Part shown: positions 1 to 64,000 of the stretch, piece after piece | How positions within the stretch are numbered: position 1 is the stretch's first letter | Layout of the letters: every line of letters begins with the position of its first letter | Assembly: GCA_944325875.1 (NCBI GenBank) | Contig: CALVBU010000002.1 | Location: forward strand, 62,001-126,000 | Source of the DNA: Candidatus Gastranaerophilales bacterium | GTDB lineage: Bacteria > Cyanobacteriota > Vampirovibrionia > Gastranaerophilales > Gastranaerophilaceae | Length of the DNA stretch: 64,000 nucleotides | Reading direction: 5' to 3' | Notes under the pieces: generated by a model | What the model was told of the DNA's origin: nothing | The model's input: only the letters and a program-made list of their open reading frames with translations | Databases searched by the model: none | Position numbers and translations under genes: made by a program

Positions 1-911
1 AATAATTCACTGGATAAATATCTTTCACCACTATCAGGTAAAATTACTACAATTAATTTTCCAATATTTTCATCACGTTTTGAAAGCTCGTTAGCAGCCC
101 ACATCGCTGCACCTGCAGATATCCCAGAAAGAATACCCTCTTTTATAGCAAGTTTTCTTGCCATATCAAGAGCATTATTATCTGATACAGGTATTATTTC
201 ATCAACTAAGTTCTCATCAAAATTATCAGGTACAAAATTAGCACCAATACCTTGAATTTTATGTGCACCAGCACATTTACCTGCAAGAACTTGTGAACTT
301 TCAGGTTCTACTGCAACAGCTTTTATATTAGGATTTTTAGCTTTCAAACCTTTTGCAATACCGGAAATAGTCCCCCCAGTACCAACACCTGCAACAATTA
401 TATCAACTTTACCATCTGTATCTTTCCAAATTTCTTCTGCTGTAGTCAAAACATGACTTTCAGGATTTGCAGGATTTGCAAACTGTTGAGGAATAAAAGA
501 ATTTTTTATTTCCATATGTAATTCTTCAGCTTTATCTACAGCTCCTTGCATACCTTTTGCCCCATCTGTCAATACAAGTTCAGCGCCATAGGCCTGAAGT
601 AATTTACGACGTTCAAGACTCATTGTCTCTGGCATAGTCAATATCATTCGATAACCTTTTATCGCGCAAACCATAGCAAGACCAATTCCGGTATTGCCAC
701 TTGTAGGTTCAATAATCACGGTATCTTTATTAATTAAACCAGCTTGTTCAGCCTTTAATATCATATTTAAAGCAGGACGATCCTTAATTGAACCTGCAGG
801 ATTTCTTGATTCAATTTTAACTGCAACAAAAGCCTTCCCCTCATTTAATTTATTAATTTTAACAAGTGGAGTATTTCCTATTAAATCTATCAAACTATTT
901 GCTATATTCAT
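1..911 (-). CDS. cysK: Cysteine synthase (O-acetylserine sulfhydrylase), C-terminus cut by window edge
   Basis: PLP enzyme that makes L-cysteine from O-acetylserine and sulfide in the cytoplasm. Visible marks are the N-terminal IGNTPLV motif, the PLP lysine in [11 protein letters not shown], the substrate loop PTSGNTGIG and the phosphate-binding loop [10 protein letters not shown], followed by VEPESSQVL and SGISAGAA. About 303 residues are present, so only a few C-terminal residues should be missing. The ATG overlaps the hydE stop as ATGA, so the two are translationally coupled. CysM is a less likely alternative because the loops match CysK better. Confidence 0.95.
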
Positions 912-1924
912 AAAGATCTCCTTACCTTTCTATAACCCTTTGTAGATGAAATTTGTCTTCCTATTTGTTTTAATTTAGCTTCTAACTGCTTATAATTAAC
1001 ATTTGCCTTATTAGGATAAATTTCATACTTGCATCTAATATCTTCAGCTGTAATATTAGGCATAATAACATTTGCACCAGACTGAAGTGCCATTATTCTT
1101 CCGTTAGGATTTAAAGTTTCCATAGCAGTTGTCGCAGGAATATTGATATCTGGCAACAATAATCGAGTAATTGCCATTACTTTTAAAGCAAGCTCAAAAC
1201 TTCCATTCTCAGCATTTTTTAAAGGCGTTTGAGGATGAGGGATAAGAGGTCCAATACCAATCATATCTGCATCCAACTCTTTAAAAAATAAAATATCATC
1301 AGCTAAAGATTCTAGACTCTGACCTGGAAGACCAATCAAACAGCCAGTTCCGGTTTCATAACCAAGTTTTTTTAAATTAAATAAACAAATTTTCCTATTT
1401 TCAAAATCTGCATTAGGGTGCATTTTCATATATAAATCTTTATCAGTAGTTTCAATTCTGAGCAAAAATCTATCTGCCCCAGCCTCTTTTAGAATTTTAT
1501 AATCTTCAAAATTCCTTTCCCCAATAGATAAAGTTAAAGCTAGGTCAAGTTTCTTTATCTCTGAGATAATTTGAGCCATCTCATCAACTTTATAAGCTAA
1601 ATCTTCTCCTGATTGCAAAACTACAGTTTTATAACCAAAATCATAAGCCTGTCTCGCTAATTGAATAATTTGATCAGAACTTAATCTATATCTGTCTACA
1701 CATAAGTTTTCTGCACGTATTCCACAATATAAACAGTTACAATGGCAAAAATTTGAAAACTCAATCAAAGCTCTTAAATGAACTTCATCTCCAACAAATT
1801 CTTTTCTAAGAGAATCAGCAGCCTTGAACAACTCCTGATTTATACTTTCATCTTGTAATAACTGAACGATTTCATCTTTAGAAAGAATGTGTTCAAATTT
1901 TGCTTTTTCAATTATTTTATTCAT
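908..1924 (-). CDS. hydE: [FeFe]-hydrogenase maturation radical SAM protein HydE
   Basis: Radical SAM enzyme that takes part in building the diiron subcluster of the [FeFe]-hydrogenase H-cluster. The Cx3Cx2C motif for the 4Fe-4S cluster lies at about residues 60-67 in the context [16 protein letters not shown], which is typical of HydE; a GE-type SAM segment (LQSGED) follows. Length (about 338 residues) is usual for the family. The ATG at 1924 is preferred over an in-frame TTG at 1942. There is no Shine-Dalgarno; a TATAAT at 1931-1936 sits 6 nt before the ATG, suggesting leaderless transcription. HydF, HydG and the hydrogenase are not in the window. BioB and PylB are related but fit less well. 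Confidence 0.88.
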
Positions 1925-1930
1925 ATTTGA

Positions 1931-1936
1931 ATTATA
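1931..1936 (-). promoter_or_regulatory. -10 box of hydE, leaderless type
   Basis: A perfect TATAAT ends 6 nt before the hydE ATG, so the expected transcription start falls on or next to the A of the start codon. No convincing -35 is visible; that position falls in the rpsI terminator. Confidence 0.6.
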
Positions 1937-1945
1937 CAACAAGTA

Positions 1946-1973
1946 TAAAAAAACCGCCTTTGATAAGGCGGTT
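1946..1973 (-). terminator. Intrinsic terminator of the ribosomal operon
   Basis: On the minus strand a perfect 9-bp stem (AACCGCCTT / AAGGCGGTT) with a 4-nt loop is followed by a T-run. It lies just after the rpsI stop. Confidence 0.9.
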
Positions 1974-1984
1974 TTTGAATTCGA

Positions 1985-2380
1985 TTAACGTTTTGAGAAT
2001 TGGAAGCGTTTTCTTGCTCTTTTTCTACCGTATTTTTTACGTTCTTTAACACGTGGGTCACGAGTTAGAAGACCTTCAAGTCTCAATACGTTTTTATATT
2101 CTTCATTAGCTTTAACCAAAGCTCTTGAAATACCATGTCTGATAGCTCCGCATTGTGCAACAACACCGCCACCAATAGCTTTTACTCTTACATCGTATTT
2201 TTCTTGGTTATCAGTTAATACTAATGGTCTGTAAACTAACATTTCTACAGCAGGTCTGTTACCGATATAATTTCTTAAAGTTTTACCGTTAACAAAAATT
2301 CTGCCTTTGCCTTTTACTAATTTTACAACTGCAATAGAGGTTTTTCTACGGCCTGTTGCCATAATTTCTTTATCTGCCAT
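1985..2380 (-). CDS. rpsI: 30S ribosomal protein S9
   Basis: Small-subunit protein whose basic C-terminal tail reaches the P-site tRNA. The start ATGRRKTSIA and the end KKYGRKRARKRFQFSKR are diagnostic, and 131 residues is the normal length. It overlaps the rplM stop by one base and is the last gene of the ribosomal operon, followed by a strong terminator. Confidence 0.98.
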   Translation of the reverse strand: MADKEIMATGRRKTSIAVVKLVKGKGRIFVNGKTLRNYIGNRPAVEMLVYRPLVLTDNQEKYDVRVKAIGGGVVAQCGAIRHGISRALVKANEEYKNVLRLEGLLTRDPRVKERKKYGRKRARKRFQFSKR

Positions 2381-2817
2381 TATTTAGCCTCCTTTTCCAA
2401 TACGATTGGTTTTTGTGCAGCATGTGGATGTTCACTTCCTGCATAGATTTTCAACTTAGTTAATTGTTGAGCACCCAAAGTATTGTGTTGTAACATACCC
2501 TTAACAGCTTTTTCTAAAGCTAGAGTACCGTCTTTTTCCATTAATTCTTTGAAACTAGCTGATTTTAATCCACCTGGATATCCTGTGTGGTGGTAATAAA
2601 TTTTATCAGTTTCTTTATTTCCTGTTACACGAACCTTGTCTGCATTGATAACGATAACGAAATCACCAGTATCAACGTTAGGAGTGTATTCAGGTTTATG
2701 TTTACCTCTTAAGATATTGGCAATTCTAACTGCTAATCTACCAAGGATTTCATCCTCAGCATCAATTAGATACCATTTTCTTTCTACTTCTAGAGGTTTT
2801 GCTGAATATGTTTTCAT
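2380..2817 (-). CDS. rplM: 50S ribosomal protein L13
   Basis: Early-assembly large-subunit protein. Recognised by [16 protein letters not shown] near the N-terminus, [15 protein letters not shown], and [13 protein letters not shown]. At 145 residues it has the usual size. It is paired with rpsI, as in nearly all bacteria, and shares its operon and terminator. Confidence 0.98.
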
Positions 2818-2844
2818 GCTTTATCTCCGTTTACTTTATTATTT

Positions 2845-3615
2845 TTAGTATGTAACTTCCATTAAAGTCAACCCGAACGGACTGACTGTCTGACCTGCCT
2901 TACGACGGTCCTTAGCATCAAGTACCTCTTTCATATGACTTGATGGCAGGTTATGCCCTTCTATTTCTAAAAGGGTTCCAACGATTGTCCTTACCATATT
3001 ATAGAGAAATCTATTCCCCACAATATCAAGAACAACACGGTCACCGACTCTCCTGCATTCGGCACTTTCGATAAAACAGACTCTGCTCGGGTTTAGCGTT
3101 CCGGAACTTTTAAAACTCGAAAAATCATGTTCCCCTAAAAGATAATTCAAAGAACTCTGCATTCTTTCAATATCAATTTCATACTTAATTCTCATTAAAT
3201 CACCATCAAAAGCATTTTTGCACTTACGATTAATAAATTCAAATCTGTAATGACGACGTCTAGCGGACTTTTGAGCATGAAACTTTTCAGGAACCTCTTT
3301 CAAATCCGAGACAGAAATATCATCAGGCAGGACTTCGTTCAATGAGTAGATAAATTTTGAAGCAACAATACATTTATCAGTATCAAAATGAACGACCTGT
3401 CCTAATGAATTCACACCTCTATCAGTTCTTCCGGAAAAGACTGTTTTAATCGGTCTTTTATTATGTTCGGTATTTCTACCGCATATCAGTGTACAAATTG
3501 CCTTTTCTAGTTCACCTTGTATTGTCGGAGTCTCTATTTGTTCACCATTTCTAAATTGAATTTGGCTTCCCGCATAGTTTTTGCCGATATACTGCACCTT
3601 AAAGGCATAACGCAT
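2845..3615 (-). CDS. truA: tRNA pseudouridine(38-40) synthase TruA
   Basis: Isomerises uridines 38-40 in the anticodon arm of tRNAs. The catalytic aspartate is in FSGRTDRGV (about D65). The segments RRRHYRFEF, HDFSSFKSSG and FLYNMVRTIVGTLLEIG-like near the C-terminus are also family marks. Length (256) is normal. It sits 3 nt after rplQ and 27 nt before rplM; this insertion into the ribosomal operon is common in cyanobacteria and Firmicutes. Confidence 0.96.
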   Translation of the reverse strand: MRYAFKVQYIGKNYAGSQIQFRNGEQIETPTIQGELEKAICTLICGRNTEHNKRPIKTVFSGRTDRGVNSLGQVVHFDTDKCIVASKFIYSLNEVLPDDISVSDLKEVPEKFHAQKSARRRHYRFEFINRKCKNAFDGDLMRIKYEIDIERMQSSLNYLLGEHDFSSFKSSGTLNPSRVCFIESAECRRVGDRVVLDIVGNRFLYNMVRTIVGTLLEIEGHNLPSSHMKEVLDAKDRRKAGQTVSPFGLTLMEVTY

Positions 3616-3618
3616 GGC

Positions 3619-4047
3619 TTACACCAATTGGATTAAAGCCATTTCAGAAGCATCGCCACGTCTTGGTGGTAATCTGAATATTCTTGTATATCCGCCTTTG
3701 CGTTCTGAATATTTTTTACCGATTACTACGAATAACTGTCTTAATACAGTTTGACGAGCTAATTTTTTATCAGCTACAGGAGCTTCAAATACTTCGCCTG
3801 TTGCAAGATCCATATATTTACCAGTTTCTTTATTGTAAATATGTCTTGCTGCTTGACGAATAGCGTGAAGATCACCTTTTTTTGCAAGAGTGATAATCTC
3901 TTCAGCATATGGTTTCAATGCTTTCGCACGAGCCATAGTTGTTTTGATTTCACCGTGTACAAAAAGTTCAGTAGCTAATGAGCGCAAAAGTGCATCACGT
4001 TGATCTTTTGCTTTGCTTAACGTATGTTTTTTAGTTTGGTGTCTCAT
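3619..4047 (-). CDS. rplQ: 50S ribosomal protein L17
   Basis: Large-subunit protein near the exit tunnel. The N-terminus MRHQTKKHTLSKAKDQRDALLRSLA (read as the first 25 positions) and the internal LFVHGEIKTTMARAKAL are diagnostic. Its 142 residues include a modest insertion relative to the shortest homologues. It follows rpoA, the standard order of the alpha operon. Confidence 0.97.
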   Translation of the reverse strand: MRHQTKKHTLSKAKDQRDALLRSLATELFVHGEIKTTMARAKALKPYAEEIITLAKKGDLHAIRQAARHIYNKETGKYMDLATGEVFEAPVADKKLARQTVLRQLFVVIGKKYSERKGGYTRIFRLPPRRGDASEMALIQLV

Positions 4048-4112
4048 TTTGCTTTTCCTTATATTTTAGTTATTAATTAGTTTTTATTTATCTTGTCTTA
4101 CATCAACTATAA

Positions 4113-5081
4113 TTAGCCGATTTCTTCTTCCACTTCAGGGTTTGGAGCAAGGTCTAAACCAAAGTGGTGTAATCTTTCGATTACTTCATCAGAAGATTTT
4201 TTACCGAAGTTTTTAATATTCAATAAATCATGTTCTGATTTTTTCAATAATTCAGCCATTGAATTGATACTTGCACGTTTCAAGCAGTTGTAAGCTCTAA
4301 CAGAAAGTTCCAATTCTTCGATAGTCATGCTTGGTACATTTGAATCATCTTCAACTTCTTCTTCAATTGATGCAACTGGAGCAACAACCGGTTGACCTGT
4401 AATTGCTGCAATTTGCATAAAATGATCGATTAATAAGTTTGAAGCTTGGCTCAATGCTGTTGTAACTTCGATTGAACCATTTGACCAAATTTCCAAAGTC
4501 AATTTATCGAAATCAATTGAATCACCTACACGAGTGTTTTCTACGTTGTAGCTAACTCTTTTGATTGGCATAAATGTTGCGTCAATTGGTAATACATCGA
4601 TTGATATACCTTTTGAATCTCTAGGAACGTCGTGAGCAACGTATCCTTTTCCTGTTTCAACGATAATATCAGCGTGGAAACTACCACCTTCTGCAACAGT
4701 ACAAATTAACCAGTCTGGGTTAACAACTTTAACACCAGCAGGTAATTGAATATCACTTGCAAGAACAGCACCTGCTTTATCTACATCTATTCTCAAATGC
4801 TGTGCTTCTTTAGAATCGGTTTTTACAACCAAGCCTTTTAAGTTCAACATAACATCAATTACATCTTCTAATACGCCTGGAATTGCAGTATATTCATGTG
4901 TGATACCTTCAATTCTTGCAGATGTAACAGCTGTTCCTTCAAGACTTGACAATAATACACGTCTCAAAGAGTTTCCGATAGTTGTACCAAACCCTTTTGC
5001 CAAAGGTTCAATCACAAACTTACCATATTGTGAACCATCTGAACTTGTTGTTGTATTAACGCATTTAATTTTTAATTCCAT
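4113..5081 (-). CDS. rpoA: DNA-directed RNA polymerase subunit alpha
   Basis: Alpha subunit of RNA polymerase. The N-terminal assembly domain is seen in FVIEPLAKGFGTTIGNSLRR, and the C-terminal DNA- and activator-binding domain from about residue 245 to 310 in IEELELSVRAYNCLKRA and LLNIKNFGKKSSDEV. The linker is acidic (EEEVEDDSN). At 322 residues it is full length. It lies in the order rpsD-rpoA-rplQ. Confidence 0.98.
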   Translation of the reverse strand: MELKIKCVNTTTSSDGSQYGKFVIEPLAKGFGTTIGNSLRRVLLSSLEGTAVTSARIEGITHEYTAIPGVLEDVIDVMLNLKGLVVKTDSKEAQHLRIDVDKAGAVLASDIQLPAGVKVVNPDWLICTVAEGGSFHADIIVETGKGYVAHDVPRDSKGISIDVLPIDATFMPIKRVSYNVENTRVGDSIDFDKLTLEIWSNGSIEVTTALSQASNLLIDHFMQIAAITGQPVVAPVASIEEEVEDDSNVPSMTIEELELSVRAYNCLKRASINSMAELLKKSEHDLLNIKNFGKKSSDEVIERLHHFGLDLAPNPEVEEEIG

Positions 5082-5196
5082 TCTTTTAATCTCCTAGTTG
5101 TTAAATAACTATCTTGGATTTCTCCATGTGGATTGGATTATTAAAATCCGTTTCTTGCACGTTCGCTCTAACTATTAAGTATTAAGCTAACTTACA

Positions 5197-5799
5197 TTAT
5201 TTTGAGTAATATTCAATTACAAGTTGTTCTTTAATTTCAGGATCTAATTCTTCTCTTTCTGGAATTCTATCGAATGTGATTTTTAATGCATCTTTATCAA
5301 TAGTCATCCATGCAGGAGCACAAGCCATATCTATCATTTCAGTTACTGATTTCAAGAATGCTGCACTCTTAGATTTAATAGTGATAACATCACCTGCTTT
5401 TACTGAGTATGATGGAATATCTACTTTTTTATCGTTTACAAGAACATGACCGTGATTTACGATTTGTCTTGATTGTTTACGAGTAATACCTAAACCAGCT
5501 CTGTATAGAATGTTATCAAGTCTTGATTCTAATAATTGTAATAGAATTGTACCTGTAACACCGCTTTTTCTAGCTGCTTCGTTATAATATTTTGCAAATT
5601 GTTTTTCACTTACTAAGTAAGTAAATCTGATTTTTTGTTTTTCTGCTAAGTGAATTGCATATTCAGAAAGTTTCTTTCTTACAGCACCGTGCTGACCTGA
5701 AGCTGTTTGTCTCATAGAAGATGTTAATTTTCTGTTTGACAAATCTTTTACTTTCTTATTTCTGAATAATTTATTACTTGGACCTGTATATCTTGCCAT
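5197..5799 (-). CDS. rpsD: 30S ribosomal protein S4
   Basis: Primary 16S rRNA-binding protein and, in other bacteria, a translational autoregulator. The S4 RNA-binding domain is seen in LESRLDNILYRAGLG, SRQIVNHGHVLVNDKKVDIPSY. There is no zinc-binding cysteine set at the N-terminus, so it is the zinc-free type. It is 200 residues long. The 120-nt leader ahead of it folds into a GC-rich nested hairpin (5823-5868), which fits self-regulation. Confidence 0.98.
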   Translation of the reverse strand: MARYTGPSNKLFRNKKVKDLSNRKLTSSMRQTASGQHGAVRKKLSEYAIHLAEKQKIRFTYLVSEKQFAKYYNEAARKSGVTGTILLQLLESRLDNILYRAGLGITRKQSRQIVNHGHVLVNDKKVDIPSYSVKAGDVITIKSKSAAFLKSVTEMIDMACAPAWMTIDKDALKITFDRIPEREELDPEIKEQLVIEYYSK

Positions 5800-5822
5800 T
5801 TTTTATTTCTCCTTTTATTTTT

Positions 5823-5868
5823 GCGGGGCATCTATGGTTTGCTTTATTGGCTTTCAGCAAGCCCCCGC
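5823..5868 (-). promoter_or_regulatory. Structured leader upstream of rpsD, possible S4 autoregulatory RNA
   Basis: Between rpsK and rpsD a GCGGGG/CCCCGC stem encloses an inner GGCTT/AAGCC hairpin on the minus strand. There is no T-run after it, so it does not look like a terminator. Such a GC-rich fold stands out in this AT-rich DNA. S4 is known in several phyla to bind its own leader; linking this structure to S4 is inference. Confidence 0.5.
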
Positions 5869-5921
5869 TATACTACGTATGTTTATTAGAATATTTTAAA
5901 ATCTAGATAACCTAAATCTTA

Positions 5922-6308
5922 CTATACTCTACGTTTTTTAGGTGGACGGCATCCGTTGTGAGGGATTGGAGTTACGTCTTTAATCAATGTAATTTCCAAA
6001 CCTGCAGCTTGGATTGCTCTGATTGCAGTTTCTCTACCTGAACCTGGACCTTTGATATAAACTTCAACTTTTTTCATACCTTGGTCGATTGATTTTTTAG
6101 CTACCAATTCAGCTGCTGATTGTGCTGCAAACGGAGTACCTTTTCTAGCACCTTTGAAGCCGCTAGCACCGGCTGTTGCCCACGCAATAGCATTACCTTG
6201 AGTATCGGTAGAAGTTACTATTGTATTATTGAATGTTGATTGAATATGTACAACACCCTGCAATACATTTTTCTTTTCTTTTTTCTTTGTTTTTTGTGGT
6301 CTTGCCAT
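5922..6308 (-). CDS. rpsK: 30S ribosomal protein S11
   Basis: Platform protein of the 30S subunit near the anti-Shine-Dalgarno. Key segments are [35 protein letters not shown] and the end [23 protein letters not shown] (split here by the usual conserved PHNGCRPPK). Its 128 residues are normal. Order rpsM-rpsK-rpsD-rpoA is the classic alpha operon. Confidence 0.98.
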
Positions 6309-6350
6309 TTCTTTATCCTTTATCTTTTTTACTTTTTATTTTTTATTACA

Positions 6351-6716
6351 TTATTTTTTCTTAGCAACTGCGCCATTTTTCTTACCGCGGCGAGTTCTTG
6401 CGTTAGTCTTAGTTCTTTGACCTCTGCAAGGAAGGTTACGTTTATGTCTCATACCTCTGTATGATCCGATTTCTTGAAGACGTTTGATGTGCATAGTAAC
6501 TTCACGTCTCAAGTCACCTTCTATATGATAATTTGCTAATTCATTACGCAAATTTTTAATATCTTCTTCAGTTAAATCATCTGTTCTTAAATCAGGTGAA
6601 ATTCCTGTAGCTGCAAGAATTTTCTTGCTTCTTGTAGGACCTATTCCGTAGATATAGGTTAATGCTATTTCCATTCTTTTGTTACGAGGTAAATCTACCC
6701 CTGCTAATCTTGCCAT
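6351..6716 (-). CDS. rpsM: 30S ribosomal protein S13
   Basis: Head protein of the 30S subunit contacting S19 and tRNA. The start [19 protein letters not shown], the helix-hairpin-helix [13 protein letters not shown] and the end [20 protein letters not shown] region are diagnostic. 121 residues. A 116-nt leader with two small inverted repeats separates it from rpmJ. Confidence 0.98.
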
Positions 6717-6782
6717 TGTCTAATTTTCTCCTTTTCTTGTTGTTAGATTTTTTTTGTTATGAGGGTTAAATGCTTCCTCACC

Positions 6783-6840
6783 ACTTACCGACTGTGCGTA
6801 AGTTCCACTTTAAGGTTAGCCTTATATTAAGATTAACCTT
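6783..6840 (-). other. Two inverted repeats between rpmJ and rpsM
   Basis: An AAGGTTA/TAACCTT pair (6812-6818 with 6834-6840) overlaps the rpmJ stop, and an ACTTAC/GTAAGT stem with a 9-nt loop lies at 6783-6803. Neither is followed by a T-run on the minus strand. They could shape the leader of rpsM; function is not shown. Confidence 0.35.
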
Positions 6841-6946
6841 GTCTTTGTTTGTGTTTAGGGTTTTCGCAAATTACTGCTACTCTGCCTTTTCTTTTAATCA
6901 CTTTGCATTTATCGCAAATTGGTTTTACTGATGATCTTACTTTCAT
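6833..6946 (-). CDS. rpmJ: 50S ribosomal protein L36
   Basis: Short zinc-ribbon ribosomal protein read directly from the sequence: 37 residues starting [19 protein letters not shown] and ending NPKHKQRQG. Zinc ligands are two cysteines in CDKC, the cysteine in VICEN and the histidine in PKH, so it is the C-plus, zinc-binding form. It sits between infA and rpsM, the standard place. Confidence 0.97.
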
Positions 6947-6995
6947 TTTCTTTTCCTTTATATATAGTTTGTACGTGAGATTTTGTATTAAATAT

Positions 6996-7211
6996 TTATT
7001 TCAAACGGAAGGTAATTCTTCCTCTACTTAGGTCATAAGGAGTCATTTCAACTTTTACTCTGTCACCAGGCAAAATTCTTATGAAATTTTTTCTTATTTT
7101 CCCTGAAATATGGGCCAAGATTTCGTGGTCATTTTCTAATTTGACTCTGAACATGGCATTTGGCATAGATTCAAGAATCACGCCTTCTATTTCTATAACG
7201 TCTTTTGACAT
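6996..7211 (-). CDS. infA: Translation initiation factor IF-1
   Basis: OB-fold factor that binds the 30S A-site during initiation. The sequence [19 protein letters not shown] begins it and [20 protein letters not shown] follows; it ends [13 protein letters not shown]. 71 residues is the normal length. The usual upstream neighbours (secY, adk, map) are absent; instead a 310-bp gap and a pilin-like gene lie upstream, so infA should have its own promoter and head the operon. Confidence 0.97.
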
Positions 7212-7521
7212 AGATTCCTCTTTTTCGGCTTGTCATCTATCGGTTCGACAAAGCTAGTTATTAACGAGTGCGACCCGATTTTTACATGTGCATAGTACAC
7301 CCTTTTTAAGGGTATACAATTATGATACTTGGAAAATATTTGAATGCAAGCTTATCAGCCCAGTTTTGCTAAGAAATTTTAATATGCTTAAATGATTGTT
7401 TTTCTAATAACGGCACACTATCAATATTTACTTGCATGTTGCAAAATGCTAATTTGAGCAACTTTCAGACTTTTTGTAAATTTTTTGTAACAATTTTAAA
7501 TATTTTATTTTTAATTAAACA
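7212..7521. other. 310-bp intergenic region with the infA promoter and a palindrome
   Basis: No gene is supported here. On the minus strand a TTGTAT-N16-TACTAT promoter candidate lies at about 7293-7320, and its spacer is filled by an inverted repeat at 7295-7317 (10-bp arms, one mismatch, 3-nt centre). The remainder towards the pilin-like gene is AT-rich without clear structure. Confidence 0.5.
7295..7317. promoter_or_regulatory. Inverted repeat within the infA promoter, operator candidate
   Basis: GTACACCCTT, three T, AAGGGTATAC: 9 of 10 positions pair. It occupies the -35/-10 spacer of the putative infA promoter. Without a downstream T-run on the minus strand it is better read as a protein-binding site than a terminator. 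Confidence 0.4.
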
Positions 7522-8241
7522 TCAATAGTTCATTTTCCAGCCTTCTTCAATAATTCTTCCAGCACAATTGTGGCTATATTGAAAGCTCATCGGAGAAAAG
7601 TTATCTTCTTTACAACACCCCCTACACTCTTTCCAATAAGGAAAATCTGTACAATTTGTTTTTTTACATAATTCACTACCACCAGGAACCAGATAGGGTG
7701 GAGTTAGGATAACAGCAAAATAAAAAATATCCCTTCCATACAAGTTAGGACCATTATAGCCATTTACATCTATATAAAAATTTCCCTGAATATCTCGCGC
7801 AGATGAATAACCAATTGGAAAAAAGTAAAAATTATAAAGGAATGCTCCATTTGGAAGAATAAACGCAGAACCAGAATAAACTGTTTTTTCAGAAGGATTT
7901 AAAAGTTTTTTTGAATAGCTGTAATTATTTAATTCTACAAGTTCACCTTTCAAATATTTTCGCAAATTTATAAAAAAATTTTTACACCTATCATCTTTTA
8001 AACTTAGAGCACTTCCACATCCAGCACCATATAAACTTAAAAAAACATCACTTTCAGCTAAAGTAGTCGGACTCATATTAGAAAAACTATTTAATAAAAT
8101 AGTATAATTAGACTTTAACTGCCCAACCCAAACTATTTTATTATAACCTGAAACCAAATTAGCTAAAATCAAAACTGCTACAACACCTACAATACCCAAA
8201 GTTATAAGTACTTCTGCCAATGTAAAAGCATCTTTTTTCAT
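7522..8241 (-). CDS. Type IV pilin / pseudopilin-like protein
   Basis: The N-terminus is a class III (prepilin peptidase) signal: KKDA followed by FTLAEVLITLGIVG, with glutamate at mature position 5 and a long hydrophobic helix. The rest (to residue 239) is a soluble domain with six or more cysteines near the C-terminus and a DVNG...GPN...GRDIFYF segment, which is shared with the gene at 53631. The start is set by GGAGG 4 nt before the ATG. It is one of three dispersed paralogues here, with no assembly ATPase or peptidase nearby. It could be a minor pilin, a type II secretion pseudopilin or a substrate of such a system. Confidence 0.85.
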   Translation of the reverse strand: MKKDAFTLAEVLITLGIVGVVAVLILANLVSGYNKIVWVGQLKSNYTILLNSFSNMSPTTLAESDVFLSLYGAGCGSALSLKDDRCKNFFINLRKYLKGELVELNNYSYSKKLLNPSEKTVYSGSAFILPNGAFLYNFYFFPIGYSSARDIQGNFYIDVNGYNGPNLYGRDIFYFAVILTPPYLVPGGSELCKKTNCTDFPYWKECRGCCKEDNFSPMSFQYSHNCAGRIIEEGWKMNY

Positions 8242-8341
8242 ATATCCTCCATGACTGATAATGTCTATTTGAACATTATATTGTTAATAAAGACATTATT
8301 TATCATTTTTATATCAATGTCAATCGTATAGGATTTTATAT

Positions 8342-8560
8342 ATGAAAGATGACAGATTACTACAATTAGGTCAAAAGATACAATACGAAAGACGCAAACG
8401 AGGACTTAGTCAAGAAACACTTGAGGAACTCTCAGGTGTATCAAGACGTGCCATTAGTGAAATTGAACGGGGAAATACCGATATCAGATATACCAATCTT
8501 TACCAAATTGCAGAAGCTTTTGGTATGAAAATTGCAGAACTTTTAGATTTTAAACTTTAA
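8342..8560 (+). CDS. XRE-family HTH regulator, short
   Basis: 72-residue single-domain Cro/CI-type DNA-binding protein. Helix-turn-helix is seen in RGLSQETLEELSGVSRRAISEIERG, with a HipB/y4mF-like C-terminal half. It is divergent from the pilin-like gene at 7522, so it may control that promoter or its own; this is inference from position. A weak AGGA precedes the ATG. Confidence 0.88.
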   Translation: MKDDRLLQLGQKIQYERRKRGLSQETLEELSGVSRRAISEIERGNTDIRYTNLYQIAEAFGMKIAELLDFKL

Positions 8561-8653
8561 TGTTAATTTTTTTTACAATATTTTTTACTCTTGAAATTAG
8601 CTGATTTAAAAATCCTTTATATATTTAAGAAATAATCATAAAGGAGAGCAATT

Positions 8654-9031
8654 ATGGCTTATAGAGTAGATGGTATAGAATCAGAAGATGAATTAAAAAA
8701 AGCTCAAGCTGCAGCTCAGGCTCAAGGTGCTTCTATCCCAAATTACAATGAATGGGCACAGATTTTAAAGGATTTAAACGAAGCAGGTGTGGAATCAACA
8801 GGATCTTATGCCGGTGATAAAGCTAAATTAAAAGAAATAGAAACAGCAGTCGAAAACTTTATTCGAGAAGCTCAAACCGAACAAATTGCACAAGAAAGAC
8901 AAAAAGAAACTAAACAAGTAAAAGAAACTTCCGAATCAGACAAAGACCAGCAAATTAAAGCGACAGTAGCAAACGCTACAAGTTCTATGATTATGGCAGA
9001 TTATATGAAATATTATCACCTACTTTCGTAA
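8654..9031 (+). CDS. Uncharacterised small helical protein
   Basis: I do not recognise this 125-residue protein. It has no signal peptide or membrane segment. The first half is A/Q/E-rich helix (EDELKKAQAAAQAQG), then NYNEWAQILKDLNEAGV, then a charged Q/E/K-rich stretch and a hydrophobic C-terminus ending DYMKYYHLLS. AAAGGAGAG before the ATG is a strong ribosome-binding site, and a GC-rich terminator follows, so it is a single-gene transcript. It belongs to a group of signal-less orphan proteins in this window. Confidence 0.75.
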   Translation: MAYRVDGIESEDELKKAQAAAQAQGASIPNYNEWAQILKDLNEAGVESTGSYAGDKAKLKEIETAVENFIREAQTEQIAQERQKETKQVKETSESDKDQQIKATVANATSSMIMADYMKYYHLLS

Positions 9032-9052
9032 AGAAACATGAAGAAAATCTTT

Positions 9053-9098
9053 ATGCCCGAGTATTAGTTTTTATTAACATATACTCGGGCATTTATTT
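9053..9098 (+). terminator. Terminator after the small helical protein
   Basis: ATGCCCGAGTAT pairs perfectly with ATACTCGGGCAT over 12 bp with a 16-nt loop, followed by TTATTT. Confidence 0.8.
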
Positions 9099-9210
9099 GA
9101 CTAAAAAACCTGAAAGCGTGTAATATCAACACTTTTCCGAAGTTACTTTTATTAAGTTTTGTAAAAAATATTACTTTTGTAGTATGTTTAATTGAGAATA
9201 ATTCTTAAAA

Positions 9211-9224
9211 AAGTGGTATAATGT
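9211..9224 (+). promoter_or_regulatory. Promoter of the Ycf45-like gene
   Basis: TGGTATAAT, an extended -10 type element, lies about 90 nt upstream of the 9314 start. The implied leader is long; no clear -35 is seen. Confidence 0.5.
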
Positions 9225-9313
9225 AAGTGGGAGAGAAAATATATACAACCAAAATACATAACATCGCCAATAATTATATTTTGTATATAGCAAAATAGAA
9301 AGGCATAAAGAAA

Positions 9314-10936
9314 ATGAGCAACCTACAATTTCAAAATGATCTCGACAGATTAATCGAAATTTTACCTGAAAAGGTAAGGCGGCACATTAACTATGGTCAA
9401 ATGGACGATGTTATCGAAATCGTACTTGACATTGGGCGAACGCCCGAAGTTCGTCATGCCAGTGGTAGAATCGAGTATTTAGGTACAGAAACTGTCAATG
9501 ATGAAGACATCGATTTTATAACAGGCAGAATACAGGAATTTACATCGGATAATCGTTCAGGAATCCCCGGAACACTTCACAGAATTAGTGCAATAAGAAA
9601 CCGTCAAGGAAAAGTGATAGGTCTTACTTGCAGAATTGGTAGAGTTGTTACGGGGACAATTGCTTGTATAAAAGATTTCTGTATGATGAATAAAAGCATA
9701 CTATTTTTAGGTCGTCCAGGAGTCGGCAAAACTACTAAATTAAGAGAAATCTCAAGACTTGTTGCTGATGAACTTGGCAAAAGAGTAGTAGTGGTTGATA
9801 CATCAAATGAAATTGCTGGTGATGGAGATACACCACATCCTGCCATAGGACATGCCAGAAGAATGCAAGTAAGTCAGCCTCAATACCAAAAAGATGTAAT
9901 GATTGAAGCCGTAGAAAACCATACACCTGAAGTTATTGTGGTTGATGAAATCGGTACTGAAGAAGAAGCTCAAGCAGCTAGAACTATTGCTGAACGTGGT
10001 GTTATGCTAATTGCAACCGCACACGGTAACAGCCTTGAAAGCTTAATTAAAAACCCGACATTATCAGACCTTGTTGGGGGAATTCAATCTGTAACCTTAG
10101 GTGACGATGAAGCAAGACGTAGAGCTTCTCAAAAAACTGTATTAGAAAGAGAAAAACAACCTACATTTGATATCGTAATTGAAATTTTAGACAGAAATAC
10201 CCTAGCTGTATATAAAGATACCGCAGAAGCTGTTGACTATATCCTTAGAGGTTGGCCAATAAGACCTGAGATTAGAAAAGTTGACAAAACTTATGAAGCA
10301 CCTGCGCCTGAAAAAGTTGAACCTAAACATGAACCTTCTATTACAGAGCAAATAAATAAACTTGAACAAAAAATTCAACCTTCAGACAGTCTTAAGTTTA
10401 GCTTTTCTAGGCAAAAGTACGTTGAAGAAGTAAAAGATTTCAAAAAAATATATCTATATGCAGTATCAAGAAGCATTGTAGAAAAAGTTATAGAAAGATT
10501 AGATTTAAAAGCTGAAGTAACACGAAATCTTGATGACGCAGATATAGTTCTGGCTCATAAGAACTTTGCAAAAGGCGGAGCTAAAATTCTTTCTACAGCA
10601 AATGATTATAGAATTCAGGTATTTTATATTAAAACAAATTCAATGGCTCAAATTCAAAAAGTTCTAAAAGATGCATTACAAATCACAGAAACATCTGAAA
10701 CTTTACAAGGATATTACGATGATGCAGAAAGAGCATTGGATGAAGCTAAAGCTGCCATAAATAAAATTCTTGCAGGAGCGGAACATATTGAATTACAACC
10801 ACAAAACCAACATATAAGAAAGCTTCAACATGAATTAGTTGAACAACATAATCTTATAAGCAAAAGTGTTGGAGAAGGGGAACAACGCCATCTTAAAATT
10901 GTTGGCGGGAAAGATTTTGATAAAAAATTAGGATAA
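9314..10936 (+). CDS. Ycf45-like AAA ATPase with C-terminal nucleic-acid-binding region
   Basis: Cytoplasmic P-loop ATPase of the family found in cyanobacteria and some plastids (Ycf45), related to SpoIIIAA. The ATPase core spans roughly residues 60-280: Walker A is GRPGVGKTT, Walker B is VIVVDEIGT, and a TAHG sensor motif follows. A K/E/P-rich linker leads to a C-terminal domain of about 200 residues, where an R3H-type domain is expected in the family. 540 residues is the family length. It is monocistronic, with its own promoter and terminator. Its biochemical role is not established. Confidence 0.85.
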   Translation: MSNLQFQNDLDRLIEILPEKVRRHINYGQMDDVIEIVLDIGRTPEVRHASGRIEYLGTETVNDEDIDFITGRIQEFTSDNRSGIPGTLHRISAIRNRQGKVIGLTCRIGRVVTGTIACIKDFCMMNKSILFLGRPGVGKTTKLREISRLVADELGKRVVVVDTSNEIAGDGDTPHPAIGHARRMQVSQPQYQKDVMIEAVENHTPEVIVVDEIGTEEEAQAARTIAERGVMLIATAHGNSLESLIKNPTLSDLVGGIQSVTLGDDEARRRASQKTVLEREKQPTFDIVIEILDRNTLAVYKDTAEAVDYILRGWPIRPEIRKVDKTYEAPAPEKVEPKHEPSITEQINKLEQKIQPSDSLKFSFSRQKYVEEVKDFKKIYLYAVSRSIVEKVIERLDLKAEVTRNLDDADIVLAHKNFAKGGAKILSTANDYRIQVFYIKTNSMAQIQKVLKDALQITETSETLQGYYDDAERALDEAKAAINKILAGAEHIELQPQNQHIRKLQHELVEQHNLISKSVGEGEQRHLKIVGGKDFDKKLG

Positions 10937-10961
10937 ATTAAAGATTTATATTGTCAAGCAT

Positions 10962-10990
10962 GGCCGGTTTTAAATAAAACCGGCCTTTTC
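10962..10990 (+). terminator. Terminator of the Ycf45-like gene
   Basis: GGCCGGTTTT pairs with AAAACCGGCC around a short loop, followed by TTTTC. Confidence 0.9.
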
Positions 10991-11022
10991 TTGCTTGAAT
11001 ATATATGTAATAAATTTAAAGT

Positions 11023-12714
11023 CTATGCGTTATACCGCTTAAAGGTTTTCTCAATATTTTTATCGATTACCGACTTGACGGTATCATATTCTGTTGTTAA
11101 TGAAGATATTTCAGTATCTAAATTCTTCATCTTCATATCAAGGATATTTTCTTTTGCATTAATTTTTTGTTTTTCTCTGTTGTACTTAGCTTCTGCTTGC
11201 GCAACTGCTTCTTCATCTGTAACCTCTTTTACATAAGTATTAGTTGAATAGTTACCTTGATAATAATATCCATCATCAGCTAATGTAGACATATACATAG
11301 CACCCGATTTCAACATTTCTTCGAGATATTCATTATCACTGATTTTATCATTTTCAGTCCAACCATTTAAGCAAATTTGGTTAAACAACGCATCATAGAA
11401 TCCTGCAACAAGAAGGTTATCACCTGAAGTATCTACATCTGTTACATACGTAAACGTAAACATATCGTCAACAAAGTTAGATTGTTCTCTTAATTTTTCT
11501 ACGCTGTAATCAGAGTTTGAAATACCTTCCATATATTGCGCAAAATAAGTTAAATATGCCTGTGCCATATATGAAATATTTAAACCATAACCATCGTTAT
11601 ACTTGCCTTCATTTTCACGGGCACTGTTCTCAATGTATACGATACCGACATAGTTGTTAATATTTTTATCAACCTCTTTCATTACAGTATCAGTTTTATT
11701 ATTACCGCCAAAAAGATGACTGCCTAATTTTTTCCAATAAGAGAAATTTGAATAGTCTACGTTACCACCATCATCTGCATTTGCTCTTTCGCCAAGGAGT
11801 TCAACTGTTTCCATAATCTTGCTACTTGCATATTCTAATGCTGCCTGAGTATAGGAATCTCCTGTATCCAACAGACTTTCAACGCCCTCAAACATACTAC
11901 TCCATAGAGTACTACTGCCGATTAGGTCAACAAGAAGTTCCCAAGACTTGAATTCTCTGCCATCATCTTCACCTTGGTGGTCAGCAGAACCTCTAATTGC
12001 ATAGTTACCAGACAATATATCTTTTAAAGAAATTTTATCAGGTGGATCTTCTATTTTATGATAGTTAGTTATTTCACCTGTAGCTTCATCTCTGTCAGAT
12101 TCATATAATTCAAACCAAGCACCTTGGCCGCCATTATAGTTATGTTGACCTAAAATATCACTTAAATCAAAAGTGACAGTATCTAACATATCAACTAATT
12201 CTGAATAAGAACATTCTTGAGTGTTTACAGTAACCAAATCTCCAGATCCAACACCTGCAATTTGGTTATATGTTGTTTTCTTGATATTTTCACCTTGAAC
12301 TTGACTGATAACATCATTTGCCATCAAACCATCAATAAAGGCATTTCTCATATCTGAAGATGGCAAGCCATCCATACCTTCTTGAGGAATACCTGCTGCT
12401 TTTGCCGCACGAGCAAGCTCAGGAGTCAAAACAACTCTGCCACTCTTATCAGTAATAGTTGTTGGGATATAATCATTTAATGCCGATGGTGACATTAATA
12501 AATTATAAGACAATGGATTAACTTGAGAATTGTTACCGTAAAAATCGTAAATTAATTTTGTCTGATTAATAGCATCCTGATATTCCGCAGATACTTGATC
12601 CATATCACGGGACAAAGCAATTTTCTGGTGCGATAATCTCATAGATTCATATTCGCAATCAGATTTTCTTGCGGTTATGGTTAATAATCTAGCTTGTGAT
12701 GCTGATAATCCCAT
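11023..12714 (-). CDS. Large helical-ended protein of unknown function (sigma-28-like promoter)
   Basis: Not recognised. The 563-residue product has no Sec signal. Its N-terminus (MGLSASQARLLTITARKSD and following) is a long amphipathic helix, the middle is an acidic, Y/N/D/S-rich globular part, and residues about 470-563 form a charged coiled coil (KYNREKQKINAKENILDMK and on). Helices at both ends around a globular centre recall flagellar axial or filament-type proteins, but no homology is claimed. A TAAAGTTT-N12-TCCGTATT element lies 54-81 nt upstream. AAAGGA precedes the start. Confidence 0.8.
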   Translation of the reverse strand: MGLSASQARLLTITARKSDCEYESMRLSHQKIALSRDMDQVSAEYQDAINQTKLIYDFYGNNSQVNPLSYNLLMSPSALNDYIPTTITDKSGRVVLTPELARAAKAAGIPQEGMDGLPSSDMRNAFIDGLMANDVISQVQGENIKKTTYNQIAGVGSGDLVTVNTQECSYSELVDMLDTVTFDLSDILGQHNYNGGQGAWFELYESDRDEATGEITNYHKIEDPPDKISLKDILSGNYAIRGSADHQGEDDGREFKSWELLVDLIGSSTLWSSMFEGVESLLDTGDSYTQAALEYASSKIMETVELLGERANADDGGNVDYSNFSYWKKLGSHLFGGNNKTDTVMKEVDKNINNYVGIVYIENSARENEGKYNDGYGLNISYMAQAYLTYFAQYMEGISNSDYSVEKLREQSNFVDDMFTFTYVTDVDTSGDNLLVAGFYDALFNQICLNGWTENDKISDNEYLEEMLKSGAMYMSTLADDGYYYQGNYSTNTYVKEVTDEEAVAQAEAKYNREKQKINAKENILDMKMKNLDTEISSLTTEYDTVKSVIDKNIEKTFKRYNA

Positions 12715-12767
12715 TTTTTACTCAGAATCCTTTCAACTTAGTAACATTTCCTGATCTTTCATGTTCT

Positions 12768-12795
12768 AATACGGATTTTAAGCTCACAAACTTTA
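12768..12795 (-). promoter_or_regulatory. Sigma-28-like promoter of the 563-residue protein
   Basis: TAAAGTTT (12795-12788), 12 nt, then TCCGTATT (12775-12768). This resembles the TAAA-N14-16-GCCGATAT pattern known for sigma-28/sigma-D, with mismatches in the -10. It is the weakest of the three such elements here. Confidence 0.4.
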
Positions 12796-12855
12796 AATTT
12801 ATGAATAATTTTGTAACAAATGTTTACATCAAATCTGGAAAATATCATATATTAA

Positions 12856-13692
12856 TTACACATCTGCTACAGGCGGAATATCAATACGTTTTAAACGTTG
12901 TTCAATTCTTCTATACCATTTCAAATGTTGCTTGAATAAAATTTTATAATCAGAGACTTCACCTTTTGAAATATCTTCGAATAATTCATCACAAGCACCT
13001 TCAAGACTTCTCTCTAGCATATGTGATAATTCTTTTCTGTCACCTTTGAAATCAGTTAATTCTATTCTTTTTCCAAAATTAACAACAACCTCCGGTCTAT
13101 TATCCCTAAAGAAACAATAATCAATAGCCACAGGCACAAGATTAACTTTTCCATACCTTTTTACTGCATTCTGAGCAATATAAGCAAGTCCGGTTTGGAA
13201 TTGCATTGGTCTAAAATGTGGAGGTCTGATTATTCCCTGCGGAAAAATGCATAAAATATTTTTTAAATCCCCAACGACATCAACAGAATATTTTAAAGCC
13301 TTCATAGCTGTTTGAGGAGATTTTTTACAAACAGAATAACCTCCCCCTCTTCTTAGTAGAGGAAATCTGTTCAATTCTTCAATCATAAGTCGAATTTCTT
13401 TATGGAATATTCTATGCGTTATATTATACATAACAATTCCATCCCACCAATTGCAATGCGGAGCAAATAAAATTGTTGGAACACCTTTTTCTACAGAATC
13501 TTCAGAGCCTTTATACCTAAAGGCAAAAAAGCGGTTCTGCAACATATTAAAGAAAAACAAACTTGCTATTGTTAGCCAAAATCTATTTGTTTTTGCGGGT
13601 TTAAATTTCTCCTCTTTATTCCTCAACTTTGTAGGAGGGATGTCAGAATATAATTTTTCTTCAACACTCATGATAGATTTATTGTACTCCAT
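12856..13692 (-). CDS. 1-acylglycerol-3-phosphate acyltransferase family protein (PlsC-like)
   Basis: Membrane-associated acyltransferase that would transfer an acyl chain to a lysophospholipid or related acceptor. The catalytic HX4D is H79-D84 (HCNWWD). The acceptor-binding motif is IFPQGIIRPP rather than the usual FPEGTRS, so the substrate may differ from lysophosphatidate. A hydrophobic helix lies at about residues 38-52. Start is uncertain: TATAAT overlaps the region just before the ATG at 13692, and an ATG at 13671 (MSVEEKLY) is an alternative. Confidence 0.85.
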   Translation of the reverse strand: MEYNKSIMSVEEKLYSDIPPTKLRNKEEKFKPAKTNRFWLTIASLFFFNMLQNRFFAFRYKGSEDSVEKGVPTILFAPHCNWWDGIVMYNITHRIFHKEIRLMIEELNRFPLLRRGGGYSVCKKSPQTAMKALKYSVDVVGDLKNILCIFPQGIIRPPHFRPMQFQTGLAYIAQNAVKRYGKVNLVPVAIDYCFFRDNRPEVVVNFGKRIELTDFKGDRKELSHMLERSLEGACDELFEDISKGEVSDYKILFKQHLKWYRRIEQRLKRIDIPPVADV

Positions 13693-13757
13693 ACATTATA
13701 AATAGTGAATACTTAAAATGACTACGTTAAGAAATCTTTACTTGACCTAATCAGTCA

Positions 13758-14558
13758 TTACAAGCATTCAATAATTTTTAAAATTAAAGATTTAAACTTA
13801 GCCTTTGCCTTATTGGTGGTTTCAATAACCTCAGAATGAGAAAGTTTATCTCCATTATCTGAACTTGCAGCATTTGATATACAACTAATACCTATAACTT
13901 TCATTCCGCAATAGTTTGCCACAATAGCCTCAGGCACCGTGGACATACCTATTGCATCAGCACCAAGTAATCTTGCCATATGAATTTCGGCAGGAGTTTC
14001 ATAGCTTGGACCAGTATTTGCAAGATATACACCTTCTTTTAAATCTATATTAAGATTTTCTGCACATCTTTTAACTAATTCTCTTAAATCTTTTTTATAA
14101 ATTTCTGACATATCAGGGAATCTTTCTCCCATAGAATCATCATTAGGCCCAATTAAAGGATTTGACCCCATACAATTGATATGATCTTTCAAAAGCATCA
14201 AATCTGCAGGTTTATAACTTTCATTCACTGCTCCTGCAGCATTAGTTAAAATTAATACATCAACACCAAGCTTTTTCATAATCTTTACAGGATAAGTAAT
14301 ATCACTCATTGAATGACCTTCATAAAAATGATTACGCCCCTGCATCATTACAACGGGCTTTCCTGCAATATCAGCAAAAACAAGCCTGCCTTTATGCCCT
14401 TTTACTGTTGAAGTTATAAAACCAGGTATTTCAGAATACGGAACTGAAATATCGCAATATTCATCAGCTAACTCTCCAAGCCCTGAACCTAATATAACAC
14501 CAATTTTAGGTCTAAAACTCCCTATTTTTCCATTCAAAAAGTCTATTGTTTTATTCAT
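13758..14558 (-). CDS. punA: Purine nucleoside phosphorylase
   Basis: Phosphorolyses inosine and guanosine to base and ribose-1-phosphate (purine salvage). Trimeric PNP-I/MTAP family marks are GVILGSGLGELAD, MQGRNHFYEGH, LTNAAGAVN, GPSYETPAEI and GADAIGMSTVPE. 266 residues, full length. It follows the omega-like gene at 14630, with a bidirectional-looking terminator between them. Confidence 0.95.
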   Translation of the reverse strand: MNKTIDFLNGKIGSFRPKIGVILGSGLGELADEYCDISVPYSEIPGFITSTVKGHKGRLVFADIAGKPVVMMQGRNHFYEGHSMSDITYPVKIMKKLGVDVLILTNAAGAVNESYKPADLMLLKDHINCMGSNPLIGPNDDSMGERFPDMSEIYKKDLRELVKRCAENLNIDLKEGVYLANTGPSYETPAEIHMARLLGADAIGMSTVPEAIVANYCGMKVIGISCISNAASSDNGDKLSHSEVIETTNKAKAKFKSLILKIIECL

Positions 14559-14582
14559 TAACCCTAATACCCCTTAAACTCA

Positions 14583-14619
14583 CAAAAAGGCACACAGAAA
14601 AATCAGTGTGCCATTTTTT
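14583..14619 (-). terminator. Terminator between the omega-like gene and punA
   Basis: GGCACAC/GTGTGCC, 7 bp with a 10-nt loop, flanked by A-runs and T-runs on both sides, so it could act in either direction; by position it serves the minus-strand gene at 14630. Confidence 0.75.
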
Positions 14620-14629
14620 AAAATTTAAA

Positions 14630-14869
14630 TTAACCAACTAAACGGTTATCATCTGCTTCTGAAGCTTTTACCATAATAGCATGCTCTACAGGATTTTCTC
14701 TTGAATAACCTGTATCATAATTTTCTTCAAACACAAACTCATCATGAGCTTTTTTAGCTTGATTTTCGTCAACCAATTTTTTTGCAAGCTCTGCAATTTC
14801 ATAAACTAATTGGTATCTGTTTTCTGTATTTTCATTCAAATCCCATGCTACTTTTATTATTTGCTCCAT
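14630..14869 (-). CDS. rpoZ: Probable RNA polymerase omega subunit-like protein
   Basis: 79-residue acidic protein. ENRYQLVYEIAELAKKLVDE matches the conserved NRYQLV...A..A..L helix of omega, and PVEHAIM resembles the later PVxxAI segment. In cyanobacteria-type omega the same elements occur in this order. The match is short, so this is a moderate call. Its own terminator follows. Confidence 0.6.
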   Translation of the reverse strand: MEQIIKVAWDLNENTENRYQLVYEIAELAKKLVDENQAKKAHDEFVFEENYDTGYSRENPVEHAIMVKASEADDNRLVG

Positions 14870-14948
14870 ATGTAAACCTCATTTCCTTATGTTAAGTATC
14901 ATTATAATAATATATAAAAAATTTTTTCGCAAGTAGTAAAAATCATGC

Positions 14949-14954
14949 TATAAT
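14949..14954 (+). promoter_or_regulatory. -10 box of the MCE gene, leaderless type
   Basis: TATAAT ends 7 nt before the ATG at 14962, with no Shine-Dalgarno; TTCGCA 17 nt upstream is a possible -35. Confidence 0.6.
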
Positions 14955-14961
14955 CAATTAC

Positions 14962-15591
14962 ATGAATATAAAAGACAAATTTACAATCCTTCAATGGACA
15001 GAAGCATTAATATGGATTGTAGTAATATGTGCAATAATTTTTGGGGTAAAATACCACAATTACAGAGAGCAGAAAGAGCTTAAAACATATCAAATCTTTC
15101 TCCAAGATGTTGATGGACTAATAGTAGGCTCACCAGTCCGAATGTTAGGAGTTTCAATAGGATATATTGAAAAAATTAAAATTATCGGTGACACCGTATA
15201 TGTAAAATTTGTACTTGACGATAAAGATATGTCTATACCCAAAGGATCTATCACTACAGTGGAATTCAATGGCTTAGGAGGTTCAAAGTCACTGGAAATC
15301 TATCCTCCAACTGAACAGAGTCTTGCGACAAACAAACTTATCGTTGCCAAAAGACCAATGCGATTGAATGATTCAATTGGCTTAATAGATGATATGTTCA
15401 AAAAACTCACTTCAATGATAATCAGAGGTTCTCATTTTGCATCTGAGATGAATGACTTTATGCCTAAAAAAAATACTAACACCCTACGCAATAACGAAAA
15501 AGATATACGAGAAATAAATGATTTACTTGATAATTTACAAAATAACCGACAACAATTCCGTAACAGTTTAAAGGAGTTAAAAAATGAATAG
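14962..15591 (+). CDS. MlaD/MCE-family lipid-transport protein
   Basis: Periplasmic lipid-binding component of an MCE (Mla-type) transporter. An N-terminal membrane anchor at about residues 14-30 is followed by the MCE domain (about 40-125) with QDVDGLIVGSPVRMLGVSIG and FNGLGGSKSLEIYPP. The tail is charged and likely coiled coil. At 209 residues it is a short, single-domain form. No MlaE or MlaF gene is adjacent. It overlaps upp by 8 nt. An MCE protein implies an outer membrane. Confidence 0.88.
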   Translation: MNIKDKFTILQWTEALIWIVVICAIIFGVKYHNYREQKELKTYQIFLQDVDGLIVGSPVRMLGVSIGYIEKIKIIGDTVYVKFVLDDKDMSIPKGSITTVEFNGLGGSKSLEIYPPTEQSLATNKLIVAKRPMRLNDSIGLIDDMFKKLTSMIIRGSHFASEMNDFMPKKNTNTLRNNEKDIREINDLLDNLQNNRQQFRNSLKELKNE

Positions 15592-16234
15592 CTCGAAGGT
15601 AAAAATTATTACAAATCCAGTAGTACTTGAAAATTTAAAGGTTATGAGGGACAAAAACACAGATTCTCAAGGAGTGAGAATCGCAACAAGAAAAATTACA
15701 AGATGCCTATTATATGAAGCATCAAGAAACCTTCCTCTTGTCGAACAAGACGTAACAACACCTCTTACAACATTTAAAGCAAAAGTCATCGATCCTGATA
15801 TTAAACTTATAATATCACCGATTTTGCGTGCCGGATTAATTTTTACAGATGAAGCAATCGACATTCTTCCACAAGCTTGCATAAGACATATCGGTATGTA
15901 TAGAGATGAAAAAACTCTAAAACCTGTTTGGTACTATAACAAGGTTCCAATGGAAGCACCAAACCCAGAAAGATTCTACATATACCTAACAGATCCTATG
16001 CTAGCTACAGGAAACACTTTATTAGAAGCTATAAAGTTATATGCAGATAAAGGAATTCCAATAGATAACATTAAAATAATTTGTATAATTGCAGCACCGG
16101 AAGGGATTGAAAATATTCAAAAACATTACCCTGATATTGAGATCACAACAGCTGCGGTTGATGATTACCTTAACGAAAAGGGTTATATCGTACCTGGTAT
16201 GGGCGATGCTGGTGATAGAATATTTAACACTTAA
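15584..16234 (+). CDS. upp: Uracil phosphoribosyltransferase
   Basis: Converts uracil and PRPP to UMP in pyrimidine salvage. The PRPP loop is in YLTDPMLATGNTLLEA; other marks are ILRAGLIF, GMYRDEKTLKPVWYYNK and the C-terminal uracil-binding YIVPGMGDAGDR. 216 residues. It overlaps the MCE gene, with AAGGAG inside that gene serving as its ribosome-binding site. Confidence 0.97.
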   Translation: MNSSKVKIITNPVVLENLKVMRDKNTDSQGVRIATRKITRCLLYEASRNLPLVEQDVTTPLTTFKAKVIDPDIKLIISPILRAGLIFTDEAIDILPQACIRHIGMYRDEKTLKPVWYYNKVPMEAPNPERFYIYLTDPMLATGNTLLEAIKLYADKGIPIDNIKIICIIAAPEGIENIQKHYPDIEITTAAVDDYLNEKGYIVPGMGDAGDRIFNT

Positions 16235-16260
16235 ACTATTTTGTAAAAACTTGTAAAGAA

Positions 16261-16308
16261 ATAACGGTAATTTTTAAAGTTTACAAAAAAGTTGCCGTTA
16301 TTTTATTT
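16261..16308 (+). terminator. Possible upp terminator overlapping a promoter
   Basis: ATAACGGTAA (16261-16270) can pair with TTGCCGTTAT (16292-16301) with one mismatch, followed by a T-rich tract. The same bases hold the sigma-28-like element of the next gene, so both roles are possible. Confidence 0.45.
16275..16301 (+). promoter_or_regulatory. Sigma-28-like promoter of the LysM-amidase operon
   Basis: TAAAGTTT (16275-16282), 11 nt, GCCGTTAT (16294-16301): this fits TAAA-N15-GCCGATAA with one or two changes. Predicted start near 16308 gives a leader of about 28 nt containing AAAGGAA, a sensible arrangement. Confidence 0.5.
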
Positions 16309-16335
16309 GTGTAGAAGTTTTAAAGGAAATGTATA

Positions 16336-18177
16336 ATGGTATTTAGAATTGAAAATACATCAAGTAAAAGCGTAATAAAAACTAGTGAAAAAGATAACCT
16401 AGAGCAACTAAAACGTGAAGCAAAAGCAAAAGGAGAGTTTATTGTAACAGTCAGTTCAGATGACAAGACCTTGAGTGCTATTGCCAGAAAATTTAATATG
16501 TCCTTAACTGACTTCAAAAATATGACAGGCCTAACTAAAGACACATTACAAAAAGGGCAAGTTATAAAAAATATTCCAACCGCTAAAATTGAATCCGGTA
16601 TGGGAATAGCTTCAGTTGCAAAAAAACACGGTATGACCATAGAACAATTTTGCACATTAAATAATATAGATAAGAATTACAAACCGCAAAAAGGTGAATA
16701 TTTTTATGTATTTCCTAAGCAAAAACAAGGTAATGCATCAAAGTCAGAAGCCAAGCCAAAACCTGAGCCGACTCCAGAACCAAAGCCGGAGCCAAAACCT
16801 GTAGAACAAAAACTTAATGCAGAAGAAATTGCAGACAAATTAGAACAAGCAGCAAGCGACTATAGAGGAGCTGTTGGAAAAGAAGAATTTAATAATGTTT
16901 TCAAACAAATTAATAAAAATAACGTTATAGATGTTGTTAATAATTTTCAAGAAAAACAAGGCAAAAGTTTAATTAATATGATTTCCGATGAATGGAGCAG
17001 TGACAAAGAAGACAGAAAAGCTGCTATGACAAAGATTTTCGACCTTGTTGCCGAAAAAACCGGAAATAAAAATTCCAAACTAAGAGAAGACTTTATCAAA
17101 GAACTAGATAATGAATTTGATTCTTGGGGTTTTGTTTCAACTAAAAAAATGGACAAAATGATTAACAAAATGATTCACCCAGAAAGTGAAACAGAAATCG
17201 ACACTCCAAAAGATAAAGAAAATGTTCGCGGAAACACCGGCTCAAATGCATTACATTTAAGCGGAAAAGTTTATCCAAATGAGATATTCTATTCAACTAA
17301 CGGAGGACGAAGTAAAGACATTACGCCTGAAACTAAGACTTCAATAAGAGACAAAGACGGCAACTTAGTTAATGCAGGAACTTTGAAATCTTGGGCTCTT
17401 AGCGGAGGTAAAAGAGATAAAGGCTTTAAAGACGTTAAAGATCCTTTTATCGTAAGACCTTTACCAAACTATAATACTGAAACAAAAAAAATTGAAGCTG
17501 TAACTGAATTGCTTGAGCCAACAGGTAAAGGTAATTTGGACGGCAAATTAATAATTCTAAATCCTGGACATGGCGGATATCAACAAGCAAACGGATACTT
17601 TGATGCAGGAACAGTTCTTTCTGTCAAAAATGCCGAAGGTGAAGAAATGCCAATTGAAGAATGGCGTGTTGCACAAAGTTACGTCGAAAAAATTTCAGAC
17701 AATTTAAGAAACAGAGGAGCACAAGTAATTATCGTTTCAGGAGCAGTTAGAAACGGAGGAATGTCCGCTCAAAAATATATTGAAAACATGCTGGCAGGAA
17801 AAAAAGGTGATGATTCTGTCAGAGAGGTAATAAAAGATACCGATAAGTCTGATATGTTATTTTTGTCAGTACACGTTGAATCCGCAAAAGAAAGTCCTGA
17901 TACAAAAAAATGTACAGTTCGCTATACAAAAGATATTGATAAAGAACTTGCTAATAACATCAACAAATATGTAAATCAAGGATTTACAGCTCTAACACCA
18001 AAATCGACACCTGATAATCTTTACGTAAATAGAGCGGCAAAAGGTATCCCATCATCGTTACTGGAAATTGGCAACATCGCTAATGATAAAATCACTAATT
18101 CACTTTTATCTGATTACGATCAGAAAAAATATGCAGAATGTATTGCTAATGCAATTGAAGACACAATGATTAACTAA
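16336..18177 (+). CDS. LysM-domain N-acetylmuramoyl-L-alanine amidase with annexin-like middle segment
   Basis: Peptidoglycan hydrolase. Two LysM-like modules lie at about residues 35-82 and 84-127, then a P/E/K linker (138-158). Residues about 163-240 resemble an annexin repeat (GAVGKEEF, NNVIDVVNNFQEKQGKS, LINMISDEWS). The Amidase_3 domain spans about 400-610, with H412 in NPGHGG, E in PIEEW (about 441-442), H513 in SVHVES and the catalytic glutamate in LLEIGN. There is no Sec signal although the substrate is outside the membrane. It is the first gene of an operon with the lysozyme-like gene 11 nt downstream. Confidence 0.88.
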   Translation: MVFRIENTSSKSVIKTSEKDNLEQLKREAKAKGEFIVTVSSDDKTLSAIARKFNMSLTDFKNMTGLTKDTLQKGQVIKNIPTAKIESGMGIASVAKKHGMTIEQFCTLNNIDKNYKPQKGEYFYVFPKQKQGNASKSEAKPKPEPTPEPKPEPKPVEQKLNAEEIADKLEQAASDYRGAVGKEEFNNVFKQINKNNVIDVVNNFQEKQGKSLINMISDEWSSDKEDRKAAMTKIFDLVAEKTGNKNSKLREDFIKELDNEFDSWGFVSTKKMDKMINKMIHPESETEIDTPKDKENVRGNTGSNALHLSGKVYPNEIFYSTNGGRSKDITPETKTSIRDKDGNLVNAGTLKSWALSGGKRDKGFKDVKDPFIVRPLPNYNTETKKIEAVTELLEPTGKGNLDGKLIILNPGHGGYQQANGYFDAGTVLSVKNAEGEEMPIEEWRVAQSYVEKISDNLRNRGAQVIIVSGAVRNGGMSAQKYIENMLAGKKGDDSVREVIKDTDKSDMLFLSVHVESAKESPDTKKCTVRYTKDIDKELANNINKYVNQGFTALTPKSTPDNLYVNRAAKGIPSSLLEIGNIANDKITNSLLSDYDQKKYAECIANAIEDTMIN

Positions 18178-18188
18178 AAAGGATTACA

Positions 18189-19397
18189 ATGACAGACTTC
18201 CCATACAATTTTGGATTTGAGATATTTACATTTCCTGGACCCCAGCAAAATACGCAAACTCATAAAGTAAAAGCTGGAGAATCCTTATACTCTATTGCAA
18301 AATCAATGGGAGTAAGTGTTGAAGAACTAAAAAAAGCAAACGGCTTGAAAAGCAATACCTTATCAATAGGCCAAATCTTAAAGACTCCAAATGGAACAAA
18401 AACAAATACACAAAATAGAGAACTTTTAATCTTAAGAGATGTTCCAGAAGAAGAAATTACAGATAAAAACGATAATCGAAATAAATTTATTAAAACAATC
18501 CCACACCCTGATCATAAATTAAAAAAAGGCGAACATCCTTCCACACTGGCTAAAAAATACAACGTTGAAGAACGGACAATTCTTATGCTTAATGGTCTGA
18601 GCAAAAAAGAAGCTACAGAATTACAAGTTGGGGATGTTTTAAAAATTCCCCCTACCAGAATCGCTAAAAACATAAATAATTTATCAGATGCGGCTTCAGC
18701 CCTAGGGGTAAGCGTAGATTTTGTAAAAAAACTAAAAAAAATCGAAGATGGCATTGATGCAAATAAAAAGCCATTTCCTGATAATAAATTCCACAATACA
18801 CCTTATAGAGATGATGAAGGTAATCTAACTATAGGTATAGGACATCTTTATAAAAAAGGTGAAAAAACAAAATTGACAAACAAAGAAGTCCTTGAACTAT
18901 TTGTAAATGATATGCTCAAAATGGAAGAAAACTTATGGGATGTTATGGGCGGAAAAGAAAACTACGACAAACTTCCACAAAGTATTAAAGAAGCTCTATT
19001 AGATATGACTTTTAACAAAGGTACAGCAATTATAGAAAAAACCGAAGGTCTTGTCTGGACATTAAAAAATGGTAAATATGAAGCTGCAATAGGCAAAATG
19101 ACAAACAACAAATCTCATAAAGGCAGAGAAATGAGTGGCTTAAGCAAAAGAAGACTATTTGACATTTCATTAGCAGCAAAAATGTACAAAAATAATCCGC
19201 CTCAAAGCGTAATTAATACAGCCCAAAATGTTTATAATCGAGGAGTTGAATTATTAAAACAAGAAAGTTATGCAACTTATAAAAAAATGAAAAACCCTAA
19301 AATAAGTTTCCAACAATACTACGAAAACCAACTTGTTGGATATAATTCATACGCAAAAGAATATATGGGTGACAAAATAAAACTAAGAACGCAATAA
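18189..19397 (+). CDS. LysM-domain lysozyme (GH24-like)
   Basis: Predicted muramidase. LysM modules at about residues 24-68 (HKVKAGESLYSIAKSMGVS) and 108-154; the glycosidase domain at about 170-330 has E186 in KKIEDG, the LTIGIGH strand at 213-219, and ALLDMTFNKG, as in phage-type GH24 lysozymes. No Sec signal. Second gene of the operon with the amidase, so a glycan-cleaving and a peptide-cleaving enzyme are produced together. Phage origin of the catalytic domain is possible, but no other phage gene is near. Confidence 0.87.
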   Translation: MTDFPYNFGFEIFTFPGPQQNTQTHKVKAGESLYSIAKSMGVSVEELKKANGLKSNTLSIGQILKTPNGTKTNTQNRELLILRDVPEEEITDKNDNRNKFIKTIPHPDHKLKKGEHPSTLAKKYNVEERTILMLNGLSKKEATELQVGDVLKIPPTRIAKNINNLSDAASALGVSVDFVKKLKKIEDGIDANKKPFPDNKFHNTPYRDDEGNLTIGIGHLYKKGEKTKLTNKEVLELFVNDMLKMEENLWDVMGGKENYDKLPQSIKEALLDMTFNKGTAIIEKTEGLVWTLKNGKYEAAIGKMTNNKSHKGREMSGLSKRRLFDISLAAKMYKNNPPQSVINTAQNVYNRGVELLKQESYATYKKMKNPKISFQQYYENQLVGYNSYAKEYMGDKIKLRTQ

Positions 19398-19432
19398 TAT
19401 TTATCTAATTATATATAGTGAAGTGACAAAAT

Positions 19433-19467
19433 AAAAACTTCTCAATACTTATTGGGAAGTTTTTTTA
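19433..19467. terminator. Terminator between convergent genes
   Basis: ACTTCTCAAT pairs with ATTGGGAAGT (one G-T pair), followed by T7 on the plus strand and an A/T tract on the other side; serves the lysozyme gene and perhaps the opposite gene too. Confidence 0.8.
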
Positions 19468-19468
19468 T

Positions 19469-20233
19469 TTATTCATCAATATCATTTTCATCTTTATGAT
19501 TTACAATACAAAGAAGATGATTCATTTTACGCTTTAACGCATCATTAGCTTTTTCTAAAAGCTCTATTTTAGCTTCTAATTTTTCCTTCTCGGATTGTAC
19601 AAGTTCACTTTTGGGAACCAAAGAATAATCCAAGATAAATCTTTTCTTTGCATCAGCTTTTAAAGTGAATAGAGTCTGAACATTCTTTTCTGTTATAAAC
19701 CCTAAGTCAACCAAAATTTTACCAAATAACTTATGTTCCATTCGCCCATCAAGATTTCTTTGGGTCATAACAGCCATATCAAGTTGATCTATTGTAATAG
19801 AACCATTCAACCTATAATATTCACCGGTTCTGAATTTTCCAGCAATAAATCCACCCATAGCATAAATTTCATCACTATCAGGTTTTTCAATATAATTTTG
19901 TTCAAGACAGAACATAAAATGTTTTGCAACTTCTTCTATTGATAAAAACGTATTCAATGATACTTCAAGAATACTATAACCTTCAGAACAAAGTCTTAAA
20001 AAATTATATATATTAGTATCCAAACCGCTTTTTCTATCCCAAAGTTCGGTTTTGCCTTTAAAAGTTATTGTAGGACTATAAAAAGCAAACAAATTGTCAG
20101 CATTTTTCACAACGAAACGCTCACAATAATTCTCTTGCATATTCAAATATAATCTATAGTAAATAGCTTGCTTTATCCACAACGGATAAGCAAGTAATTT
20201 TCCCATATACAATTCAAATAAATTCTTCTTCAC
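19469..20233 (-). CDS. Uncharacterised protein with MshEN/GspE-N-like domain and C-terminal coiled coil
   Basis: About 254 residues. The middle (about GKILVDLGFITEKNVQTLF) resembles the N-terminal domain of type II secretion/type IV pilus ATPases (LGxxLVxxGxIT), preceded by a winged-helix-like part (SILEVSLNTFLSIEEVAKHF). The C-terminus is a K/E coiled coil. A GTG at 20233, 7 nt after TATAAT, is preferred; longer in-frame starts would run into the divergent gene. Function unknown; a regulatory or c-di-GMP/ATPase-linked role in pilus-type machinery is a guess. Confidence 0.7.
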   Translation of the reverse strand: MKKNLFELYMGKLLAYPLWIKQAIYYRLYLNMQENYCERFVVKNADNLFAFYSPTITFKGKTELWDRKSGLDTNIYNFLRLCSEGYSILEVSLNTFLSIEEVAKHFMFCLEQNYIEKPDSDEIYAMGGFIAGKFRTGEYYRLNGSITIDQLDMAVMTQRNLDGRMEHKLFGKILVDLGFITEKNVQTLFTLKADAKKRFILDYSLVPKSELVQSEKEKLEAKIELLEKANDALKRKMNHLLCIVNHKDENDIDE

Positions 20234-20240
20234 GAAAAAC

Positions 20241-20246
20241 ATTATA
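20241..20246 (-). promoter_or_regulatory. -10 box of the MshEN-like gene, leaderless type
   Basis: TATAAT on the minus strand ends 7 nt before the GTG at 20233; no Shine-Dalgarno. Confidence 0.5.
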
Positions 20247-20342
20247 AATAAAAAAAGGAAATTAGGCAATCTAATACTTTCCGGTATTGATTTATAATTA
20301 TAAAAATTGTAAAATAGCCTTATGGAATAGGAGAACTTTATA

Positions 20343-21539
20343 ATGGAAAATACACGTATGAAAAAATTATGGATTTTCATAATTGCGTTGATTGGATTTA
20401 TTACAACTATAAAATTAGCGATTATATATTATAATGCAAACTTTAATCCATATGCTCTTCCGAGTTTTTGTAACGTAAACGATTTTATTGATTGTGACGG
20501 AATTGCAAGAACTACAGAGTCTCAATTCTTTGGAATTCCACTCGCATATTGGGGATTATTTTTATACTCATTTATCTTTTTATTACTTATCGCTGATAAA
20601 CTCAAAAACTTTAAGCTCTTAAAATTTATGGAAGTATTTAAAAATCCATTAGATTACATCGGAGCTCTAGGAATAATATCATTTTCAATATCAATGATAT
20701 TGTTATGCTTAAGTCTTTTTGAAATTCAAAAATTATGTATATTATGTGCTTTTACATACATCTTAAACTTACTAATAGGACTAATTGCTATTGATTTTAA
20801 AAATGGCGGAATTGTAAAAGCTTTTAAACAGAGCTTTAATGATTTTATGGACGCTATAAAAGTTAAAGCTTACCTAATAGCTTTTATTGTTGTAGTTCTT
20901 CTTGCAGGTATCGGACTAACTTATACAACAGTTACTTTAGTATTTGCACCACAGGTAAAACATGCAAGAATGTATGATGAATTTACAAAGCCTGACCATA
21001 ATAAATATGCCGTATCAGGAAATACGCTCGGTGATGAAAACGCAAAAGTTATTTTATATGCATACACAGATTATCGTTGTCCTATCTGCAAAGTTAATGA
21101 AAGAATGATTCATAAGTTAGCAAAAGAATTAAAAAATATAAAAATTGTACATAAAAATCTGCCACTTGATATGGAATGTAATAAATACTTAACTCAACCT
21201 TTCCATGAAGGTTCTTGTACAATGGCAAGATATGCACTTGCGGCAAAAAAACAGGGTAAATTCTGGGATATAGATAACCTTTTCTTTGAAAAACAACCTG
21301 TTGATGAAGCAGAAATGATAAAACTTGCTGAAAGTATCGGGCTTAATATTGAACAACTAAAAAAAGACGCAAACAGCCCTGAAATCAGACAAGAAGTTCT
21401 TAATGAAATAGATGAAGCATATAAACAAGGGATTAATGCAACACCTACAGCAAAAATCGGAAACGATGTATATGTAGGTATAAAAGCATACCCTGAATTA
21501 AAGAAATGGGCAATGGAAAATGGAGCAGAAAAAAGATAA
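20343..21539 (+). CDS. VKOR-DsbA fusion: disulfide-bond-forming membrane protein
   Basis: Oxidative folding enzyme combining a vitamin K epoxide reductase-like quinone reductase with its thiol oxidase. N-terminal VKOR domain with four to five membrane helices (about 8-150) carries C43, C51 and the CILC centre C132-C135. After a further membrane helix (about 175-195), a periplasmic DsbA/thioredoxin domain has C246-P-I-C249 and the cis-proline region ATPTAKIG. GGAG precedes the ATG. VKOR fused to a thioredoxin-like domain is the typical cyanobacterial arrangement. Confidence 0.92.
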   Translation: MENTRMKKLWIFIIALIGFITTIKLAIIYYNANFNPYALPSFCNVNDFIDCDGIARTTESQFFGIPLAYWGLFLYSFIFLLLIADKLKNFKLLKFMEVFKNPLDYIGALGIISFSISMILLCLSLFEIQKLCILCAFTYILNLLIGLIAIDFKNGGIVKAFKQSFNDFMDAIKVKAYLIAFIVVVLLAGIGLTYTTVTLVFAPQVKHARMYDEFTKPDHNKYAVSGNTLGDENAKVILYAYTDYRCPICKVNERMIHKLAKELKNIKIVHKNLPLDMECNKYLTQPFHEGSCTMARYALAAKKQGKFWDIDNLFFEKQPVDEAEMIKLAESIGLNIEQLKKDANSPEIRQEVLNEIDEAYKQGINATPTAKIGNDVYVGIKAYPELKKWAMENGAEKR

Positions 21540-22089
21540 AATAATACTCCACGCTTGCTGTGCAATATGTTCAGGATATCCCGTATCATACTTACTTGAT
21601 GCGGGATATTCAGTCAGTGTATATTTTTACAATCCGAATATCTATCCCGACAGTGAATACCAAAAACGATTAGAAGCCGAAAGAACTTTATGCGAACATT
21701 TTAATATTGAATTAATTGAAGGTGAATACGACAGAGATAGCTTTTTCGATTGTGCAAAAGGCCTTGAAAATGAACCCGAAAAGGGCAGAAGATGTATTGA
21801 ATGTTTTAAACTCAGACTTGAGAAAACCGCTCAATTAGCAAAAGAAAAGGATATTAAAAATTTTACAACCTCAATCGTGATAAGTCCGCACAAGAATTTC
21901 GCACTGCTTTCAAAATTAGGAAAAGAAATCGCAGAGAAATATAATCTAAACTATCTTGATATAGATTTCAAAAAGAAAGACGGATTTTTAAAAACAAATA
22001 AAATAGCCAAAAGTCTCAATTTATATCGCCAAAACTATTGCGGATGTAAGTTTGCGCTCAGACAGATGGAAGTCAAGAACGCAACATAA
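21520..22089 (+). CDS. queH: Epoxyqueuosine reductase QueH
   Basis: Reduces epoxyqueuosine to queuosine in tRNA, replacing QueG. DUF208 marks: HACCAICSG near the N-terminus (C13, C14, C17), FYNPNIYPDSEYQKRL, RRCIECFKLRLEKTA, SPHKNF and the C-terminal YCGCKFA. 189 residues, family length. It overlaps the VKOR-DsbA gene by 20 nt. Confidence 0.93.
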   Translation: MEQKKDKIILHACCAICSGYPVSYLLDAGYSVSVYFYNPNIYPDSEYQKRLEAERTLCEHFNIELIEGEYDRDSFFDCAKGLENEPEKGRRCIECFKLRLEKTAQLAKEKDIKNFTTSIVISPHKNFALLSKLGKEIAEKYNLNYLDIDFKKKDGFLKTNKIAKSLNLYRQNYCGCKFALRQMEVKNAT

Positions 22090-22173
22090 ATTAACATTTA
22101 CTTGCCCACCCCGATTACTCATGATAGGATACCAGTATAATAATCAATTTACTAATTAGGGTGTGAGGTTTGT

Positions 22174-22713
22174 ATGAAGAGTTCAACAATCAGAAGATCA
22201 AATTTATCTAAGGAGAAGATGGCTGTGTTAGAAGCATTATCTAAATACAAAACCGACGCTTCGGATAATACTCCGAATGTATATGTAAGACCAAGCAGAG
22301 ATAAAGAGCTTGACGTTTTATGGCAAAATTTTAAAGTTAACCAAAAAGCTGATAAGTCACCTAGCATATATCTTGCAACAGGTTTTATAGCCGGTGTTGT
22401 TACAACACTTATCGCTGGAGCCGTAATAGGTTTATCAGCAAACGGTATTACGCTACCACAAAACATTTCATTTGATAAAAAAGCAAATGTTAAAAATGAG
22501 AAACTAAACTTTGTACCAGCAGCAGAACAAGCAGCAGAAGCTGTAACTGACGAAGTTTATACAGTACAAAGCGGCGATACAATGGAAAGCATTTTAACAA
22601 GATTCTATGGCGGATACACAAAAGAAAGAGCTTGGAAAGTTATGAATGCTAACAATATGACAAATCCAAACAAATTATCAATCGGACAAAAATTAACAAT
22701 TCCGATGAAATAA
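22174..22713 (+). CDS. Membrane-anchored LysM protein
   Basis: 179 residues: a basic N-terminal cytoplasmic part (about 1-60), one membrane helix (about 67-90, LATGFIAGVVTTLIAGAVIG), a periplasmic linker and a C-terminal LysM (about 127-178, YTVQSGDTMESILTRFYGG). It would tether the inner membrane to peptidoglycan. TATAAT and GAGG precede the start, and a strong terminator follows. Confidence 0.88.
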   Translation: MKSSTIRRSNLSKEKMAVLEALSKYKTDASDNTPNVYVRPSRDKELDVLWQNFKVNQKADKSPSIYLATGFIAGVVTTLIAGAVIGLSANGITLPQNISFDKKANVKNEKLNFVPAAEQAAEAVTDEVYTVQSGDTMESILTRFYGGYTKERAWKVMNANNMTNPNKLSIGQKLTIPMK

Positions 22714-22731
22714 TAGGGAAAATTTAGTATG

Positions 22732-22760
22732 AAAAAGCCTCCATTTAGGAGGCTTTTTTA
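22732..22760 (+). terminator. Terminator after the LysM protein
   Basis: AGCCTCC/GGAGGCT with a 5-nt loop, followed by T6. Confidence 0.9.
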
Positions 22761-22763
22761 TTG

Positions 22764-24254
22764 CTATAATTCATTTAACGTAAAATATGGATAATCAGAA
22801 CCTTGCGGATATTTTTTATATGCAGTTTTAAGGGCATCTAAAAAGATTTCATTGATTTTTAAAGGCTCATTGTTTTTAATTATATCTTGCTTTTCTGCCT
22901 TTTGAAGAGTTTTAAACCCTTGTCCACCTTCTGCAATAAAGGAATCTATACAGCATTTATACTTTCTATCTGTCTTAATAGGATTTGAATTTTTATCAAG
23001 TAAAGGTTCATTATTGATATAAATTTGAGTCACATCAAACCTTTTTTCAGAAGGATTGTTTTTCCCTTCAATTTTAATATTATTAGAACACTGTAAAAAC
23101 CTTGGATTACTAGCGCCATAACCATTAGTTCTTAAAGCATTATCAAAAACTTCCTTTAATTGCTTTGGAGACAATTCAACAATTTTCACTGGAGTCTCGG
23201 CAATCAAAGTTTTCTTAAATGAATAATTAGTAATATAATCATTTTTAATATAAGGCATAGATTTCATTAAAAAGCCTGTAGAAATAAATGCAGCATCAGC
23301 GCCCGATGACTCTTTCATATTATCAGCAAGAAAACTTCCAAGTGGAGAAGGTTTAGAATATTGCTTTGTAAGATTCAAAGTTCGCGGAACAATTTTATCG
23401 AGAAGTTTTGATGAAATTTCATAGTTTTTTAATTCTTTTTCAAAATCAGAATTCACAGGGAGATTTCTATTCTCAATCATTTCAACATCAGCAACTTTAA
23501 CCTCATCCCCACATCTTACAAGATTCATTTTATACATAGAATCACTAAAAGCTTTTGGGTAATAAATATTAAGCGCCTTATCAGGTTGGACGAACTCATG
23601 ATCATGACCACCTATTACAAGATCAACATTAATCCCGTTCTTTCTGCATAATTGAACTATCTCACGACTTGACTCCATATAATCGTGGTTAAGAATAACA
23701 ACATTATCAGGTTTTTCTCTGGTTATCGCCTCACTAATATCACCGAGAACCTCTTTTTGTTTTCTTGGTATAATACCATATTTTGCAGTACTAAGATTAT
23801 CAATACAAAAACCAGTAACAAGAGTTCTATCGCCATCACGATTAACTATAGCATAAGGTTTAAGCCATTTAGGTCTGCTTCCTGATACATCATAAACGTT
23901 TGCACAAACTGTATGAATGCCTTTTGAGGCAAAAGTTTTAATAGTATCAATAAGAAAATCCAGACTCTCTTTATTAAATCCGAAATCATTATTTCCAAGA
24001 GTCATAACCATTTCTACATCAGGCTTTTCTTCCTTAAGTTTTACATAACAATCTCTTTCGAGTTGTCTTGGATAAATCCCTTTAAAAATATCCCCACAAT
24101 TCAAAAATAAAATATTTTGACTATTTCTGTCATCCCTTAGAATTTTTGATAAAAAAGCGCTTGTTTTTCTTGTTTCTTGATGTGAATCAGAGATTGCATA
24201 TATCTTAGTAATACCGCCAAAAGAAACAGTTTTATCATTTATATTTAAATTCAT
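22764..24254 (-). CDS. 5'-nucleotidase/UshA-type metallophosphoesterase
   Basis: Calcineurin-like phosphoesterase domain with dimetal ligands in ISDSHQ, LNCGDIF, TLGNNDFGF, LNHDYMES and GGHDHEF, then a 5'-nucleotidase C-terminal domain (about 300-480; SPLGSFLADNMKESSGADAAF and the later FRTNGYGASNPRFLQ-like region). The usual GNHD is GNND. About 496 residues, no signal peptide, unlike secreted UshA, so it may be cytoplasmic or exported otherwise. The ATG at 24254 follows GGAG at a good distance. Confidence 0.87.
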   Translation of the reverse strand: MNLNINDKTVSFGGITKIYAISDSHQETRKTSAFLSKILRDDRNSQNILFLNCGDIFKGIYPRQLERDCYVKLKEEKPDVEMVMTLGNNDFGFNKESLDFLIDTIKTFASKGIHTVCANVYDVSGSRPKWLKPYAIVNRDGDRTLVTGFCIDNLSTAKYGIIPRKQKEVLGDISEAITREKPDNVVILNHDYMESSREIVQLCRKNGINVDLVIGGHDHEFVQPDKALNIYYPKAFSDSMYKMNLVRCGDEVKVADVEMIENRNLPVNSDFEKELKNYEISSKLLDKIVPRTLNLTKQYSKPSPLGSFLADNMKESSGADAAFISTGFLMKSMPYIKNDYITNYSFKKTLIAETPVKIVELSPKQLKEVFDNALRTNGYGASNPRFLQCSNNIKIEGKNNPSEKRFDVTQIYINNEPLLDKNSNPIKTDRKYKCCIDSFIAEGGQGFKTLQKAEKQDIIKNNEPLKINEIFLDALKTAYKKYPQGSDYPYFTLNEL

Positions 24255-24301
24255 ATTAATCTCCGTCCATATTAATAACAAATATATATTTTTTTGCTAT
24301 G

Positions 24302-24892
24302 CTAGTCGAGCTCAATCTGAATTGCACCTTGTCTAAAGATTTTCATATCCTCATCAAAAACTCCGACAACAGTAGACTCAAGCCCTTTACAAAAACATCC
24401 GTAATCATCAATAATCAAATCTGCAAGCCCTTGCATATTTTCTTTTGCCTGAGCAAAACTTTTTGCAGAAGGTTGATGAGAAAGATTTGCACTTGTTGTC
24501 GCAAGAACATGACCTGGAGTAATTTCACAAATTTCTCTAAATATATCATTATCAGGTACTCTAATTCCAACGGTATCCATGCCAGAAGTAATGTAATCCG
24601 GAGTCATTTCAGGATTTTTTTTGACAACAAGCGTAAGCGCTCCAGGAAAATATTTTTTAATTAATTTTTGTCCGATTTTTGGAATTATTTTGACATAATT
24701 CAAAAGATGATAAGTCTCATTAGACATAAGAATTAAAGGTTTTTGAGCTTCACGTTTCTTGATTTCATAAATTTTCTTCACAGCTTTTTCTGATGAAGGC
24801 AAACAGCCTAGCCCCCAGACAGTATCTGTTACATAAGCTATAACCCCATCATTTTCCAAAACATTCTTAATTTCATCTTTATTTTTTAGCAT
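24302..24892 (-). CDS. tsaC: L-threonylcarbamoyladenylate synthase (Sua5/YrdC/TsaC family)
   Basis: Makes threonylcarbamoyl-AMP for the t6A37 tRNA modification. Family marks: VIAYVTDTVWGLGCLP, KIYEIKKREAQKPLILM, FPGALTLVVKK, GIRVPDN, and TSANLSHQPSA. 196 residues, the short TsaC/YrdC form without the Sua5 C-terminal domain. It overlaps murJ by 14 nt. Confidence 0.94.
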   Translation of the reverse strand: MLKNKDEIKNVLENDGVIAYVTDTVWGLGCLPSSEKAVKKIYEIKKREAQKPLILMSNETYHLLNYVKIIPKIGQKLIKKYFPGALTLVVKKNPEMTPDYITSGMDTVGIRVPDNDIFREICEITPGHVLATTSANLSHQPSAKSFAQAKENMQGLADLIIDDYGCFCKGLESTVVGVFDEDMKIFRQGAIQIELD

Positions 24893-26486
24893 TAAATTTT
24901 CCTTTCAAACGCCCAATTAATTCTTCCGCATAATCCATTTTCATCAATAGGTTTAATTCAACATACATTGCAATACAAACAAAACCTATTATAGCAATTT
25001 TTACAAGTTCAAAGACATATTTAGGAAGCTCAATAAACTTATCATATGCAATCGACATAACTCCACATACAACAAAAGTTACAGCTCCAGCTACACACAT
25101 TTTAAATAAATTTATAAATAAACTCTTATAGTCCATTTTCATTTTCTTAGTAATTAATACACCCAAAACAACTGCATTAAATAAAGTAACAATAGAAGTT
25201 GAAAGTGTAATTCCTCCAATACTCATATGCATAATGTTTATAAATAAAATGTTGCACAAAACTTTTAAAACAATAGAAGAAAACGCAACAACAAAAGGTG
25301 TCAAAGAATCATTAAATGAATAATAAACTCTTGTAATAGAATCTCTGAAAACATAAGGTAAAATAGACACCGACAAAAACCATAAAGCTTCAGTCACCAT
25401 AAACGTAGCTTTTGCATCAAAAGCTCCTCTTTCAAAAACAATTCTTACCCCGTCAAGTCCCACAACAAGAATTCCGATAATTATAGGAATTGCCCCAAAG
25501 AACAATACTCCAACACCTTTATTAAAATAAGTTCTGATACCATCATAATCCTTATCGGCAACGAGTCTTGCAAAAATAGGGAATAGCGGAACTAAAAATG
25601 CAGTTACAAGAATTCCTACAGGGAATTGAAAAACTCTATTTGCATATCCAATAGCAGTCCAAGCACCCTCTCTAAGAGCTGACGCGAAAAACATATCGAC
25701 ATAAATATGAATTTGTCCAACAGTTGAGCTTAATACTGCAGGGAATAACAATTCACAGATATTTTTATACTCAACATTATTAAAAACATCAAGATTAGGT
25801 TTTAACCTAAATCCCAACTGTCTGATTTTGGGATATTGCATAATCCATTGGAAAACAGCACCAATAGTAGTTGCCCAAGCAAGAATTGCACCTGTATTAT
25901 CTTTTCCATTTGCTCCCATAACCATAGTTATGATAACTAGCGACATAATTATAGGTGACAAATTTGGCAACATAAAGTATCTGTATGTAACCAAAATTCC
26001 ATAATAAATTCCGACAATACCACCAATAATCAAAACAGGTGACATAATTCTTAAATGTTGAGCTGCAAGCGAAATTAATTGAGGATCACCACCGGAAGCA
26101 ATGACTCCCATAATTTGTGGAGCAAAAAAGTAACAAAGTACAGCCAAAATAGTAAAGAAAATAATAGTCGTTGTCATAAACGTACTATATAATTTATTTA
26201 CAACCTCAGCAGGTTTTTCTTTAAGATTAGGTATGAGTTTTGAAAAGACCGCAACTGTCGCACTATGAAACGGGCCTCCAACTCCGCCAAGCAAAATTAT
26301 CGCCAATGCCGGAATTTGATAGGCATAAAAATATGCATCTGATACCGTCGATGCCCCATAGTAATTTGCGATTACTACATCCCTTATAAACCCTATTAAC
26401 TTTGAAAATATTGTTACTACTGCAATTAACCAAGCTGCCTTTAGCAAACTTGGAGTTTTATCATCACCAGATGTCGTATTTGTCAT
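24879..26486 (-). CDS. murJ: Lipid II flippase MurJ (MviN)
   Basis: Polytopic inner-membrane protein of the MOP superfamily that flips lipid II. Marks: SKLIGFIRDVVIANYYGAS near the N-terminus, ALREGAWTAIGYANRVFQFPVGI and AxPIIIGILVVG. About 14 membrane segments across 535 residues. It overlaps both the SpoIID-like gene upstream (23 nt) and tsaC downstream. Confidence 0.95.
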   Translation of the reverse strand: MTNTTSGDDKTPSLLKAAWLIAVVTIFSKLIGFIRDVVIANYYGASTVSDAYFYAYQIPALAIILLGGVGGPFHSATVAVFSKLIPNLKEKPAEVVNKLYSTFMTTTIIFFTILAVLCYFFAPQIMGVIASGGDPQLISLAAQHLRIMSPVLIIGGIVGIYYGILVTYRYFMLPNLSPIIMSLVIITMVMGANGKDNTGAILAWATTIGAVFQWIMQYPKIRQLGFRLKPNLDVFNNVEYKNICELLFPAVLSSTVGQIHIYVDMFFASALREGAWTAIGYANRVFQFPVGILVTAFLVPLFPIFARLVADKDYDGIRTYFNKGVGVLFFGAIPIIIGILVVGLDGVRIVFERGAFDAKATFMVTEALWFLSVSILPYVFRDSITRVYYSFNDSLTPFVVAFSSIVLKVLCNILFINIMHMSIGGITLSTSIVTLFNAVVLGVLITKKMKMDYKSLFINLFKMCVAGAVTFVVCGVMSIAYDKFIELPKYVFELVKIAIIGFVCIAMYVELNLLMKMDYAEELIGRLKGKFNAKK

Positions 26487-28203
26487 CTTTTTTCACCAAT
26501 TCCACATATAATCTTAAAGCTTTCTTGAAAGAGCTATCCGCAAAATCAGGCGAGCTAAAGACTATAGTATTCTTTCCATGTTTAATATATTTTGAAATAT
26601 CAATTTCCGTAAAACGATTTGCCCCTAAAATAGCAGGCGGCAAATCAAAAGTATGCATTTCTCCATTTATATCAGCCATTAATTTGGTAACATAAAACTT
26701 ATTATCAATTATAATTTTGGCCTTTTTATAAGGAGCATAAAAATGTTGAGTTACCATCAATTGAGATGGATCTGACGAAATTATAACAGGCTTTGTACCA
26801 AGAGTAATTCCAGCATAATAGTGCTGAAGAATTTTATCATAAGAAAGATGCATTTCATTACCCATAAAACCTGCACCATACTGACTCATTCCAACTCCAT
26901 GGCCAAAACCACCGCCATAAGCTTTTATAGAAAGTAAATTATTGCTTTCATCCTTTTGAGGTTCAAAAACTAAATTTGCACTAGGCAAAGCTTTACCATC
27001 TTTTTTCAATAGACGTCTTATAACAAGTTCTTTATAAACTTTATAAGTCTGAGAATTTGTTACAATCTCCATTTCAATAATCTTGCCGGAATCACCACGT
27101 CTTACAACTCTAAGATCTAAAACTTTATCAAGCTTGTCACCCTTATTGAACGCAGGGGATACAAAACCTGTAGCAGATTGAGCCGCAAGATTATCCTGCA
27201 AAACTTTTTGTAATTCATCAGCAGTCCATTCTCTTGTCCATCTAAAATAAGGAGAACGCATATCATAAGCTGTAGGTTTTGATTTATAATACTCAGCCGC
27301 AGCCTCCTCAGTATTCAAAGGGGTTTGAGTCAATATATCAGGACGAGCTTTTAAATAAGGTTTTTCCTTAGACGGAAATTCTTTTGTAGTAGGATCAGAA
27401 AAAGCATTTGCAAAATCTTCAGTATACCCTCCAGCAGTAGAAGAATATTGAGCTAAAATTAAATCCCAATTATATAAAGCAACAGTTCCCTCAGTTTCTT
27501 TTACAGCCTGATTTGATAGAGGTTTTTCAGTATTAGCACCAAAATAAACCTGGCTTGCTACAGAATCTACAACATCATAATTTGGCGACGACTTTACTCT
27601 AGGAGAAAGTACATAATTTCTTGCCGCAACACTCTGAGCCTTTAAGGCTTCAAGTCCAAAATGCACAGGCATTTCATTTGGTACAACACCTTTTAAATAA
27701 TCTTCAACTTCAATTAAATTAACAAGATTAAAATAACCTTGCTTTGCACCGGTAATCTCAAATACACCATGGTAAAGAGCCTGTTTTCCGGCACGTTTCA
27801 AACCTTTTACACCTAATAAACCATCCGGACATAAAATTCTTATTTTTCCATAAATAGTTGCAATAATCGTTCCATCATCTTCCGTAATAGTATATCCTCC
27901 ATCAGATCCTAGTTTTATATTCAAATTCGTATTGGCAGGCATTTTTTCGATAACTCTGTCGTTATCACAAATCATTACTTCCGCAGTTCCAAACACTCCT
28001 AAGTTATTATATACATAGGTCTTAAATCCTGTATCCCCAATTCCGACACGAACAACCTGAGAAGACGGGGTTCTTGAGGCTTGTTTCAATTCAGCTTCCT
28101 GAGCGACCTTTAATGTATTTACTGGAACCGGTGAGGTAAACGCATCAACTGGCAAACTAAGTGCCAAAATATTTAAAAGTAAAATAATTCCTAATCTCTT
28201 CAT
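26464..28203 (-). CDS. SpoIID/LytB-domain protein, secreted
   Basis: Signal peptide at residues 1-22 (MKRLGIILLLNILALSLPVDAF). The SpoIID domain has EVEDYLKGVVPNEMP, GLEALKAQSVAARNY, YSSTAGGYTEDF and GHGVGMSQYGA, as in the lytic transglycosylases that cut glycan strands lacking stem peptides. The family also occurs in non-sporulating bacteria, so it is probably a wall-remodelling enzyme, not a sporulation gene. Start is ATG at 28203, 6 nt after TATAAT, with no Shine-Dalgarno. Confidence 0.88.
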   Translation of the reverse strand: MKRLGIILLLNILALSLPVDAFTSPVPVNTLKVAQEAELKQASRTPSSQVVRVGIGDTGFKTYVYNNLGVFGTAEVMICDNDRVIEKMPANTNLNIKLGSDGGYTITEDDGTIIATIYGKIRILCPDGLLGVKGLKRAGKQALYHGVFEITGAKQGYFNLVNLIEVEDYLKGVVPNEMPVHFGLEALKAQSVAARNYVLSPRVKSSPNYDVVDSVASQVYFGANTEKPLSNQAVKETEGTVALYNWDLILAQYSSTAGGYTEDFANAFSDPTTKEFPSKEKPYLKARPDILTQTPLNTEEAAAEYYKSKPTAYDMRSPYFRWTREWTADELQKVLQDNLAAQSATGFVSPAFNKGDKLDKVLDLRVVRRGDSGKIIEMEIVTNSQTYKVYKELVIRRLLKKDGKALPSANLVFEPQKDESNNLLSIKAYGGGFGHGVGMSQYGAGFMGNEMHLSYDKILQHYYAGITLGTKPVIISSDPSQLMVTQHFYAPYKKAKIIIDNKFYVTKLMADINGEMHTFDLPPAILGANRFTEIDISKYIKHGKNTIVFSSPDFADSSFKKALRLYVELVKKDDKYDIW

Positions 28204-28209
28204 AAGAAT

Positions 28210-28215
28210 ATTATA
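28210..28215 (-). promoter_or_regulatory. -10 box of the SpoIID-like gene, leaderless type
   Basis: TATAAT 6 nt before the ATG at 28203, just inside the 22-nt gap after the regulator gene. Confidence 0.55.
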
Positions 28216-28224
28216 TGACAAACA

Positions 28225-28485
28225 TCACTCGTCACAAACAGAAAATTTTTCAGGCAAATCTTTTTCTACTTCCTGCATAAATTGTGAAATAGACATTCCA
28301 AAAGCAGCAGAAAGTTTAAACAAAGTCGTAAGCTGAGGATCCTTCACCCCTCTTTCAAGATCACTCAATACTGATGAAGGAATATCATATTCAGCACCAA
28401 GCATAAACTGACTTTTTTTACCTCGCAAACGTTTGACAGTCTTTGCAATAGACTTAAAGATAATTTTCTTTTTTGTATCTTGCAT
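28225..28485 (-). CDS. XRE-family HTH regulator
   Basis: 86 residues with a Cro/CI-type HTH at about 15-70 (SQFMLGAEYDIPSSVLSDLERG), acidic C-terminus. It sits between a divergent pilin-like gene and the SpoIID-like gene it precedes. A GC-rich perfect palindrome 35-50 bp upstream of its start is a likely operator for itself. Confidence 0.85.
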   Translation of the reverse strand: MQDTKKKIIFKSIAKTVKRLRGKKSQFMLGAEYDIPSSVLSDLERGVKDPQLTTLFKLSAAFGMSISQFMQEVEKDLPEKFSVCDE

Positions 28486-28519
28486 AATAACAATTTTGAA
28501 TGTAATATATAAAATATCC

Positions 28520-28535
28520 TATCGCGAACGCGATA
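28520..28535. promoter_or_regulatory. Palindrome TATCGCG-N2-CGCGATA, operator candidate
   Basis: Perfect 7-bp arms with a 2-bp centre, unusually GC-rich for this DNA, between the divergent HTH gene (28485) and pilin-like gene (28623). No T-run follows on either strand. Confidence 0.55.
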
Positions 28536-28622
28536 AGAAATAAGTGTAAATCCTTGCATGCCAAGTAACACGATAATAATTACAAATAAAAGATTTATAA
28601 TAAAAAATACGTTGGAGGTTTT

Positions 28623-29363
28623 ATGAAAAAAGCTTTTACTCTTGCTGAAGTTTTAATAACACTTGGCATAATCGGGATAATCGCAGCTTTAACAATACCT
28701 AATATTATAGCTGGGTACAGAAAAAAAGTAGTAGAAACTGAATTAAAAAAAGCTTTTTCTGTATCTTCACAAGTCATCAAACTTTCAGAAGCATTTAACG
28801 AAAGTGCATTGTACTGGAAATATCCGACTGAAGGAAGTGGAACTTCTAGCTTAGGTACACAAGAAGCTATACAATTCAGTGAAAAATATATTAAGCCTTA
28901 TTTAAAATATTCATCAGCAGACAAAAAGAATCGAAAGGTTTTTTATTCAGACGGAACCACTTCATACCTAACCAATTATATAAATAAAAATCTAGGTTTT
29001 ATCCTTCCAGACGGGATCTTTCTACAATTCTCCCCACTTGCAGAAAAGAATCATGATAGAGGATATGTAATACTTATATATGCTGGAACAACAAATAAAT
29101 CTAAATCAAAAGAATTTATCGAAGGACAGAATTTTTTTACATTTACAGTAAACACTAATAATAATATTGGCAAAGTTAGTTTGGAACCACAATGGTATTT
29201 AAACTGGTCTTGTCAAAAATTAAAAGAAAATCCGACTACTTTTATTGAAAATTGTAGAAAAAACACAAGAGAAACCAGCGGAGTTTCATCTTCAGTATAT
29301 TGCACATACATGATATACTGCAATAACTGGGAAGTTCCTGATAATTATCCTATCAAATTTTAG
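28623..29363 (+). CDS. Type IV pilin / pseudopilin-like protein
   Basis: Class III signal MKKA then FTLAEVLITLGIIGIIAAL, 246 residues. The N-terminal 55 residues are close to the other two paralogues (7522, 53631), but the DVNG...GxDxF segment they share is replaced by a K/S-rich stretch ending GQNFFTFTV. C-terminal cysteines suggest disulfides. GGAGG lies 4 nt before the ATG. Its stop is 1 nt from the convergent cysS stop. Confidence 0.85.
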   Translation: MKKAFTLAEVLITLGIIGIIAALTIPNIIAGYRKKVVETELKKAFSVSSQVIKLSEAFNESALYWKYPTEGSGTSSLGTQEAIQFSEKYIKPYLKYSSADKKNRKVFYSDGTTSYLTNYINKNLGFILPDGIFLQFSPLAEKNHDRGYVILIYAGTTNKSKSKEFIEGQNFFTFTVNTNNNIGKVSLEPQWYLNWSCQKLKENPTTFIENCRKNTRETSGVSSSVYCTYMIYCNNWEVPDNYPIKF

Positions 29364-29364
29364 A

Positions 29365-30738
29365 TTACTTAACTTCCCAAACAGTGCCTTCTTTTGAGTC
29401 CTTTAAAATTATATTCTTTTCATCAAGAGCGATACGGATTTTATCGGCAACGTCCCAATTTTTAGCTTCACGAGCTTCTTTACGGTAAGCAATCAACTCT
29501 TCCATCGAAGAAAACTCTTTGCCTAGCTTTTCTGATACGTATTTTAAAGCATCAGTCAATTCTTCTTCTGATAACGTAGCCTTTTCAAAAGAAAATCCTA
29601 GCACGTTTGCAAGCTTAAACAAAATAGTAAATGCATCTTTATCATCTTTGTTTGCTTTATTTGCCAATTCAAACAACACAGCAAGAGCTTTTGAAGTATT
29701 CAAATCTTCATCCATTGCTTCGACAAACTTCGCATACTCTTCAGTTTTTGAGATATCTAAATCTTCGTTAATTTTTGTACGCTTAGCGTTAAGCATTCTT
29801 TTTACACCTGCCTGAGCTGATGAAAGTGCTTCATCAGAAAACTCAACAGGCATTCTGTAATGGTTTGTCAAAATAAAGAAACGAATTGTATTTGCATCAT
29901 ATTTTTTAAGCAAATCATCAATAGTCAAAAAGTTACCTAAAGATTTGGACATTTTTTCTTTATTAATAGTCACAAAACCGTTATGAAGCCAGTAATTAAC
30001 AAACTTGCAACCGTTTGCACATTCAGATTGTGCTATTTCGTTTTCGTGGTGAGGGAAAATCAAATCAGCACCACCTGCGTGGATATCAATAGTTTTGCCA
30101 AGATATTTACGGCTCATAGCTGAACATTCAATATGCCACCCAGGACGTCCTACACCCCAAGGGCTTCTGTATCCAAACTTTTCATCTTTTTTCCATAGAG
30201 CAAAATCAAGCGGATCTTCTTTATGTTCACCAACCTCAATTCTTGCTCCGCTTTCCAACTGATCAATCGGTTGTTTTGAAAGATAGCCGTATCTTGGGAA
30301 TTTTTTCACTCTGAAATAAACATCACCGTCAGCTTCATATGCATAACCGTTTTTGATTAAATCTTTTACAATCGAAATCATTTCACCTAAAGTCTTTGTC
30401 GCAAAAGGTTCAACATCAGGCTTTAAGGTATTTAATGCTTTCATTGAGTTTTCAAATTGCTTATACCAATATTGAGAAACTTCTTCAGGTGTTTTATTTT
30501 CTTTTTCAGCTTTTTTAAGGATTTTGTCATCAACGTCAGTTACGTTACGGCAATATGTCACATCATATCCTTTGAACTTTAAATATCTGTATAAAACATC
30601 CCAAGTAATATAACATCTTGCATGTCCCAAGTGTGCAAAATCATATACTGTCGGACCACATACATACATTTTAACTTTATTACCATCAATAGGTGTAAAC
30701 TCTTCAATTTTATTAGTATAAGAATTATGTAATCTCAT
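29365..30738 (-). CDS. cysS: Cysteinyl-tRNA synthetase
   Basis: Class I synthetase charging tRNA-Cys. HIGH-type motif in CGPTVYDFAHLGHAR, zinc and adenylate region GRPGWHIECSAMS and GGADLIFPHHENEIAQ, and KMSKSLGNF. The ATG at 30738 (MRLHNSYTNK) is chosen because GAGGA lies 8 nt upstream; the ATG at 30753 has nothing comparable. 457 residues. Confidence 0.96.
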   Translation of the reverse strand: MRLHNSYTNKIEEFTPIDGNKVKMYVCGPTVYDFAHLGHARCYITWDVLYRYLKFKGYDVTYCRNVTDVDDKILKKAEKENKTPEEVSQYWYKQFENSMKALNTLKPDVEPFATKTLGEMISIVKDLIKNGYAYEADGDVYFRVKKFPRYGYLSKQPIDQLESGARIEVGEHKEDPLDFALWKKDEKFGYRSPWGVGRPGWHIECSAMSRKYLGKTIDIHAGGADLIFPHHENEIAQSECANGCKFVNYWLHNGFVTINKEKMSKSLGNFLTIDDLLKKYDANTIRFFILTNHYRMPVEFSDEALSSAQAGVKRMLNAKRTKINEDLDISKTEEYAKFVEAMDEDLNTSKALAVLFELANKANKDDKDAFTILFKLANVLGFSFEKATLSEEELTDALKYVSEKLGKEFSSMEELIAYRKEAREAKNWDVADKIRIALDEKNIILKDSKEGTVWEVK

Positions 30739-30821
30739 TAAATTATTCCTCATTTTTCTGTCAAAAGATTAGACATATCCGCATTTCGATTTTAACACAA
30801 AAAAAGATTTATTTTTAGAAA

Positions 30822-31025
30822 TTAAAAATTATTATACACCTTATAAATTTCAAGCAAACTTCCGCATTCACAACGTATTCTATTTTTTATATGAATAAGA
30901 AAATCCTCAGAAAACCCGCAACTACATAATACATTATTTCGCTCAATCAATTCCCCAATGACACTTTTATGCTGCTTCATTCTACGAAGTAACTCCTCCT
31001 TCGTAAGATGTGCATACGTTCTCAT
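30822..31025 (-). CDS. Small zinc-ribbon-like protein
   Basis: 67 residues, not recognised. Start ATG at 31025 follows GGAGG. An N-terminal helical part (HLTKEELLRRMKQHK) precedes two cysteine pairs, CSCG and CECG, about 18 residues apart, a likely zinc ribbon. Divergent from the HTH gene at 31136; it could be a nucleic-acid-binding accessory protein. Confidence 0.7.
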   Translation of the reverse strand: MRTYAHLTKEELLRRMKQHKSVIGELIERNNVLCSCGFSEDFLIHIKNRIRCECGSLLEIYKVYNNF

Positions 31026-31123
31026 AACAACCTCCAATTTATTAAGTAATATTACGCATACTTTACTATACTAAAGCAATAATAAATTATACCAGAGTAA
31101 ATGTCAATTATAAATTAATAAAT

Positions 31124-31129
31124 TATACT
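31124..31129 (+). promoter_or_regulatory. -10 box of the short HTH gene, leaderless type
   Basis: TATACT ends 6 nt before the ATG at 31136; TGTCAA 16 nt upstream could be the -35. The -10 lies in the second copy of a 13-bp direct repeat. Confidence 0.55.
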
Positions 31130-31135
31130 GTCATT

Positions 31136-31342
31136 ATGTATATTGTTAATTTATATAATATAAGATGGAAAAAGAAATATACTTACAATGATATTGAAAA
31201 AGCTACAGGTCTGAGTAAAGCGACCATAAGCAACTTATTCAGCGGGGATTATCACGATTATCAGTTGAGTACGTTAGAAAAGATTTCAGAATTTTTTAAT
31301 TGCGAAATAAAAGATATTCTAATAAAAGTTGAAGAAAAATAA
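31136..31342 (+). CDS. Short Cro/CI-type HTH regulator
   Basis: 68 residues, essentially only the HTH domain (YTYNDIEKATGLSKATISNLFSG, then LSTLEKISEFFNCEIKDIL). No Shine-Dalgarno, leaderless type. Divergent from the zinc-ribbon gene with repeats between them. Confidence 0.85.
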   Translation: MYIVNLYNIRWKKKYTYNDIEKATGLSKATISNLFSGDYHDYQLSTLEKISEFFNCEIKDILIKVEEK

Positions 31343-31374
31343 AAAGAGATGATTTTTACATCATCTCTTTTTAT
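31341..31374. terminator. Bidirectional terminator
   Basis: AGAGATGA/TCATCTCT, 8 bp extended by flanking A-run and T-run, 8-nt loop, between convergent genes at 31342 and 31375. Confidence 0.9.
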
Positions 31375-31821
31375 TTATGAAAACATTTCTTGTAATTCTT
31401 TAGGAGATTTCCCTAACGCTTCGGCTAAATCTTTCTCGTTTATATTGATAAACCTATTGCCATCAGGTCCCATTGGAGCTTTACAATTCAAATCCGTACC
31501 GCCACCAATTATATTATCCATAACGTATTCAGGAGAAATACCAGTCTTCTTACAAAAATCATTTAGAGTTTCATTATCAGCGACCTTAAAATTATAGCTA
31601 TTGCTAAGATTTAAAAAACTTTTTTTATAAGTTACATTTCCTTCATTAACAGCATTTGCAAAATATTCATTACCGCCTTCGTTAACAGCGTTAGCTGAAT
31701 CAGCAGATTTAAAACCATTACCGAATACGCAATTAATTTTAGCCTCTTGCGCGCCGCCTGCTACGTTATCTTTCTTTTCAAACGGGTTAACACCACTCAC
31801 TCCATTGACTTCTAAAGACAT
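31375..31821 (-). CDS. Uncharacterised signal-less small protein
   Basis: 148 residues, not recognised. N-terminus MSLEVNGVSGVNPFEKK with no signal peptide. An internal near-duplication NAVNEGGNEYF / NAVNEGNVTY lies at about 44-65. The C-terminal half has a LysM-like or regulator-like run (NFKVADNETLNDFCKKTGIS) followed by a helical end. AAGGAGAG sets the start. It belongs with the other orphan proteins of this window. Confidence 0.72.
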   Translation of the reverse strand: MSLEVNGVSGVNPFEKKDNVAGGAQEAKINCVFGNGFKSADSANAVNEGGNEYFANAVNEGNVTYKKSFLNLSNSYNFKVADNETLNDFCKKTGISPEYVMDNIIGGGTDLNCKAPMGPDGNRFININEKDLAEALGKSPKELQEMFS

Positions 31822-31913
31822 AGTCGCTCTCCTTGTTTTATATAAGATCTCTTACTTATATAAAAAATTCCAGCGTCTATGGATTTCAGGAAAGCATAAA
31901 TTTCGTTACAAAC

Positions 31914-32531
31914 TTAACAATCTTCTAAAAGTTTTAAAATCTTATTTACAGGTTCAACCAAATCTTCAACAGGACATTCTTCATCCAACTCTAAAGTAAT
32001 TGTCGGAATTTTCCTCTCAACACCTGCATAAGTACCAAAACTTCCAGGGGTAGGATAACCAATAGAAGCTTCCACAGGATAATCTATAATTTTAGATATT
32101 TTTTCACAAATCTCTTTTGCATCCCCATCATAATTTACGACCTTAAAAGGAGCGTGGAGTGTCAAAATCATTTTAGGCAAATATTTTTCAATAATTGATG
32201 CAACAAACTGAGTTTCAACCTCACTTGCGGGACTATTTCCACCGAAAAATTCGTTTTTCTCAGTCAATTTCCAATTATCAGTAGGGAAATTTCTATTCAA
32301 ATCAACTCCATTTGAATTTGTACGAACCCCTTCTGCCATCCCGTCAGGATTTAGACAAGGGATAAACAATAGTTTGCTTTCATAATTATTCAGATAATTG
32401 TCGATTAAATATTTTCCCTGAGGCTCATCACCATGAAAGACTCCAATTACAAGAATATTTTTATAATCCTCACAACCTTTCAAGAGAATTTCTCTACCCT
32501 GAGCTGAAATTGTTTTTTCAAGAATTTTCAT
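31914..32531 (-). CDS. M14-family zinc carboxypeptidase, MpaA-like
   Basis: Zinc peptidase; ligands in GVFHGDEPQG (HxxE) and TLHAP, catalytic glutamate in TLELDEE, substrate arginine in LNRNFPTDNW. Closest in pattern to murein-peptide amidase MpaA, which cuts gamma-D-Glu-diaminopimelate in peptide recycling; an AstE-like role is the alternative. About 205 residues, no signal peptide. Its ATG shares one base with the ftsY stop. Confidence 0.82.
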   Translation of the reverse strand: MKILEKTISAQGREILLKGCEDYKNILVIGVFHGDEPQGKYLIDNYLNNYESKLLFIPCLNPDGMAEGVRTNSNGVDLNRNFPTDNWKLTEKNEFFGGNSPASEVETQFVASIIEKYLPKMILTLHAPFKVVNYDGDAKEICEKISKIIDYPVEASIGYPTPGSFGTYAGVERKIPTITLELDEECPVEDLVEPVNKILKLLEDC

Positions 32532-33445
32532 CAATTAAAAATAGCCTCAATAAATTCTTCAGAATTAAAATTCTTCAAGTCTTCCATTTTTTCGCCAACA
32601 CCGACAAGTTTCACAGGCAATTTAAGTTCCTTTGCAACAGCAATAACAATTGCCCCTTTTGCAGATCCGTCAAGTTTTGTGAGTGCAACAGAGGTAAGGT
32701 TTACAGCTTCCGTAAAAACTTTTGCCTGCTGAAGACCATTTTGTCCAGTATTTGCATCCAATACAAGCATACATTCTCGAAGACTTTCCGGAGCATTTTT
32801 ATCTATAACAGATTTAATCTTAGATAACTCTTCCATTAGATTAAATTTATTTTGCAATCTACCCGCTGTATCTACAAGAATAACGTTATAATTTTCATTT
32901 TTAGCTTTTTGAATTGCTTCATAAACGACAGAGGCAGGATCAGCTTTATCTCTACGAACGATATCAGCTCCTGCTCGCTTTGACCAAATATCAAGCTGTT
33001 CCTCAGCTGCAGCTCTAAATGTATCTCCTGCAGCTATAAGAACTTTTTTACCTTCATTTTTAAATTTATAAGCAAGCTTTCCGATTAAGGTTGTTTTCCC
33101 AACACCATTTACGCCTGTTATAAAATAAATATTTAACCCGCCTTCAACGTAACTTAAGTCGTTGCTACCTGCTGAATTAAGGGTATTTAAAAATTCATCC
33201 TTCAAGTAGTTTTTAACATCTGACGGTTTAATTTTATTTTGGTCACGAAGTTTATCAACAAGTTCTGCAGCATAATTAACCCCTAAATCTGCACTTATCA
33301 ACATATCCTCCATATCATCAAGCACAAATTCAGAGAATTCTTCTTCCTGCTCAACAGAGTCAACAACGTTACTAACAAGAGCCTGCGCAGTATTTGCAAC
33401 AGCCTGCTTTAAATTATTAAATCCGTCCGAAAAAAACTTAAACAT
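32531..33445 (-). CDS. ftsY: Signal recognition particle receptor FtsY
   Basis: SRP-family GTPase that docks SRP at the membrane. G1 is GVNGVGKTTLIGKLA, then AAGDTFRAAAEEQL, VDTAGRLQNK, TKLDGSAKGG-like TKLDGSAKGA, and GVGEKMEDL. 304 residues, short N-terminal region without the long acidic A domain. Overlaps nusB and the M14 gene by single bases, forming a tight operon. Confidence 0.96.
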   Translation of the reverse strand: MFKFFSDGFNNLKQAVANTAQALVSNVVDSVEQEEEFSEFVLDDMEDMLISADLGVNYAAELVDKLRDQNKIKPSDVKNYLKDEFLNTLNSAGSNDLSYVEGGLNIYFITGVNGVGKTTLIGKLAYKFKNEGKKVLIAAGDTFRAAAEEQLDIWSKRAGADIVRRDKADPASVVYEAIQKAKNENYNVILVDTAGRLQNKFNLMEELSKIKSVIDKNAPESLRECMLVLDANTGQNGLQQAKVFTEAVNLTSVALTKLDGSAKGAIVIAVAKELKLPVKLVGVGEKMEDLKNFNSEEFIEAIFN

Positions 33446-34104
33446 TACTGAAGTCCGTTTTCAACAATTACTTTTGCTAAAATACCGTTAATGAATGATG
33501 AGCTATCGTCAGTCGAATATTTTTTAGCTAATTCTAAAGCTTCATCTACAACAACTTTCATTGGAGCATCTTTTATATACAAAAGTTCTACAATTGCAAT
33601 TCGCAAAATATCTTTATCCATTTTTACAAGACGTTGCAAATCCCAATTTCTTGCGTGTTTTTGGATAATATCATCAACTTCTTTATGATTTTTTTGGAAA
33701 GCTTCCGCTATTTCAATTGCATATTCTTTGACTTCATTTTGAGAATCAAGTGTTGTGAATTCTGCAATTTCCAAAGCTAACATTGCTTTTTCAGCAATAT
33801 CAATCATTTCGTTAATTCTTCCAGTCATATCTGATGTCATAGGAAGCGGAACCGGAATATTTGCAACACCAATAGGTCTATTTAAATTAGTTTCATGTTC
33901 AGCTTCGTAAGTATCAATTTTGTCGCGCATATCAACTAAAGCACCTAATGCGATTTTTAATTCATCGCTTGCATTGCTTGTCAAAATTCTTACTGATTTT
34001 AATATAATATCTTCTAAATCACTTTTAGAATAATTTGTAATCTTTTTATCAAATTGAGAAAATAGAATAAATGCTAATTCTCTTGCTGCTCTGCGGGCTT
34101 GCAT
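33445..34104 (-). CDS. nusB: Transcription antitermination factor NusB
   Basis: Helical RNA-binding protein that works with NusE in rRNA antitermination. Marks are RRAARELAFILFSQFD near the N-terminus and WDLQRLVKMDKDILRIAIVELLY, with VVVDEALELAKKYSTDDSSSFINGILAK at the end. 219 residues, longer than E. coli NusB because of an insertion at about 60-120. GAGGT precedes the ATG. Confidence 0.93.
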   Translation of the reverse strand: MQARRAARELAFILFSQFDKKITNYSKSDLEDIILKSVRILTSNASDELKIALGALVDMRDKIDTYEAEHETNLNRPIGVANIPVPLPMTSDMTGRINEMIDIAEKAMLALEIAEFTTLDSQNEVKEYAIEIAEAFQKNHKEVDDIIQKHARNWDLQRLVKMDKDILRIAIVELLYIKDAPMKVVVDEALELAKKYSTDDSSSFINGILAKVIVENGLQ

Positions 34105-34191
34105 ATATTTACCTCATTAACTTGTATCTACAAATGGAATGCTATCATGAAAAAAGTTACAGCACAAGAAAGTTTTTATATAAAAAATATC

Positions 34192-35034
34192 TTAAACTAA
34201 ATCAGCTGCACGATAGGAACTTCTGACAAGCGGACCTATTTGATAATGTTTAAAACCAATTTCAGAAGCCATTTTCTTCAAATCTTCATATTCTTCAAGT
34301 TTATAATATTTCTCGACAGGCAAGTGTTCTTTTGAAGGCTGAATATACTGACCTATTGTTACAATATCGACACCTGCATTTTTTAAATCCATCAACGTTT
34401 CTTTAATCTGCTCAATACTTTCACCAAGACCTATCATAAAGCCTGATTTAGTAATAAGTTTACCCCTATCTTTCATATACTTAAGCACCTTTAAAGAAGT
34501 CTCATAATCACCTTGAGGACGAGCTGTTTTAAATATATCTCTGGCAGTTTCAATATTATGATTAAAAACATCAGGTCTTACTTTGATTATTGTATCAAGA
34601 GAACTTTCATTACCTTTGAAATCTGGAGTAAGAATTTCTATTTTAACACCTGACGTCATTTCTCTAATTTTTTGAATACATTGAGCAAAATGTTCAGCAC
34701 CGCCATCAGTCAAATCATCTCTTGTTACAGATGTTATTACCGCATATTTTAGCCCCAAATCTCTTACAGCTTCTGCTACATGCAAAGGCTCTTCTACATC
34801 TAAAGGCAAAGGTCTTGCACAAGAAATATTACAATAACGGCAATTTCTGGTACAAGCATCGCCCATTATTAAAAAAGTTGCGGTATTCTTTGTATAACAT
34901 TCATTTTTATTAGGACATCTTGCGTTTTCACACACAGTATTTAGACATCTGTTTTTTAAAGTTTTACGAACTTTTCTTGTAGCATCAGTGTCTATAATTG
35001 GTCTTTTTAAGTATTCCGGTAATCTTTCTCGCAT
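34192..35034 (-). CDS. lipA: Lipoyl synthase
   Basis: Radical SAM enzyme that inserts two sulfurs into protein-bound octanoyl groups. Auxiliary cluster cysteines in CPNKNEC (with the preceding C), radical SAM CTRNCRYCNI, and the C-terminal RSSYRA serine motif. About 280 residues. ATG at 35034 is 6 nt after TATAAT, without a Shine-Dalgarno. LipM (45776) and Lpd (35445) complete the lipoamide set. Confidence 0.96.
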   Translation of the reverse strand: MRERLPEYLKRPIIDTDATRKVRKTLKNRCLNTVCENARCPNKNECYTKNTATFLIMGDACTRNCRYCNISCARPLPLDVEEPLHVAEAVRDLGLKYAVITSVTRDDLTDGGAEHFAQCIQKIREMTSGVKIEILTPDFKGNESSLDTIIKVRPDVFNHNIETARDIFKTARPQGDYETSLKVLKYMKDRGKLITKSGFMIGLGESIEQIKETLMDLKNAGVDIVTIGQYIQPSKEHLPVEKYYKLEEYEDLKKMASEIGFKHYQIGPLVRSSYRAADLV

Positions 35035-35040
35035 AAATTT

Positions 35041-35046
35041 ATTATA
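35041..35046 (-). promoter_or_regulatory. -10 box of lipA, leaderless type
   Basis: TATAAT 6 nt before the lipA ATG at 35034, no Shine-Dalgarno. Confidence 0.6.
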
Positions 35047-35064
35047 CAATAATTATTACAAATG

Positions 35065-35093
35065 TTGAAAATTTTTACATATATATTTATAAT
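35065..35093 (+). promoter_or_regulatory. Sigma-70-type promoter of the small secreted protein
   Basis: TTGAAA, 17-bp spacer, TATAAT. Predicted start near 35100 gives a short leader containing AAAGGAG. Confidence 0.75.
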
Positions 35094-35117
35094 ATAAGTA
35101 ACAAAGGAGTATTAAAG

Positions 35118-35444
35118 ATGAGAAATATAGCAATTTTATTATGTTTATTAGGAATGGCAGCTCCTGCTTTTTCTGCAGGAACTGAAATTATTATGCCAGA
35201 AGGCGGATTTCAAGCATTAGATAACCCAGTGATGACAGAATCAGAATACAAAGAAAGTCTAAAAAACAAAAATAAAAACCATTCAACTACAATGGTTGAA
35301 CCTCAACAGACTCAAACTTATGAAAGAAAAGTAAAATTCGGATCACAAAACCTTAACACGCCTAATGCATATTGGAATCACGGCAGAGTTAAATTCGGCA
35401 CAGGAAACTTTGGTAATGGTGCAGCTGGTATGAACCGCTGGTAG
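35118..35444 (+). CDS. Small secreted protein, function unknown
   Basis: 108 residues. Signal peptide MRNIAILLCLLGMAAPAFSA with cleavage after FSA. The mature part is N/G/T-rich with a repeated VKFG...N motif (KVKFGSQN, RVKFGTGN) and ends GAAGMNRW. Strong sigma-70 promoter and AAAGGAG suggest high expression. Not recognised. Confidence 0.78.
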   Translation: MRNIAILLCLLGMAAPAFSAGTEIIMPEGGFQALDNPVMTESEYKESLKNKNKNHSTTMVEPQQTQTYERKVKFGSQNLNTPNAYWNHGRVKFGTGNFGNGAAGMNRW

Positions 35445-36683
35445 TTACAATTTCATTAAACATTCATAAATTCCTTCCGAATACGTAGGATGAGCAAAAC
35501 ATATCTCTTTCAGTTTACTGATAGAGATATTGTTTTGTATTGCGATCAAAAGCTCTTGAATCATTGCAGAAGCTTCTTTAGATACAATATGTGCACCAAT
35601 TATTTTATCATCACAAGAAAGAATTTTTATAAAACCTTCTGTAGAATTATCACAATGAGATTTACCCAATGCTGAAATTAGAACCGTAGACTTTTTATAA
35701 GTTCCATCATCTAAATCCTGTTCACGTTTGCCAACCCAAGCAATTTCTGGATTACCATAGATTACGGAAGGAACAAGTGACTTATCAAAAGGTATTCCTG
35801 ATACATATTCAATAGCTTGTTTAGAAGCATAATGAGCAAGCTGTATAGCTCCGCAAGCATCACCGATAAAAGTAACCCCCTCTACCTTTGAAATTTCACA
35901 AGCTTTTCTGCCGATTGCAACTAATACACATTCAGGAGTAAGAATTTCACCATTATTCAAATACACTTTTTTATCTTCAATTTTCTCTACTGCAGTATTT
36001 TTGAAAAACTTTATTTTCCTACTCTTAAAAATTCTTTCAACACGCTTAGAAACTTCAATATCTGCAAGTGGAAGTAAGTTTTCAGCAAGCTCTACAACAG
36101 ATACCTCTGCACCAAAGGCAGAAAAAATTCTCGACCATTCAATCCCAATTGCCCCTGAACCAACAATCAGAATACTTTTAGGCACTTTAGTCAAATTAAG
36201 AACATCATCAGAATTTAAAACAAATTCACCATCAGCTTTCATTCCTGCAAAATCTCGAGGCTCAGCTCCTACAGCGACAATAACTTCTTTGCAATTATAA
36301 ATTTCACCATCTGCCTCAATTTCACTGGCTGAAATAATCTTAGCTTCTGCTTTCACAACATTAACTTTTGCATTTTTCAAAGACAATTCAAGACTTTTAC
36401 GAAGTTTTTCTACAATCTGATTTTTATGCTCAATTATTTTGGCAAAATCAAAGCTTATATTCTCTGCACATATTCCAATAGACTCACAAGAATTTAACTC
36501 TTCATAAATTTCAGCAGAATGTAAAATAGCCTTTGTCGGAATACAACCTTTATTCAAACAAACTCCGCCAACTTTATCTTTTTCAAACATTACAACTGAC
36601 AAACCTTTTGCAGAAGCTTGAAAAGCAGCTGTATATCCAGCAGGACCACTCCCTATAATACCGATATCGTAAGTTTGTGACAT
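35445..36683 (-). CDS. lpd: Dihydrolipoamide dehydrogenase, compact form
   Basis: FAD/NAD enzyme (E3) that reoxidises dihydrolipoamide of 2-oxoacid dehydrogenases or the glycine cleavage system. FAD site GSGPAGYTAAF, redox pair C42/C47 in GGVCLNKGCIPTK, NAD site VGSGAIGIEWSRIF, and the C-terminal His-Glu dyad in FAHPTYSE. At 412 residues it is about 50 shorter than usual: the stretch between VAIGR and FIGDACG is much reduced. A few bases after the small secreted gene, convergent. Confidence 0.92.
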   Translation of the reverse strand: MSQTYDIGIIGSGPAGYTAAFQASAKGLSVVMFEKDKVGGVCLNKGCIPTKAILHSAEIYEELNSCESIGICAENISFDFAKIIEHKNQIVEKLRKSLELSLKNAKVNVVKAEAKIISASEIEADGEIYNCKEVIVAVGAEPRDFAGMKADGEFVLNSDDVLNLTKVPKSILIVGSGAIGIEWSRIFSAFGAEVSVVELAENLLPLADIEVSKRVERIFKSRKIKFFKNTAVEKIEDKKVYLNNGEILTPECVLVAIGRKACEISKVEGVTFIGDACGAIQLAHYASKQAIEYVSGIPFDKSLVPSVIYGNPEIAWVGKREQDLDDGTYKKSTVLISALGKSHCDNSTEGFIKILSCDDKIIGAHIVSKEASAMIQELLIAIQNNISISKLKEICFAHPTYSEGIYECLMKL

Positions 36684-36704
36684 CTCCCCTCCAACTCTTA
36701 AGAA

Positions 36705-37826
36705 TTATCTCGTATAAACTCTCGGCAAACGAACCTTTAAACGGCAAGTCAGCTCATAGTTAATAGTTCCAAGAATCTTAGCCCAATTATCAACAGTATT
36801 TTTATCATCAATAAGAGTTATAATATCTCCAATTTCAGCATTAACACCTGTAATATCAAACATCATCTGATCCATAGTAATATTCCCAACTTGAGGCACC
36901 TGATTACCATTCAAAGTTCCGTTAATTTTATTTGAAAGGCATCTTGAAACACCATCAGCATAACCAATCGGAATTGTTGCTATTTTTCTGTCACCATTAG
37001 CTATAAACTTATGTCCATAACTAACTCCTTCACCGTCTTTAGCTGTATGAATATTTACAATTCTTCCTTTTAATGACATTACAGGACGCAAGTCAGGTCT
37101 AAAGCCTTTATCATCAGGCATATCTGTCCACAATCCATATAATGCAATTCCTACACGGCGCATATTTGATTTTGGAATATCATAACACATTGTACCGACA
37201 GTATTTTGAATATGCAATAATAAACCAGTTGTATCAACCTGAGATAAAACTTTATTCCACTTATCAATTTGCAACTGAGTTTTATCTCTATCTTCAGCAT
37301 TTGCAAAATGAGTAAATATTCCTTGCAAATTCAAATATTCAGCGCTTTGAGCTTCCTTGATAAATTCAACTGCATCATCAAAGGAAACTCCAATTCTATT
37401 CATACCGGTATCAAGTTTAATATGTACTTTCGGTTTAATGCCAGTACGTTCATAAGCATTTTTGCAAGCTGAAAGATGCTCTTTAGAAAAAATCGAAATT
37501 GCTAAATCTGCATTAACAGCACTTTCTACAGCCCATACAGGTACGGCACCGAGTACTAGGATATCAGCTGTAATTTTCGCATTCCTTAAATCGACACCCT
37601 CATCAATTGAAGCAACACCAAGCATATCAAAGCCTGAAGCCAAAAGTGTCGGAGCAAGCATCACTGAACCGTGCCCATAAGCATCAGCTTTTACTACTGC
37701 TAATAATTTGGTATCGGATGGAACATTTTTTCTTATTTCCTTTGCATTATGCGCAAGATTTTCTATATTTATCTCTACCCAAGAATCTCTGTGAATATTT
37801 ACCTTAGTTTGTCTTATATTTTTCAT
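36705..37826 (-). CDS. alr: Alanine racemase
   Basis: PLP enzyme making D-alanine for peptidoglycan. PLP lysine in AVVKADAYGHG; other marks are KLDTGMNRIG, TVGTMCYDIP, RVGIALYGL, and GYADGVSR. 373 residues. TATAAT ends 9 nt before the ATG and no Shine-Dalgarno is seen. The next gene downstream is lpd, 21 nt away. Confidence 0.96.
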   Translation of the reverse strand: MKNIRQTKVNIHRDSWVEINIENLAHNAKEIRKNVPSDTKLLAVVKADAYGHGSVMLAPTLLASGFDMLGVASIDEGVDLRNAKITADILVLGAVPVWAVESAVNADLAISIFSKEHLSACKNAYERTGIKPKVHIKLDTGMNRIGVSFDDAVEFIKEAQSAEYLNLQGIFTHFANAEDRDKTQLQIDKWNKVLSQVDTTGLLLHIQNTVGTMCYDIPKSNMRRVGIALYGLWTDMPDDKGFRPDLRPVMSLKGRIVNIHTAKDGEGVSYGHKFIANGDRKIATIPIGYADGVSRCLSNKINGTLNGNQVPQVGNITMDQMMFDITGVNAEIGDIITLIDDKNTVDNWAKILGTINYELTCRLKVRLPRVYTR

Positions 37827-37835
37827 AGCGTTAAT

Positions 37836-37841
37836 ATTATA
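37836..37841 (-). promoter_or_regulatory. -10 box of alr, near-leaderless
   Basis: TATAAT 9 nt before the ATG; TTGCTC 17 nt upstream may be the -35. Confidence 0.5.
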
Positions 37842-37917
37842 TAACGAATAATTTTTACGAGCAAACTCATAATATATATTATAACTATGTAAAATTTAAT
37901 GAACTAATGTGAAAATA

Positions 37918-37946
37918 TTGTCATAAAAATATATTTACTCTATAAT
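37918..37946 (+). promoter_or_regulatory. Sigma-70-type promoter of glyA
   Basis: TTGTCA, 17-bp spacer, TATAAT; implied leader of about 20 nt with GAGG before the ATG at 37973. Confidence 0.75.
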
Positions 37947-37972
37947 TTTTTTGAGGGAAATGTGAGGTGAAT

Positions 37973-39214
37973 ATGAATTTAGAACATATAAAAAAAGTAG
38001 ACCCTGCTGTTGCAGAACAAATTGAACTTGAATTGCAAAGACAACAAGAAACTATTGAGCTTATTGCTAGTGAAAATATAACTTCTCAAGCTGTAATGGA
38101 AGCTGCAGGCAGTGTTTTAACAAATAAATATGCAGAAGGGAAACCTCACAAAAGATTTTATAACGGTTGTGAATACGTTGATGTAATAGAAGAAATTGCA
38201 CAAAAACGTGCTTGCGAACTTTTTGGTATGGATCACGCAAACGTACAGCCACATAGTGGAGCTCAAGCTAATATGGCTGTATTTATGTATTGTTTAAAAC
38301 CTGGGGATAAAGTTCTTGGTATGGACTTGTCAAACGGAGGACACCTTTCTCACGGTTCACCTGTAAACTTCTCAGGACTATACTTTGATGTAAAAAGTTA
38401 TGGCGTAGATGAAGATGGCAACATTGATTATGAAGATGTTCGTCAAAAAGCTCTTGAACACAAACCTAAGTTGATTATTTGCGGAGCAAGCAATTATTCT
38501 AAAATAATTGATTTCAAAAAATTTAGAGAAATAGCTGACGAAGTAGGTGCATACCTTTTAGCAGATATTGCTCACATTGCAGGTTTGGTGGTTGCAGGAC
38601 TTCATCCATCACCAGCACCTTATGCTGATTTCGTTACAACAACAACTCATAAATCCTTAAGAGGCCCTAGAGGCGGTATCACAATGTGTAAAGAAGAACA
38701 CGCTATGGGAATTGATAAAGCAATATTCCCAGGTATGCAAGGCGGGCCTTTGGAGCATATTATTGCAGCAAAAGCCGTTGCACTTTTAGAAGCTTCAAAA
38801 CCTGAGTTCAAAGAATATGCAAAACAAATTATCAAAAATGCACAAGCACTTGCTCAAGGTTTAATGGATGAAGGTATGGATATCGTCGGAGGAATGACTG
38901 AAAATCATCTTATGACACTTGATTTAAGAAGAACTGGAAAAACCGGTAAAGATATGGCTAATGTATTAGAAAAAGTAGGCATTACCGCAAACAAAAATAC
39001 AGTACCGAATGATCCACAAAGTCCTTTTGTTACTTCAGGAATTAGATTAGGAACACCTGCTGTAACAACAAGAGGTTTTAAAGAAGATGATATGACAGAA
39101 GTTGCTAAAATCATTGCTTCTGCTATATATGCTTCTGATAATGAACAAGCTTTGCAAAACCTTAGAGAAAGATCTCTAAAACTTTGCAAAAAATACCCAC
39201 TATATCAAGATTAG
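37973..39214 (+). CDS. glyA: Serine hydroxymethyltransferase
   Basis: PLP enzyme interconverting serine and glycine with tetrahydrofolate. Marks: [31 protein letters not shown], and the PLP lysine in [14 protein letters not shown]. 413-414 residues. ATG at 37973 is preferred to the GTG at 37967 because GAGGTG lies just before it. Confidence 0.97.
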
Positions 39215-39229
39215 TAAAAGAGAAAGATT

Positions 39230-40267
39230 ATGATTATAAAATTAACACACGCTCACATAATAGGAACAATAATAGCATACATTTTCGGAGTATTTTTAGT
39301 ACCTTTAGTAATAAATTTCTCCAAGAAAGAAGGCCTTGTAGATTTACCTAACGAAAGAAAAATTCATACAACTCCAATTTCAAGAATCGGCGGCGTTGCA
39401 ATATGGACAAGTACAATGCTAACTTTTCTTTGTTTAGTATTTCTTAGTTACTATCCATACGGAAGTTTGCTTTCAGGTATTCTTTTAGGCAGTTCCTTAA
39501 TGTTCCTTCTTGGGCTTGTTGATGACATTTATAATCTTGATGCTAAATTTAAACTATTTATACAAGTTTCTATAGCAACTCTTGTATATCTATTAGGTGT
39601 ACAAATTAACACAATTCCGTTTTTTGGCGGCATTGACTTAGGATTTTGGTCATATCCTATCACTTTACTTTGGATAGTTGGTATTAGTAATGCATTAAAT
39701 TTCATAGACGGAGTAGATGGACTTGCAGGTTCTGTAACAACCGTAAACGCAATTACTTTAGCAATTATTGCGGTTGCAATGACTCCTCCAAATCCTATTA
39801 TTGCTCTTGTAGGCTTTATTCTTGCAGGATCTATGCTAGCATTTTTAACATACAATTTTAACCCTGCTAAGATCTTTATGGGTGACAGCGGAGCATTATT
39901 TTCAGGATTTTTACTTGCAACAATTTCAATTACAGGCGTAATGAAAGCCGCTACATTTGCAATTTTATTGCCATTTGTTGTTCTTGCTGTTCCTATTATG
40001 GATATCACATATTCTTCCCTAAGAAGAATATCTAAAGGGAAATCACCTTTTGTTGCTGATGCAGAACACATACACCATAAACTTTTGCATGCTGGCTTCT
40101 CTCAGAAGAAAACTGTTGTAATTCTTACATCCGTTGCAATTATTGCAGGAGCTTTAGCATCATTACTTATGGGTGAAAATACTATTAAACACTACTTTAC
40201 ATACATTTTATTTGTTGTATTAATAATGTTGTTACTAAATTTCATAAAAGTATTGACAAAGAAATAA
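39230..40267 (+). CDS. Undecaprenyl-phosphate GlcNAc/sugar-1-phosphate transferase (WecA/TagO family)
   Basis: Polytopic membrane enzyme that starts a surface glycan by moving a sugar-1-phosphate to undecaprenyl phosphate. Marks: DLPNERKIHTTPISRIGG, GLVDDIYNLD, NALNFIDGVDGLAG, KIFMGDSGA and the HIHH segment in AEHIHHKLLHAG that separates WecA/TagO from MraY. About ten to eleven membrane segments in 345 residues. 15 nt after glyA. Confidence 0.93.
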   Translation: MIIKLTHAHIIGTIIAYIFGVFLVPLVINFSKKEGLVDLPNERKIHTTPISRIGGVAIWTSTMLTFLCLVFLSYYPYGSLLSGILLGSSLMFLLGLVDDIYNLDAKFKLFIQVSIATLVYLLGVQINTIPFFGGIDLGFWSYPITLLWIVGISNALNFIDGVDGLAGSVTTVNAITLAIIAVAMTPPNPIIALVGFILAGSMLAFLTYNFNPAKIFMGDSGALFSGFLLATISITGVMKAATFAILLPFVVLAVPIMDITYSSLRRISKGKSPFVADAEHIHHKLLHAGFSQKKTVVILTSVAIIAGALASLLMGENTIKHYFTYILFVVLIMLLLNFIKVLTKK

Positions 40268-40371
40268 TATTATGTTAACATACCTAATGAATTTGATTAC
40301 TCAGTTTTAGGTAGATTATTTAGGATAATTATTTAAAATATTTAAGTGCAGATTCACCTATATATACTTCG

Positions 40372-40432
40372 ATTAAGACTTAGATAGCAAGTCTTAATGA
40401 GCAAGTGTAGTTTACGAGGTACTTAGTTAAGT
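40372..40432 (+). other. Leader hairpins upstream of the 40448 gene
   Basis: ATTAAGACTT and AAGTCTTAAT pair perfectly over 10 bp with a 7-nt loop (40372-40398), followed by a second inverted repeat TACTTA-N2-TAAGTA (to about 40433). No T-run follows. TATACT just upstream may be the -10, putting both in the 5' leader. Confidence 0.45.
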
Positions 40433-40447
40433 AAGGGTTTATTAACT

Positions 40448-40984
40448 ATGAAAGCACATACTGTTGAAACATCAAATGGAAATAATTTTTCTACGATTGC
40501 AAAAGCAACTGCTATTGGGGGCGTTGCTGGTTACTTGGGAAAACTTTGGTATCCTTTAACATCTGATGAAATGGATGAAGAATTTAAAGGCGCTATGGAT
40601 ATTATCAAAAATGAATCAAAAAAAGCTAAACATAAAGCTATTGAAGATATCAGAAAAATTCCTCAAAAGACTTTGGCTCAAGATACATTTATAAAAATTG
40701 TTGATGCCAATGCTGCGATGAAAGCAGCTGATCCTTTGGCAGATACCAAGAGCAATACCTTCAGAATGCTTAGAAAAGCAGGATTAAACGAAACAGATAA
40801 AATCCAGTTCAAAAATATTGTAAAAGCCGTTCAATCAAGAGCTCATCACTTACATAAAGAATGCGAAAAAGCTTATGTAGATGTTGTAAAAGGAAAACGC
40901 TCAACACCTTGGTTTGTAGCGGCTGGTGCAGTTATAGGATTTGTAACCGGATTAGGACATAATATTTTAAAATCAGATGTATAA
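40448..40984 (+). CDS. Uncharacterised membrane-associated protein
   Basis: 178 residues, not recognised. A glycine-rich hydrophobic patch near residues 18-32 (ATAIGGVAGYLG) and a C-terminal membrane segment (about 155-172, WFVAAGAVIGFVTGLG) flank a charged helical middle rich in K, D and A. No signal peptide. A long leader with hairpins precedes it and a terminator follows. Confidence 0.72.
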   Translation: MKAHTVETSNGNNFSTIAKATAIGGVAGYLGKLWYPLTSDEMDEEFKGAMDIIKNESKKAKHKAIEDIRKIPQKTLAQDTFIKIVDANAAMKAADPLADTKSNTFRMLRKAGLNETDKIQFKNIVKAVQSRAHHLHKECEKAYVDVVKGKRSTPWFVAAGAVIGFVTGLGHNILKSDV

Positions 40985-41014
40985 TAATTTGCATTAATTA
41001 TTTTCTTAAAAGTA

Positions 41015-41056
41015 AGGAGCATTCAATTCCCACCAGAGTGCTTCTTTTTTTATTGC
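41015..41056 (+). terminator. Terminator after the 40448 gene
   Basis: GGAGCATTC pairs imperfectly with GAGTGCTTC, followed by a T7 run, between convergent genes. Confidence 0.65.
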
Positions 41057-41808
41057 AAAAACATCTTTGAACGATCTGATTTAATTTTAGAAATAGTCTC
41101 AGGATAATTTTCCCCAATCAAATCCCCTACAGATTTATATAATTTAAGAAGAGAGTGTTCAATATTTTTGGAATTCATTGACACCATATCACAAGCCATC
41201 TCTTCATTAGACATGGCAAGCCTTGTCATATCACGAAAACCACTTGAAGCCATTTCTAAAGCTAACTTATTATCACTTGCCGCCAAAAACAAAGCCTGAG
41301 CTAATACCATCGGCATGTGTGAAATCATAGCAGCAGCCTCGTCATGCTTTTCAGGTATAGTAAATAAAGGCTTTGCACCTAAAGCTTCTATTATAGAAAC
41401 TAATTCTTTGCTCTCTCCAAACACCGGGGTTATAACCCATTTTGCTCCTTTAAAAAGCCCTTCAAAAGAATTTTCAAATCCTTTATGCTCAGTTCCTGCC
41501 ATAGGATGTGATGGAACAAAATGGTAAGGACGTTTCTTTTTACAAACAAATTCTTTCAAACTACAAACATCAGTAACTACAGTTTCAGGAGATAAAACCG
41601 ATTCTAAATCATCAAGAACTTTTAAAGTTTTATTCATAGCAGAGCACACAAAAATAATATCTCTATCTTTCAGCACATCATAAGTTTTATAAATATTTTC
41701 ACCATCTTGTGAATTAGAAACAGCTATCACATCATATCCAAGAACTTTTAGATCTTTAAAAATTGATCCACCAATGAGCCCCAAACCAATAACGCCGATT
41801 TTTTTCAT
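41050..41808 (-). CDS. tyrA: Prephenate/arogenate dehydrogenase
   Basis: NAD(P)-dependent oxidation step of tyrosine synthesis. Rossmann motif IGVIGLGLIGGSI; the catalytic histidine region is PSHPMAGTEHKGFENS and a second conserved segment is AAMISHMPMVLAQAL. 252-253 residues, without a fused chorismate mutase or ACT domain. ATG at 41808 is preferred because GGAGG precedes it; the longer frame lacks support. Confidence 0.93.
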   Translation of the reverse strand: MKKIGVIGLGLIGGSIFKDLKVLGYDVIAVSNSQDGENIYKTYDVLKDRDIIFVCSAMNKTLKVLDDLESVLSPETVVTDVCSLKEFVCKKKRPYHFVPSHPMAGTEHKGFENSFEGLFKGAKWVITPVFGESKELVSIIEALGAKPLFTIPEKHDEAAAMISHMPMVLAQALFLAASDNKLALEMASSGFRDMTRLAMSNEEMACDMVSMNSKNIEHSLLKLYKSVGDLIGENYPETISKIKSDRSKMFLQ

Positions 41809-41867
41809 CAATGACCTCCAATATAAATAATTATACACAAATAAAAATTTCATAAAAGCTAAAAATA

Positions 41868-41897
41868 AAAAGCCCTCGATTTCTCGAGAGCTTTTTT
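41868..41897 (-). terminator. fusA terminator
   Basis: AGCTCTCGA/TCGAGGGCT stem with a short loop and T-run on the minus strand; nearly symmetric. Confidence 0.9.
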
Positions 41898-41917
41898 AAT
41901 ATTTATTCGTAACAGAA

Positions 41918-44011
41918 TTATTCTTTTGAAACAACTCCTGATTTTTCGATAATTTCTTTTTCGATATTTGCAGGAACTTGTTCGTAGCATTTGAATTCCA
42001 TTGAGAATGTACCACGACCTTGAGTATTTGATCTCAAGTCAGTAGCATAACCGAACATATTTGCAAGAGGAACGATTGCTCTAACAATTACGTTACCAGT
42101 GTTACCGAGAGGTTCTTGACCTTCAATACGTCCACGTCTTCTTGAAATATCACCGATGATTGTACCAGTAAATTCATCAGGAATTTCAATTTCAACTTTC
42201 ATCATTGGTTCAAGGATACAAGGCTGAGCTTTGCGGCAACCTTCTTTAATAGCCATAGAACCAGCGATTTTGAACGCCATTTCAGAAGAGTCAACTTCGT
42301 GGTATGAACCATCATACAATTCAACTTTTACGTCGATCATAGGGAATCCAGCTAAGATACCGCCTTCAAGAGCTTCTTCCATACCTTTTCTTGCAGGTTC
42401 AATGTATTCTCTAGGAATAGCACCACCAACGATTTTGTTTTCAAATACAAATCCTGCATTTTCTTCAGCTGGAGAAATTCTAACTTTAACGTGACCATAT
42501 TGACCTTTACCACCTGATTGACGGATGAATTTAGAGTCTTGATCAGAATTACCTCTGATTGTTTCACGGTAAGCAACTTGTGGTTTACCAATATTTGCTT
42601 CTACTTTGAATTCTCTTAACATACGATCAACAATGATATCAAGGTGAAGTTCGCCCATACCTGAAATAATTGTTTGACCTGTTTCAACATCAGATTTAAC
42701 TCTGAATGATGGATCTTCTTCAGCAAGTTTTTGTAATGCAATACCCATTTTATCTTGGTCTGCTTTTGTTTTTGGTTCAATAGCAACTGAGATAACCGGT
42801 TCAGGGAATGACATTTTTTCCAAGATAATTGGAGCTTTTTCATCACAAAGTGTATCACCAGTTGTTGTATCTTTCAAACCAACAGCTGCGCAGATATCAC
42901 CTGCATATACTTCTTGTTCTTCTAAACGTTGATCAGCATACATACGAACTAAACGTGCAATACGTTCTTTCTTTCCGTTTGTAGCATTTAAAACGTAAGA
43001 TCCTGATGTAATTACACCTGAATAAACTCTTAAGAATGTTAAACGACCTACATAAGGGTCTGTCATAACTTTAAATGCTAGAGCTGAGAATGGTTCATCA
43101 TCTGAAGAATGTCTTTCAGTTTTTGAACCATCTTCTAATTCACCTTCAATAGCTTTTACATCTACTGGAGATGGCATATAATCTACAACGTTGTTCAATA
43201 ATAATTGAACACCTTTGTTTTTAAATGCTGTACCACAACATACTGGAACAATTTTGTTGTCACAAACAGCTTTTCTTAATACAGCTTTCAATTCATCAAC
43301 AGAAATTGAATCTGGGTCCTCAAAATATTTTTCCATTAATGCGTCATCTTCACTAGCAATAGCTTCAACCATAGCATCGTGATATTCTTTAGCTTTTTCA
43401 GCTAAATCAGCTGGAATATCTTCTTCTCTAATATCAGTACCTAAGTCATTTGTATAAATTTCAGCTCTCATTGTCATCAAGTCAATCAAACCTGTAAATT
43501 TATCTTCTGAACCGATAGGTAATTGGATAGGCACTGCATTAGCACCCAATCTGTTTTTAATTTGATCTACAACTCTATAAAAATCAGCACCTGTTCTATC
43601 CATCTTGTTAACGAATACCATACGAGGTACTTCATATCTGTTAGCTTGTCTCCAAACTGTTTCTGATTGTGATTGAACACCACCAACCGCACAGAATACA
43701 GCAACAACACCGTCCAATACACGTAATGAACGTTCTACTTCAATTGTAAAGTCAACGTGCCCCGGTGTATCGATAATGTTGATTTGGTGTCCTTTCCATT
43801 CTGCTGTTACAGCTGCTGATTGGATTGTAATACCACGTTCTTTTTCTTGTTCCATAAAGTCAGTTACTGCTGCACCATCGTGTGTTTCACCGATTTTGTG
43901 AGTTTTACCTGTGTAGAACAAGATACGCTCTGTTGTAGTGGTTTTACCAGCATCGATGTGTGCTGCAATACCAATGTTTCTAATTTTTTCCAATGGAGTT
44001 TTTCTTGCCAT
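41918..44011 (-). CDS. fusA: Elongation factor G
   Basis: Translocation GTPase. G1 is [16 protein letters not shown], switch region [28 protein letters not shown]; domain IV and V are seen in YGHVKVR and [14 protein letters not shown]. 697 residues, full length. It stands alone, outside any rpsL/rpsG/tuf cluster in this window. Confidence 0.98.
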
Positions 44012-44164
44012 TTTACTTTTCCTTTTTTATATATTGTGTACTTCTGCTATTTACATTTAGCCTCATTAAAATTATCTCATAAAAAAGTTTATTTTCAACA
44101 AATTGCGTTAAGTTCTTTAAGTTTTTGTATTATAATTTACTTTATAAATAGAAAGAGGCTTTTT

Positions 44165-44428
44165 ATGAATAAAATTGAAATTTATACAACAAAGCTTTGC
44201 CCTTTTTGTATTAAGGCAAAAAAGCTTTTAAGCAGCTTAAATTTAGAATACATTGAACATAATGTAGAAGATTCTTTTGATGAAATGTGTGCAAGACTCG
44301 GAGAACAATTTGGCAAAACTATCTCTACAGTTCCTCAAATTATAATTAATGAACAATATGTTGGCGGATATTCAGACCTTGAGGCTCTTTACAAGTCTGG
44401 CGAACTAAAAAATTATCTTCAAAAATAA
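44165..44428 (+). CDS. grxC: Glutaredoxin
   Basis: 87-residue dithiol glutaredoxin: MNKIEIYTTKLCPFCIKA with the CPFC active site, TVPQIIINEQYVGG with the cis-proline and the glutathione-binding GGYSD. AGAGG precedes the ATG at 44165. Longer upstream reading in the same frame lies antisense to fusA and is not used. Confidence 0.92.
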   Translation: MNKIEIYTTKLCPFCIKAKKLLSSLNLEYIEHNVEDSFDEMCARLGEQFGKTISTVPQIIINEQYVGGYSDLEALYKSGELKNYLQK

Positions 44429-44533
44429 AAGCCTCCCTTATAACCACAAGGAGGCATATTATAACCTACACTACTTACCGCAGCTATTTGCTGCTTCACC
44501 TTTTTACAAATTGAGGAATTATATAACAAATCT

Positions 44534-45679
44534 TTATTTTAATTTTTCATAAATAGCTTTTAAAGTTGTTTGGATTTCATCACTATTACTCCAACCAAGC
44601 CAGTTAGATTTAGCAGCTTTTCTAGCTGCTGCAAGTTCGCTGTCAATATTGATACCTTTTTGAAGTGCTCTCAATTCCATTGCATTAATAAGAATTGTAG
44701 CAATTTCTTCTTTTTGACCAAATTCACATTCATCCATCAAAGTTTCAATAAAACCATCTTCATCAGCTTTATAAGCCCCTTGCTGTCCGTATGTATTATC
44801 CCACTGATTCCATAGTTCGATTACGTTATCAGGTTTTACAAAAGCTTCCAAGACAGTTTTCATACCCTGTTCACCATCATAATCAGTTCCTGGGCCATCA
44901 ATAGCTTTATCAAGCATTACACATACTTGATTTAACATATATTTTTGTTCAGCATTATCTGATAATGTAGGATCAGTCGGATCTGTTGGTTCAGTCGCTG
45001 ATGTTGCAGATGTAGCTGATGTTGAACTAGTTGCGGCTGTTGGACTAGTTGCAGATGTTGCTGATGTTGGCTCTGTTGCTGAAGTCGGTTCTGTTGCTGC
45101 TGTTGCTTCAGGAGGCAAACTTTTTGCAATTTCTGTTGTTTTATTTGTTAATTCTAAAAGTTCTCCTAATATAGCCTCAAGTTCTTCTTTTGTTTGTGTT
45201 GAATTTTGAACTTGAGATTTATTGGCAACTTCTTGAAGTTTCTTTTCTAATTTATCTATTTGTTTTTTTATTTCTTCCAGTTGTTGTTTTTTGTCAGAAG
45301 GTAAATCTTCTCTTTGAAGAAGAGAGTTTACACTTTGTTTTAATGAATTTAAACTTGAATAAGCATTTTGGACAGAACCTTGAATTTTTAATTTTTCTCC
45401 AAGTTCATATCCTTGTTGATATGCATTATTAATTGACGCTTGAGTCATAGCATCATTTTGATTATACATATAAATAGGCTGAGATGTAGTAGCAACATTA
45501 TAGTTAGCCCAGAAAGAAGGATTCATAGCATTTTGAGCCATATATGCAATCTGAGGTGGAATATTTATATCTTGGTAATTAAATTGAAGTTCGTTTCCCC
45601 AATTTGAAGTCCAAGACCATGGTTTTAGGAAGTTGAATGCAACCATATTTGGAATATTTGTTACCCCGTTAAATGACAT
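44534..45679 (-). CDS. Coiled-coil/T-S-P-linker protein with annexin-like C-terminal segment
   Basis: 381 residues, not recognised as a whole. No signal peptide. An aromatic N/Q-rich N-terminus (1-80), a coiled coil (about 100-165), a low-complexity linker of TSA and EPT units (about 191-239), then a helical domain with KAIDGPGTDYDGEQG (about 258-270) and NVIELWNQWDNTYGQQ. GxGTD and the following pattern recall an annexin repeat, and a similar segment occurs in the amidase at 16336. The C-terminus is again helical. AGGAG sets the start. Confidence 0.75.
   Translation of the reverse strand: MSFNGVTNIPNMVAFNFLKPWSWTSNWGNELQFNYQDINIPPQIAYMAQNAMNPSFWANYNVATTSQPIYMYNQNDAMTQASINNAYQQGYELGEKLKIQGSVQNAYSSLNSLKQSVNSLLQREDLPSDKKQQLEEIKKQIDKLEKKLQEVANKSQVQNSTQTKEELEAILGELLELTNKTTEIAKSLPPEATAATEPTSATEPTSATSATSPTAATSSTSATSATSATEPTDPTDPTLSDNAEQKYMLNQVCVMLDKAIDGPGTDYDGEQGMKTVLEAFVKPDNVIELWNQWDNTYGQQGAYKADEDGFIETLMDECEFGQKEEIATILINAMELRALQKGINIDSELAAARKAAKSNWLGWSNSDEIQTTLKAIYEKLK
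44963..45109 (-). repeat. Degenerate codon repeat encoding the T/S/A-E-P linker
   Basis: Short in-frame repeats of Thr-Ser-Ala and Glu-Pro-Thr codons within the gene at 44534; in-frame length variation between strains would be expected. Confidence 0.7.
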
Positions 45680-45775
45680 ATTTTTTAACTCCTAGTGTTT
45701 AAATCCCCTTGTATTTATATAAAGATTTTCTAACACTAAAAATTGCATGTTTTAAATAAAACAACTTAACAATTG

Positions 45776-46429
45776 TTACATTTCACTTAAAACGCTTATT
45801 ATATCTTGTTTTGAAAGATTCGGATTAATTTCTTTAATAGAAGTAATACTATCAGTAGAGACCTTTTCGTGAAAAACCTTTTCTAATAATTCTCTATCAT
45901 AATCATATAGAATTGAACCGTGTTGAAGAATATACCCTTCTTTACGACATTGAGCCGAGCCAATAAGTTTTTTGCCTTGATAACATAAATCAGCCCCTGT
46001 TGAAATTAACATACAATAATCAAATTTTGTATTAACCGGCTTTGCTCCTCCAAAATCCAGCTCTATACCAAGTTTGGCAAATTTATCAATCAAAACTTTT
46101 GAAATTTCTATATAGGATTTTGTAACATTTTCGCCATGTTTTAAATACGAAACCGGACAAATAAAGCTATACGTGATTTCATCATCATGAAGCAAAGCTC
46201 TGCCCCCAGTAAGCCTTTTGACCAAATCTATATTAGTATCTTTTAGAAACTTTTTATCTATAAAAGAGTCTTGCTGATTTCTTCCAAGAGAAATACAAGC
46301 AGGACGCCAACCATAGAGCCTAAATATAGGATAATCGAGTTTTTCAGATATTGCAAAATCAAGCAAATCACTGTCTTTTTGCATATTTTCTTGACCAGTC
46401 AGCACTTCGTATGGAATAAATTTAATCAT
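45776..46429 (-). CDS. lipM: Octanoyltransferase LipM (lipoate-protein ligase A family)
   Basis: Moves octanoyl from acyl carrier protein to a lipoyl domain, the step before LipA. Family marks: RLYGWRPACISLGRNQ, VKRLTGGRALLHDDEITYS, the cysteine in FDYCMLISTGADL where LipM has its catalytic cysteine, and KKLIGSAQCRKEGYILQHGS. 218 residues from the ATG at 46429. It overlaps the upstream gene by 8 nt. LplA-type ligase is the alternative; the cysteine favours LipM. Confidence 0.85.
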   Translation of the reverse strand: MIKFIPYEVLTGQENMQKDSDLLDFAISEKLDYPIFRLYGWRPACISLGRNQQDSFIDKKFLKDTNIDLVKRLTGGRALLHDDEITYSFICPVSYLKHGENVTKSYIEISKVLIDKFAKLGIELDFGGAKPVNTKFDYCMLISTGADLCYQGKKLIGSAQCRKEGYILQHGSILYDYDRELLEKVFHEKVSTDSITSIKEINPNLSKQDIISVLSEM

Positions 46430-47312
46430 TTTTTTTATCTCTTTCCATAAGAGCTTTTTCAAACTGAGTAAAGACATCATTTCCGACAAATTGTTCTAAA
46501 GCCGCACGACGCGCGTTAAAAGTTGCACGTGCTTTGTTCAAGTCATCAATTGATGTTCTATAATATGCATCTGTGATTAAGATAACCTCTCTCGACTGGT
46601 CCTGAGATGCTTCATAATTCTTTTTGCGTTGCTCTGTAACTTTTACAAGCAAATCTACCATTTTTTTAGCGGTCATATAGTCATAATAAAGATTTACCGT
46701 ATTTTGCTGAAGATCTTCTATTTTACGAATAAGGATAATCATATCAGCATCTGTTACTTTTGTATATTTATAATTCAGAGCTTTAGTATCCTGTGCAAAT
46801 ATACTAAGCACACTACTACCTAAAATCGAACCTGTTGCAAGCATTGGATTTCCCATGCCAGCGCCAACAAGAGTTGACATGCTTGCTATGTTCATTAAAA
46901 CTTTTTTAACAGACTTTTCATCGGGTTTATTTTCGTCAGGATTTGCAAGCTTATAAAGAGCAAAGCTAATCGTATCACTTTTAGAGGCCGCACCTTGCCA
47001 TAAAAGTGACAAATCTCCCATCATATCATTTTCGTCAAGCTCAAGCTCTTTTGAAATCTCTTGAGACATCTTCTTTATACTTAAATCCGCATAAGTTAAA
47101 TCCCCGGGATCAACATTTTCAATATCAGTCTTAACTTCTTTTTTTTCAATATTTTGTTTTACTTCAACATAAGGATTTTCAGGCTTATCAGTAAGACCAA
47201 CCCTATAAGCAGGGGACTTAGGCCCTTGCAATTCCAAATCCTCTAAAGTAACAGCAAATGTCGGTAGGGCACATAACAATACAAAAAGAGGCACATATAG
47301 AAGCTTTTTCAT
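46422..47312 (-). CDS. Secreted helical-hairpin protein, TolC-like pattern (paralogue 2)
   Basis: Signal peptide MKKLLYVPLFVLLCALPTFA. Residues about 95-150 hold a G/A/S/M-rich hydrophobic stretch; the region after about 185 has long helices (DLQQNTVNLYYDYMTAKKM, then YYRTSIDDLNKARATFNAR and RAALEQFVGND) like the coiled-coil hairpin of TolC-family proteins, but no beta-barrel strands are evident. Its neighbour at 47312 is a diverged paralogue, sharing LWxG...FALxKLA and the helical pattern. TAATG overlap with that gene. Confidence 0.75.
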   Translation of the reverse strand: MKKLLYVPLFVLLCALPTFAVTLEDLELQGPKSPAYRVGLTDKPENPYVEVKQNIEKKEVKTDIENVDPGDLTYADLSIKKMSQEISKELELDENDMMGDLSLLWQGAASKSDTISFALYKLANPDENKPDEKSVKKVLMNIASMSTLVGAGMGNPMLATGSILGSSVLSIFAQDTKALNYKYTKVTDADMIILIRKIEDLQQNTVNLYYDYMTAKKMVDLLVKVTEQRKKNYEASQDQSREVILITDAYYRTSIDDLNKARATFNARRAALEQFVGNDVFTQFEKALMERDKKND

Positions 47313-48124
47313 TATTTACCTCCTCCATTAAATAAAGTTGTATTGTAATTGTACTGATACATATTCAAACTATCCACAACCTTTTTCCCTGCCAAACGTT
47401 GCAACTCAAGATGGTATTTCTTAGCATTTTGAAGATAATAAAATTCCTCAAGTGCCATATTATCATACAAAGATGATGAAATCGTAATCTCAAGCAAATC
47501 ATTTTGTTCAAGTGCATTATTGTAATTTTTATTATATAAAAGTAATTTTGAACGAGTTTCTTTAAGCTGGGTAAGAGCACCTTTATAATTATAATAAGCA
47601 TTAATAATCTTATCTTGCAAATTTTCAATTAACCCTGCGAGTTCAATTAGTTCAGTATCAGTAATCGGAACTTCTGTTGGTAAATTCTTTTTATTGATAA
47701 GATTTTGAGCCAAACGGCCTGCAGCAAAAGCACCGCTTTGAACCATATAGTCAGCACCCATCATAGAAGGCGCGAAAGAAGCTCCAGCGACTAATGCTGA
47801 TAGAGTTTTTGACATTAGGGAAGAATGAATTCTTCTCTGACTTTCAGGAGTTGCAAGTTTTTTCAGTGCAAACTCAATAACCTGATTGTTTTCAACGGTA
47901 CCTTTCCAAAGTTTCTCAATATCTTCAAGATCCTTTTCTTTTTGCATCTTAACTAACTCTTGCATGACCTGAGTATCATTCAGAATAAGTGATGTTTTCA
48001 TCTTTACATCACTTTTAGGAAGTTCTATCTTTTCAGGCTTAACACCCTCGAGTGAAACTTCCTCAGGCTCAGCAAAAACACACATACCGCCCAACATTAT
48101 CATGAATATTAAAAGCCATCTCAT
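47312..48124 (-). CDS. Secreted helical-hairpin protein, TolC-like pattern (paralogue 1)
   Basis: ATG at 48124 gives signal peptide MRWLLIFMIMLGGMCVFA. Shares with the next gene the segment DIEKLWKG...VIEFALKKLA and the helices LIENLQDKIINAYYNYKGA and LYDNMALEEFYYLQNAKK. About 270 residues, ending with a Gly-rich tail. TATAAC 6 nt before the ATG points to leaderless transcription. First gene of a three-gene operon ending in lipM. Confidence 0.75.
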   Translation of the reverse strand: MRWLLIFMIMLGGMCVFAEPEEVSLEGVKPEKIELPKSDVKMKTSLILNDTQVMQELVKMQKEKDLEDIEKLWKGTVENNQVIEFALKKLATPESQRRIHSSLMSKTLSALVAGASFAPSMMGADYMVQSGAFAAGRLAQNLINKKNLPTEVPITDTELIELAGLIENLQDKIINAYYNYKGALTQLKETRSKLLLYNKNYNNALEQNDLLEITISSSLYDNMALEEFYYLQNAKKYHLELQRLAGKKVVDSLNMYQYNYNTTLFNGGGK

Positions 48125-48130
48125 ATCAAA

Positions 48131-48136
48131 GTTATA
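48131..48136 (-). promoter_or_regulatory. -10 box of the TolC-like operon, leaderless type
   Basis: TGGTATAAC, 6 nt before the ATG at 48124, no Shine-Dalgarno. Confidence 0.5.
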
Positions 48137-48240
48137 CCATAAGCAAAATAATAAATCCAATGATTGATACTCTTATAAATCCTTGGATTGTTCTACGGAT
48201 TAGAAAAAAAAAGTAGAATTATAATGTAAAGCGAGGAGAA

Positions 48241-48981
48241 ATGGCTATAAAATCAGTAAAAACAAAAACCCCAAAAAATGAAGCACAGAAACAAAAAGAT
48301 TTTTTTGTACTGGCAGATGCATTGAGACAGCAAAATTCATATAAAGAAGCTATCTCTCACTATCTCAATGCAATTTTAATAAATCGTAATGATGAAAATT
48401 CATATTATGGTTTAGGACTTTGCTATAAAGCAATAGAAAATTATGCAAAAGCCATAAAATATTTTGAAAAAGCAACAGAATTAAAAACTGATTTTTATGA
48501 AGCATATTATGAGTTAGGACTTTGCCACCTTGCAGAAGGAATACCTTGCGGGGCAATAAAAAGCTTTGTTCAGGCTATTCAGCTAAACCCTGAACAGCCT
48601 GAAGCGATTTTACAACTTGGTATTGCACATGAAATGTGTGACGAAGCAGATATGGCTTTAATGATTTATCAAAAATTAATAGAAAATTCTCCAAAGTATA
48701 TAAGAGCTTACGAGAAAAAAGCCGAATTACTAATGAAGTTAAACGACTACAAAGAAGCTAGTCTTTTATATAATAAAATCTTAAAACTTAACCCTGAATT
48801 TTACAGAGCATACTTAGGAATAGGAACCTGCTTTGATAAACTCGGAAAAAGAATCGAAGCTCAAAGATACTACAGAAAATTTCTCATAAAAAAACCTAAT
48901 TCACACAAGGCACCAATAGTAAAAGCACGTTTAGAAAAATTAAAATCTATAAAAAAAGATTTTAAACTTAACATTGTCTAA
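48241..48981 (+). CDS. Tetratricopeptide-repeat protein
   Basis: 246 residues, about six TPR units, for example AISHYLNAILINRNDENSYY, AIKYFEKATELKTDFYEAYY and ASLLYNKILKLNPEFYRAYL. No signal peptide; a cytoplasmic scaffold is likely. GAGGAG sets the start. Divergent from the TolC-like operon. Confidence 0.9.
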   Translation: MAIKSVKTKTPKNEAQKQKDFFVLADALRQQNSYKEAISHYLNAILINRNDENSYYGLGLCYKAIENYAKAIKYFEKATELKTDFYEAYYELGLCHLAEGIPCGAIKSFVQAIQLNPEQPEAILQLGIAHEMCDEADMALMIYQKLIENSPKYIRAYEKKAELLMKLNDYKEASLLYNKILKLNPEFYRAYLGIGTCFDKLGKRIEAQRYYRKFLIKKPNSHKAPIVKARLEKLKSIKKDFKLNIV

Positions 48982-48984
48982 GAC

Positions 48985-50220
48985 TTAATTCTTCACGTAC
49001 TTTCTGCCAACAAGCTCATCCGGTAAAAACTGCTGCTCTACATCAGGTGCATCATGAGAATAGACATAACCTATTCCAAACCCGTAATTTTTAGCATCTT
49101 TATAATGTGCATCTCTTAAATGCATTGGAGGCGGAAAATCTTTACCATTATCAATATCAGCTAATGCAGCATCAATAGCACAAACAGTTTCATTTGATTT
49201 TGGAGCCCGAGCAACATAAATGACAGCCTGAGCCAATGGAATTCGTCCCTCTGGTAAACCCAACAATTCAACAGCTTTATACGCGTTAAGTGCAACATTT
49301 AACGCATTAGGATCAGCATTCCCGACATCTTCTGCAGAACAAGTTATTAATCTTCTTGCTATAAATCTCGGATCTTCACCAGCAGCAATCATTTTAGCTA
49401 AATAATAAATTGCAGCATCAGGATCACTACCTCTCAAACTCTTTTGAAATGCAGACGCACAATCATAATGTTCCTGTTGAGAATATCTTGTATTACGTTT
49501 TTGACAAATTTCTTCTATAATCTTAACTGTCAGATTTCGTCTACCGTCTATCAAGTCACTTGCAAAATAAGCATTTTCAACAACATTAAGCGCATATCTT
49601 GCATCCCCTCTTGCGAGATTTACGATAAAATCTAAAACTCCACCCTCACAGTCCATTGGCACATAATGCTTTGCCAGATATCCAAAACCTTTCATAATAA
49701 TCTTTTGCATACTTTCATCATCAATAGAATTAAGCCTTACAACCTGTACTCTGGATAAAAGCGCAGGTACAACTTGGAAAGAAGGATTTTCCGTAGTTGA
49801 ACCAATCAAAAACAAAGTGCCATTCTCAAGATGTGGCAAAAGTGCATCCTGCTGAGTTTTAGAATAACGATGAATTTCATCTATAAACAAGATTGTCTTA
49901 ACTCCGCTTCGCAAAGCCATTTTTGCACTTTCTACAGCATCTTTAATATCTTTTACACCTGATGTCACCGCAGAAATCTCAATAAAATTAGCATTAGTTT
50001 TTGTTGCAATAAGTCTTGCAAGCGTCGTCTTGCCGCACCCTGGAGTTCCCCAAAATATCATTGAAAATAATCGCTGGGTTCTCAATAAATTTAAAATAGG
50101 ACTATTGGGCGATACAACATTGCTCTGCCCGAGAAATTCCTCCAAAGTCTTTGGACGAAGCAATTCTGCAAGTGGTATCTGCTTATTTTGATTTTCGAGT
50201 TCCGTAAAAAGATTATTCAT
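48985..50220 (-). CDS. rarA: Replication-associated recombination protein RarA (MgsA)
   Basis: AAA+ ATPase acting at stalled forks. Walker A GTPGCGKTTLARLIA, Walker B ILFIDEIHRY, sensor 1 GSTTENPSF, and the MgsA C-terminal domain (CASAFQKSLRGSDPDAAIYYLAKM, MHLRDAHYKDAK). 411 residues. No Shine-Dalgarno; TAGAAT 6 nt before the ATG (followed by TATACT) fits leaderless transcription. Confidence 0.94.
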   Translation of the reverse strand: MNNLFTELENQNKQIPLAELLRPKTLEEFLGQSNVVSPNSPILNLLRTQRLFSMIFWGTPGCGKTTLARLIATKTNANFIEISAVTSGVKDIKDAVESAKMALRSGVKTILFIDEIHRYSKTQQDALLPHLENGTLFLIGSTTENPSFQVVPALLSRVQVVRLNSIDDESMQKIIMKGFGYLAKHYVPMDCEGGVLDFIVNLARGDARYALNVVENAYFASDLIDGRRNLTVKIIEEICQKRNTRYSQQEHYDCASAFQKSLRGSDPDAAIYYLAKMIAAGEDPRFIARRLITCSAEDVGNADPNALNVALNAYKAVELLGLPEGRIPLAQAVIYVARAPKSNETVCAIDAALADIDNGKDFPPPMHLRDAHYKDAKNYGFGIGYVYSHDAPDVEQQFLPDELVGRKYVKN

Positions 50221-50222
50221 AG

Positions 50223-50232
50223 TATAATTCTA
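50223..50232. promoter_or_regulatory. Overlapping divergent -10 elements of rarA and the solute-binding protein gene
   Basis: Plus-strand TATAAT (50223-50228) and minus-strand TAGAAT (50227-50232) share bases, so the two promoters should exclude each other. Positions fit starts at 50256 (+) and 50220 (-). Confidence 0.5.
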
Positions 50233-50255
50233 ACATCAAAAGAGTGAGGTATCAA

Positions 50256-51476
50256 ATGCATAAAATCTACGCAGCGTTGTTAATTCTTTGTGTCTCTTTA
50301 TTTGCAGTATTTTATAAACCGACAGACAAAACTTCTCAAAATGAAGTTATCGTTTGGACTCTGCAAATGAGTGATTTCTCAGACTATATGAACAGAGTAA
50401 TTTCAGAATTTGAAAAAGAAAATCCAACAATTAAAATTAAATGGATTGATGTTCCATTTTCTGAAGGTGAAAAAAGAACCCTCGCTTCTGTTCTAAGCGA
50501 CAACCCACCAGATTTAATCAACCTTAACCCTGATTTTTCAGCAACATTAGCTCAAAAAGGAGCTCTCGCTGAAATTGATAAAAAACAAACATCTCAATTT
50601 AATCAAGAAATATTGAAGTCTTTGGAATATAACGGAAAATTGTATTCAATTCCTTGGTATGCAACTTCTGCTGTCACAATTTATAATAAAAAATTAATAC
50701 AAAAAGCAGGAGTCGAAGTACCTAAAACCTATGAAGAAATTGGTCAAATTGCACCCATTATAAAAGAGAAAACAGGAACGTATGTATTTTTACCTAATAT
50801 TACCGAAAATGACACTATGCTAAAAATTCTAAACAAATATGGTGTAAACTCTCCTGAAACAATCACTTCAGACAAATCAATAAAGGTATTTGAATTCTTT
50901 AAAAATTTATATGCAAATAACCTTATTCCAAAAGAATCAATTACCCAAACTCATAGAGAAGCTCTTGAAAAATATATGTCAGAAAATATTGTACTTTTTC
51001 AAGCCGGAGCAAACTTTTTAAATATGATTAAAGAAAACGCCCCATCTACTTATAAAAACACTGATGTTGCAGCACAAATTACAGGTGAACTTGGACAAAA
51101 TGATTTTTCACTTATGAATTTTATAATCCCCCTAAAAGCAAAACATAAAGATGAAGCACTAAAATTTGCTCTATATTTAACAAATGATAAAAATCAACTT
51201 GAACTTGCAAAATTAACAAACGTTATTGCAACAAATAATAGCGCATTACAGGATGATTTTTATACAAAATACAACGAGACTGATTTAATGGCAAAAGCTC
51301 GAGTAATAAGTGCAAAACAATTAACAAAAGTACAACCTGTACTTAAATCCTCAAGAAACCAAAAAGATATAAACAATCTAATTAATACCGCAGTTCAAGA
51401 AATTCTGCTTGATAAAAGCTCTACAAAAAATATCCTTGAAAAAGTTCAAAAAGATTGGATAATTTTAAACAAATAA
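50256..51476 (+). CDS. ABC-transporter extracellular solute-binding protein (family 1, sugar type)
   Basis: About 406 residues. N-terminal hydrophobic segment (MHKIYAALLILCVSLFAVF) is a signal peptide or anchor. Binding-protein family 1 marks: EVIVWTLQMSDFSDYMNRVI, FEKENPTIKIKWIDVPFSE, DNPPDLINLNP and LYSIPWYATSAVTIYNKKL. ATG at 50256 follows GAGG; the GTG at 50244 is less likely. No permease genes are adjacent. Ligand unknown, likely an oligosaccharide or glycerophosphodiester. Confidence 0.88.
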   Translation: MHKIYAALLILCVSLFAVFYKPTDKTSQNEVIVWTLQMSDFSDYMNRVISEFEKENPTIKIKWIDVPFSEGEKRTLASVLSDNPPDLINLNPDFSATLAQKGALAEIDKKQTSQFNQEILKSLEYNGKLYSIPWYATSAVTIYNKKLIQKAGVEVPKTYEEIGQIAPIIKEKTGTYVFLPNITENDTMLKILNKYGVNSPETITSDKSIKVFEFFKNLYANNLIPKESITQTHREALEKYMSENIVLFQAGANFLNMIKENAPSTYKNTDVAAQITGELGQNDFSLMNFIIPLKAKHKDEALKFALYLTNDKNQLELAKLTNVIATNNSALQDDFYTKYNETDLMAKARVISAKQLTKVQPVLKSSRNQKDINNLINTAVQEILLDKSSTKNILEKVQKDWIILNK

Positions 51477-51477
51477 A

Positions 51478-51541
51478 AAAAGTATCATTGATCAAAAAAC
51501 TTTAGGATTTGAGGATACGCTTTTTGAAAAATGATACTTTT
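51478..51541. terminator. Long two-tier hairpin downstream of the solute-binding protein
   Basis: AAAAGTATCATT (51478-51489) pairs perfectly with AATGATACTTTT (51530-51541), and inside it TCAAAAA pairs with TTTTTGA. It ends with TTTT, so it may be a terminator, but the 64-nt size and perfect outer arms are unusual. Confidence 0.55.
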
Positions 51542-51554
51542 AACCTGCTAAAAA

Positions 51555-52076
51555 TTAGCAGAAAAATCTATTTGTTGAAAATACGCTAAAACCGGAGCCG
51601 AAATATGGAGTAGCTAAAGATGAAGGTAATGCAACACCATTAAATACTCCGCCCAAAATTCCTGGACTAGTGTAGGTCATTCCTCCGCCCATAAATCCCA
51701 TACCGCAGCCACAACCCATTGGAGGTGGAGGTGGAACGCAGCATCCGCCACCCCAGAAACCACCGCCATACATCCAAGGTGTTGTTACAGCATTGAATAA
51801 TGAAGCCCCTAATAAGCCATTCATGCCTTTCATGTTGGCTTCTTCAGAGCCATATCCTGCCATATTATTTACTATAAAACCAAGGTTGGAACCTGTAGTT
51901 TTACGCATATCATAAGCAACTTCGTTTCGGACTGCACCGTTTAGAACGTTCAACCCAAAATTCATTATAGAAGTCCCAGTATCGGCACCTTTCTGCTTAT
52001 CCTCAACAGCACCTACAGTACTGCCCAGAATATTATTAACTTGACTCAGCGTGTAATTTAACTTTGGTATGTCCAT
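51555..52076 (-). CDS. Gly/Cys/Pro-rich protein of unknown function
   Basis: 173 residues, not recognised. N-terminal 70 residues look ordinary (MDIPKLNYTLSQVNNILG); the middle is strongly biased, GGGFWGGGCCVPPPPPMGCGCG then MGFMGGG, and the C-terminus is F/S/G-rich ending in Cys. Cysteine pairs in a Gly/Pro matrix suggest metal binding, acylation or a disulfide-linked surface material. No Sec signal. GAGAG and TATAAT precede the start. Confidence 0.72.
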   Translation of the reverse strand: MDIPKLNYTLSQVNNILGSTVGAVEDKQKGADTGTSIMNFGLNVLNGAVRNEVAYDMRKTTGSNLGFIVNNMAGYGSEEANMKGMNGLLGASLFNAVTTPWMYGGGFWGGGCCVPPPPPMGCGCGMGFMGGGMTYTSPGILGGVFNGVALPSSLATPYFGSGFSVFSTNRFFC

Positions 52077-52185
52077 AATACATCTCTCGAATTATATACT
52101 GTATATATATTAAAAATTTTTTATTTAGATAATTGCCTAGAATTTTTATTTTATTAAGACATGTTACAAAAATAGTAAAAAAGAT

Positions 52186-52213
52186 TAAAGTTTACACACA
52201 CCCAAGCCGATAT
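52186..52213 (+). promoter_or_regulatory. Sigma-28/sigma-D-like promoter
   Basis: TAAAGTTT (52186-52193), 12 nt, GCCGATAT (52206-52213). This matches the sigma-D pattern TAAA-N14-16-GCCGATAT exactly. Predicted start near 52220 leaves a leader of about 30 nt with AAAGGG. Confidence 0.6.
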
Positions 52214-52250
52214 AACAAACATAAGGAAATTATAAAGGGATATATTACTA

Positions 52251-52754
52251 ATGGCATTAAGTGTTTCACAAAGTATTAATAATTTAGGAATAGATAGAGC
52301 TACCTTAAATCAGGTATCTCAAGAAATTCTTAAACGTGCAGCTGAAAAAAACAGTCAGTACAAAACTGCTGATAATGTAAATTTCTTTCAGCCACGTGAC
52401 CTTGGTATAGATCTCTATAATAATAAAATTGATACTAATACTCAAAAACAAATTGCATTGAACAATTCAGGACTTCAAATTCAATTAAGCCAAGAAGCAA
52501 TGAATGCAATTCACACATTAAATACAAAAGCAGCTCAAAATGTTCAAAAGAACGTTGAAGGCAAAATGACTATAGCAGTAAATGAAATTACAATACAAGA
52601 ACAAAAAAATCCAACACCAAGATTTAACAGCTTGGTAAGTATGGGTACAAGCAAAGACAAAAATGGCTCAAACCCATTCTATCATGGCGAATTATTAATG
52701 AACGGCTCTAAGAAAGAAGAAAACCAAGAAGATAAAAAATCTATCTTCGCTTAA
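52251..52754 (+). CDS. Uncharacterised signal-less protein under a sigma-28-like promoter
   Basis: 167 residues, not recognised. N-terminus MALSVSQSINNLGIDRATL is a polar amphipathic helix, similar in flavour to the 11023 protein's MGLSASQARLL. The body is N/Q/K-rich and helical with no membrane segment. Its stop overlaps that of the convergent gene at 52751. Could be a secreted structural or chaperone-like protein; that is a guess from promoter type only. Confidence 0.75.
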   Translation: MALSVSQSINNLGIDRATLNQVSQEILKRAAEKNSQYKTADNVNFFQPRDLGIDLYNNKIDTNTQKQIALNNSGLQIQLSQEAMNAIHTLNTKAAQNVQKNVEGKMTIAVNEITIQEQKNPTPRFNSLVSMGTSKDKNGSNPFYHGELLMNGSKKEENQEDKKSIFA

Positions 52755-53134
52755 TCAACAATATCATCAATAGGTTCTTCTTCATCTAAAATATTTTTAA
52801 CAGATTCTTCGATATTAGCTTCCCCGTGTTTACTTCTAATATCGTTTTTTCTTTTTTGGGAATTTTTTTCCATTTCCAACTTTTTAGCATTAATTACATT
52901 AGCTACATTCATCATAGCCAGTGAATTCAAAGTTGCACGCAAGACAGCACTTCTGTCCATATAACGTTCATGGCCTTCTTGCTCCTCTTCTTCTCTTTTT
53001 TGTTGAGCAAAATATTCTCCGCCTTGCCCCATTTTATCATCTTGGGTTCTAGCGGCAGTTCCGGAAATATCGCCGCTCTTAAAATTAAAAGCGCCGCCAA
53101 TCCCAAAAAATCCTGCTGACCTATTATCGACCAT
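52751..53134 (-). CDS. Uncharacterised charged protein
   Basis: 127 residues, not recognised. A G/F-rich N-terminus (SAGFFGIGGAFNFKSGD), a D/Q/E/K-rich coiled region (YFAQQKREEEEQEGHE) and an acidic end. No signal or membrane helix. GAGG precedes the ATG. It overlaps the convergent 52251 gene by 4 nt at the stops. Confidence 0.7.
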   Translation of the reverse strand: MVDNRSAGFFGIGGAFNFKSGDISGTAARTQDDKMGQGGEYFAQQKREEEEQEGHERYMDRSAVLRATLNSLAMMNVANVINAKKLEMEKNSQKRKNDIRSKHGEANIEESVKNILDEEEPIDDIVD

Positions 53135-53289
53135 GACTTTATCCTCTACACTTTATACTTTAGAAAAACACACTATTGCATTTTTCTCATCATTCACGTG
53201 TTTATTAGAGTATAACTAATTCAATGCTATATTAACTCATCTAAATAAATTATTTTGCTACATTATTAATATATTTTTACAATTCAATA

Positions 53290-53319
53290 CAAAAAAAGAG
53301 CCTTTTTAAAGGCTCTTTT
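53290..53319 (-). terminator. rpmB terminator
   Basis: AAAAGAGCC/GGCTCTTTT, 9 bp with an 8-nt loop, A/T runs on both sides. Confidence 0.85.
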
Positions 53320-53351
53320 CAAAAAGATTTAACAAAAAGTCGGTCAAAATC

Positions 53352-53540
53352 CTACGCTTTTTGAACTTTACCTGCTTTTAAGCAAGAAGTACAAACTTTA
53401 ATTTTTTTAGAAACGCCGTTTACAACAGCTTTAACAGTTTGTAAGTTAGGTTCTTGCGTATGAACGATTTGTTTATGCGAAAAAGTTAATTTCGCTGCTT
53501 TAATCGGCTTTTTGCCGCAAATTTCACATTGTTTAGACAT
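53352..53540 (-). CDS. rpmB: 50S ribosomal protein L28
   Basis: 62-residue large-subunit protein. CEICGKKP near the N-terminus and VCTSCLKAGKV at the C-terminus give the zinc-binding C-plus form. Stands alone with its own terminator, as is common. Confidence 0.95.
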   Translation of the reverse strand: MSKQCEICGKKPIKAAKLTFSHKQIVHTQEPNLQTVKAVVNGVSKKIKVCTSCLKAGKVQKA

Positions 53541-53630
53541 AATTATTCTTCCTTTTCTAGCTAGTTGCGTATTCTCATCATATCTGAAAAATTACAAAAA
53601 TCAAGTAACATGTTAAATTTCATTAAAATA

Positions 53631-54377
53631 TTACTTGCATTTTGTCTTACCTGTCCAACTAAGGTCATTGCACCTTAAGTATTCCATATTTTCATTCGCT
53701 AAAACCCACGCTGCACAATCATAACCTGAAGAATTAAGCCTACACTCTGTATTAGCTAAAGGAACATTATTTTTTTGATAATTATATGGGTATATCCTGT
53801 CTTTAGTATAAAAAAATAAAAATAAATCTTTCCCAACAATATTCGGGTTTTTATTTCCATTAACATCAACCCAAATTTCTCCGTATTTACTTTTCTCGTC
53901 ACCATCGTCAGGTGTATACCCTTCAATGGCAAGAGCCATTCCATCGGCTAATATCAATTTGTAATATTGATTATTTAAATTTTCAAAATTTCTTTCTGCT
54001 AAACCATCTAATCTTTTATATCCATTTAAAATAAAACAACCTTCAGATTTATATTTACAATCTTTAGCTATTTTTAATTGCTTAATTAAATTATAAGACT
54101 CATATCTACTTATTGTACCTTCTTTATCCCCACCTGACTCAACAGAATCTCCAGCTGAATCATAAGTATATATATTCCAAGTATTTACTGGACCATTTTC
54201 ATTCACAGCGGACATCATTGCTTGCGAAAGTATACTATAAGCTTTTTTTAGTTTAGTAATTGTAACTTTTTCTTGCTGCTTTTGAACTAATGTAGGCAAT
54301 GTCATAGCAGCTACTATTCCAATGACTCCTAACGTAATTAATACTTCTGCTAAAGTAAAAGCGTTTCTCTTTTTCAT
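53631..54377 (-). CDS. Type IV pilin / pseudopilin-like protein
   Basis: 248 residues. Class III signal MKKRNA then FTLAEVLITLGVIGIVAAM. The C-terminal domain has VDVNGNKNPNIVGKDLFLFF, shared with the 7522 paralogue, and four cysteines near the end. GGAGG is 4 nt before the ATG. About 150 bp upstream on the same strand lies a short ORF with a G11 tract and the same type of leader. Confidence 0.85.
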   Translation of the reverse strand: MKKRNAFTLAEVLITLGVIGIVAAMTLPTLVQKQQEKVTITKLKKAYSILSQAMMSAVNENGPVNTWNIYTYDSAGDSVESGGDKEGTISRYESYNLIKQLKIAKDCKYKSEGCFILNGYKRLDGLAERNFENLNNQYYKLILADGMALAIEGYTPDDGDEKSKYGEIWVDVNGNKNPNIVGKDLFLFFYTKDRIYPYNYQKNNVPLANTECRLNSSGYDCAAWVLANENMEYLRCNDLSWTGKTKCK

Positions 54378-54432
54378 TTATCCTCCTTTTATATACTATT
54401 TTCTATTTTAGCAGTTTTCATACCAAAATTCA

Positions 54433-54450
54433 CCGTGTCTTTTGGCACGG
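54433..54450. other. Small hairpin between the G-tract ORF and the pilin-like gene
   Basis: CCGTG/CACGG stem extended by a G-T and a C-G pair, 4-nt loop. No T-run on the minus strand; weak CTTTT follows on the plus strand. Confidence 0.4.
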
Positions 54451-54512
54451 CTTGCTTTTCTGCTCTTTTGTATCAAATCGGAGGTCTAAGTCGGAAATGC
54501 TTATCCTAACTG

Positions 54513-54563
54513 TTAGTCGGTAGCCCCCCCCCCCGAAATTCTATCTATATCTATTTTTTGCAT
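54513..54563 (-). CDS. Short ORF carrying a G11 tract, possibly phase-variable
   Basis: ATG at 54563 preceded by GGAGG at 4 nt, the same leader layout as the pilin-like genes. It reads MQKIDIDRIS then glycines from the G11 tract (54524-54534, C11 on the plus strand), stopping after 16 residues. With one extra G the frame runs on to a TGA at 54430 (44 residues). It may be a switch, a gene remnant or a leader; no product is recognised. Confidence 0.35.
   Translation of the reverse strand: MQKIDIDRISGGGATD
54524..54534. repeat. C11/G11 homopolymer tract
   Basis: Eleven C on the plus strand in otherwise AT-rich DNA, within the short ORF above; a typical slipped-strand substrate. The count could also be a sequencing or assembly error. 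Confidence 0.9.
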
Positions 54564-54625
54564 ACATCCTCCATAATTTAGCTATCTTGTATTTTCATTA
54601 TAAACATTTTTATAAGATTATTCAA

Positions 54626-55195
54626 CTATCTAAGTTTTCTTGCAAAAGAAAGCCCTGCAGGCAAATCCAAAACTGTATGTAAATAATCAGGATGAGAATT
54701 TATAGCATCAATATATGTTTGAACTTTTTCTTTATGAGATAGAACATTATCACAAGTATAAATTCCACCAACTTTCAAATGCGGATGAATTAAATTAAAA
54801 TAATCAATTGATTCTCGCTTATTTGCATCTACAAATGCGAAATCTATCTTAAAATCTTCCGGTAATTCCCGCAAAATATCACAAGCAGAGCCAGGATGAA
54901 TTGTTACTACATCGGCAGTTCCGCATTTTTCAAAATTTGCCTGAGCTATAGAATAACGTTTTTCATAATATTCAATAGTATCAAGAGTACCGCCATTAGC
55001 TTTCAATGCTGTAGATAGCCAGATACCTGAATAACCGTTTGATGTACCAACCTCAAGACCACATTTCAGCCCTTCATTTTTTATCAAATTATACAAAAAC
55101 AAAGCTGTCGGACGTGAAATATTCCAAAAATCACGTTGTGTCTTTTCGAGTTCGACTAAAATATCTTGTGTAGTTTTATCAAAATCTGTTATCAT
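54626..55195 (-). CDS. SAM-dependent O-methyltransferase
   Basis: 189-residue class I methyltransferase of the catechol/caffeoyl-CoA O-methyltransferase group: GLEVGTSNGYSGIWLS (SAM site), DTIEYYEKRYSIAQANF, FAFVDANKRESIDYFN (metal and substrate aspartates) and VGGIYTCDNVL. Substrate unknown. Its start overlaps the stop of the beta-propeller gene as ATGA-type coupling. Confidence 0.88.
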   Translation of the reverse strand: MITDFDKTTQDILVELEKTQRDFWNISRPTALFLYNLIKNEGLKCGLEVGTSNGYSGIWLSTALKANGGTLDTIEYYEKRYSIAQANFEKCGTADVVTIHPGSACDILRELPEDFKIDFAFVDANKRESIDYFNLIHPHLKVGGIYTCDNVLSHKEKVQTYIDAINSHPDYLHTVLDLPAGLSFARKLR

Positions 55196-56631
55196 TTGCC
55201 TATTTTCTTAATTTTATTAGCGACAACTATTGAACTTACAGGAGTTGCAATAGGATTACTTGCAATAACAGCTTTTGTATCCAAATTCAATATTATATAT
55301 TTTCCAGCTTTTGCATCAGTAACCAAAGCTAAATTTGTGCCATCTATTTTATTTATCTTTGTAGAAAAACCTTCTGTCGGCAAAACTATCGTATCTGTTA
55401 GTTTATCTCTTGTTGTATCAATTACTTCTATTGTATTTTCAGAAGCCCCTAAAATAAACAAGTTATCTTTATATACCAACATATCTACAGGCTTTTCGCT
55501 CACTGAATTTTCTGACATCAATCCTAATGTTGCGTAATCTACAATTGCCAATCTGCTTTTTGTTCTGCTTGTAATATAAACTTTACCATTCACATAAGCG
55601 ATTTTAGATACATTAGGGAACTTTCCAATTTCTTTTAGCAAATATTCATTGTCAAGTTCAACTGCCCAAATTGTATTGGTTTGTTTATCATTATAGAAAA
55701 TTTTTGTTCCATCATCGCTTAATACAATTTTTTCACACATCCCATTCAATTTTATTTGTCTTTTTAAAGTCATATTCTCTAAACTGACAACATAAATACT
55801 TGAATCTTCAGGACTAGAAATATATGCTAATTTATTTTTGTAATCCATTATTATTTCATCTGGCTGAGTTTTAATTTCAATCTGTTTTATAACTTTGTCA
55901 TCTGCTAAAGAAATAACATCAACAGCTTTTTTGCCATATGAAGTAACTAACAAAAACATATCATCATATCCCTTAATCATTATAGGAATATGATTTTGTT
56001 GAAGTGCATATTCTGGAATTTTCTTCTCCGGATTTACAACCTGAATATTCTTTGAAAAACTTGTTGAAACATATAATATTTTATTCTTTAACTCTGGAAT
56101 TTGAGCCAATGAATTGATTTTATTGTCACTAACAGTTTTTGGCTGAGCAATTGGAGCGGTAACAATAGAATCCTTTGATGTCGGAATTTCAAGATTTCCG
56201 ATTATATTTTTAATATTTTGAGGGATACTAAGATTTGTAGGAACTAGCATATCTTGTGGCAAAAGTCCCATCCTTACTTCCATTGGGACATCAGATAACT
56301 TTGCAAGGCTCTTATGTCCTTTAGAATCTACTATTACTCTCATTAAAACGTAATCATTACTAAAAATTACAACATCCGGTTTTTGCGATAATTTTTTATC
56401 AGCAGGGTACGTAGACTTAATTTTAAATTCACCTTTTGTATCAAACTTTGATGGAATTAAAGGTAAATAAATTGTTCCATCAGGCAAAATAATTACACCA
56501 TCAAATCTGAAATTAGCTTTTGGAAACTCTTTTGTTACACAAGTTTTAATCTCATTTGGCAAAATTGTAGCACTAACAGGAATAGTTCCTGCCACAACCG
56601 CAATTGCAAGTGCAATTATTAATCTACGCAT
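55192..56631 (-). CDS. Secreted beta-propeller protein (YVTN/YncE-like)
   Basis: 479 residues with signal peptide [21 protein letters not shown]. From about 180 onward repeated strands such as ISSPEDSSIYVVSLENMTL, YNDKQTNTIWAVELDNE and LGASENTIEVIDTTRD form a seven-bladed propeller of the YVTN type. The N-terminal 170 residues are a separate domain. Last base of its frame-start shared with dnaJ's stop region, so it follows dnaJ in an operon. Confidence 0.82.
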   Translation of the reverse strand: MRRLIIALAIAVVAGTIPVSATILPNEIKTCVTKEFPKANFRFDGVIILPDGTIYLPLIPSKFDTKGEFKIKSTYPADKKLSQKPDVVIFSNDYVLMRVIVDSKGHKSLAKLSDVPMEVRMGLLPQDMLVPTNLSIPQNIKNIIGNLEIPTSKDSIVTAPIAQPKTVSDNKINSLAQIPELKNKILYVSTSFSKNIQVVNPEKKIPEYALQQNHIPIMIKGYDDMFLLVTSYGKKAVDVISLADDKVIKQIEIKTQPDEIIMDYKNKLAYISSPEDSSIYVVSLENMTLKRQIKLNGMCEKIVLSDDGTKIFYNDKQTNTIWAVELDNEYLLKEIGKFPNVSKIAYVNGKVYITSRTKSRLAIVDYATLGLMSENSVSEKPVDMLVYKDNLFILGASENTIEVIDTTRDKLTDTIVLPTEGFSTKINKIDGTNLALVTDAKAGKYIILNLDTKAVIASNPIATPVSSIVVANKIKKIGK

Positions 56632-57755
56632 TATTGAAATACTCCTTTTACTTTATCCATTAAAGTTTCTTGAGGTTTCTTACCTGATTTTAACTCATAA
56701 AGTTGTTTATACAAGTTTCTTTCCTGATCACTCATTTGTGTCGGGATTTTAATTGTTACAACAACAATGTGATCCCCACGTTGAGAAGGTCGAGAAATAA
56801 TAGGAACACCTGCATTTTTAATTTTTATGGTATTACCATTTTGAATTCCTGCATGAATTTGTATTTTTTGTTCTCCATCAAGAGTTTTTATTACAACTTC
56901 ATCTCCCAAAGCTGCTTGCGCCGGTGAAATTTGGAGTTTTGTATAAACATCTACGCCATCTCTTGTATAATATTCAGAAGGTTTTACATGTAGAACTACA
57001 TACAAATCACCTGCTCTGCCGCCATTAGTTCCGGCATCACCTTCACCTGAAACTCTGATTTTAGAATGATTATCAACACCAGCAGGAATTTTAATTTCAA
57101 TTTTCTTTTCTTTTTCTATTTTTCCATATCCCTTACAAGCCTTACAAGGATTAGAAATTTTTTGACCTGTACCATGGCAATCAGGGCAAGGGCTTATTTG
57201 AGTAAATGCACCCAAAGGAGTTCTGGCAACTGTTTGAACCTGACCTGTACCTCCGCAAGTAGGACAAGTTACAGGTTTTGAACCTTTCTCTGCACCTGTA
57301 CCTCCACATTCAGGGCACAATTCTAAATGATCAAATTTAACTTCTTTATTTACACCAAAGACAGCCTCTTCAAATGTAATTTCAACATCTGCACGAATAT
57401 CGTCACCAGGTTGCGGAGCATTCGGATCAGGTCTTCCTCCAAATCCAAAACCACCAAAACCACCGAAAAACGAATTAAAAATATCGTTCAAATCACCAAA
57501 ACCACCCTCAAATGGTCCATTGGTATTAAATCCTGCATTTTTTAATCCGTCTTCACCATATCTGTCGTAAGTTGCACGCTTATTCTCATCCATAAGGGTT
57601 TCATAAGCTTTTCCGAGTTCTTTAAACTTTTCCTCCGCATCCGGAGCTTTGTTTACATCGGGGTGTAATGTTCTTGCTTTTCTTCTAAAAGCTGATTTTA
57701 TCTCATCCTTTGTGGCGTTTTTTTCTACGCCTAATATTTCATAGTAATCGCTCAT
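56631..57755 (-). CDS. dnaJ: Chaperone DnaJ
   Basis: Type I Hsp40. J domain with HPD ([17 protein letters not shown]), G/F region ([18 protein letters not shown]), four CxxCxGxG zinc repeats ([32 protein letters not shown]) and the C-terminal substrate domain. 374 residues. Follows grpE by 38 nt; dnaK is not adjacent. Confidence 0.97.
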
Positions 57756-57793
57756 TTATAATTATCTTTCATCTTCCTCAAGTCATCTACATG

Positions 57794-58375
57794 TTAGTCA
57801 GACGCTGCGACATTTACAAGTGCAGGTCTTAGAACTTTATCACCGATTTTGTATCCTTTTTGAAGCACTGCTATTACAGTATTTTCAGGATGATCTTCAG
57901 TAGGAGTTCTCATTACAGCTTCGTGGAAATTAGGATCAAAATCCTGATTTTCAGCTTCGATCATTTCAAGCCCTAACTTTGTCAAAGCTTCTAGAGTTTG
58001 TTTGTGTACAAGATTAAAGCTATCTTTTACTTGCTGACAGTCTTCAACATTTTCAAGTGCTTTTTCTCCACGTTCAAAGTTATCAAGAACTTCCAACATT
58101 TTTTTCATTGTATTTTCAAGGCCAAATTTTAAAAGATTTTCTCTTTCTTGCTCTTGTCTTTTTCTAAAATTGTCAAAATCAGCAGCCAATCTTAAATATT
58201 GATTGTTTAGCTTTTCATAATCTTCTTTTAATTTTTCGTATTCACTGTTATCTTTTTGAGATTCAGATACTTCAGGTGGATTTTCTTCACCGTCTTTTAA
58301 TTGTTCATTTTCTTGATTTTCAAGTTCTTCTTCGTGATGTTTTTTAAAAGGGTTATTCCCGTGTTTATGTGACAT
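57794..58375 (-). CDS. grpE: Nucleotide exchange factor GrpE
   Basis: DnaK cofactor. Long N-terminal coiled coil, then LRLAADFDNFRKRQEQERENL, and the beta domain GLEMIEAENQDFDPNFHEAVM with VLQKGYKIGDKVLRPALVNVA. About 193 residues from the ATG at 58375, which follows GAGGT. No CIRCE element (HrcA site) was found upstream. Confidence 0.95.
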   Translation of the reverse strand: MSHKHGNNPFKKHHEEELENQENEQLKDGEENPPEVSESQKDNSEYEKLKEDYEKLNNQYLRLAADFDNFRKRQEQERENLLKFGLENTMKKMLEVLDNFERGEKALENVEDCQQVKDSFNLVHKQTLEALTKLGLEMIEAENQDFDPNFHEAVMRTPTEDHPENTVIAVLQKGYKIGDKVLRPALVNVAASD

Positions 58376-58604
58376 ATCTCTACCTCTTACAAATATATAA
58401 TATATCAATTATTATAAGTTATCAAACAGAATAAACAAGGAAAATTTATTATTTTTTAATAATTCCAAAAATTCTTAAACTTTATACTTCACCAGTAAAA
58501 TTTTTAGATTTCTCTTTACATTATTTAACTTATTTACATCGAATTAATCTGGTTGTATTATTATGAAAGTAGATGATTAGATAATAAACTTTCCGGAGAG
58601 AAAA

Positions 58605-59924
58605 TTGACTCAAAAGTATTACATAAAAGGCGGTACACCACTAAAAGGTGAAGTTTCAATAGGTGGAGCAAAAAATTCAGTTTTAAAATTAATGGCCGCT
58701 GCCCTACTAGCCAAAGGGGAGACAAAAATATACAACGTTCCAGATTTGACTGACGTTGAAATTATGCTTAGTGTTATCGCTCAACTCGGAGCTAAAACCA
58801 GCTATAACAAAACGGAAAAATCTGTAACTATTGATGCGACAGAATTAACAAGCGTTACTGCAAAATATGAATTAGTTAGCAAAATGAGAGCATCCTTTAT
58901 AGTGCTTGGAGCTTTAGTTTCAAGATGTAAAGAAGCAATCGTGGCACTTCCTGGTGGATGTGCAATTGGGGAAAGAAGAGTTGACTTCCACATAAAAGGA
59001 CTTGAAGCTCTCGGAGCTAAAATTAAAATTGAAAACGGTTACGTTCATGCAAAAGTTCCAAAACTTGTAGGAACTGATATTTATCTTGATATCCCATCTG
59101 TAGGGGCAACAGAAAACTTAATGCTTGCATCAGTTCTTGCAGAAGGATCTACAAGAATTCAAAACGCAGCTCAGGAACCTGAAATTGTTGATTTAGCAAA
59201 TTTCTTAAATTCTCTTGGTGCTGATGTAAACGGAGCCGGAACATCAGAAATTGTTATTAACGGAGTCAAACAATCTGACTTACATCCGATTGAATATACT
59301 ACAATTCCTGACAGAATTGAGGCAGGAACATTTATGACAGCTATTATTGCAACTAAAGGTAAGGCTATTATTAAAAATGTTTTCCCTGCTCATTTAACTT
59401 TCTTCACTGATAAGCTTTTAAAAATGGGAGCTAATATTAAGCTTCTTGAGCCTAATTCACTTGAAGTAAGTTGCAAAAACAGATTAAATTCAATTAATTT
59501 CGTAACTCAACCATACCCTGGATTCCCAACTGATTTACAATCAATGGCAATGACATTGCTTTCTACAGCAAACGGGGTTGGTATAATTACAGAAAGTCTT
59601 TATGAAAACAGATTTATGCAAGTTCCTGAACTTAGAAGAATGGGAGCAGACATTCATCAGGATAGAAATCACGCAATCATTAAAGGTGTAAAAAAATTAA
59701 CAGGCGCAACATTATCTGCAAGTGACTTAAGAGCAGGTGCTTCGTTAGTTGTTGCAGCATTGATGGCTGACGGAAATTCTGTAATTGAAAACTTACATCA
59801 TATAGATAGAGGATACGAAAATTTCGAAACTAAGCTAAGATTGTTAGGTGGTAAGATTGAAAGAAGAGAAGACCCTTCTCCAATCAACCTAACGGAGGAA
59901 ATACATAATGAGTCCTACTTATAA
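58605..59924 (+). CDS. murA: UDP-N-acetylglucosamine 1-carboxyvinyltransferase MurA
   Basis: First committed step of peptidoglycan synthesis. GGAKNSVLKLMAAALL near the N-terminus, catalytic C119 in ALPGGCAIGERRVD, and PYPGFPTDLQS. 439 residues. The start is a TTG at 58605, fixed by CCGGAGAG just upstream. The last 17 nt overlap the next gene, whose ribosome-binding site lies inside murA. Confidence 0.96.
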   Translation: MTQKYYIKGGTPLKGEVSIGGAKNSVLKLMAAALLAKGETKIYNVPDLTDVEIMLSVIAQLGAKTSYNKTEKSVTIDATELTSVTAKYELVSKMRASFIVLGALVSRCKEAIVALPGGCAIGERRVDFHIKGLEALGAKIKIENGYVHAKVPKLVGTDIYLDIPSVGATENLMLASVLAEGSTRIQNAAQEPEIVDLANFLNSLGADVNGAGTSEIVINGVKQSDLHPIEYTTIPDRIEAGTFMTAIIATKGKAIIKNVFPAHLTFFTDKLLKMGANIKLLEPNSLEVSCKNRLNSINFVTQPYPGFPTDLQSMAMTLLSTANGVGIITESLYENRFMQVPELRRMGADIHQDRNHAIIKGVKKLTGATLSASDLRAGASLVVAALMADGNSVIENLHHIDRGYENFETKLRLLGGKIERREDPSPINLTEEIHNESYL

Positions 59925-60246
59925 GCGTTGGTATGATCACGATCCGCTATTATTAGAAGTCATAGAATTACTAAAAAATTATCAAACAGAATTGCATGCA
60001 CAAGCTGAGATTTTCTTAAAGAAAATTGAAGAAAAAGTATCAAAGGAAACTGTTGATAAGTTCTATGCGATGGTAAAACCTGTTAATGCAAATAATCGTT
60101 GGTATGATAAAGATCCGGTTATTTCAAGAACAGTAGAAATCCTAAGGATAGTTCCTCCTGAAGCTCAAAAAATATGTGCTCAGAATTTTATAAGAACATT
60201 AAAAGAAATGGGCATTGAATACGAAAGTCCAAATGGAAATTCATAA
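59908..60246 (+). CDS. RWYD-repeat protein A
   Basis: 112 residues, not recognised. Two copies of a module of about 40 residues: KRWYDHDPLLLEVIELL at 7-23 and NRWYDKDPVISRTVEIL at about 62-78, each followed by a helix with QxxxxAxxxIK-like spacing. No signal or membrane segment. The same duplicated module occurs in the gene at 61514. Its coupling to murA suggests co-production with cell-wall synthesis. GGAGG sets the start. Confidence 0.78.
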   Translation: MSPTYKRWYDHDPLLLEVIELLKNYQTELHAQAEIFLKKIEEKVSKETVDKFYAMVKPVNANNRWYDKDPVISRTVEILRIVPPEAQKICAQNFIRTLKEMGIEYESPNGNS

Positions 60247-60277
60247 AAACTCTCTTAATAATAAGAGAGTTTTTTTA
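60246..60277 (+). terminator. Terminator of the murA transcript
   Basis: AACTCTCTTA/TAAGAGAGTT, perfect 10 bp with a 4-nt loop and T7. Confidence 0.92.
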
Positions 60278-60315
60278 TCGACAATATAAACGATTGATTT
60301 TTAGAATAAAAACAT

Positions 60316-60327
60316 TAAAATTATAAT
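60316..60327 (+). promoter_or_regulatory. -10 box of the 60328 gene, leaderless type
   Basis: TAAAAT followed by TATAAT immediately before the ATG; the first hexamer is at the leaderless distance of 6 nt. Confidence 0.45.
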
Positions 60328-60891
60328 ATGAAGAAGTGGGTTTTATTAATCTTTGTAATAATGTTTTCATCTTGTACCTTTGCTAAAGATGTTGACTATG
60401 AACAAGTATATAGAGATTTAGAAGTTCCAAGCCATAAATATGTTCACAATATTGATCCTGGAGAATATTATGATACACAAACTTCTACTTGGTCTCCATA
60501 CCCGCTTTTAAGACTATTAGCACCAATATATTTTAAAACAATAGCTATAGAACCAGGATATTATCTTCTGACCCCAAGAGAATATAAAAATAACTGGTAT
60601 ATGTTATTTAAAGAAAACGGAAAAATAAAATATATTGTTCCTATTTATGACAGAGAAATTGTTCCGGAATTTTTCTATGATGAAAACTTACCAAAGCCAA
60701 ACCTTTCTCCAACGCAAAAAATGCATCTTGGAATGCTTGATTTCATAGGCAGATTTGTCCCAAGTGCAAAACGAAAACCTGCACCTCAGACTTACCTTGA
60801 ATTAACCGATTTGGATAACCATTTTATTTCTTTAGTTGTTTACTGGGGAAATTACAGATATTATACAATTTTTAGGACAATCCAAATGTAA
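60328..60891 (+). CDS. Secreted or lipid-anchored protein, function unknown
   Basis: 187 residues. N-terminus MKKWVLLIFVIMFSSCTFA is a signal peptide; the FSSC segment is an imperfect lipobox, and cleavage after TFA is the alternative. The mature part is Y/P-rich with beta-type segments (IEPGYYLLTPREYKNNWYM). Not recognised. No Shine-Dalgarno. Confidence 0.75.
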   Translation: MKKWVLLIFVIMFSSCTFAKDVDYEQVYRDLEVPSHKYVHNIDPGEYYDTQTSTWSPYPLLRLLAPIYFKTIAIEPGYYLLTPREYKNNWYMLFKENGKIKYIVPIYDREIVPEFFYDENLPKPNLSPTQKMHLGMLDFIGRFVPSAKRKPAPQTYLELTDLDNHFISLVVYWGNYRYYTIFRTIQM

Positions 60892-60920
60892 AAAAATCCG
60901 CCCGCTATTTTTCGGACGGA
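60890..60920 (-). terminator. Minus-strand intrinsic terminator
   Basis: TCCGTCCG/CGGGCGGA stem (one mismatch) with an 8-nt loop, followed by T7 only on the minus strand. No minus-strand gene ends near it; the nearest upstream is the one at 61514. Confidence 0.7.
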
Positions 60921-61183
60921 ATAGATAATCACACAAATTTTAAAATTAGTACATTTTTGTATAAAAGTATAAAAACTTTTGTAGCATCTGCGAATCTAAT
61001 CCGCTAAAATTTTAATCTACAAAGCATTTATGATAAATATTTACAAATACACTCTTAGTGTAATATTTTCTAATGAAATACTCACTAAACAGGTAAATAC
61101 TATCAAAATATTTGTATTTTGTCAAGAAATACAATCTTTCTGGTATAACATTTTCCTCATGTAGAATTTAAAATTTAAAAATC
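60921..61183. other. AT-rich gap upstream of the 61184 regulator
   Basis: No ORF or RNA gene is supported. It presumably holds the regulator's promoter (for example TATAACATTTT near 61143), with no clear operator palindrome. Confidence 0.4.
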
Positions 61184-61513
61184 ATGAAAGAAGACAAAAA
61201 CACATTAAAACTTTTCGGGAAACGTATAAAAGAATTGCGTAACAAAAATAAAATTACGCAAGAGAAACTTGCAGAAATGATTGGCGTAGAACAACAACAA
61301 ATATGCAGAATCGAAAAAGGCGGATGTTTCACAACAATTGACAATATTGAAAATCTGTCAGTAGCACTGAATGTTCCTATTGATGAACTTTTTAATTTTT
61401 CACATCAAAAAGAATCAGACGCTCTTATTAAAGAGTTAAATCAACTCTTACAAAAAGCGTCTGAAGATCAAATAAAGCTTATTTACAGAATAGTTACAGA
61501 TATATTAAAATAA
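61184..61513 (+). CDS. XRE-family HTH regulator
   Basis: 109 residues. HTH in KITQEKLAEMIGVEQQQICRIEKGG, then a C-terminal helical tail (about 75-109) ending VTDILK that may mediate dimerisation. Convergent with the RWYD-repeat gene B; the two stops are adjacent and a shared hairpin (GAATAGTTA/TAACTATTC) spans them. Confidence 0.86.
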   Translation: MKEDKNTLKLFGKRIKELRNKNKITQEKLAEMIGVEQQQICRIEKGGCFTTIDNIENLSVALNVPIDELFNFSHQKESDALIKELNQLLQKASEDQIKLIYRIVTDILK

Positions 61514-61519
61514 CTATTC
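61488..61519. terminator. Hairpin across the convergent stops
   Basis: Perfect 9-bp GAATAGTTA/TAACTATTC with a 14-nt loop, covering the last codons of both genes. Only a weak T-rich stretch follows, so termination is likely inefficient. Confidence 0.45.
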
Positions 61520-61882
61520 TTCATCATCTTTGTTTGTTTTGATTTTGTCGACAACCATTTTTGCCATTTCTTTAGCAATAATACGTTGTGTAGCTTCAGG
61601 ACAATTCTGAAGCATATTCATTGCTGTTCTAACTGTAGAATCGATATCATACCAACGACCTTTTCTATTTTCATCAAGGCCTGAGCCTACTGCATTAATA
61701 ATATCTTCAACAGCTTCAAATTTTTCATCTTCAATATTATGCTCAATAATAATTTTGATTAAATTCAAAGCGATTTTAATTTGAGTTTCATCATCACTTT
61801 GCTCCAAAGTTGCGATAGCCTGTGATAAAACTGGGTCCTTGTCATACCAGCGGCGTTGTCTGTTACTGTACTCTTCTTTCAT
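61514..61882 (-). CDS. RWYD-repeat protein B
   Basis: 122 residues. Same layout as the gene at 59908: RRWYDKDPVLSQAIATL at about 10-26 and GRWYDIDSTVRTAMNML at about 76-92, each followed by ETQIKIALNLIK / ATQRIIAKEMAK helices. No signal peptide. AAGGAG precedes the ATG. Paralogue of protein A; function unknown. Confidence 0.78.
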   Translation of the reverse strand: MKEEYSNRQRRWYDKDPVLSQAIATLEQSDDETQIKIALNLIKIIIEHNIEDEKFEAVEDIINAVGSGLDENRKGRWYDIDSTVRTAMNMLQNCPEATQRIIAKEMAKMVVDKIKTNKDDEE

Positions 61883-61904
61883 AGCTGTCTCCTTTTTATT
61901 CTTA

Positions 61905-62180
61905 TTAACCGTTTTTAAAAATCACACCTTTTGTACCTTTCGGATATTCCCACTCAATGCATTTTTTCTCACAAGCAATCCTGCAAGCACCGCATTCAAG
62001 ACAGTTTTCATACTTCACAAGGAGCTTGTTTTCATCCTCAATCCATTCATACACGTTTGCGGGACAAACATAGGTACAAATTTTCTTTTTACAAGTCTTA
62101 CACTTTTCCTGATCAGGTCTTAAATGAGATACCACATCAGGCTCGTATTTTATTTTTGATAATTTATCTTCTAAACTCAT
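61905..62180 (-). CDS. fixX: Ferredoxin-like protein FixX
   Basis: 91-residue 4Fe-4S protein, partner of FixC in passing electrons from electron-transfer flavoprotein to quinone. Cysteine sets CKTC...CTYVCP and CLECGACRIAC match the FixX pattern. ATG at 62180 overlaps the fixC stop as ATGA. Confidence 0.9.
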   Translation of the reverse strand: MSLEDKLSKIKYEPDVVSHLRPDQEKCKTCKKKICTYVCPANVYEWIEDENKLLVKYENCLECGACRIACEKKCIEWEYPKGTKGVIFKNG

Positions 62181-63478
62181 TTTATTAGGATACTCCACAA
62201 TAATTTTACAACACTAAAGAAGTCTTTAAACAACTCTTTTATACTTCTACTTTTAATGAAATCTTTAATAAAATCCCAGAATAATTTTCTTTTAGGAATG
62301 CCATTCACAGAAGTAAACATCTCAAAGAACATATTAATTCTTTCAAGATAATATTTTAAGAAAGAATCTTTTCTCAAATGGATTTCACCCATAAGATTTC
62401 GGTAAGTTTTAAGATCTTTTATAACAAAGGATTTTTCAAGTTCAACACGATATCTGTCGAGAGAATTTTCACTGAAATCACCTTTTGCAAGTGCAACAAC
62501 TGCAGTCTCACCTGCGAGTTTACCGCTAATCATAGCGAGGTTAGTTCCTTCCCAATGAAGGTTGTTAACTAACATCGCAGCATCTCCTACCACCATAACT
62601 CCTGCACCAACAATGGTCGGAATTTTCTTATAACCACCTTCAGGAATTAAATGTGCGGAATATTCCAAAAGTTCTCCATCTTTTATCAAAGGAGCGATTA
62701 CAGGATGTTGCTTTAATTTATCCAATAATTCATAAGGCTTAGTTTTATGTTTTTCAAATTCATCAAGAGTAACTCCAAGCCCAACACTTACAGATTCTTT
62801 GTTTGTATAAACAAAACCTAATCCAAGCATTCCAAGCATTGAACCGCCAAAAATTTCATAAATACAACCTTCATCATCATTCAAATGAAATCTGTCGTTA
62901 ATTTTTTCTTTCGGCAGTTTGAAAACTTCTTTTACACTGACTGCAACATCTTTAGTTTCTAAATCATCTCTAAGCCCGATTTGTTTTGCAAGAAGTGAAT
63001 TTACACCGTCAGCAAGAACTACAATATCTGCATAATAATCTTCAAGTTCTGTTTTTACACCAACAACCGCCTCATCTTTGACAATAAGCTCTCTCACAAC
63101 AGTTTCTTCAACAAGAATTACGCCCTCTTTTTTGGCTTCTTCAGCCATCCAGCGATCAAACTTTCCACGCATAACAGTGTAGCTAACAGGCAATTCATGT
63201 TTATTGGTGTAAGAAATCACCGTACCATCATATTCACCAAGAATTGCGTATTTGTGTTCAACATTTTTTCTTTCTAAAGGAGCAGTTTTTTCAAAATCAG
63301 GGAAAATCTCACGTGTCGGCTGAGCATAAATCGCACCACCAAAAACATTTTTGCTACCTGAGAACTTTCCGCGCTCAATTAAAATAACCTTATGCCCTGA
63401 ACGAGCTATTGTAACAGCACAGGCAATCCCGGCAGGTCCTGCACCGACAACGATAACTTCTGTTTTATTTTCAGACAT
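62177..63478 (-). CDS. fixC: Electron-transfer flavoprotein-quinone oxidoreductase FixC
   Basis: FAD protein that accepts electrons from EtfAB. FAD-binding VIVVGAGPAGIACAVTIARSG, GSKNVFGGAIYAQP, VVVADGVNS-type VVLADGVNSLLA and VGDAAMLVNNLHWEGTN. 433 residues with a hydrophobic C-terminal end. In a bifurcating FixABCX system FixA/B would be needed; they are not in the window, so this may be elsewhere or partial. Confidence 0.92.
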   Translation of the reverse strand: MSENKTEVIVVGAGPAGIACAVTIARSGHKVILIERGKFSGSKNVFGGAIYAQPTREIFPDFEKTAPLERKNVEHKYAILGEYDGTVISYTNKHELPVSYTVMRGKFDRWMAEEAKKEGVILVEETVVRELIVKDEAVVGVKTELEDYYADIVVLADGVNSLLAKQIGLRDDLETKDVAVSVKEVFKLPKEKINDRFHLNDDEGCIYEIFGGSMLGMLGLGFVYTNKESVSVGLGVTLDEFEKHKTKPYELLDKLKQHPVIAPLIKDGELLEYSAHLIPEGGYKKIPTIVGAGVMVVGDAAMLVNNLHWEGTNLAMISGKLAGETAVVALAKGDFSENSLDRYRVELEKSFVIKDLKTYRNLMGEIHLRKDSFLKYYLERINMFFEMFTSVNGIPKRKLFWDFIKDFIKSRSIKELFKDFFSVVKLLWSILIK

Positions 63479-63561
63479 AAAGCACTCCTTTTAAAAACTC
63501 TAAAAGCAATATATATTGTGAATTTTGAATAATAGAATTATACACTAAATTTTGTTCATTG

Positions 63562-63567
63562 TAAAAT
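63562..63567 (+). promoter_or_regulatory. -10 box of rsmD, leaderless type
   Basis: TAAAAT 7 nt before the ATG at 63575, no Shine-Dalgarno. Confidence 0.5.
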
Positions 63568-63574
63568 AGTTAAT

Positions 63575-64000
63575 ATGAATATAACAGCGGGTAAATTTAA
63601 AGGACAAAAGATTATAGCACCTGATGAGAAAATTACACGTCCGACTCTTTCAAAAGTCAGGATGAGTATTTTTAATACACTTCAAGCTATGATGGATTTT
63701 GACGGAGCGAGTTTTCTTGATATGTATGCAGGATCAGGGATTATGGCACTTGAAGCGGTATCAAGAGGATTTTCAAAATCTGTAGCAATTGAAAAACACC
63801 CAAAAGTCATACAAGTTATAAAAAATAATTATAAAAAATTTCAAAACGCACCTGAATTAATTACGGGTGACAGCTTAAAAGTTACAGAAAAAATGAATGA
63901 GAAATTTGACGTAATATACATTGACCCGCCATACTTTGCAGGGATTTATGAACAGAGCCTTAAATCCATAAAACATATTGCTAAAGGGATTGTTATACTA
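63575..64000 (+). CDS. rsmD: 16S rRNA (guanine966-N2)-methyltransferase RsmD, cut by window edge
   Basis: Reads MNITAGKFKGQKIIAP, TRPTLSKVRMSIFNTLQ, FLDMYAGSGIMALEAVSRG (SAM site) and the catalytic YIDPPYF. The first 142 residues are present; about 40 more are expected beyond the edge. Start ATG has no Shine-Dalgarno but a -10 hexamer at the leaderless distance. Confidence 0.94.
   Translation, partial: MNITAGKFKGQKIIAPDEKITRPTLSKVRMSIFNTLQAMMDFDGASFLDMYAGSGIMALEAVSRGFSKSVAIEKHPKVIQVIKNNYKKFQNAPELITGDSLKVTEKMNEKFDVIYIDPPYFAGIYEQSLKSIKHIAKGIVIL

What the first reader, a model, noticed from the sequence alone, without database searches (positions are those of the whole stretch)
11023..12714. 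563-residue protein with axial-protein-like helix-core-helix layout
Amphipathic N-terminal helix, globular middle and long C-terminal coiled coil without signal peptide, under a sigma-28-like promoter. This is the layout of flagellin, hook-associated and type III translocator proteins, but the sequence does not match any I know. Its N-terminus (MGLSASQARLL) resembles that of the 52251 product (MALSVSQSINNL).
Basis: inference. Interest (0 to 1): 0.52.

Follow-up and report, generated by a model that had tools for sequence, protein, structure and literature searches.

The report
Flagellin-like proteins without a flagellum
A gut bacterium on the non-photosynthetic cyanobacterial branch that lacks flagellin carries about a dozen flagellin-shaped proteins under a flagellar-type genetic switch, together with a second, flagellum-derived export machine, which suggests that the 'broken flagellum' reported in these bacteria may be a working, undescribed secretion or surface system.

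Summary
The 563-aa ORF (minus strand) is real and has the layout described: helix 2-49, folded core, helix 501-562, no signal peptide, sigma-28-type promoter. Model-based alignments support pairing of the end helices. It belongs to a family without a Pfam, NCBIfam or PDB match. The host genome (Gastranaerophilales) holds nine complete insert-bearing members plus fragments and one 108-aa hairpin. Ends are conserved, cores mostly unrelated, and copies show a recombination-like switch in identity. The C-terminal signature occurs in 117 of 117 sampled genomes of the order and 30 of 69 of a class sample; it tracks one clade of a second FlhA, distinct from the flagellar FlhA of the same organisms and from injectisome SctV. 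Sampled members outside the order are bare 109-114-aa hairpins; inside the order the hairpin tip gained inserts. The genome lacks flagellin but keeps FliA, an export gate, rod-type proteins and FliI. Earlier papers called such gene sets remnants of lost flagella. Best reading: late-class substrates, probably axial or surface subunits, of a separate flagellum-derived type III system. Export, polymerisation and role are inferred, not shown; MotA/MotB and FlhB were not tested.

The parts
11023..12714 (-). CDS, 563 aa, insert-bearing member of the hairpin-ended family (P0001)
12769..12795 (-). sigma-28-type promoter TAAAG-N15-TCCGTAT (score 10/12), starting 81 bases before the ATG
   Evidence: 29 of 30 orthologue upstream regions score >=10/12
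12568..12711 (-). conserved N-terminal helix (residues 2-49); mean column identity 0.79 over residues 1-50 in the 45-row alignment
11215..12567 (-). variable folded core (residues 50-500); column identity 0.31-0.36 over residues 131-400; no confident fold match
11029..11214 (-). conserved C-terminal coiled-coil helix (residues 501-562); column identity 0.79 over residues 501-563
   Evidence: profile A3
52186..52212 (+). sigma-28-type promoter, 12/12, upstream of the 52251 gene
52251..52754 (+). 167-aa protein of unknown function, not a family member by profile, but candidate member of the same sigma-28 regulon

Best explanation
P0001 belongs to a family of type III export substrates found, as far as sampled, only in part of the class Vampirovibrionia. 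The ancestral form is probably a ~109-aa two-helix hairpin of roughly needle-subunit size; in Gastranaerophilales a globular domain was inserted at the hairpin tip, as flagellin carries D2/D3 between its paired end helices. The genes are transcribed by sigma-28 (FliA) as late genes. The products would leave the cell unfolded through a second, flagellum-derived export gate (FlhA type 2a with FliOPQR, FliHI(J), FliEF and rod proteins), re-pair their end helices and build or decorate an extracellular structure, with the recombining core facing out. Shown by sequence: layout, conservation pattern, promoter, FliA, no flagellin match, export and rod genes, co-distribution with one FlhA clade. Inferred: export, polymerisation, surface display and role (adhesion, contact with host or neighbours).
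For: Nine complete members with conserved ends in the genome; of the middles only m1/m2 and the m3/m5/m6 group match each other at E<=1e-3. C-terminal profile A3 in 117 of 117 genomes of the order and 30 of 69 of the class sample; all 30 show a second-type FlhA match (profile 2-656), none of the 39 negatives does in the listing (12 of 12 f8 and 2 of 2 f13 genomes have no FHIPEP over the cut-off; of ten f10-f12 sequences put in the tree 7 are type 2b, 3 flagellar). FlhA tree: type 2 clade 100/100; 2a (hairpin-bearing) 100/100, apart from 2b, from the class's flagellar FlhA and from SctV. In the order 40 of 117 genomes also have a flagellar-type FlhA; the other 77 have the family all the same (hand count). 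A member and a 108-aa hairpin lie 2-7 kb from fliE-fliF-x-fliH-flhA in three genomes; the 108-aa protein matches the short-family profile at E 2.5e-19. Sigma-28 promoters; FliA at 247 bits over a cut-off of 189.6; no Flagellin_N match at E<=1. Recovered members of f9/f14/f15 are 109-114 aa, 16 of 16. Structure.
Against: No direct evidence of export. The flagellar-filament Z of 9.0 is tied with unrelated antiparallel coiled coils and below the level (about 13) the tool advises for helical folds. No profile relation to FliE or FlgC. FliJ (17.7 bits) and FliK (22.8 bits) matches are below Pfam cut-offs. FlhB, MotA/B, secretin, FlgH/FlgI and FliD were not tested in this genome. The 2b FlhA clade has no detected hairpins, so hairpins are not an obligate part of all type 2 systems, or A3 misses them. 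Members m5 and m8 score only 9/12 for the promoter, and 20 of 30 upstream regions outside the own family score <10. The promoter consensus was fixed after looking at these upstream regions.
Confidence: 0.58

Rival explanations
1. They are delivered effectors or translocators: the conserved ends are only export and chaperone-binding signals, and each variable core is a separate activity released into host or neighbouring cells.
For: Cores mostly unrelated between subfamilies and of many sizes; one member carries GLUG repeats; a 270-293-aa glycine-rich partner with a similar C-terminal signature lies next to members in the export locus or beside a short member.
Against: Effectors usually share only the N-terminal signal (recalled); here the C-terminal helix is as conserved as the N-terminal one (0.79 and 0.79), and members of distant families consist of the two helices alone. 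No enzymatic family in Pfam or confident fold.
Confidence: 0.2
2. It is a true flagellum with a new kind of flagellin: the family makes a rotating filament on this second basal body.
For: Sigma-28 control, rod and C-ring type proteins present, flagellin absent; conservation profile like flagellin.
Against: Genomes with an ordinary flagellar-type FlhA carry the family too (40 of 117). About a dozen divergent members and bare 109-aa members are unlike a propeller subunit. Motor genes were not tested. Published reports infer that gut forms with incomplete sets are non-motile (PMC4040986, passages seen).
Confidence: 0.1
3. The export genes are remnants of a lost flagellum and the family are cytoplasmic coiled-coil proteins that kept a sigma-28 promoter.
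For: [quoted passage not shown]
Against: The second FlhA is a separate clade that coexists with the flagellar one in the same genomes and is found, with the family, across the order; the own FlhA and FliP matches have no stop inside. Decay does not predict this.
Confidence: 0.07

Closest known systems
Flagellin and other flagellar axial proteins (FliC, FlgL, FlgK)
   Same: Conserved paired end helices, variable middle, no signal peptide, sigma-28 late promoter; export by a FlhA/FliPQR gate (inferred here)
   Different: No Flagellin_N match in protein or genome; multi-copy with mostly unrelated cores; distant members are bare 109-aa hairpins
Injectisome needle subunits (SctF; MxiH/PrgI family, recalled)
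   Same: Size and helix-turn-helix plan of the 109-aa members
   Different: No Pfam match; the FlhA of the system is not in the SctV clade; large insert domains in Gastranaerophilales
Flagellar basal body kept without filament in Buchnera (PMC8109811, passages seen)
   Same: Export gate and rod genes kept, flagellin lost, secretion role proposed
   Different: Here a separate FlhA lineage exists beside the flagellar one, and a matching candidate substrate family and FliA are present
Myxococcales flagellum-derived type III systems (PMC3459982, passages seen)
   Same: Flagellum-derived system without elements needed for motility
   Different: The FlhA here falls outside SctV (no Myxococcales sequence was in the tree); rod genes retained

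Membership tests
Flagellin | Flagellin_N (PF00669) domain | tested here: not met
   No Pfam match of P0001 beyond noise; zero matches in the genome at E<=1
Flagellin | Conserved N- and C-terminal helices that pair, variable centre | tested here: met
   (prediction only)
Flagellin | Transcribed from a sigma-28 promoter in a genome with FliA | tested here: met
   (sequence only)
Type III export substrate (axial) | Exported by the type III gate and assembled outside | not testable with these tools
   needs experiment
Type III export substrate (axial) | Co-occurrence with a type III gate | tested here: met
Injectisome needle subunit (SctF) | Sequence membership of the needle families | tested here: inconclusive
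   No such Pfam row for 9 short members and no PDB sequence match; short helical families are easily missed
Non-flagellar type III secretion system | FlhA homologue in the SctV clade | tested here: not met
   three SctV references apart with 100/100
Non-flagellar type III secretion system | Secretin | not tested
   not searched
Motile flagellum | Flagellin filament | tested here: not met
Motile flagellum | Rod proteins | tested here: met
   (FlgC and FlgE/F/G type over cut-off; FlgB by position and PF00460)
Motile flagellum | MotA/MotB stator | not tested

The most novel reading that the evidence does not exclude
A third functional branch of type III export besides the motile flagellum and the injectisome: a sigma-28-controlled, flagellum-derived, non-motile apparatus ancient in Vampirovibrionia, whose external part is made of small hairpin subunits that, in animal-gut Gastranaerophilales, evolved into a recombining set of surface-variable subunits. 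What has been read as a decayed flagellum in gut Gastranaerophilales is this machine.
Probability: 0.42. Interest if true: 0.86.

Novelty: new variant of a known kind. Interest (0 to 1): 0.74.

Why it matters
If right, a widespread, largely uncultured group of animal-gut bacteria has an undescribed secretion or surface system, and the published inference that it is a degraded flagellum is wrong. It would add a documented route by which a flagellum was turned to another use, with the flagellar FlhA and the derived one side by side in the same genomes, and it offers concrete genes to delete and proteins to label.

Tried and rejected
Known-family assignment: Pfam and NCBIfam scans of P0001, of nine own-genome relatives (two of them partial) and of nine short members (three in NCBIfam) gave only coiled-coil noise, apart from GLUG in one member. 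PDB sequence searches with A5 and A6 gave nothing below E 0.01. Foldseek on whole and core models: no match at E<=0.001. VIA-align on the core: best Z 4.6, mostly class II synthetase-like sheets, not credited. Relation of the hairpin to FlgC or FliE by profile comparison: none. Phage origin: 8 IMG/VR contigs hold relatives; 6 of the 8 loci reach a contig end; I take them for mislabelled bacterial fragments, unproven. 'Amphipathic N-helix' not supported by hydrophobic moment. Homology of the 52251 product not supported. Titles such as Brachyspira, Fusobacterium or Clostridiaceae among the genome-contig loci are taken for mis-named bins, not tested.

An earlier count said nine upstream sites; the right count is 8 of 13 (7 family starts plus 52251), the other 5 lying inside ORFs.

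Full report
Observation. The ORF at 11023-12714 lies on the minus strand, 563 codons from ATG 12714. AlphaFold2 with a 45-row alignment gives helix 2-49, a mixed core, helix 501-562, mean pLDDT 79.9, pTM 0.48. VIA-align, a second look at 994 Foldseek-ranked chains, aligns both ends together: Azotobacter flagellar filament Z 9.0, 2.6 A over 106 residues; MukB elbow 8.9; seryl-tRNA synthetase coiled coil 8.8, 0.8 A over 75 residues; Achromobacter and E. coli O157 filaments 8.8. So the ends pair in the model, but the likeness to flagellin is no stronger than to any antiparallel coiled coil. There is no hydrophobic segment. The N-helix is not amphipathic by moment; the C-helix is.

A multigene family. 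A search of the own genome (2.2 Mb, 41 contigs, 99.96% complete) gave 21 matches; the C-terminal profile A3 counts 13. Nine members are complete (332-676 aa). The N-terminal 60 and C-terminal ~75 residues align throughout. Between the nine middles only P0001/C10 and a group of three match at E<=1e-3. Across the 45 rows of A5, column identity is 0.79 in residues 1-50, 0.31-0.36 in 131-400 and 0.79 in 501-563, the kind of profile known from flagellins. Two fragmentary members share 97% DNA identity with a third over their 3' ~690 bases; for one of them the identity is only 42-52% over most of the ~600 bases upstream, with a sharp switch, which reads as gene conversion or domain exchange. Five of 82 contig ends fall in members (about 0.9 expected; P about 0.002 with the family taken as 24 kb).

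Distribution. The organism is a member of Gastranaerophilales, judged by named relatives of the protein. A3 matches 117 of 117 sampled genomes of the order. In a class sample it matches 30 of 69: all 15 of the own family (the own genome included), 9 of 9 of f9, 4 of 4 of f14, 2 of 2 of f15; none of f8 (12), f10 (9), f11 (5), f12 (11), f13 (2). FHIPEP (FlhA/SctV) occurs in 117 of 117 and 55 of 69 (54 over the cut-off). By hand count, 40 of 117 genomes have a match of about 857-891 bits (flagellar type); the remaining 77 have the family without it. A tree of 42 FlhA/SctV sequences separates SctV references (100/100), the flagellar FlhA of the class (99/97), and a type 2 clade (100/100) made of 2a (families with hairpins, 100/100) and 2b (f10, f11, f12; 100/99). 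Both types are present in G007, G012, G015, G123, G142, G147 and G162. The joining of type 2 with other FlhAs is weak (81/80) and long-branched. So the family tracks clade 2a. A3 may miss divergent hairpins in 2b genomes.

Bare hairpins. Fifteen genomes outside the own family were searched for members (15 of 15 positive; they were chosen because earlier searches had hit them). Of the loci returned, 16 of 16 members of f9/f14/f15 with both ends are 109-114 aa; 13 from other families of the order are 95-360 aa; 74 from named Gastranaerophilales records, chosen by likeness to P0001, are 373-772 aa. The insertion point is the hairpin tip. The 108-aa protein of the own export locus is a divergent hairpin (profile comparison E 2.5e-19).

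The machine. Own genome: FlhA full length and a second ORF with only the FlhA cytosolic domain; FliH, YscJ/FliF, FliE; an ORF in the fliG position without Pfam match; FliI-type ATPase; FliP; FliQ, FliR, FliO and a FliMN-domain protein, 2-6 kb upstream of the window; FlgC and two FlgE/F/G-type proteins plus a FlgB-like one; a third FlgE/F/G-type protein; FliJ and FliK matches below cut-off. In the own genome and in G063 and G031 a family member, a 270-272-aa protein and the 108-aa hairpin sit 2-7 kb from fliE-fliF-x-fliH-flhA; in G015, G007 and G006 rod genes precede fliE in the same run of genes (gene names in these genomes are by position and likeness, not scanned). Flagellin_N: zero matches at E<=1. 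FliA: 247.3 bits, cut-off 189.6.

Promoter. After viewing upstream regions I scored TAAAG-N13..15-GCCGTAA or GCCGATA: 29 of 30 orthologues >=10 of 12, Markov background 2.4%; 8 of 10 own starts >=10 (two score 9). A strict scan (>=11, spacing 15) of 277 kb of own-genome DNA, enriched for family loci, found 13 sites: 8 intergenic, of which 7 precede family starts and 1 the 52251 gene; 5 inside ORFs. P0001 itself scores 10. Outside the own family 10 of 30 upstream regions score >=10, background 2.3%: most clearly in loci of f3, f4, f6, f7 and f15, mostly missing in f9 and f14.

Core fold. The core alone (residues 50-500) models at pLDDT 82.2, pTM 0.58; Foldseek finds nothing at E<=0.001 and VIA-align at most Z 4.6. 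The function of the core is open.

Literature. [quoted passage not shown] PMC5877343, PMC4451040 and PMC9029806 follow the flagellum reading. I found no paper in the held library that describes a type III secretion system or this family in these bacteria; searches: (listings seen). The held library is open-licence only.

How it most likely works. Late genes under FliA are switched on after rod completion (by analogy with flagella, recalled); the products cross the type 2 gate unfolded and re-form the paired end helices; short hairpins would build the shaft, insert-bearing ones the exposed part, with recombination varying the outer domain. Each step beyond promoter, layout and gene content is inference.

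Verdict. The finding is real and more than chance; the axial-like reading is supported; it is a new family attached to an apparently separate flagellum-derived export system. I rate it a new variant of a known kind, with a real chance of being a distinct third use of type III export.

Noticed in passing
window 16336-18177 (+): 613-aa LysM/amidase-like protein without obvious signal peptide has a sigma-28-like site (score 11 of 12, spacing 14) at about 16275-16300; possible further member of the regulon. Its family is judged by eye only.
   Followed up: no
G000 C8:13472-14950 (locus L026): 492-aa ORF carrying only the cytosolic domain of FlhA (168.5 bits, profile 315-653); in the class sample such matches of about 150-170 bits were seen in all 15 genomes of the own family. 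Could be a docking platform without the membrane part.
   Followed up: partly
G000 C3:173482-174300 (locus L025) and L167:815-1693: 272/293-aa glycine-rich protein with moderately hydrophobic middle and a C-terminal signature weakly like the family's (14.8 bits in the 270-aa G031 copy, 16.5 bits in the G010 copy; hydropathy), next to family members; translocator-like guess untested.
   Followed up: partly
G000 C1:48791-50821 (locus L030): Family member whose insert contains GLUG repeats (Pfam PF07581, E 1e-8), a motif often found in surface proteins (recalled).
   Followed up: no
G000 contig ends C4:1, C8:1, C17:1, C23:1, C23:8825: Assembly breaks inside family members, a sign of near-identical repeats; copy number in draft genomes is therefore uncertain.
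   Followed up: partly
loci L217-L224: Eight IMG/VR 'viral' contigs encode relatives of P0001; probably mislabelled bacterial fragments.
   Followed up: no
window 7522-8241, 28623-29363, 53631-54377 and many own-genome loci: Many pseudopilin-like proteins with nearly the same start (FTLAEVLITLGIIGIVAAMTLPTL or close), a large type IV pilin-like family (seen).
   Followed up: no
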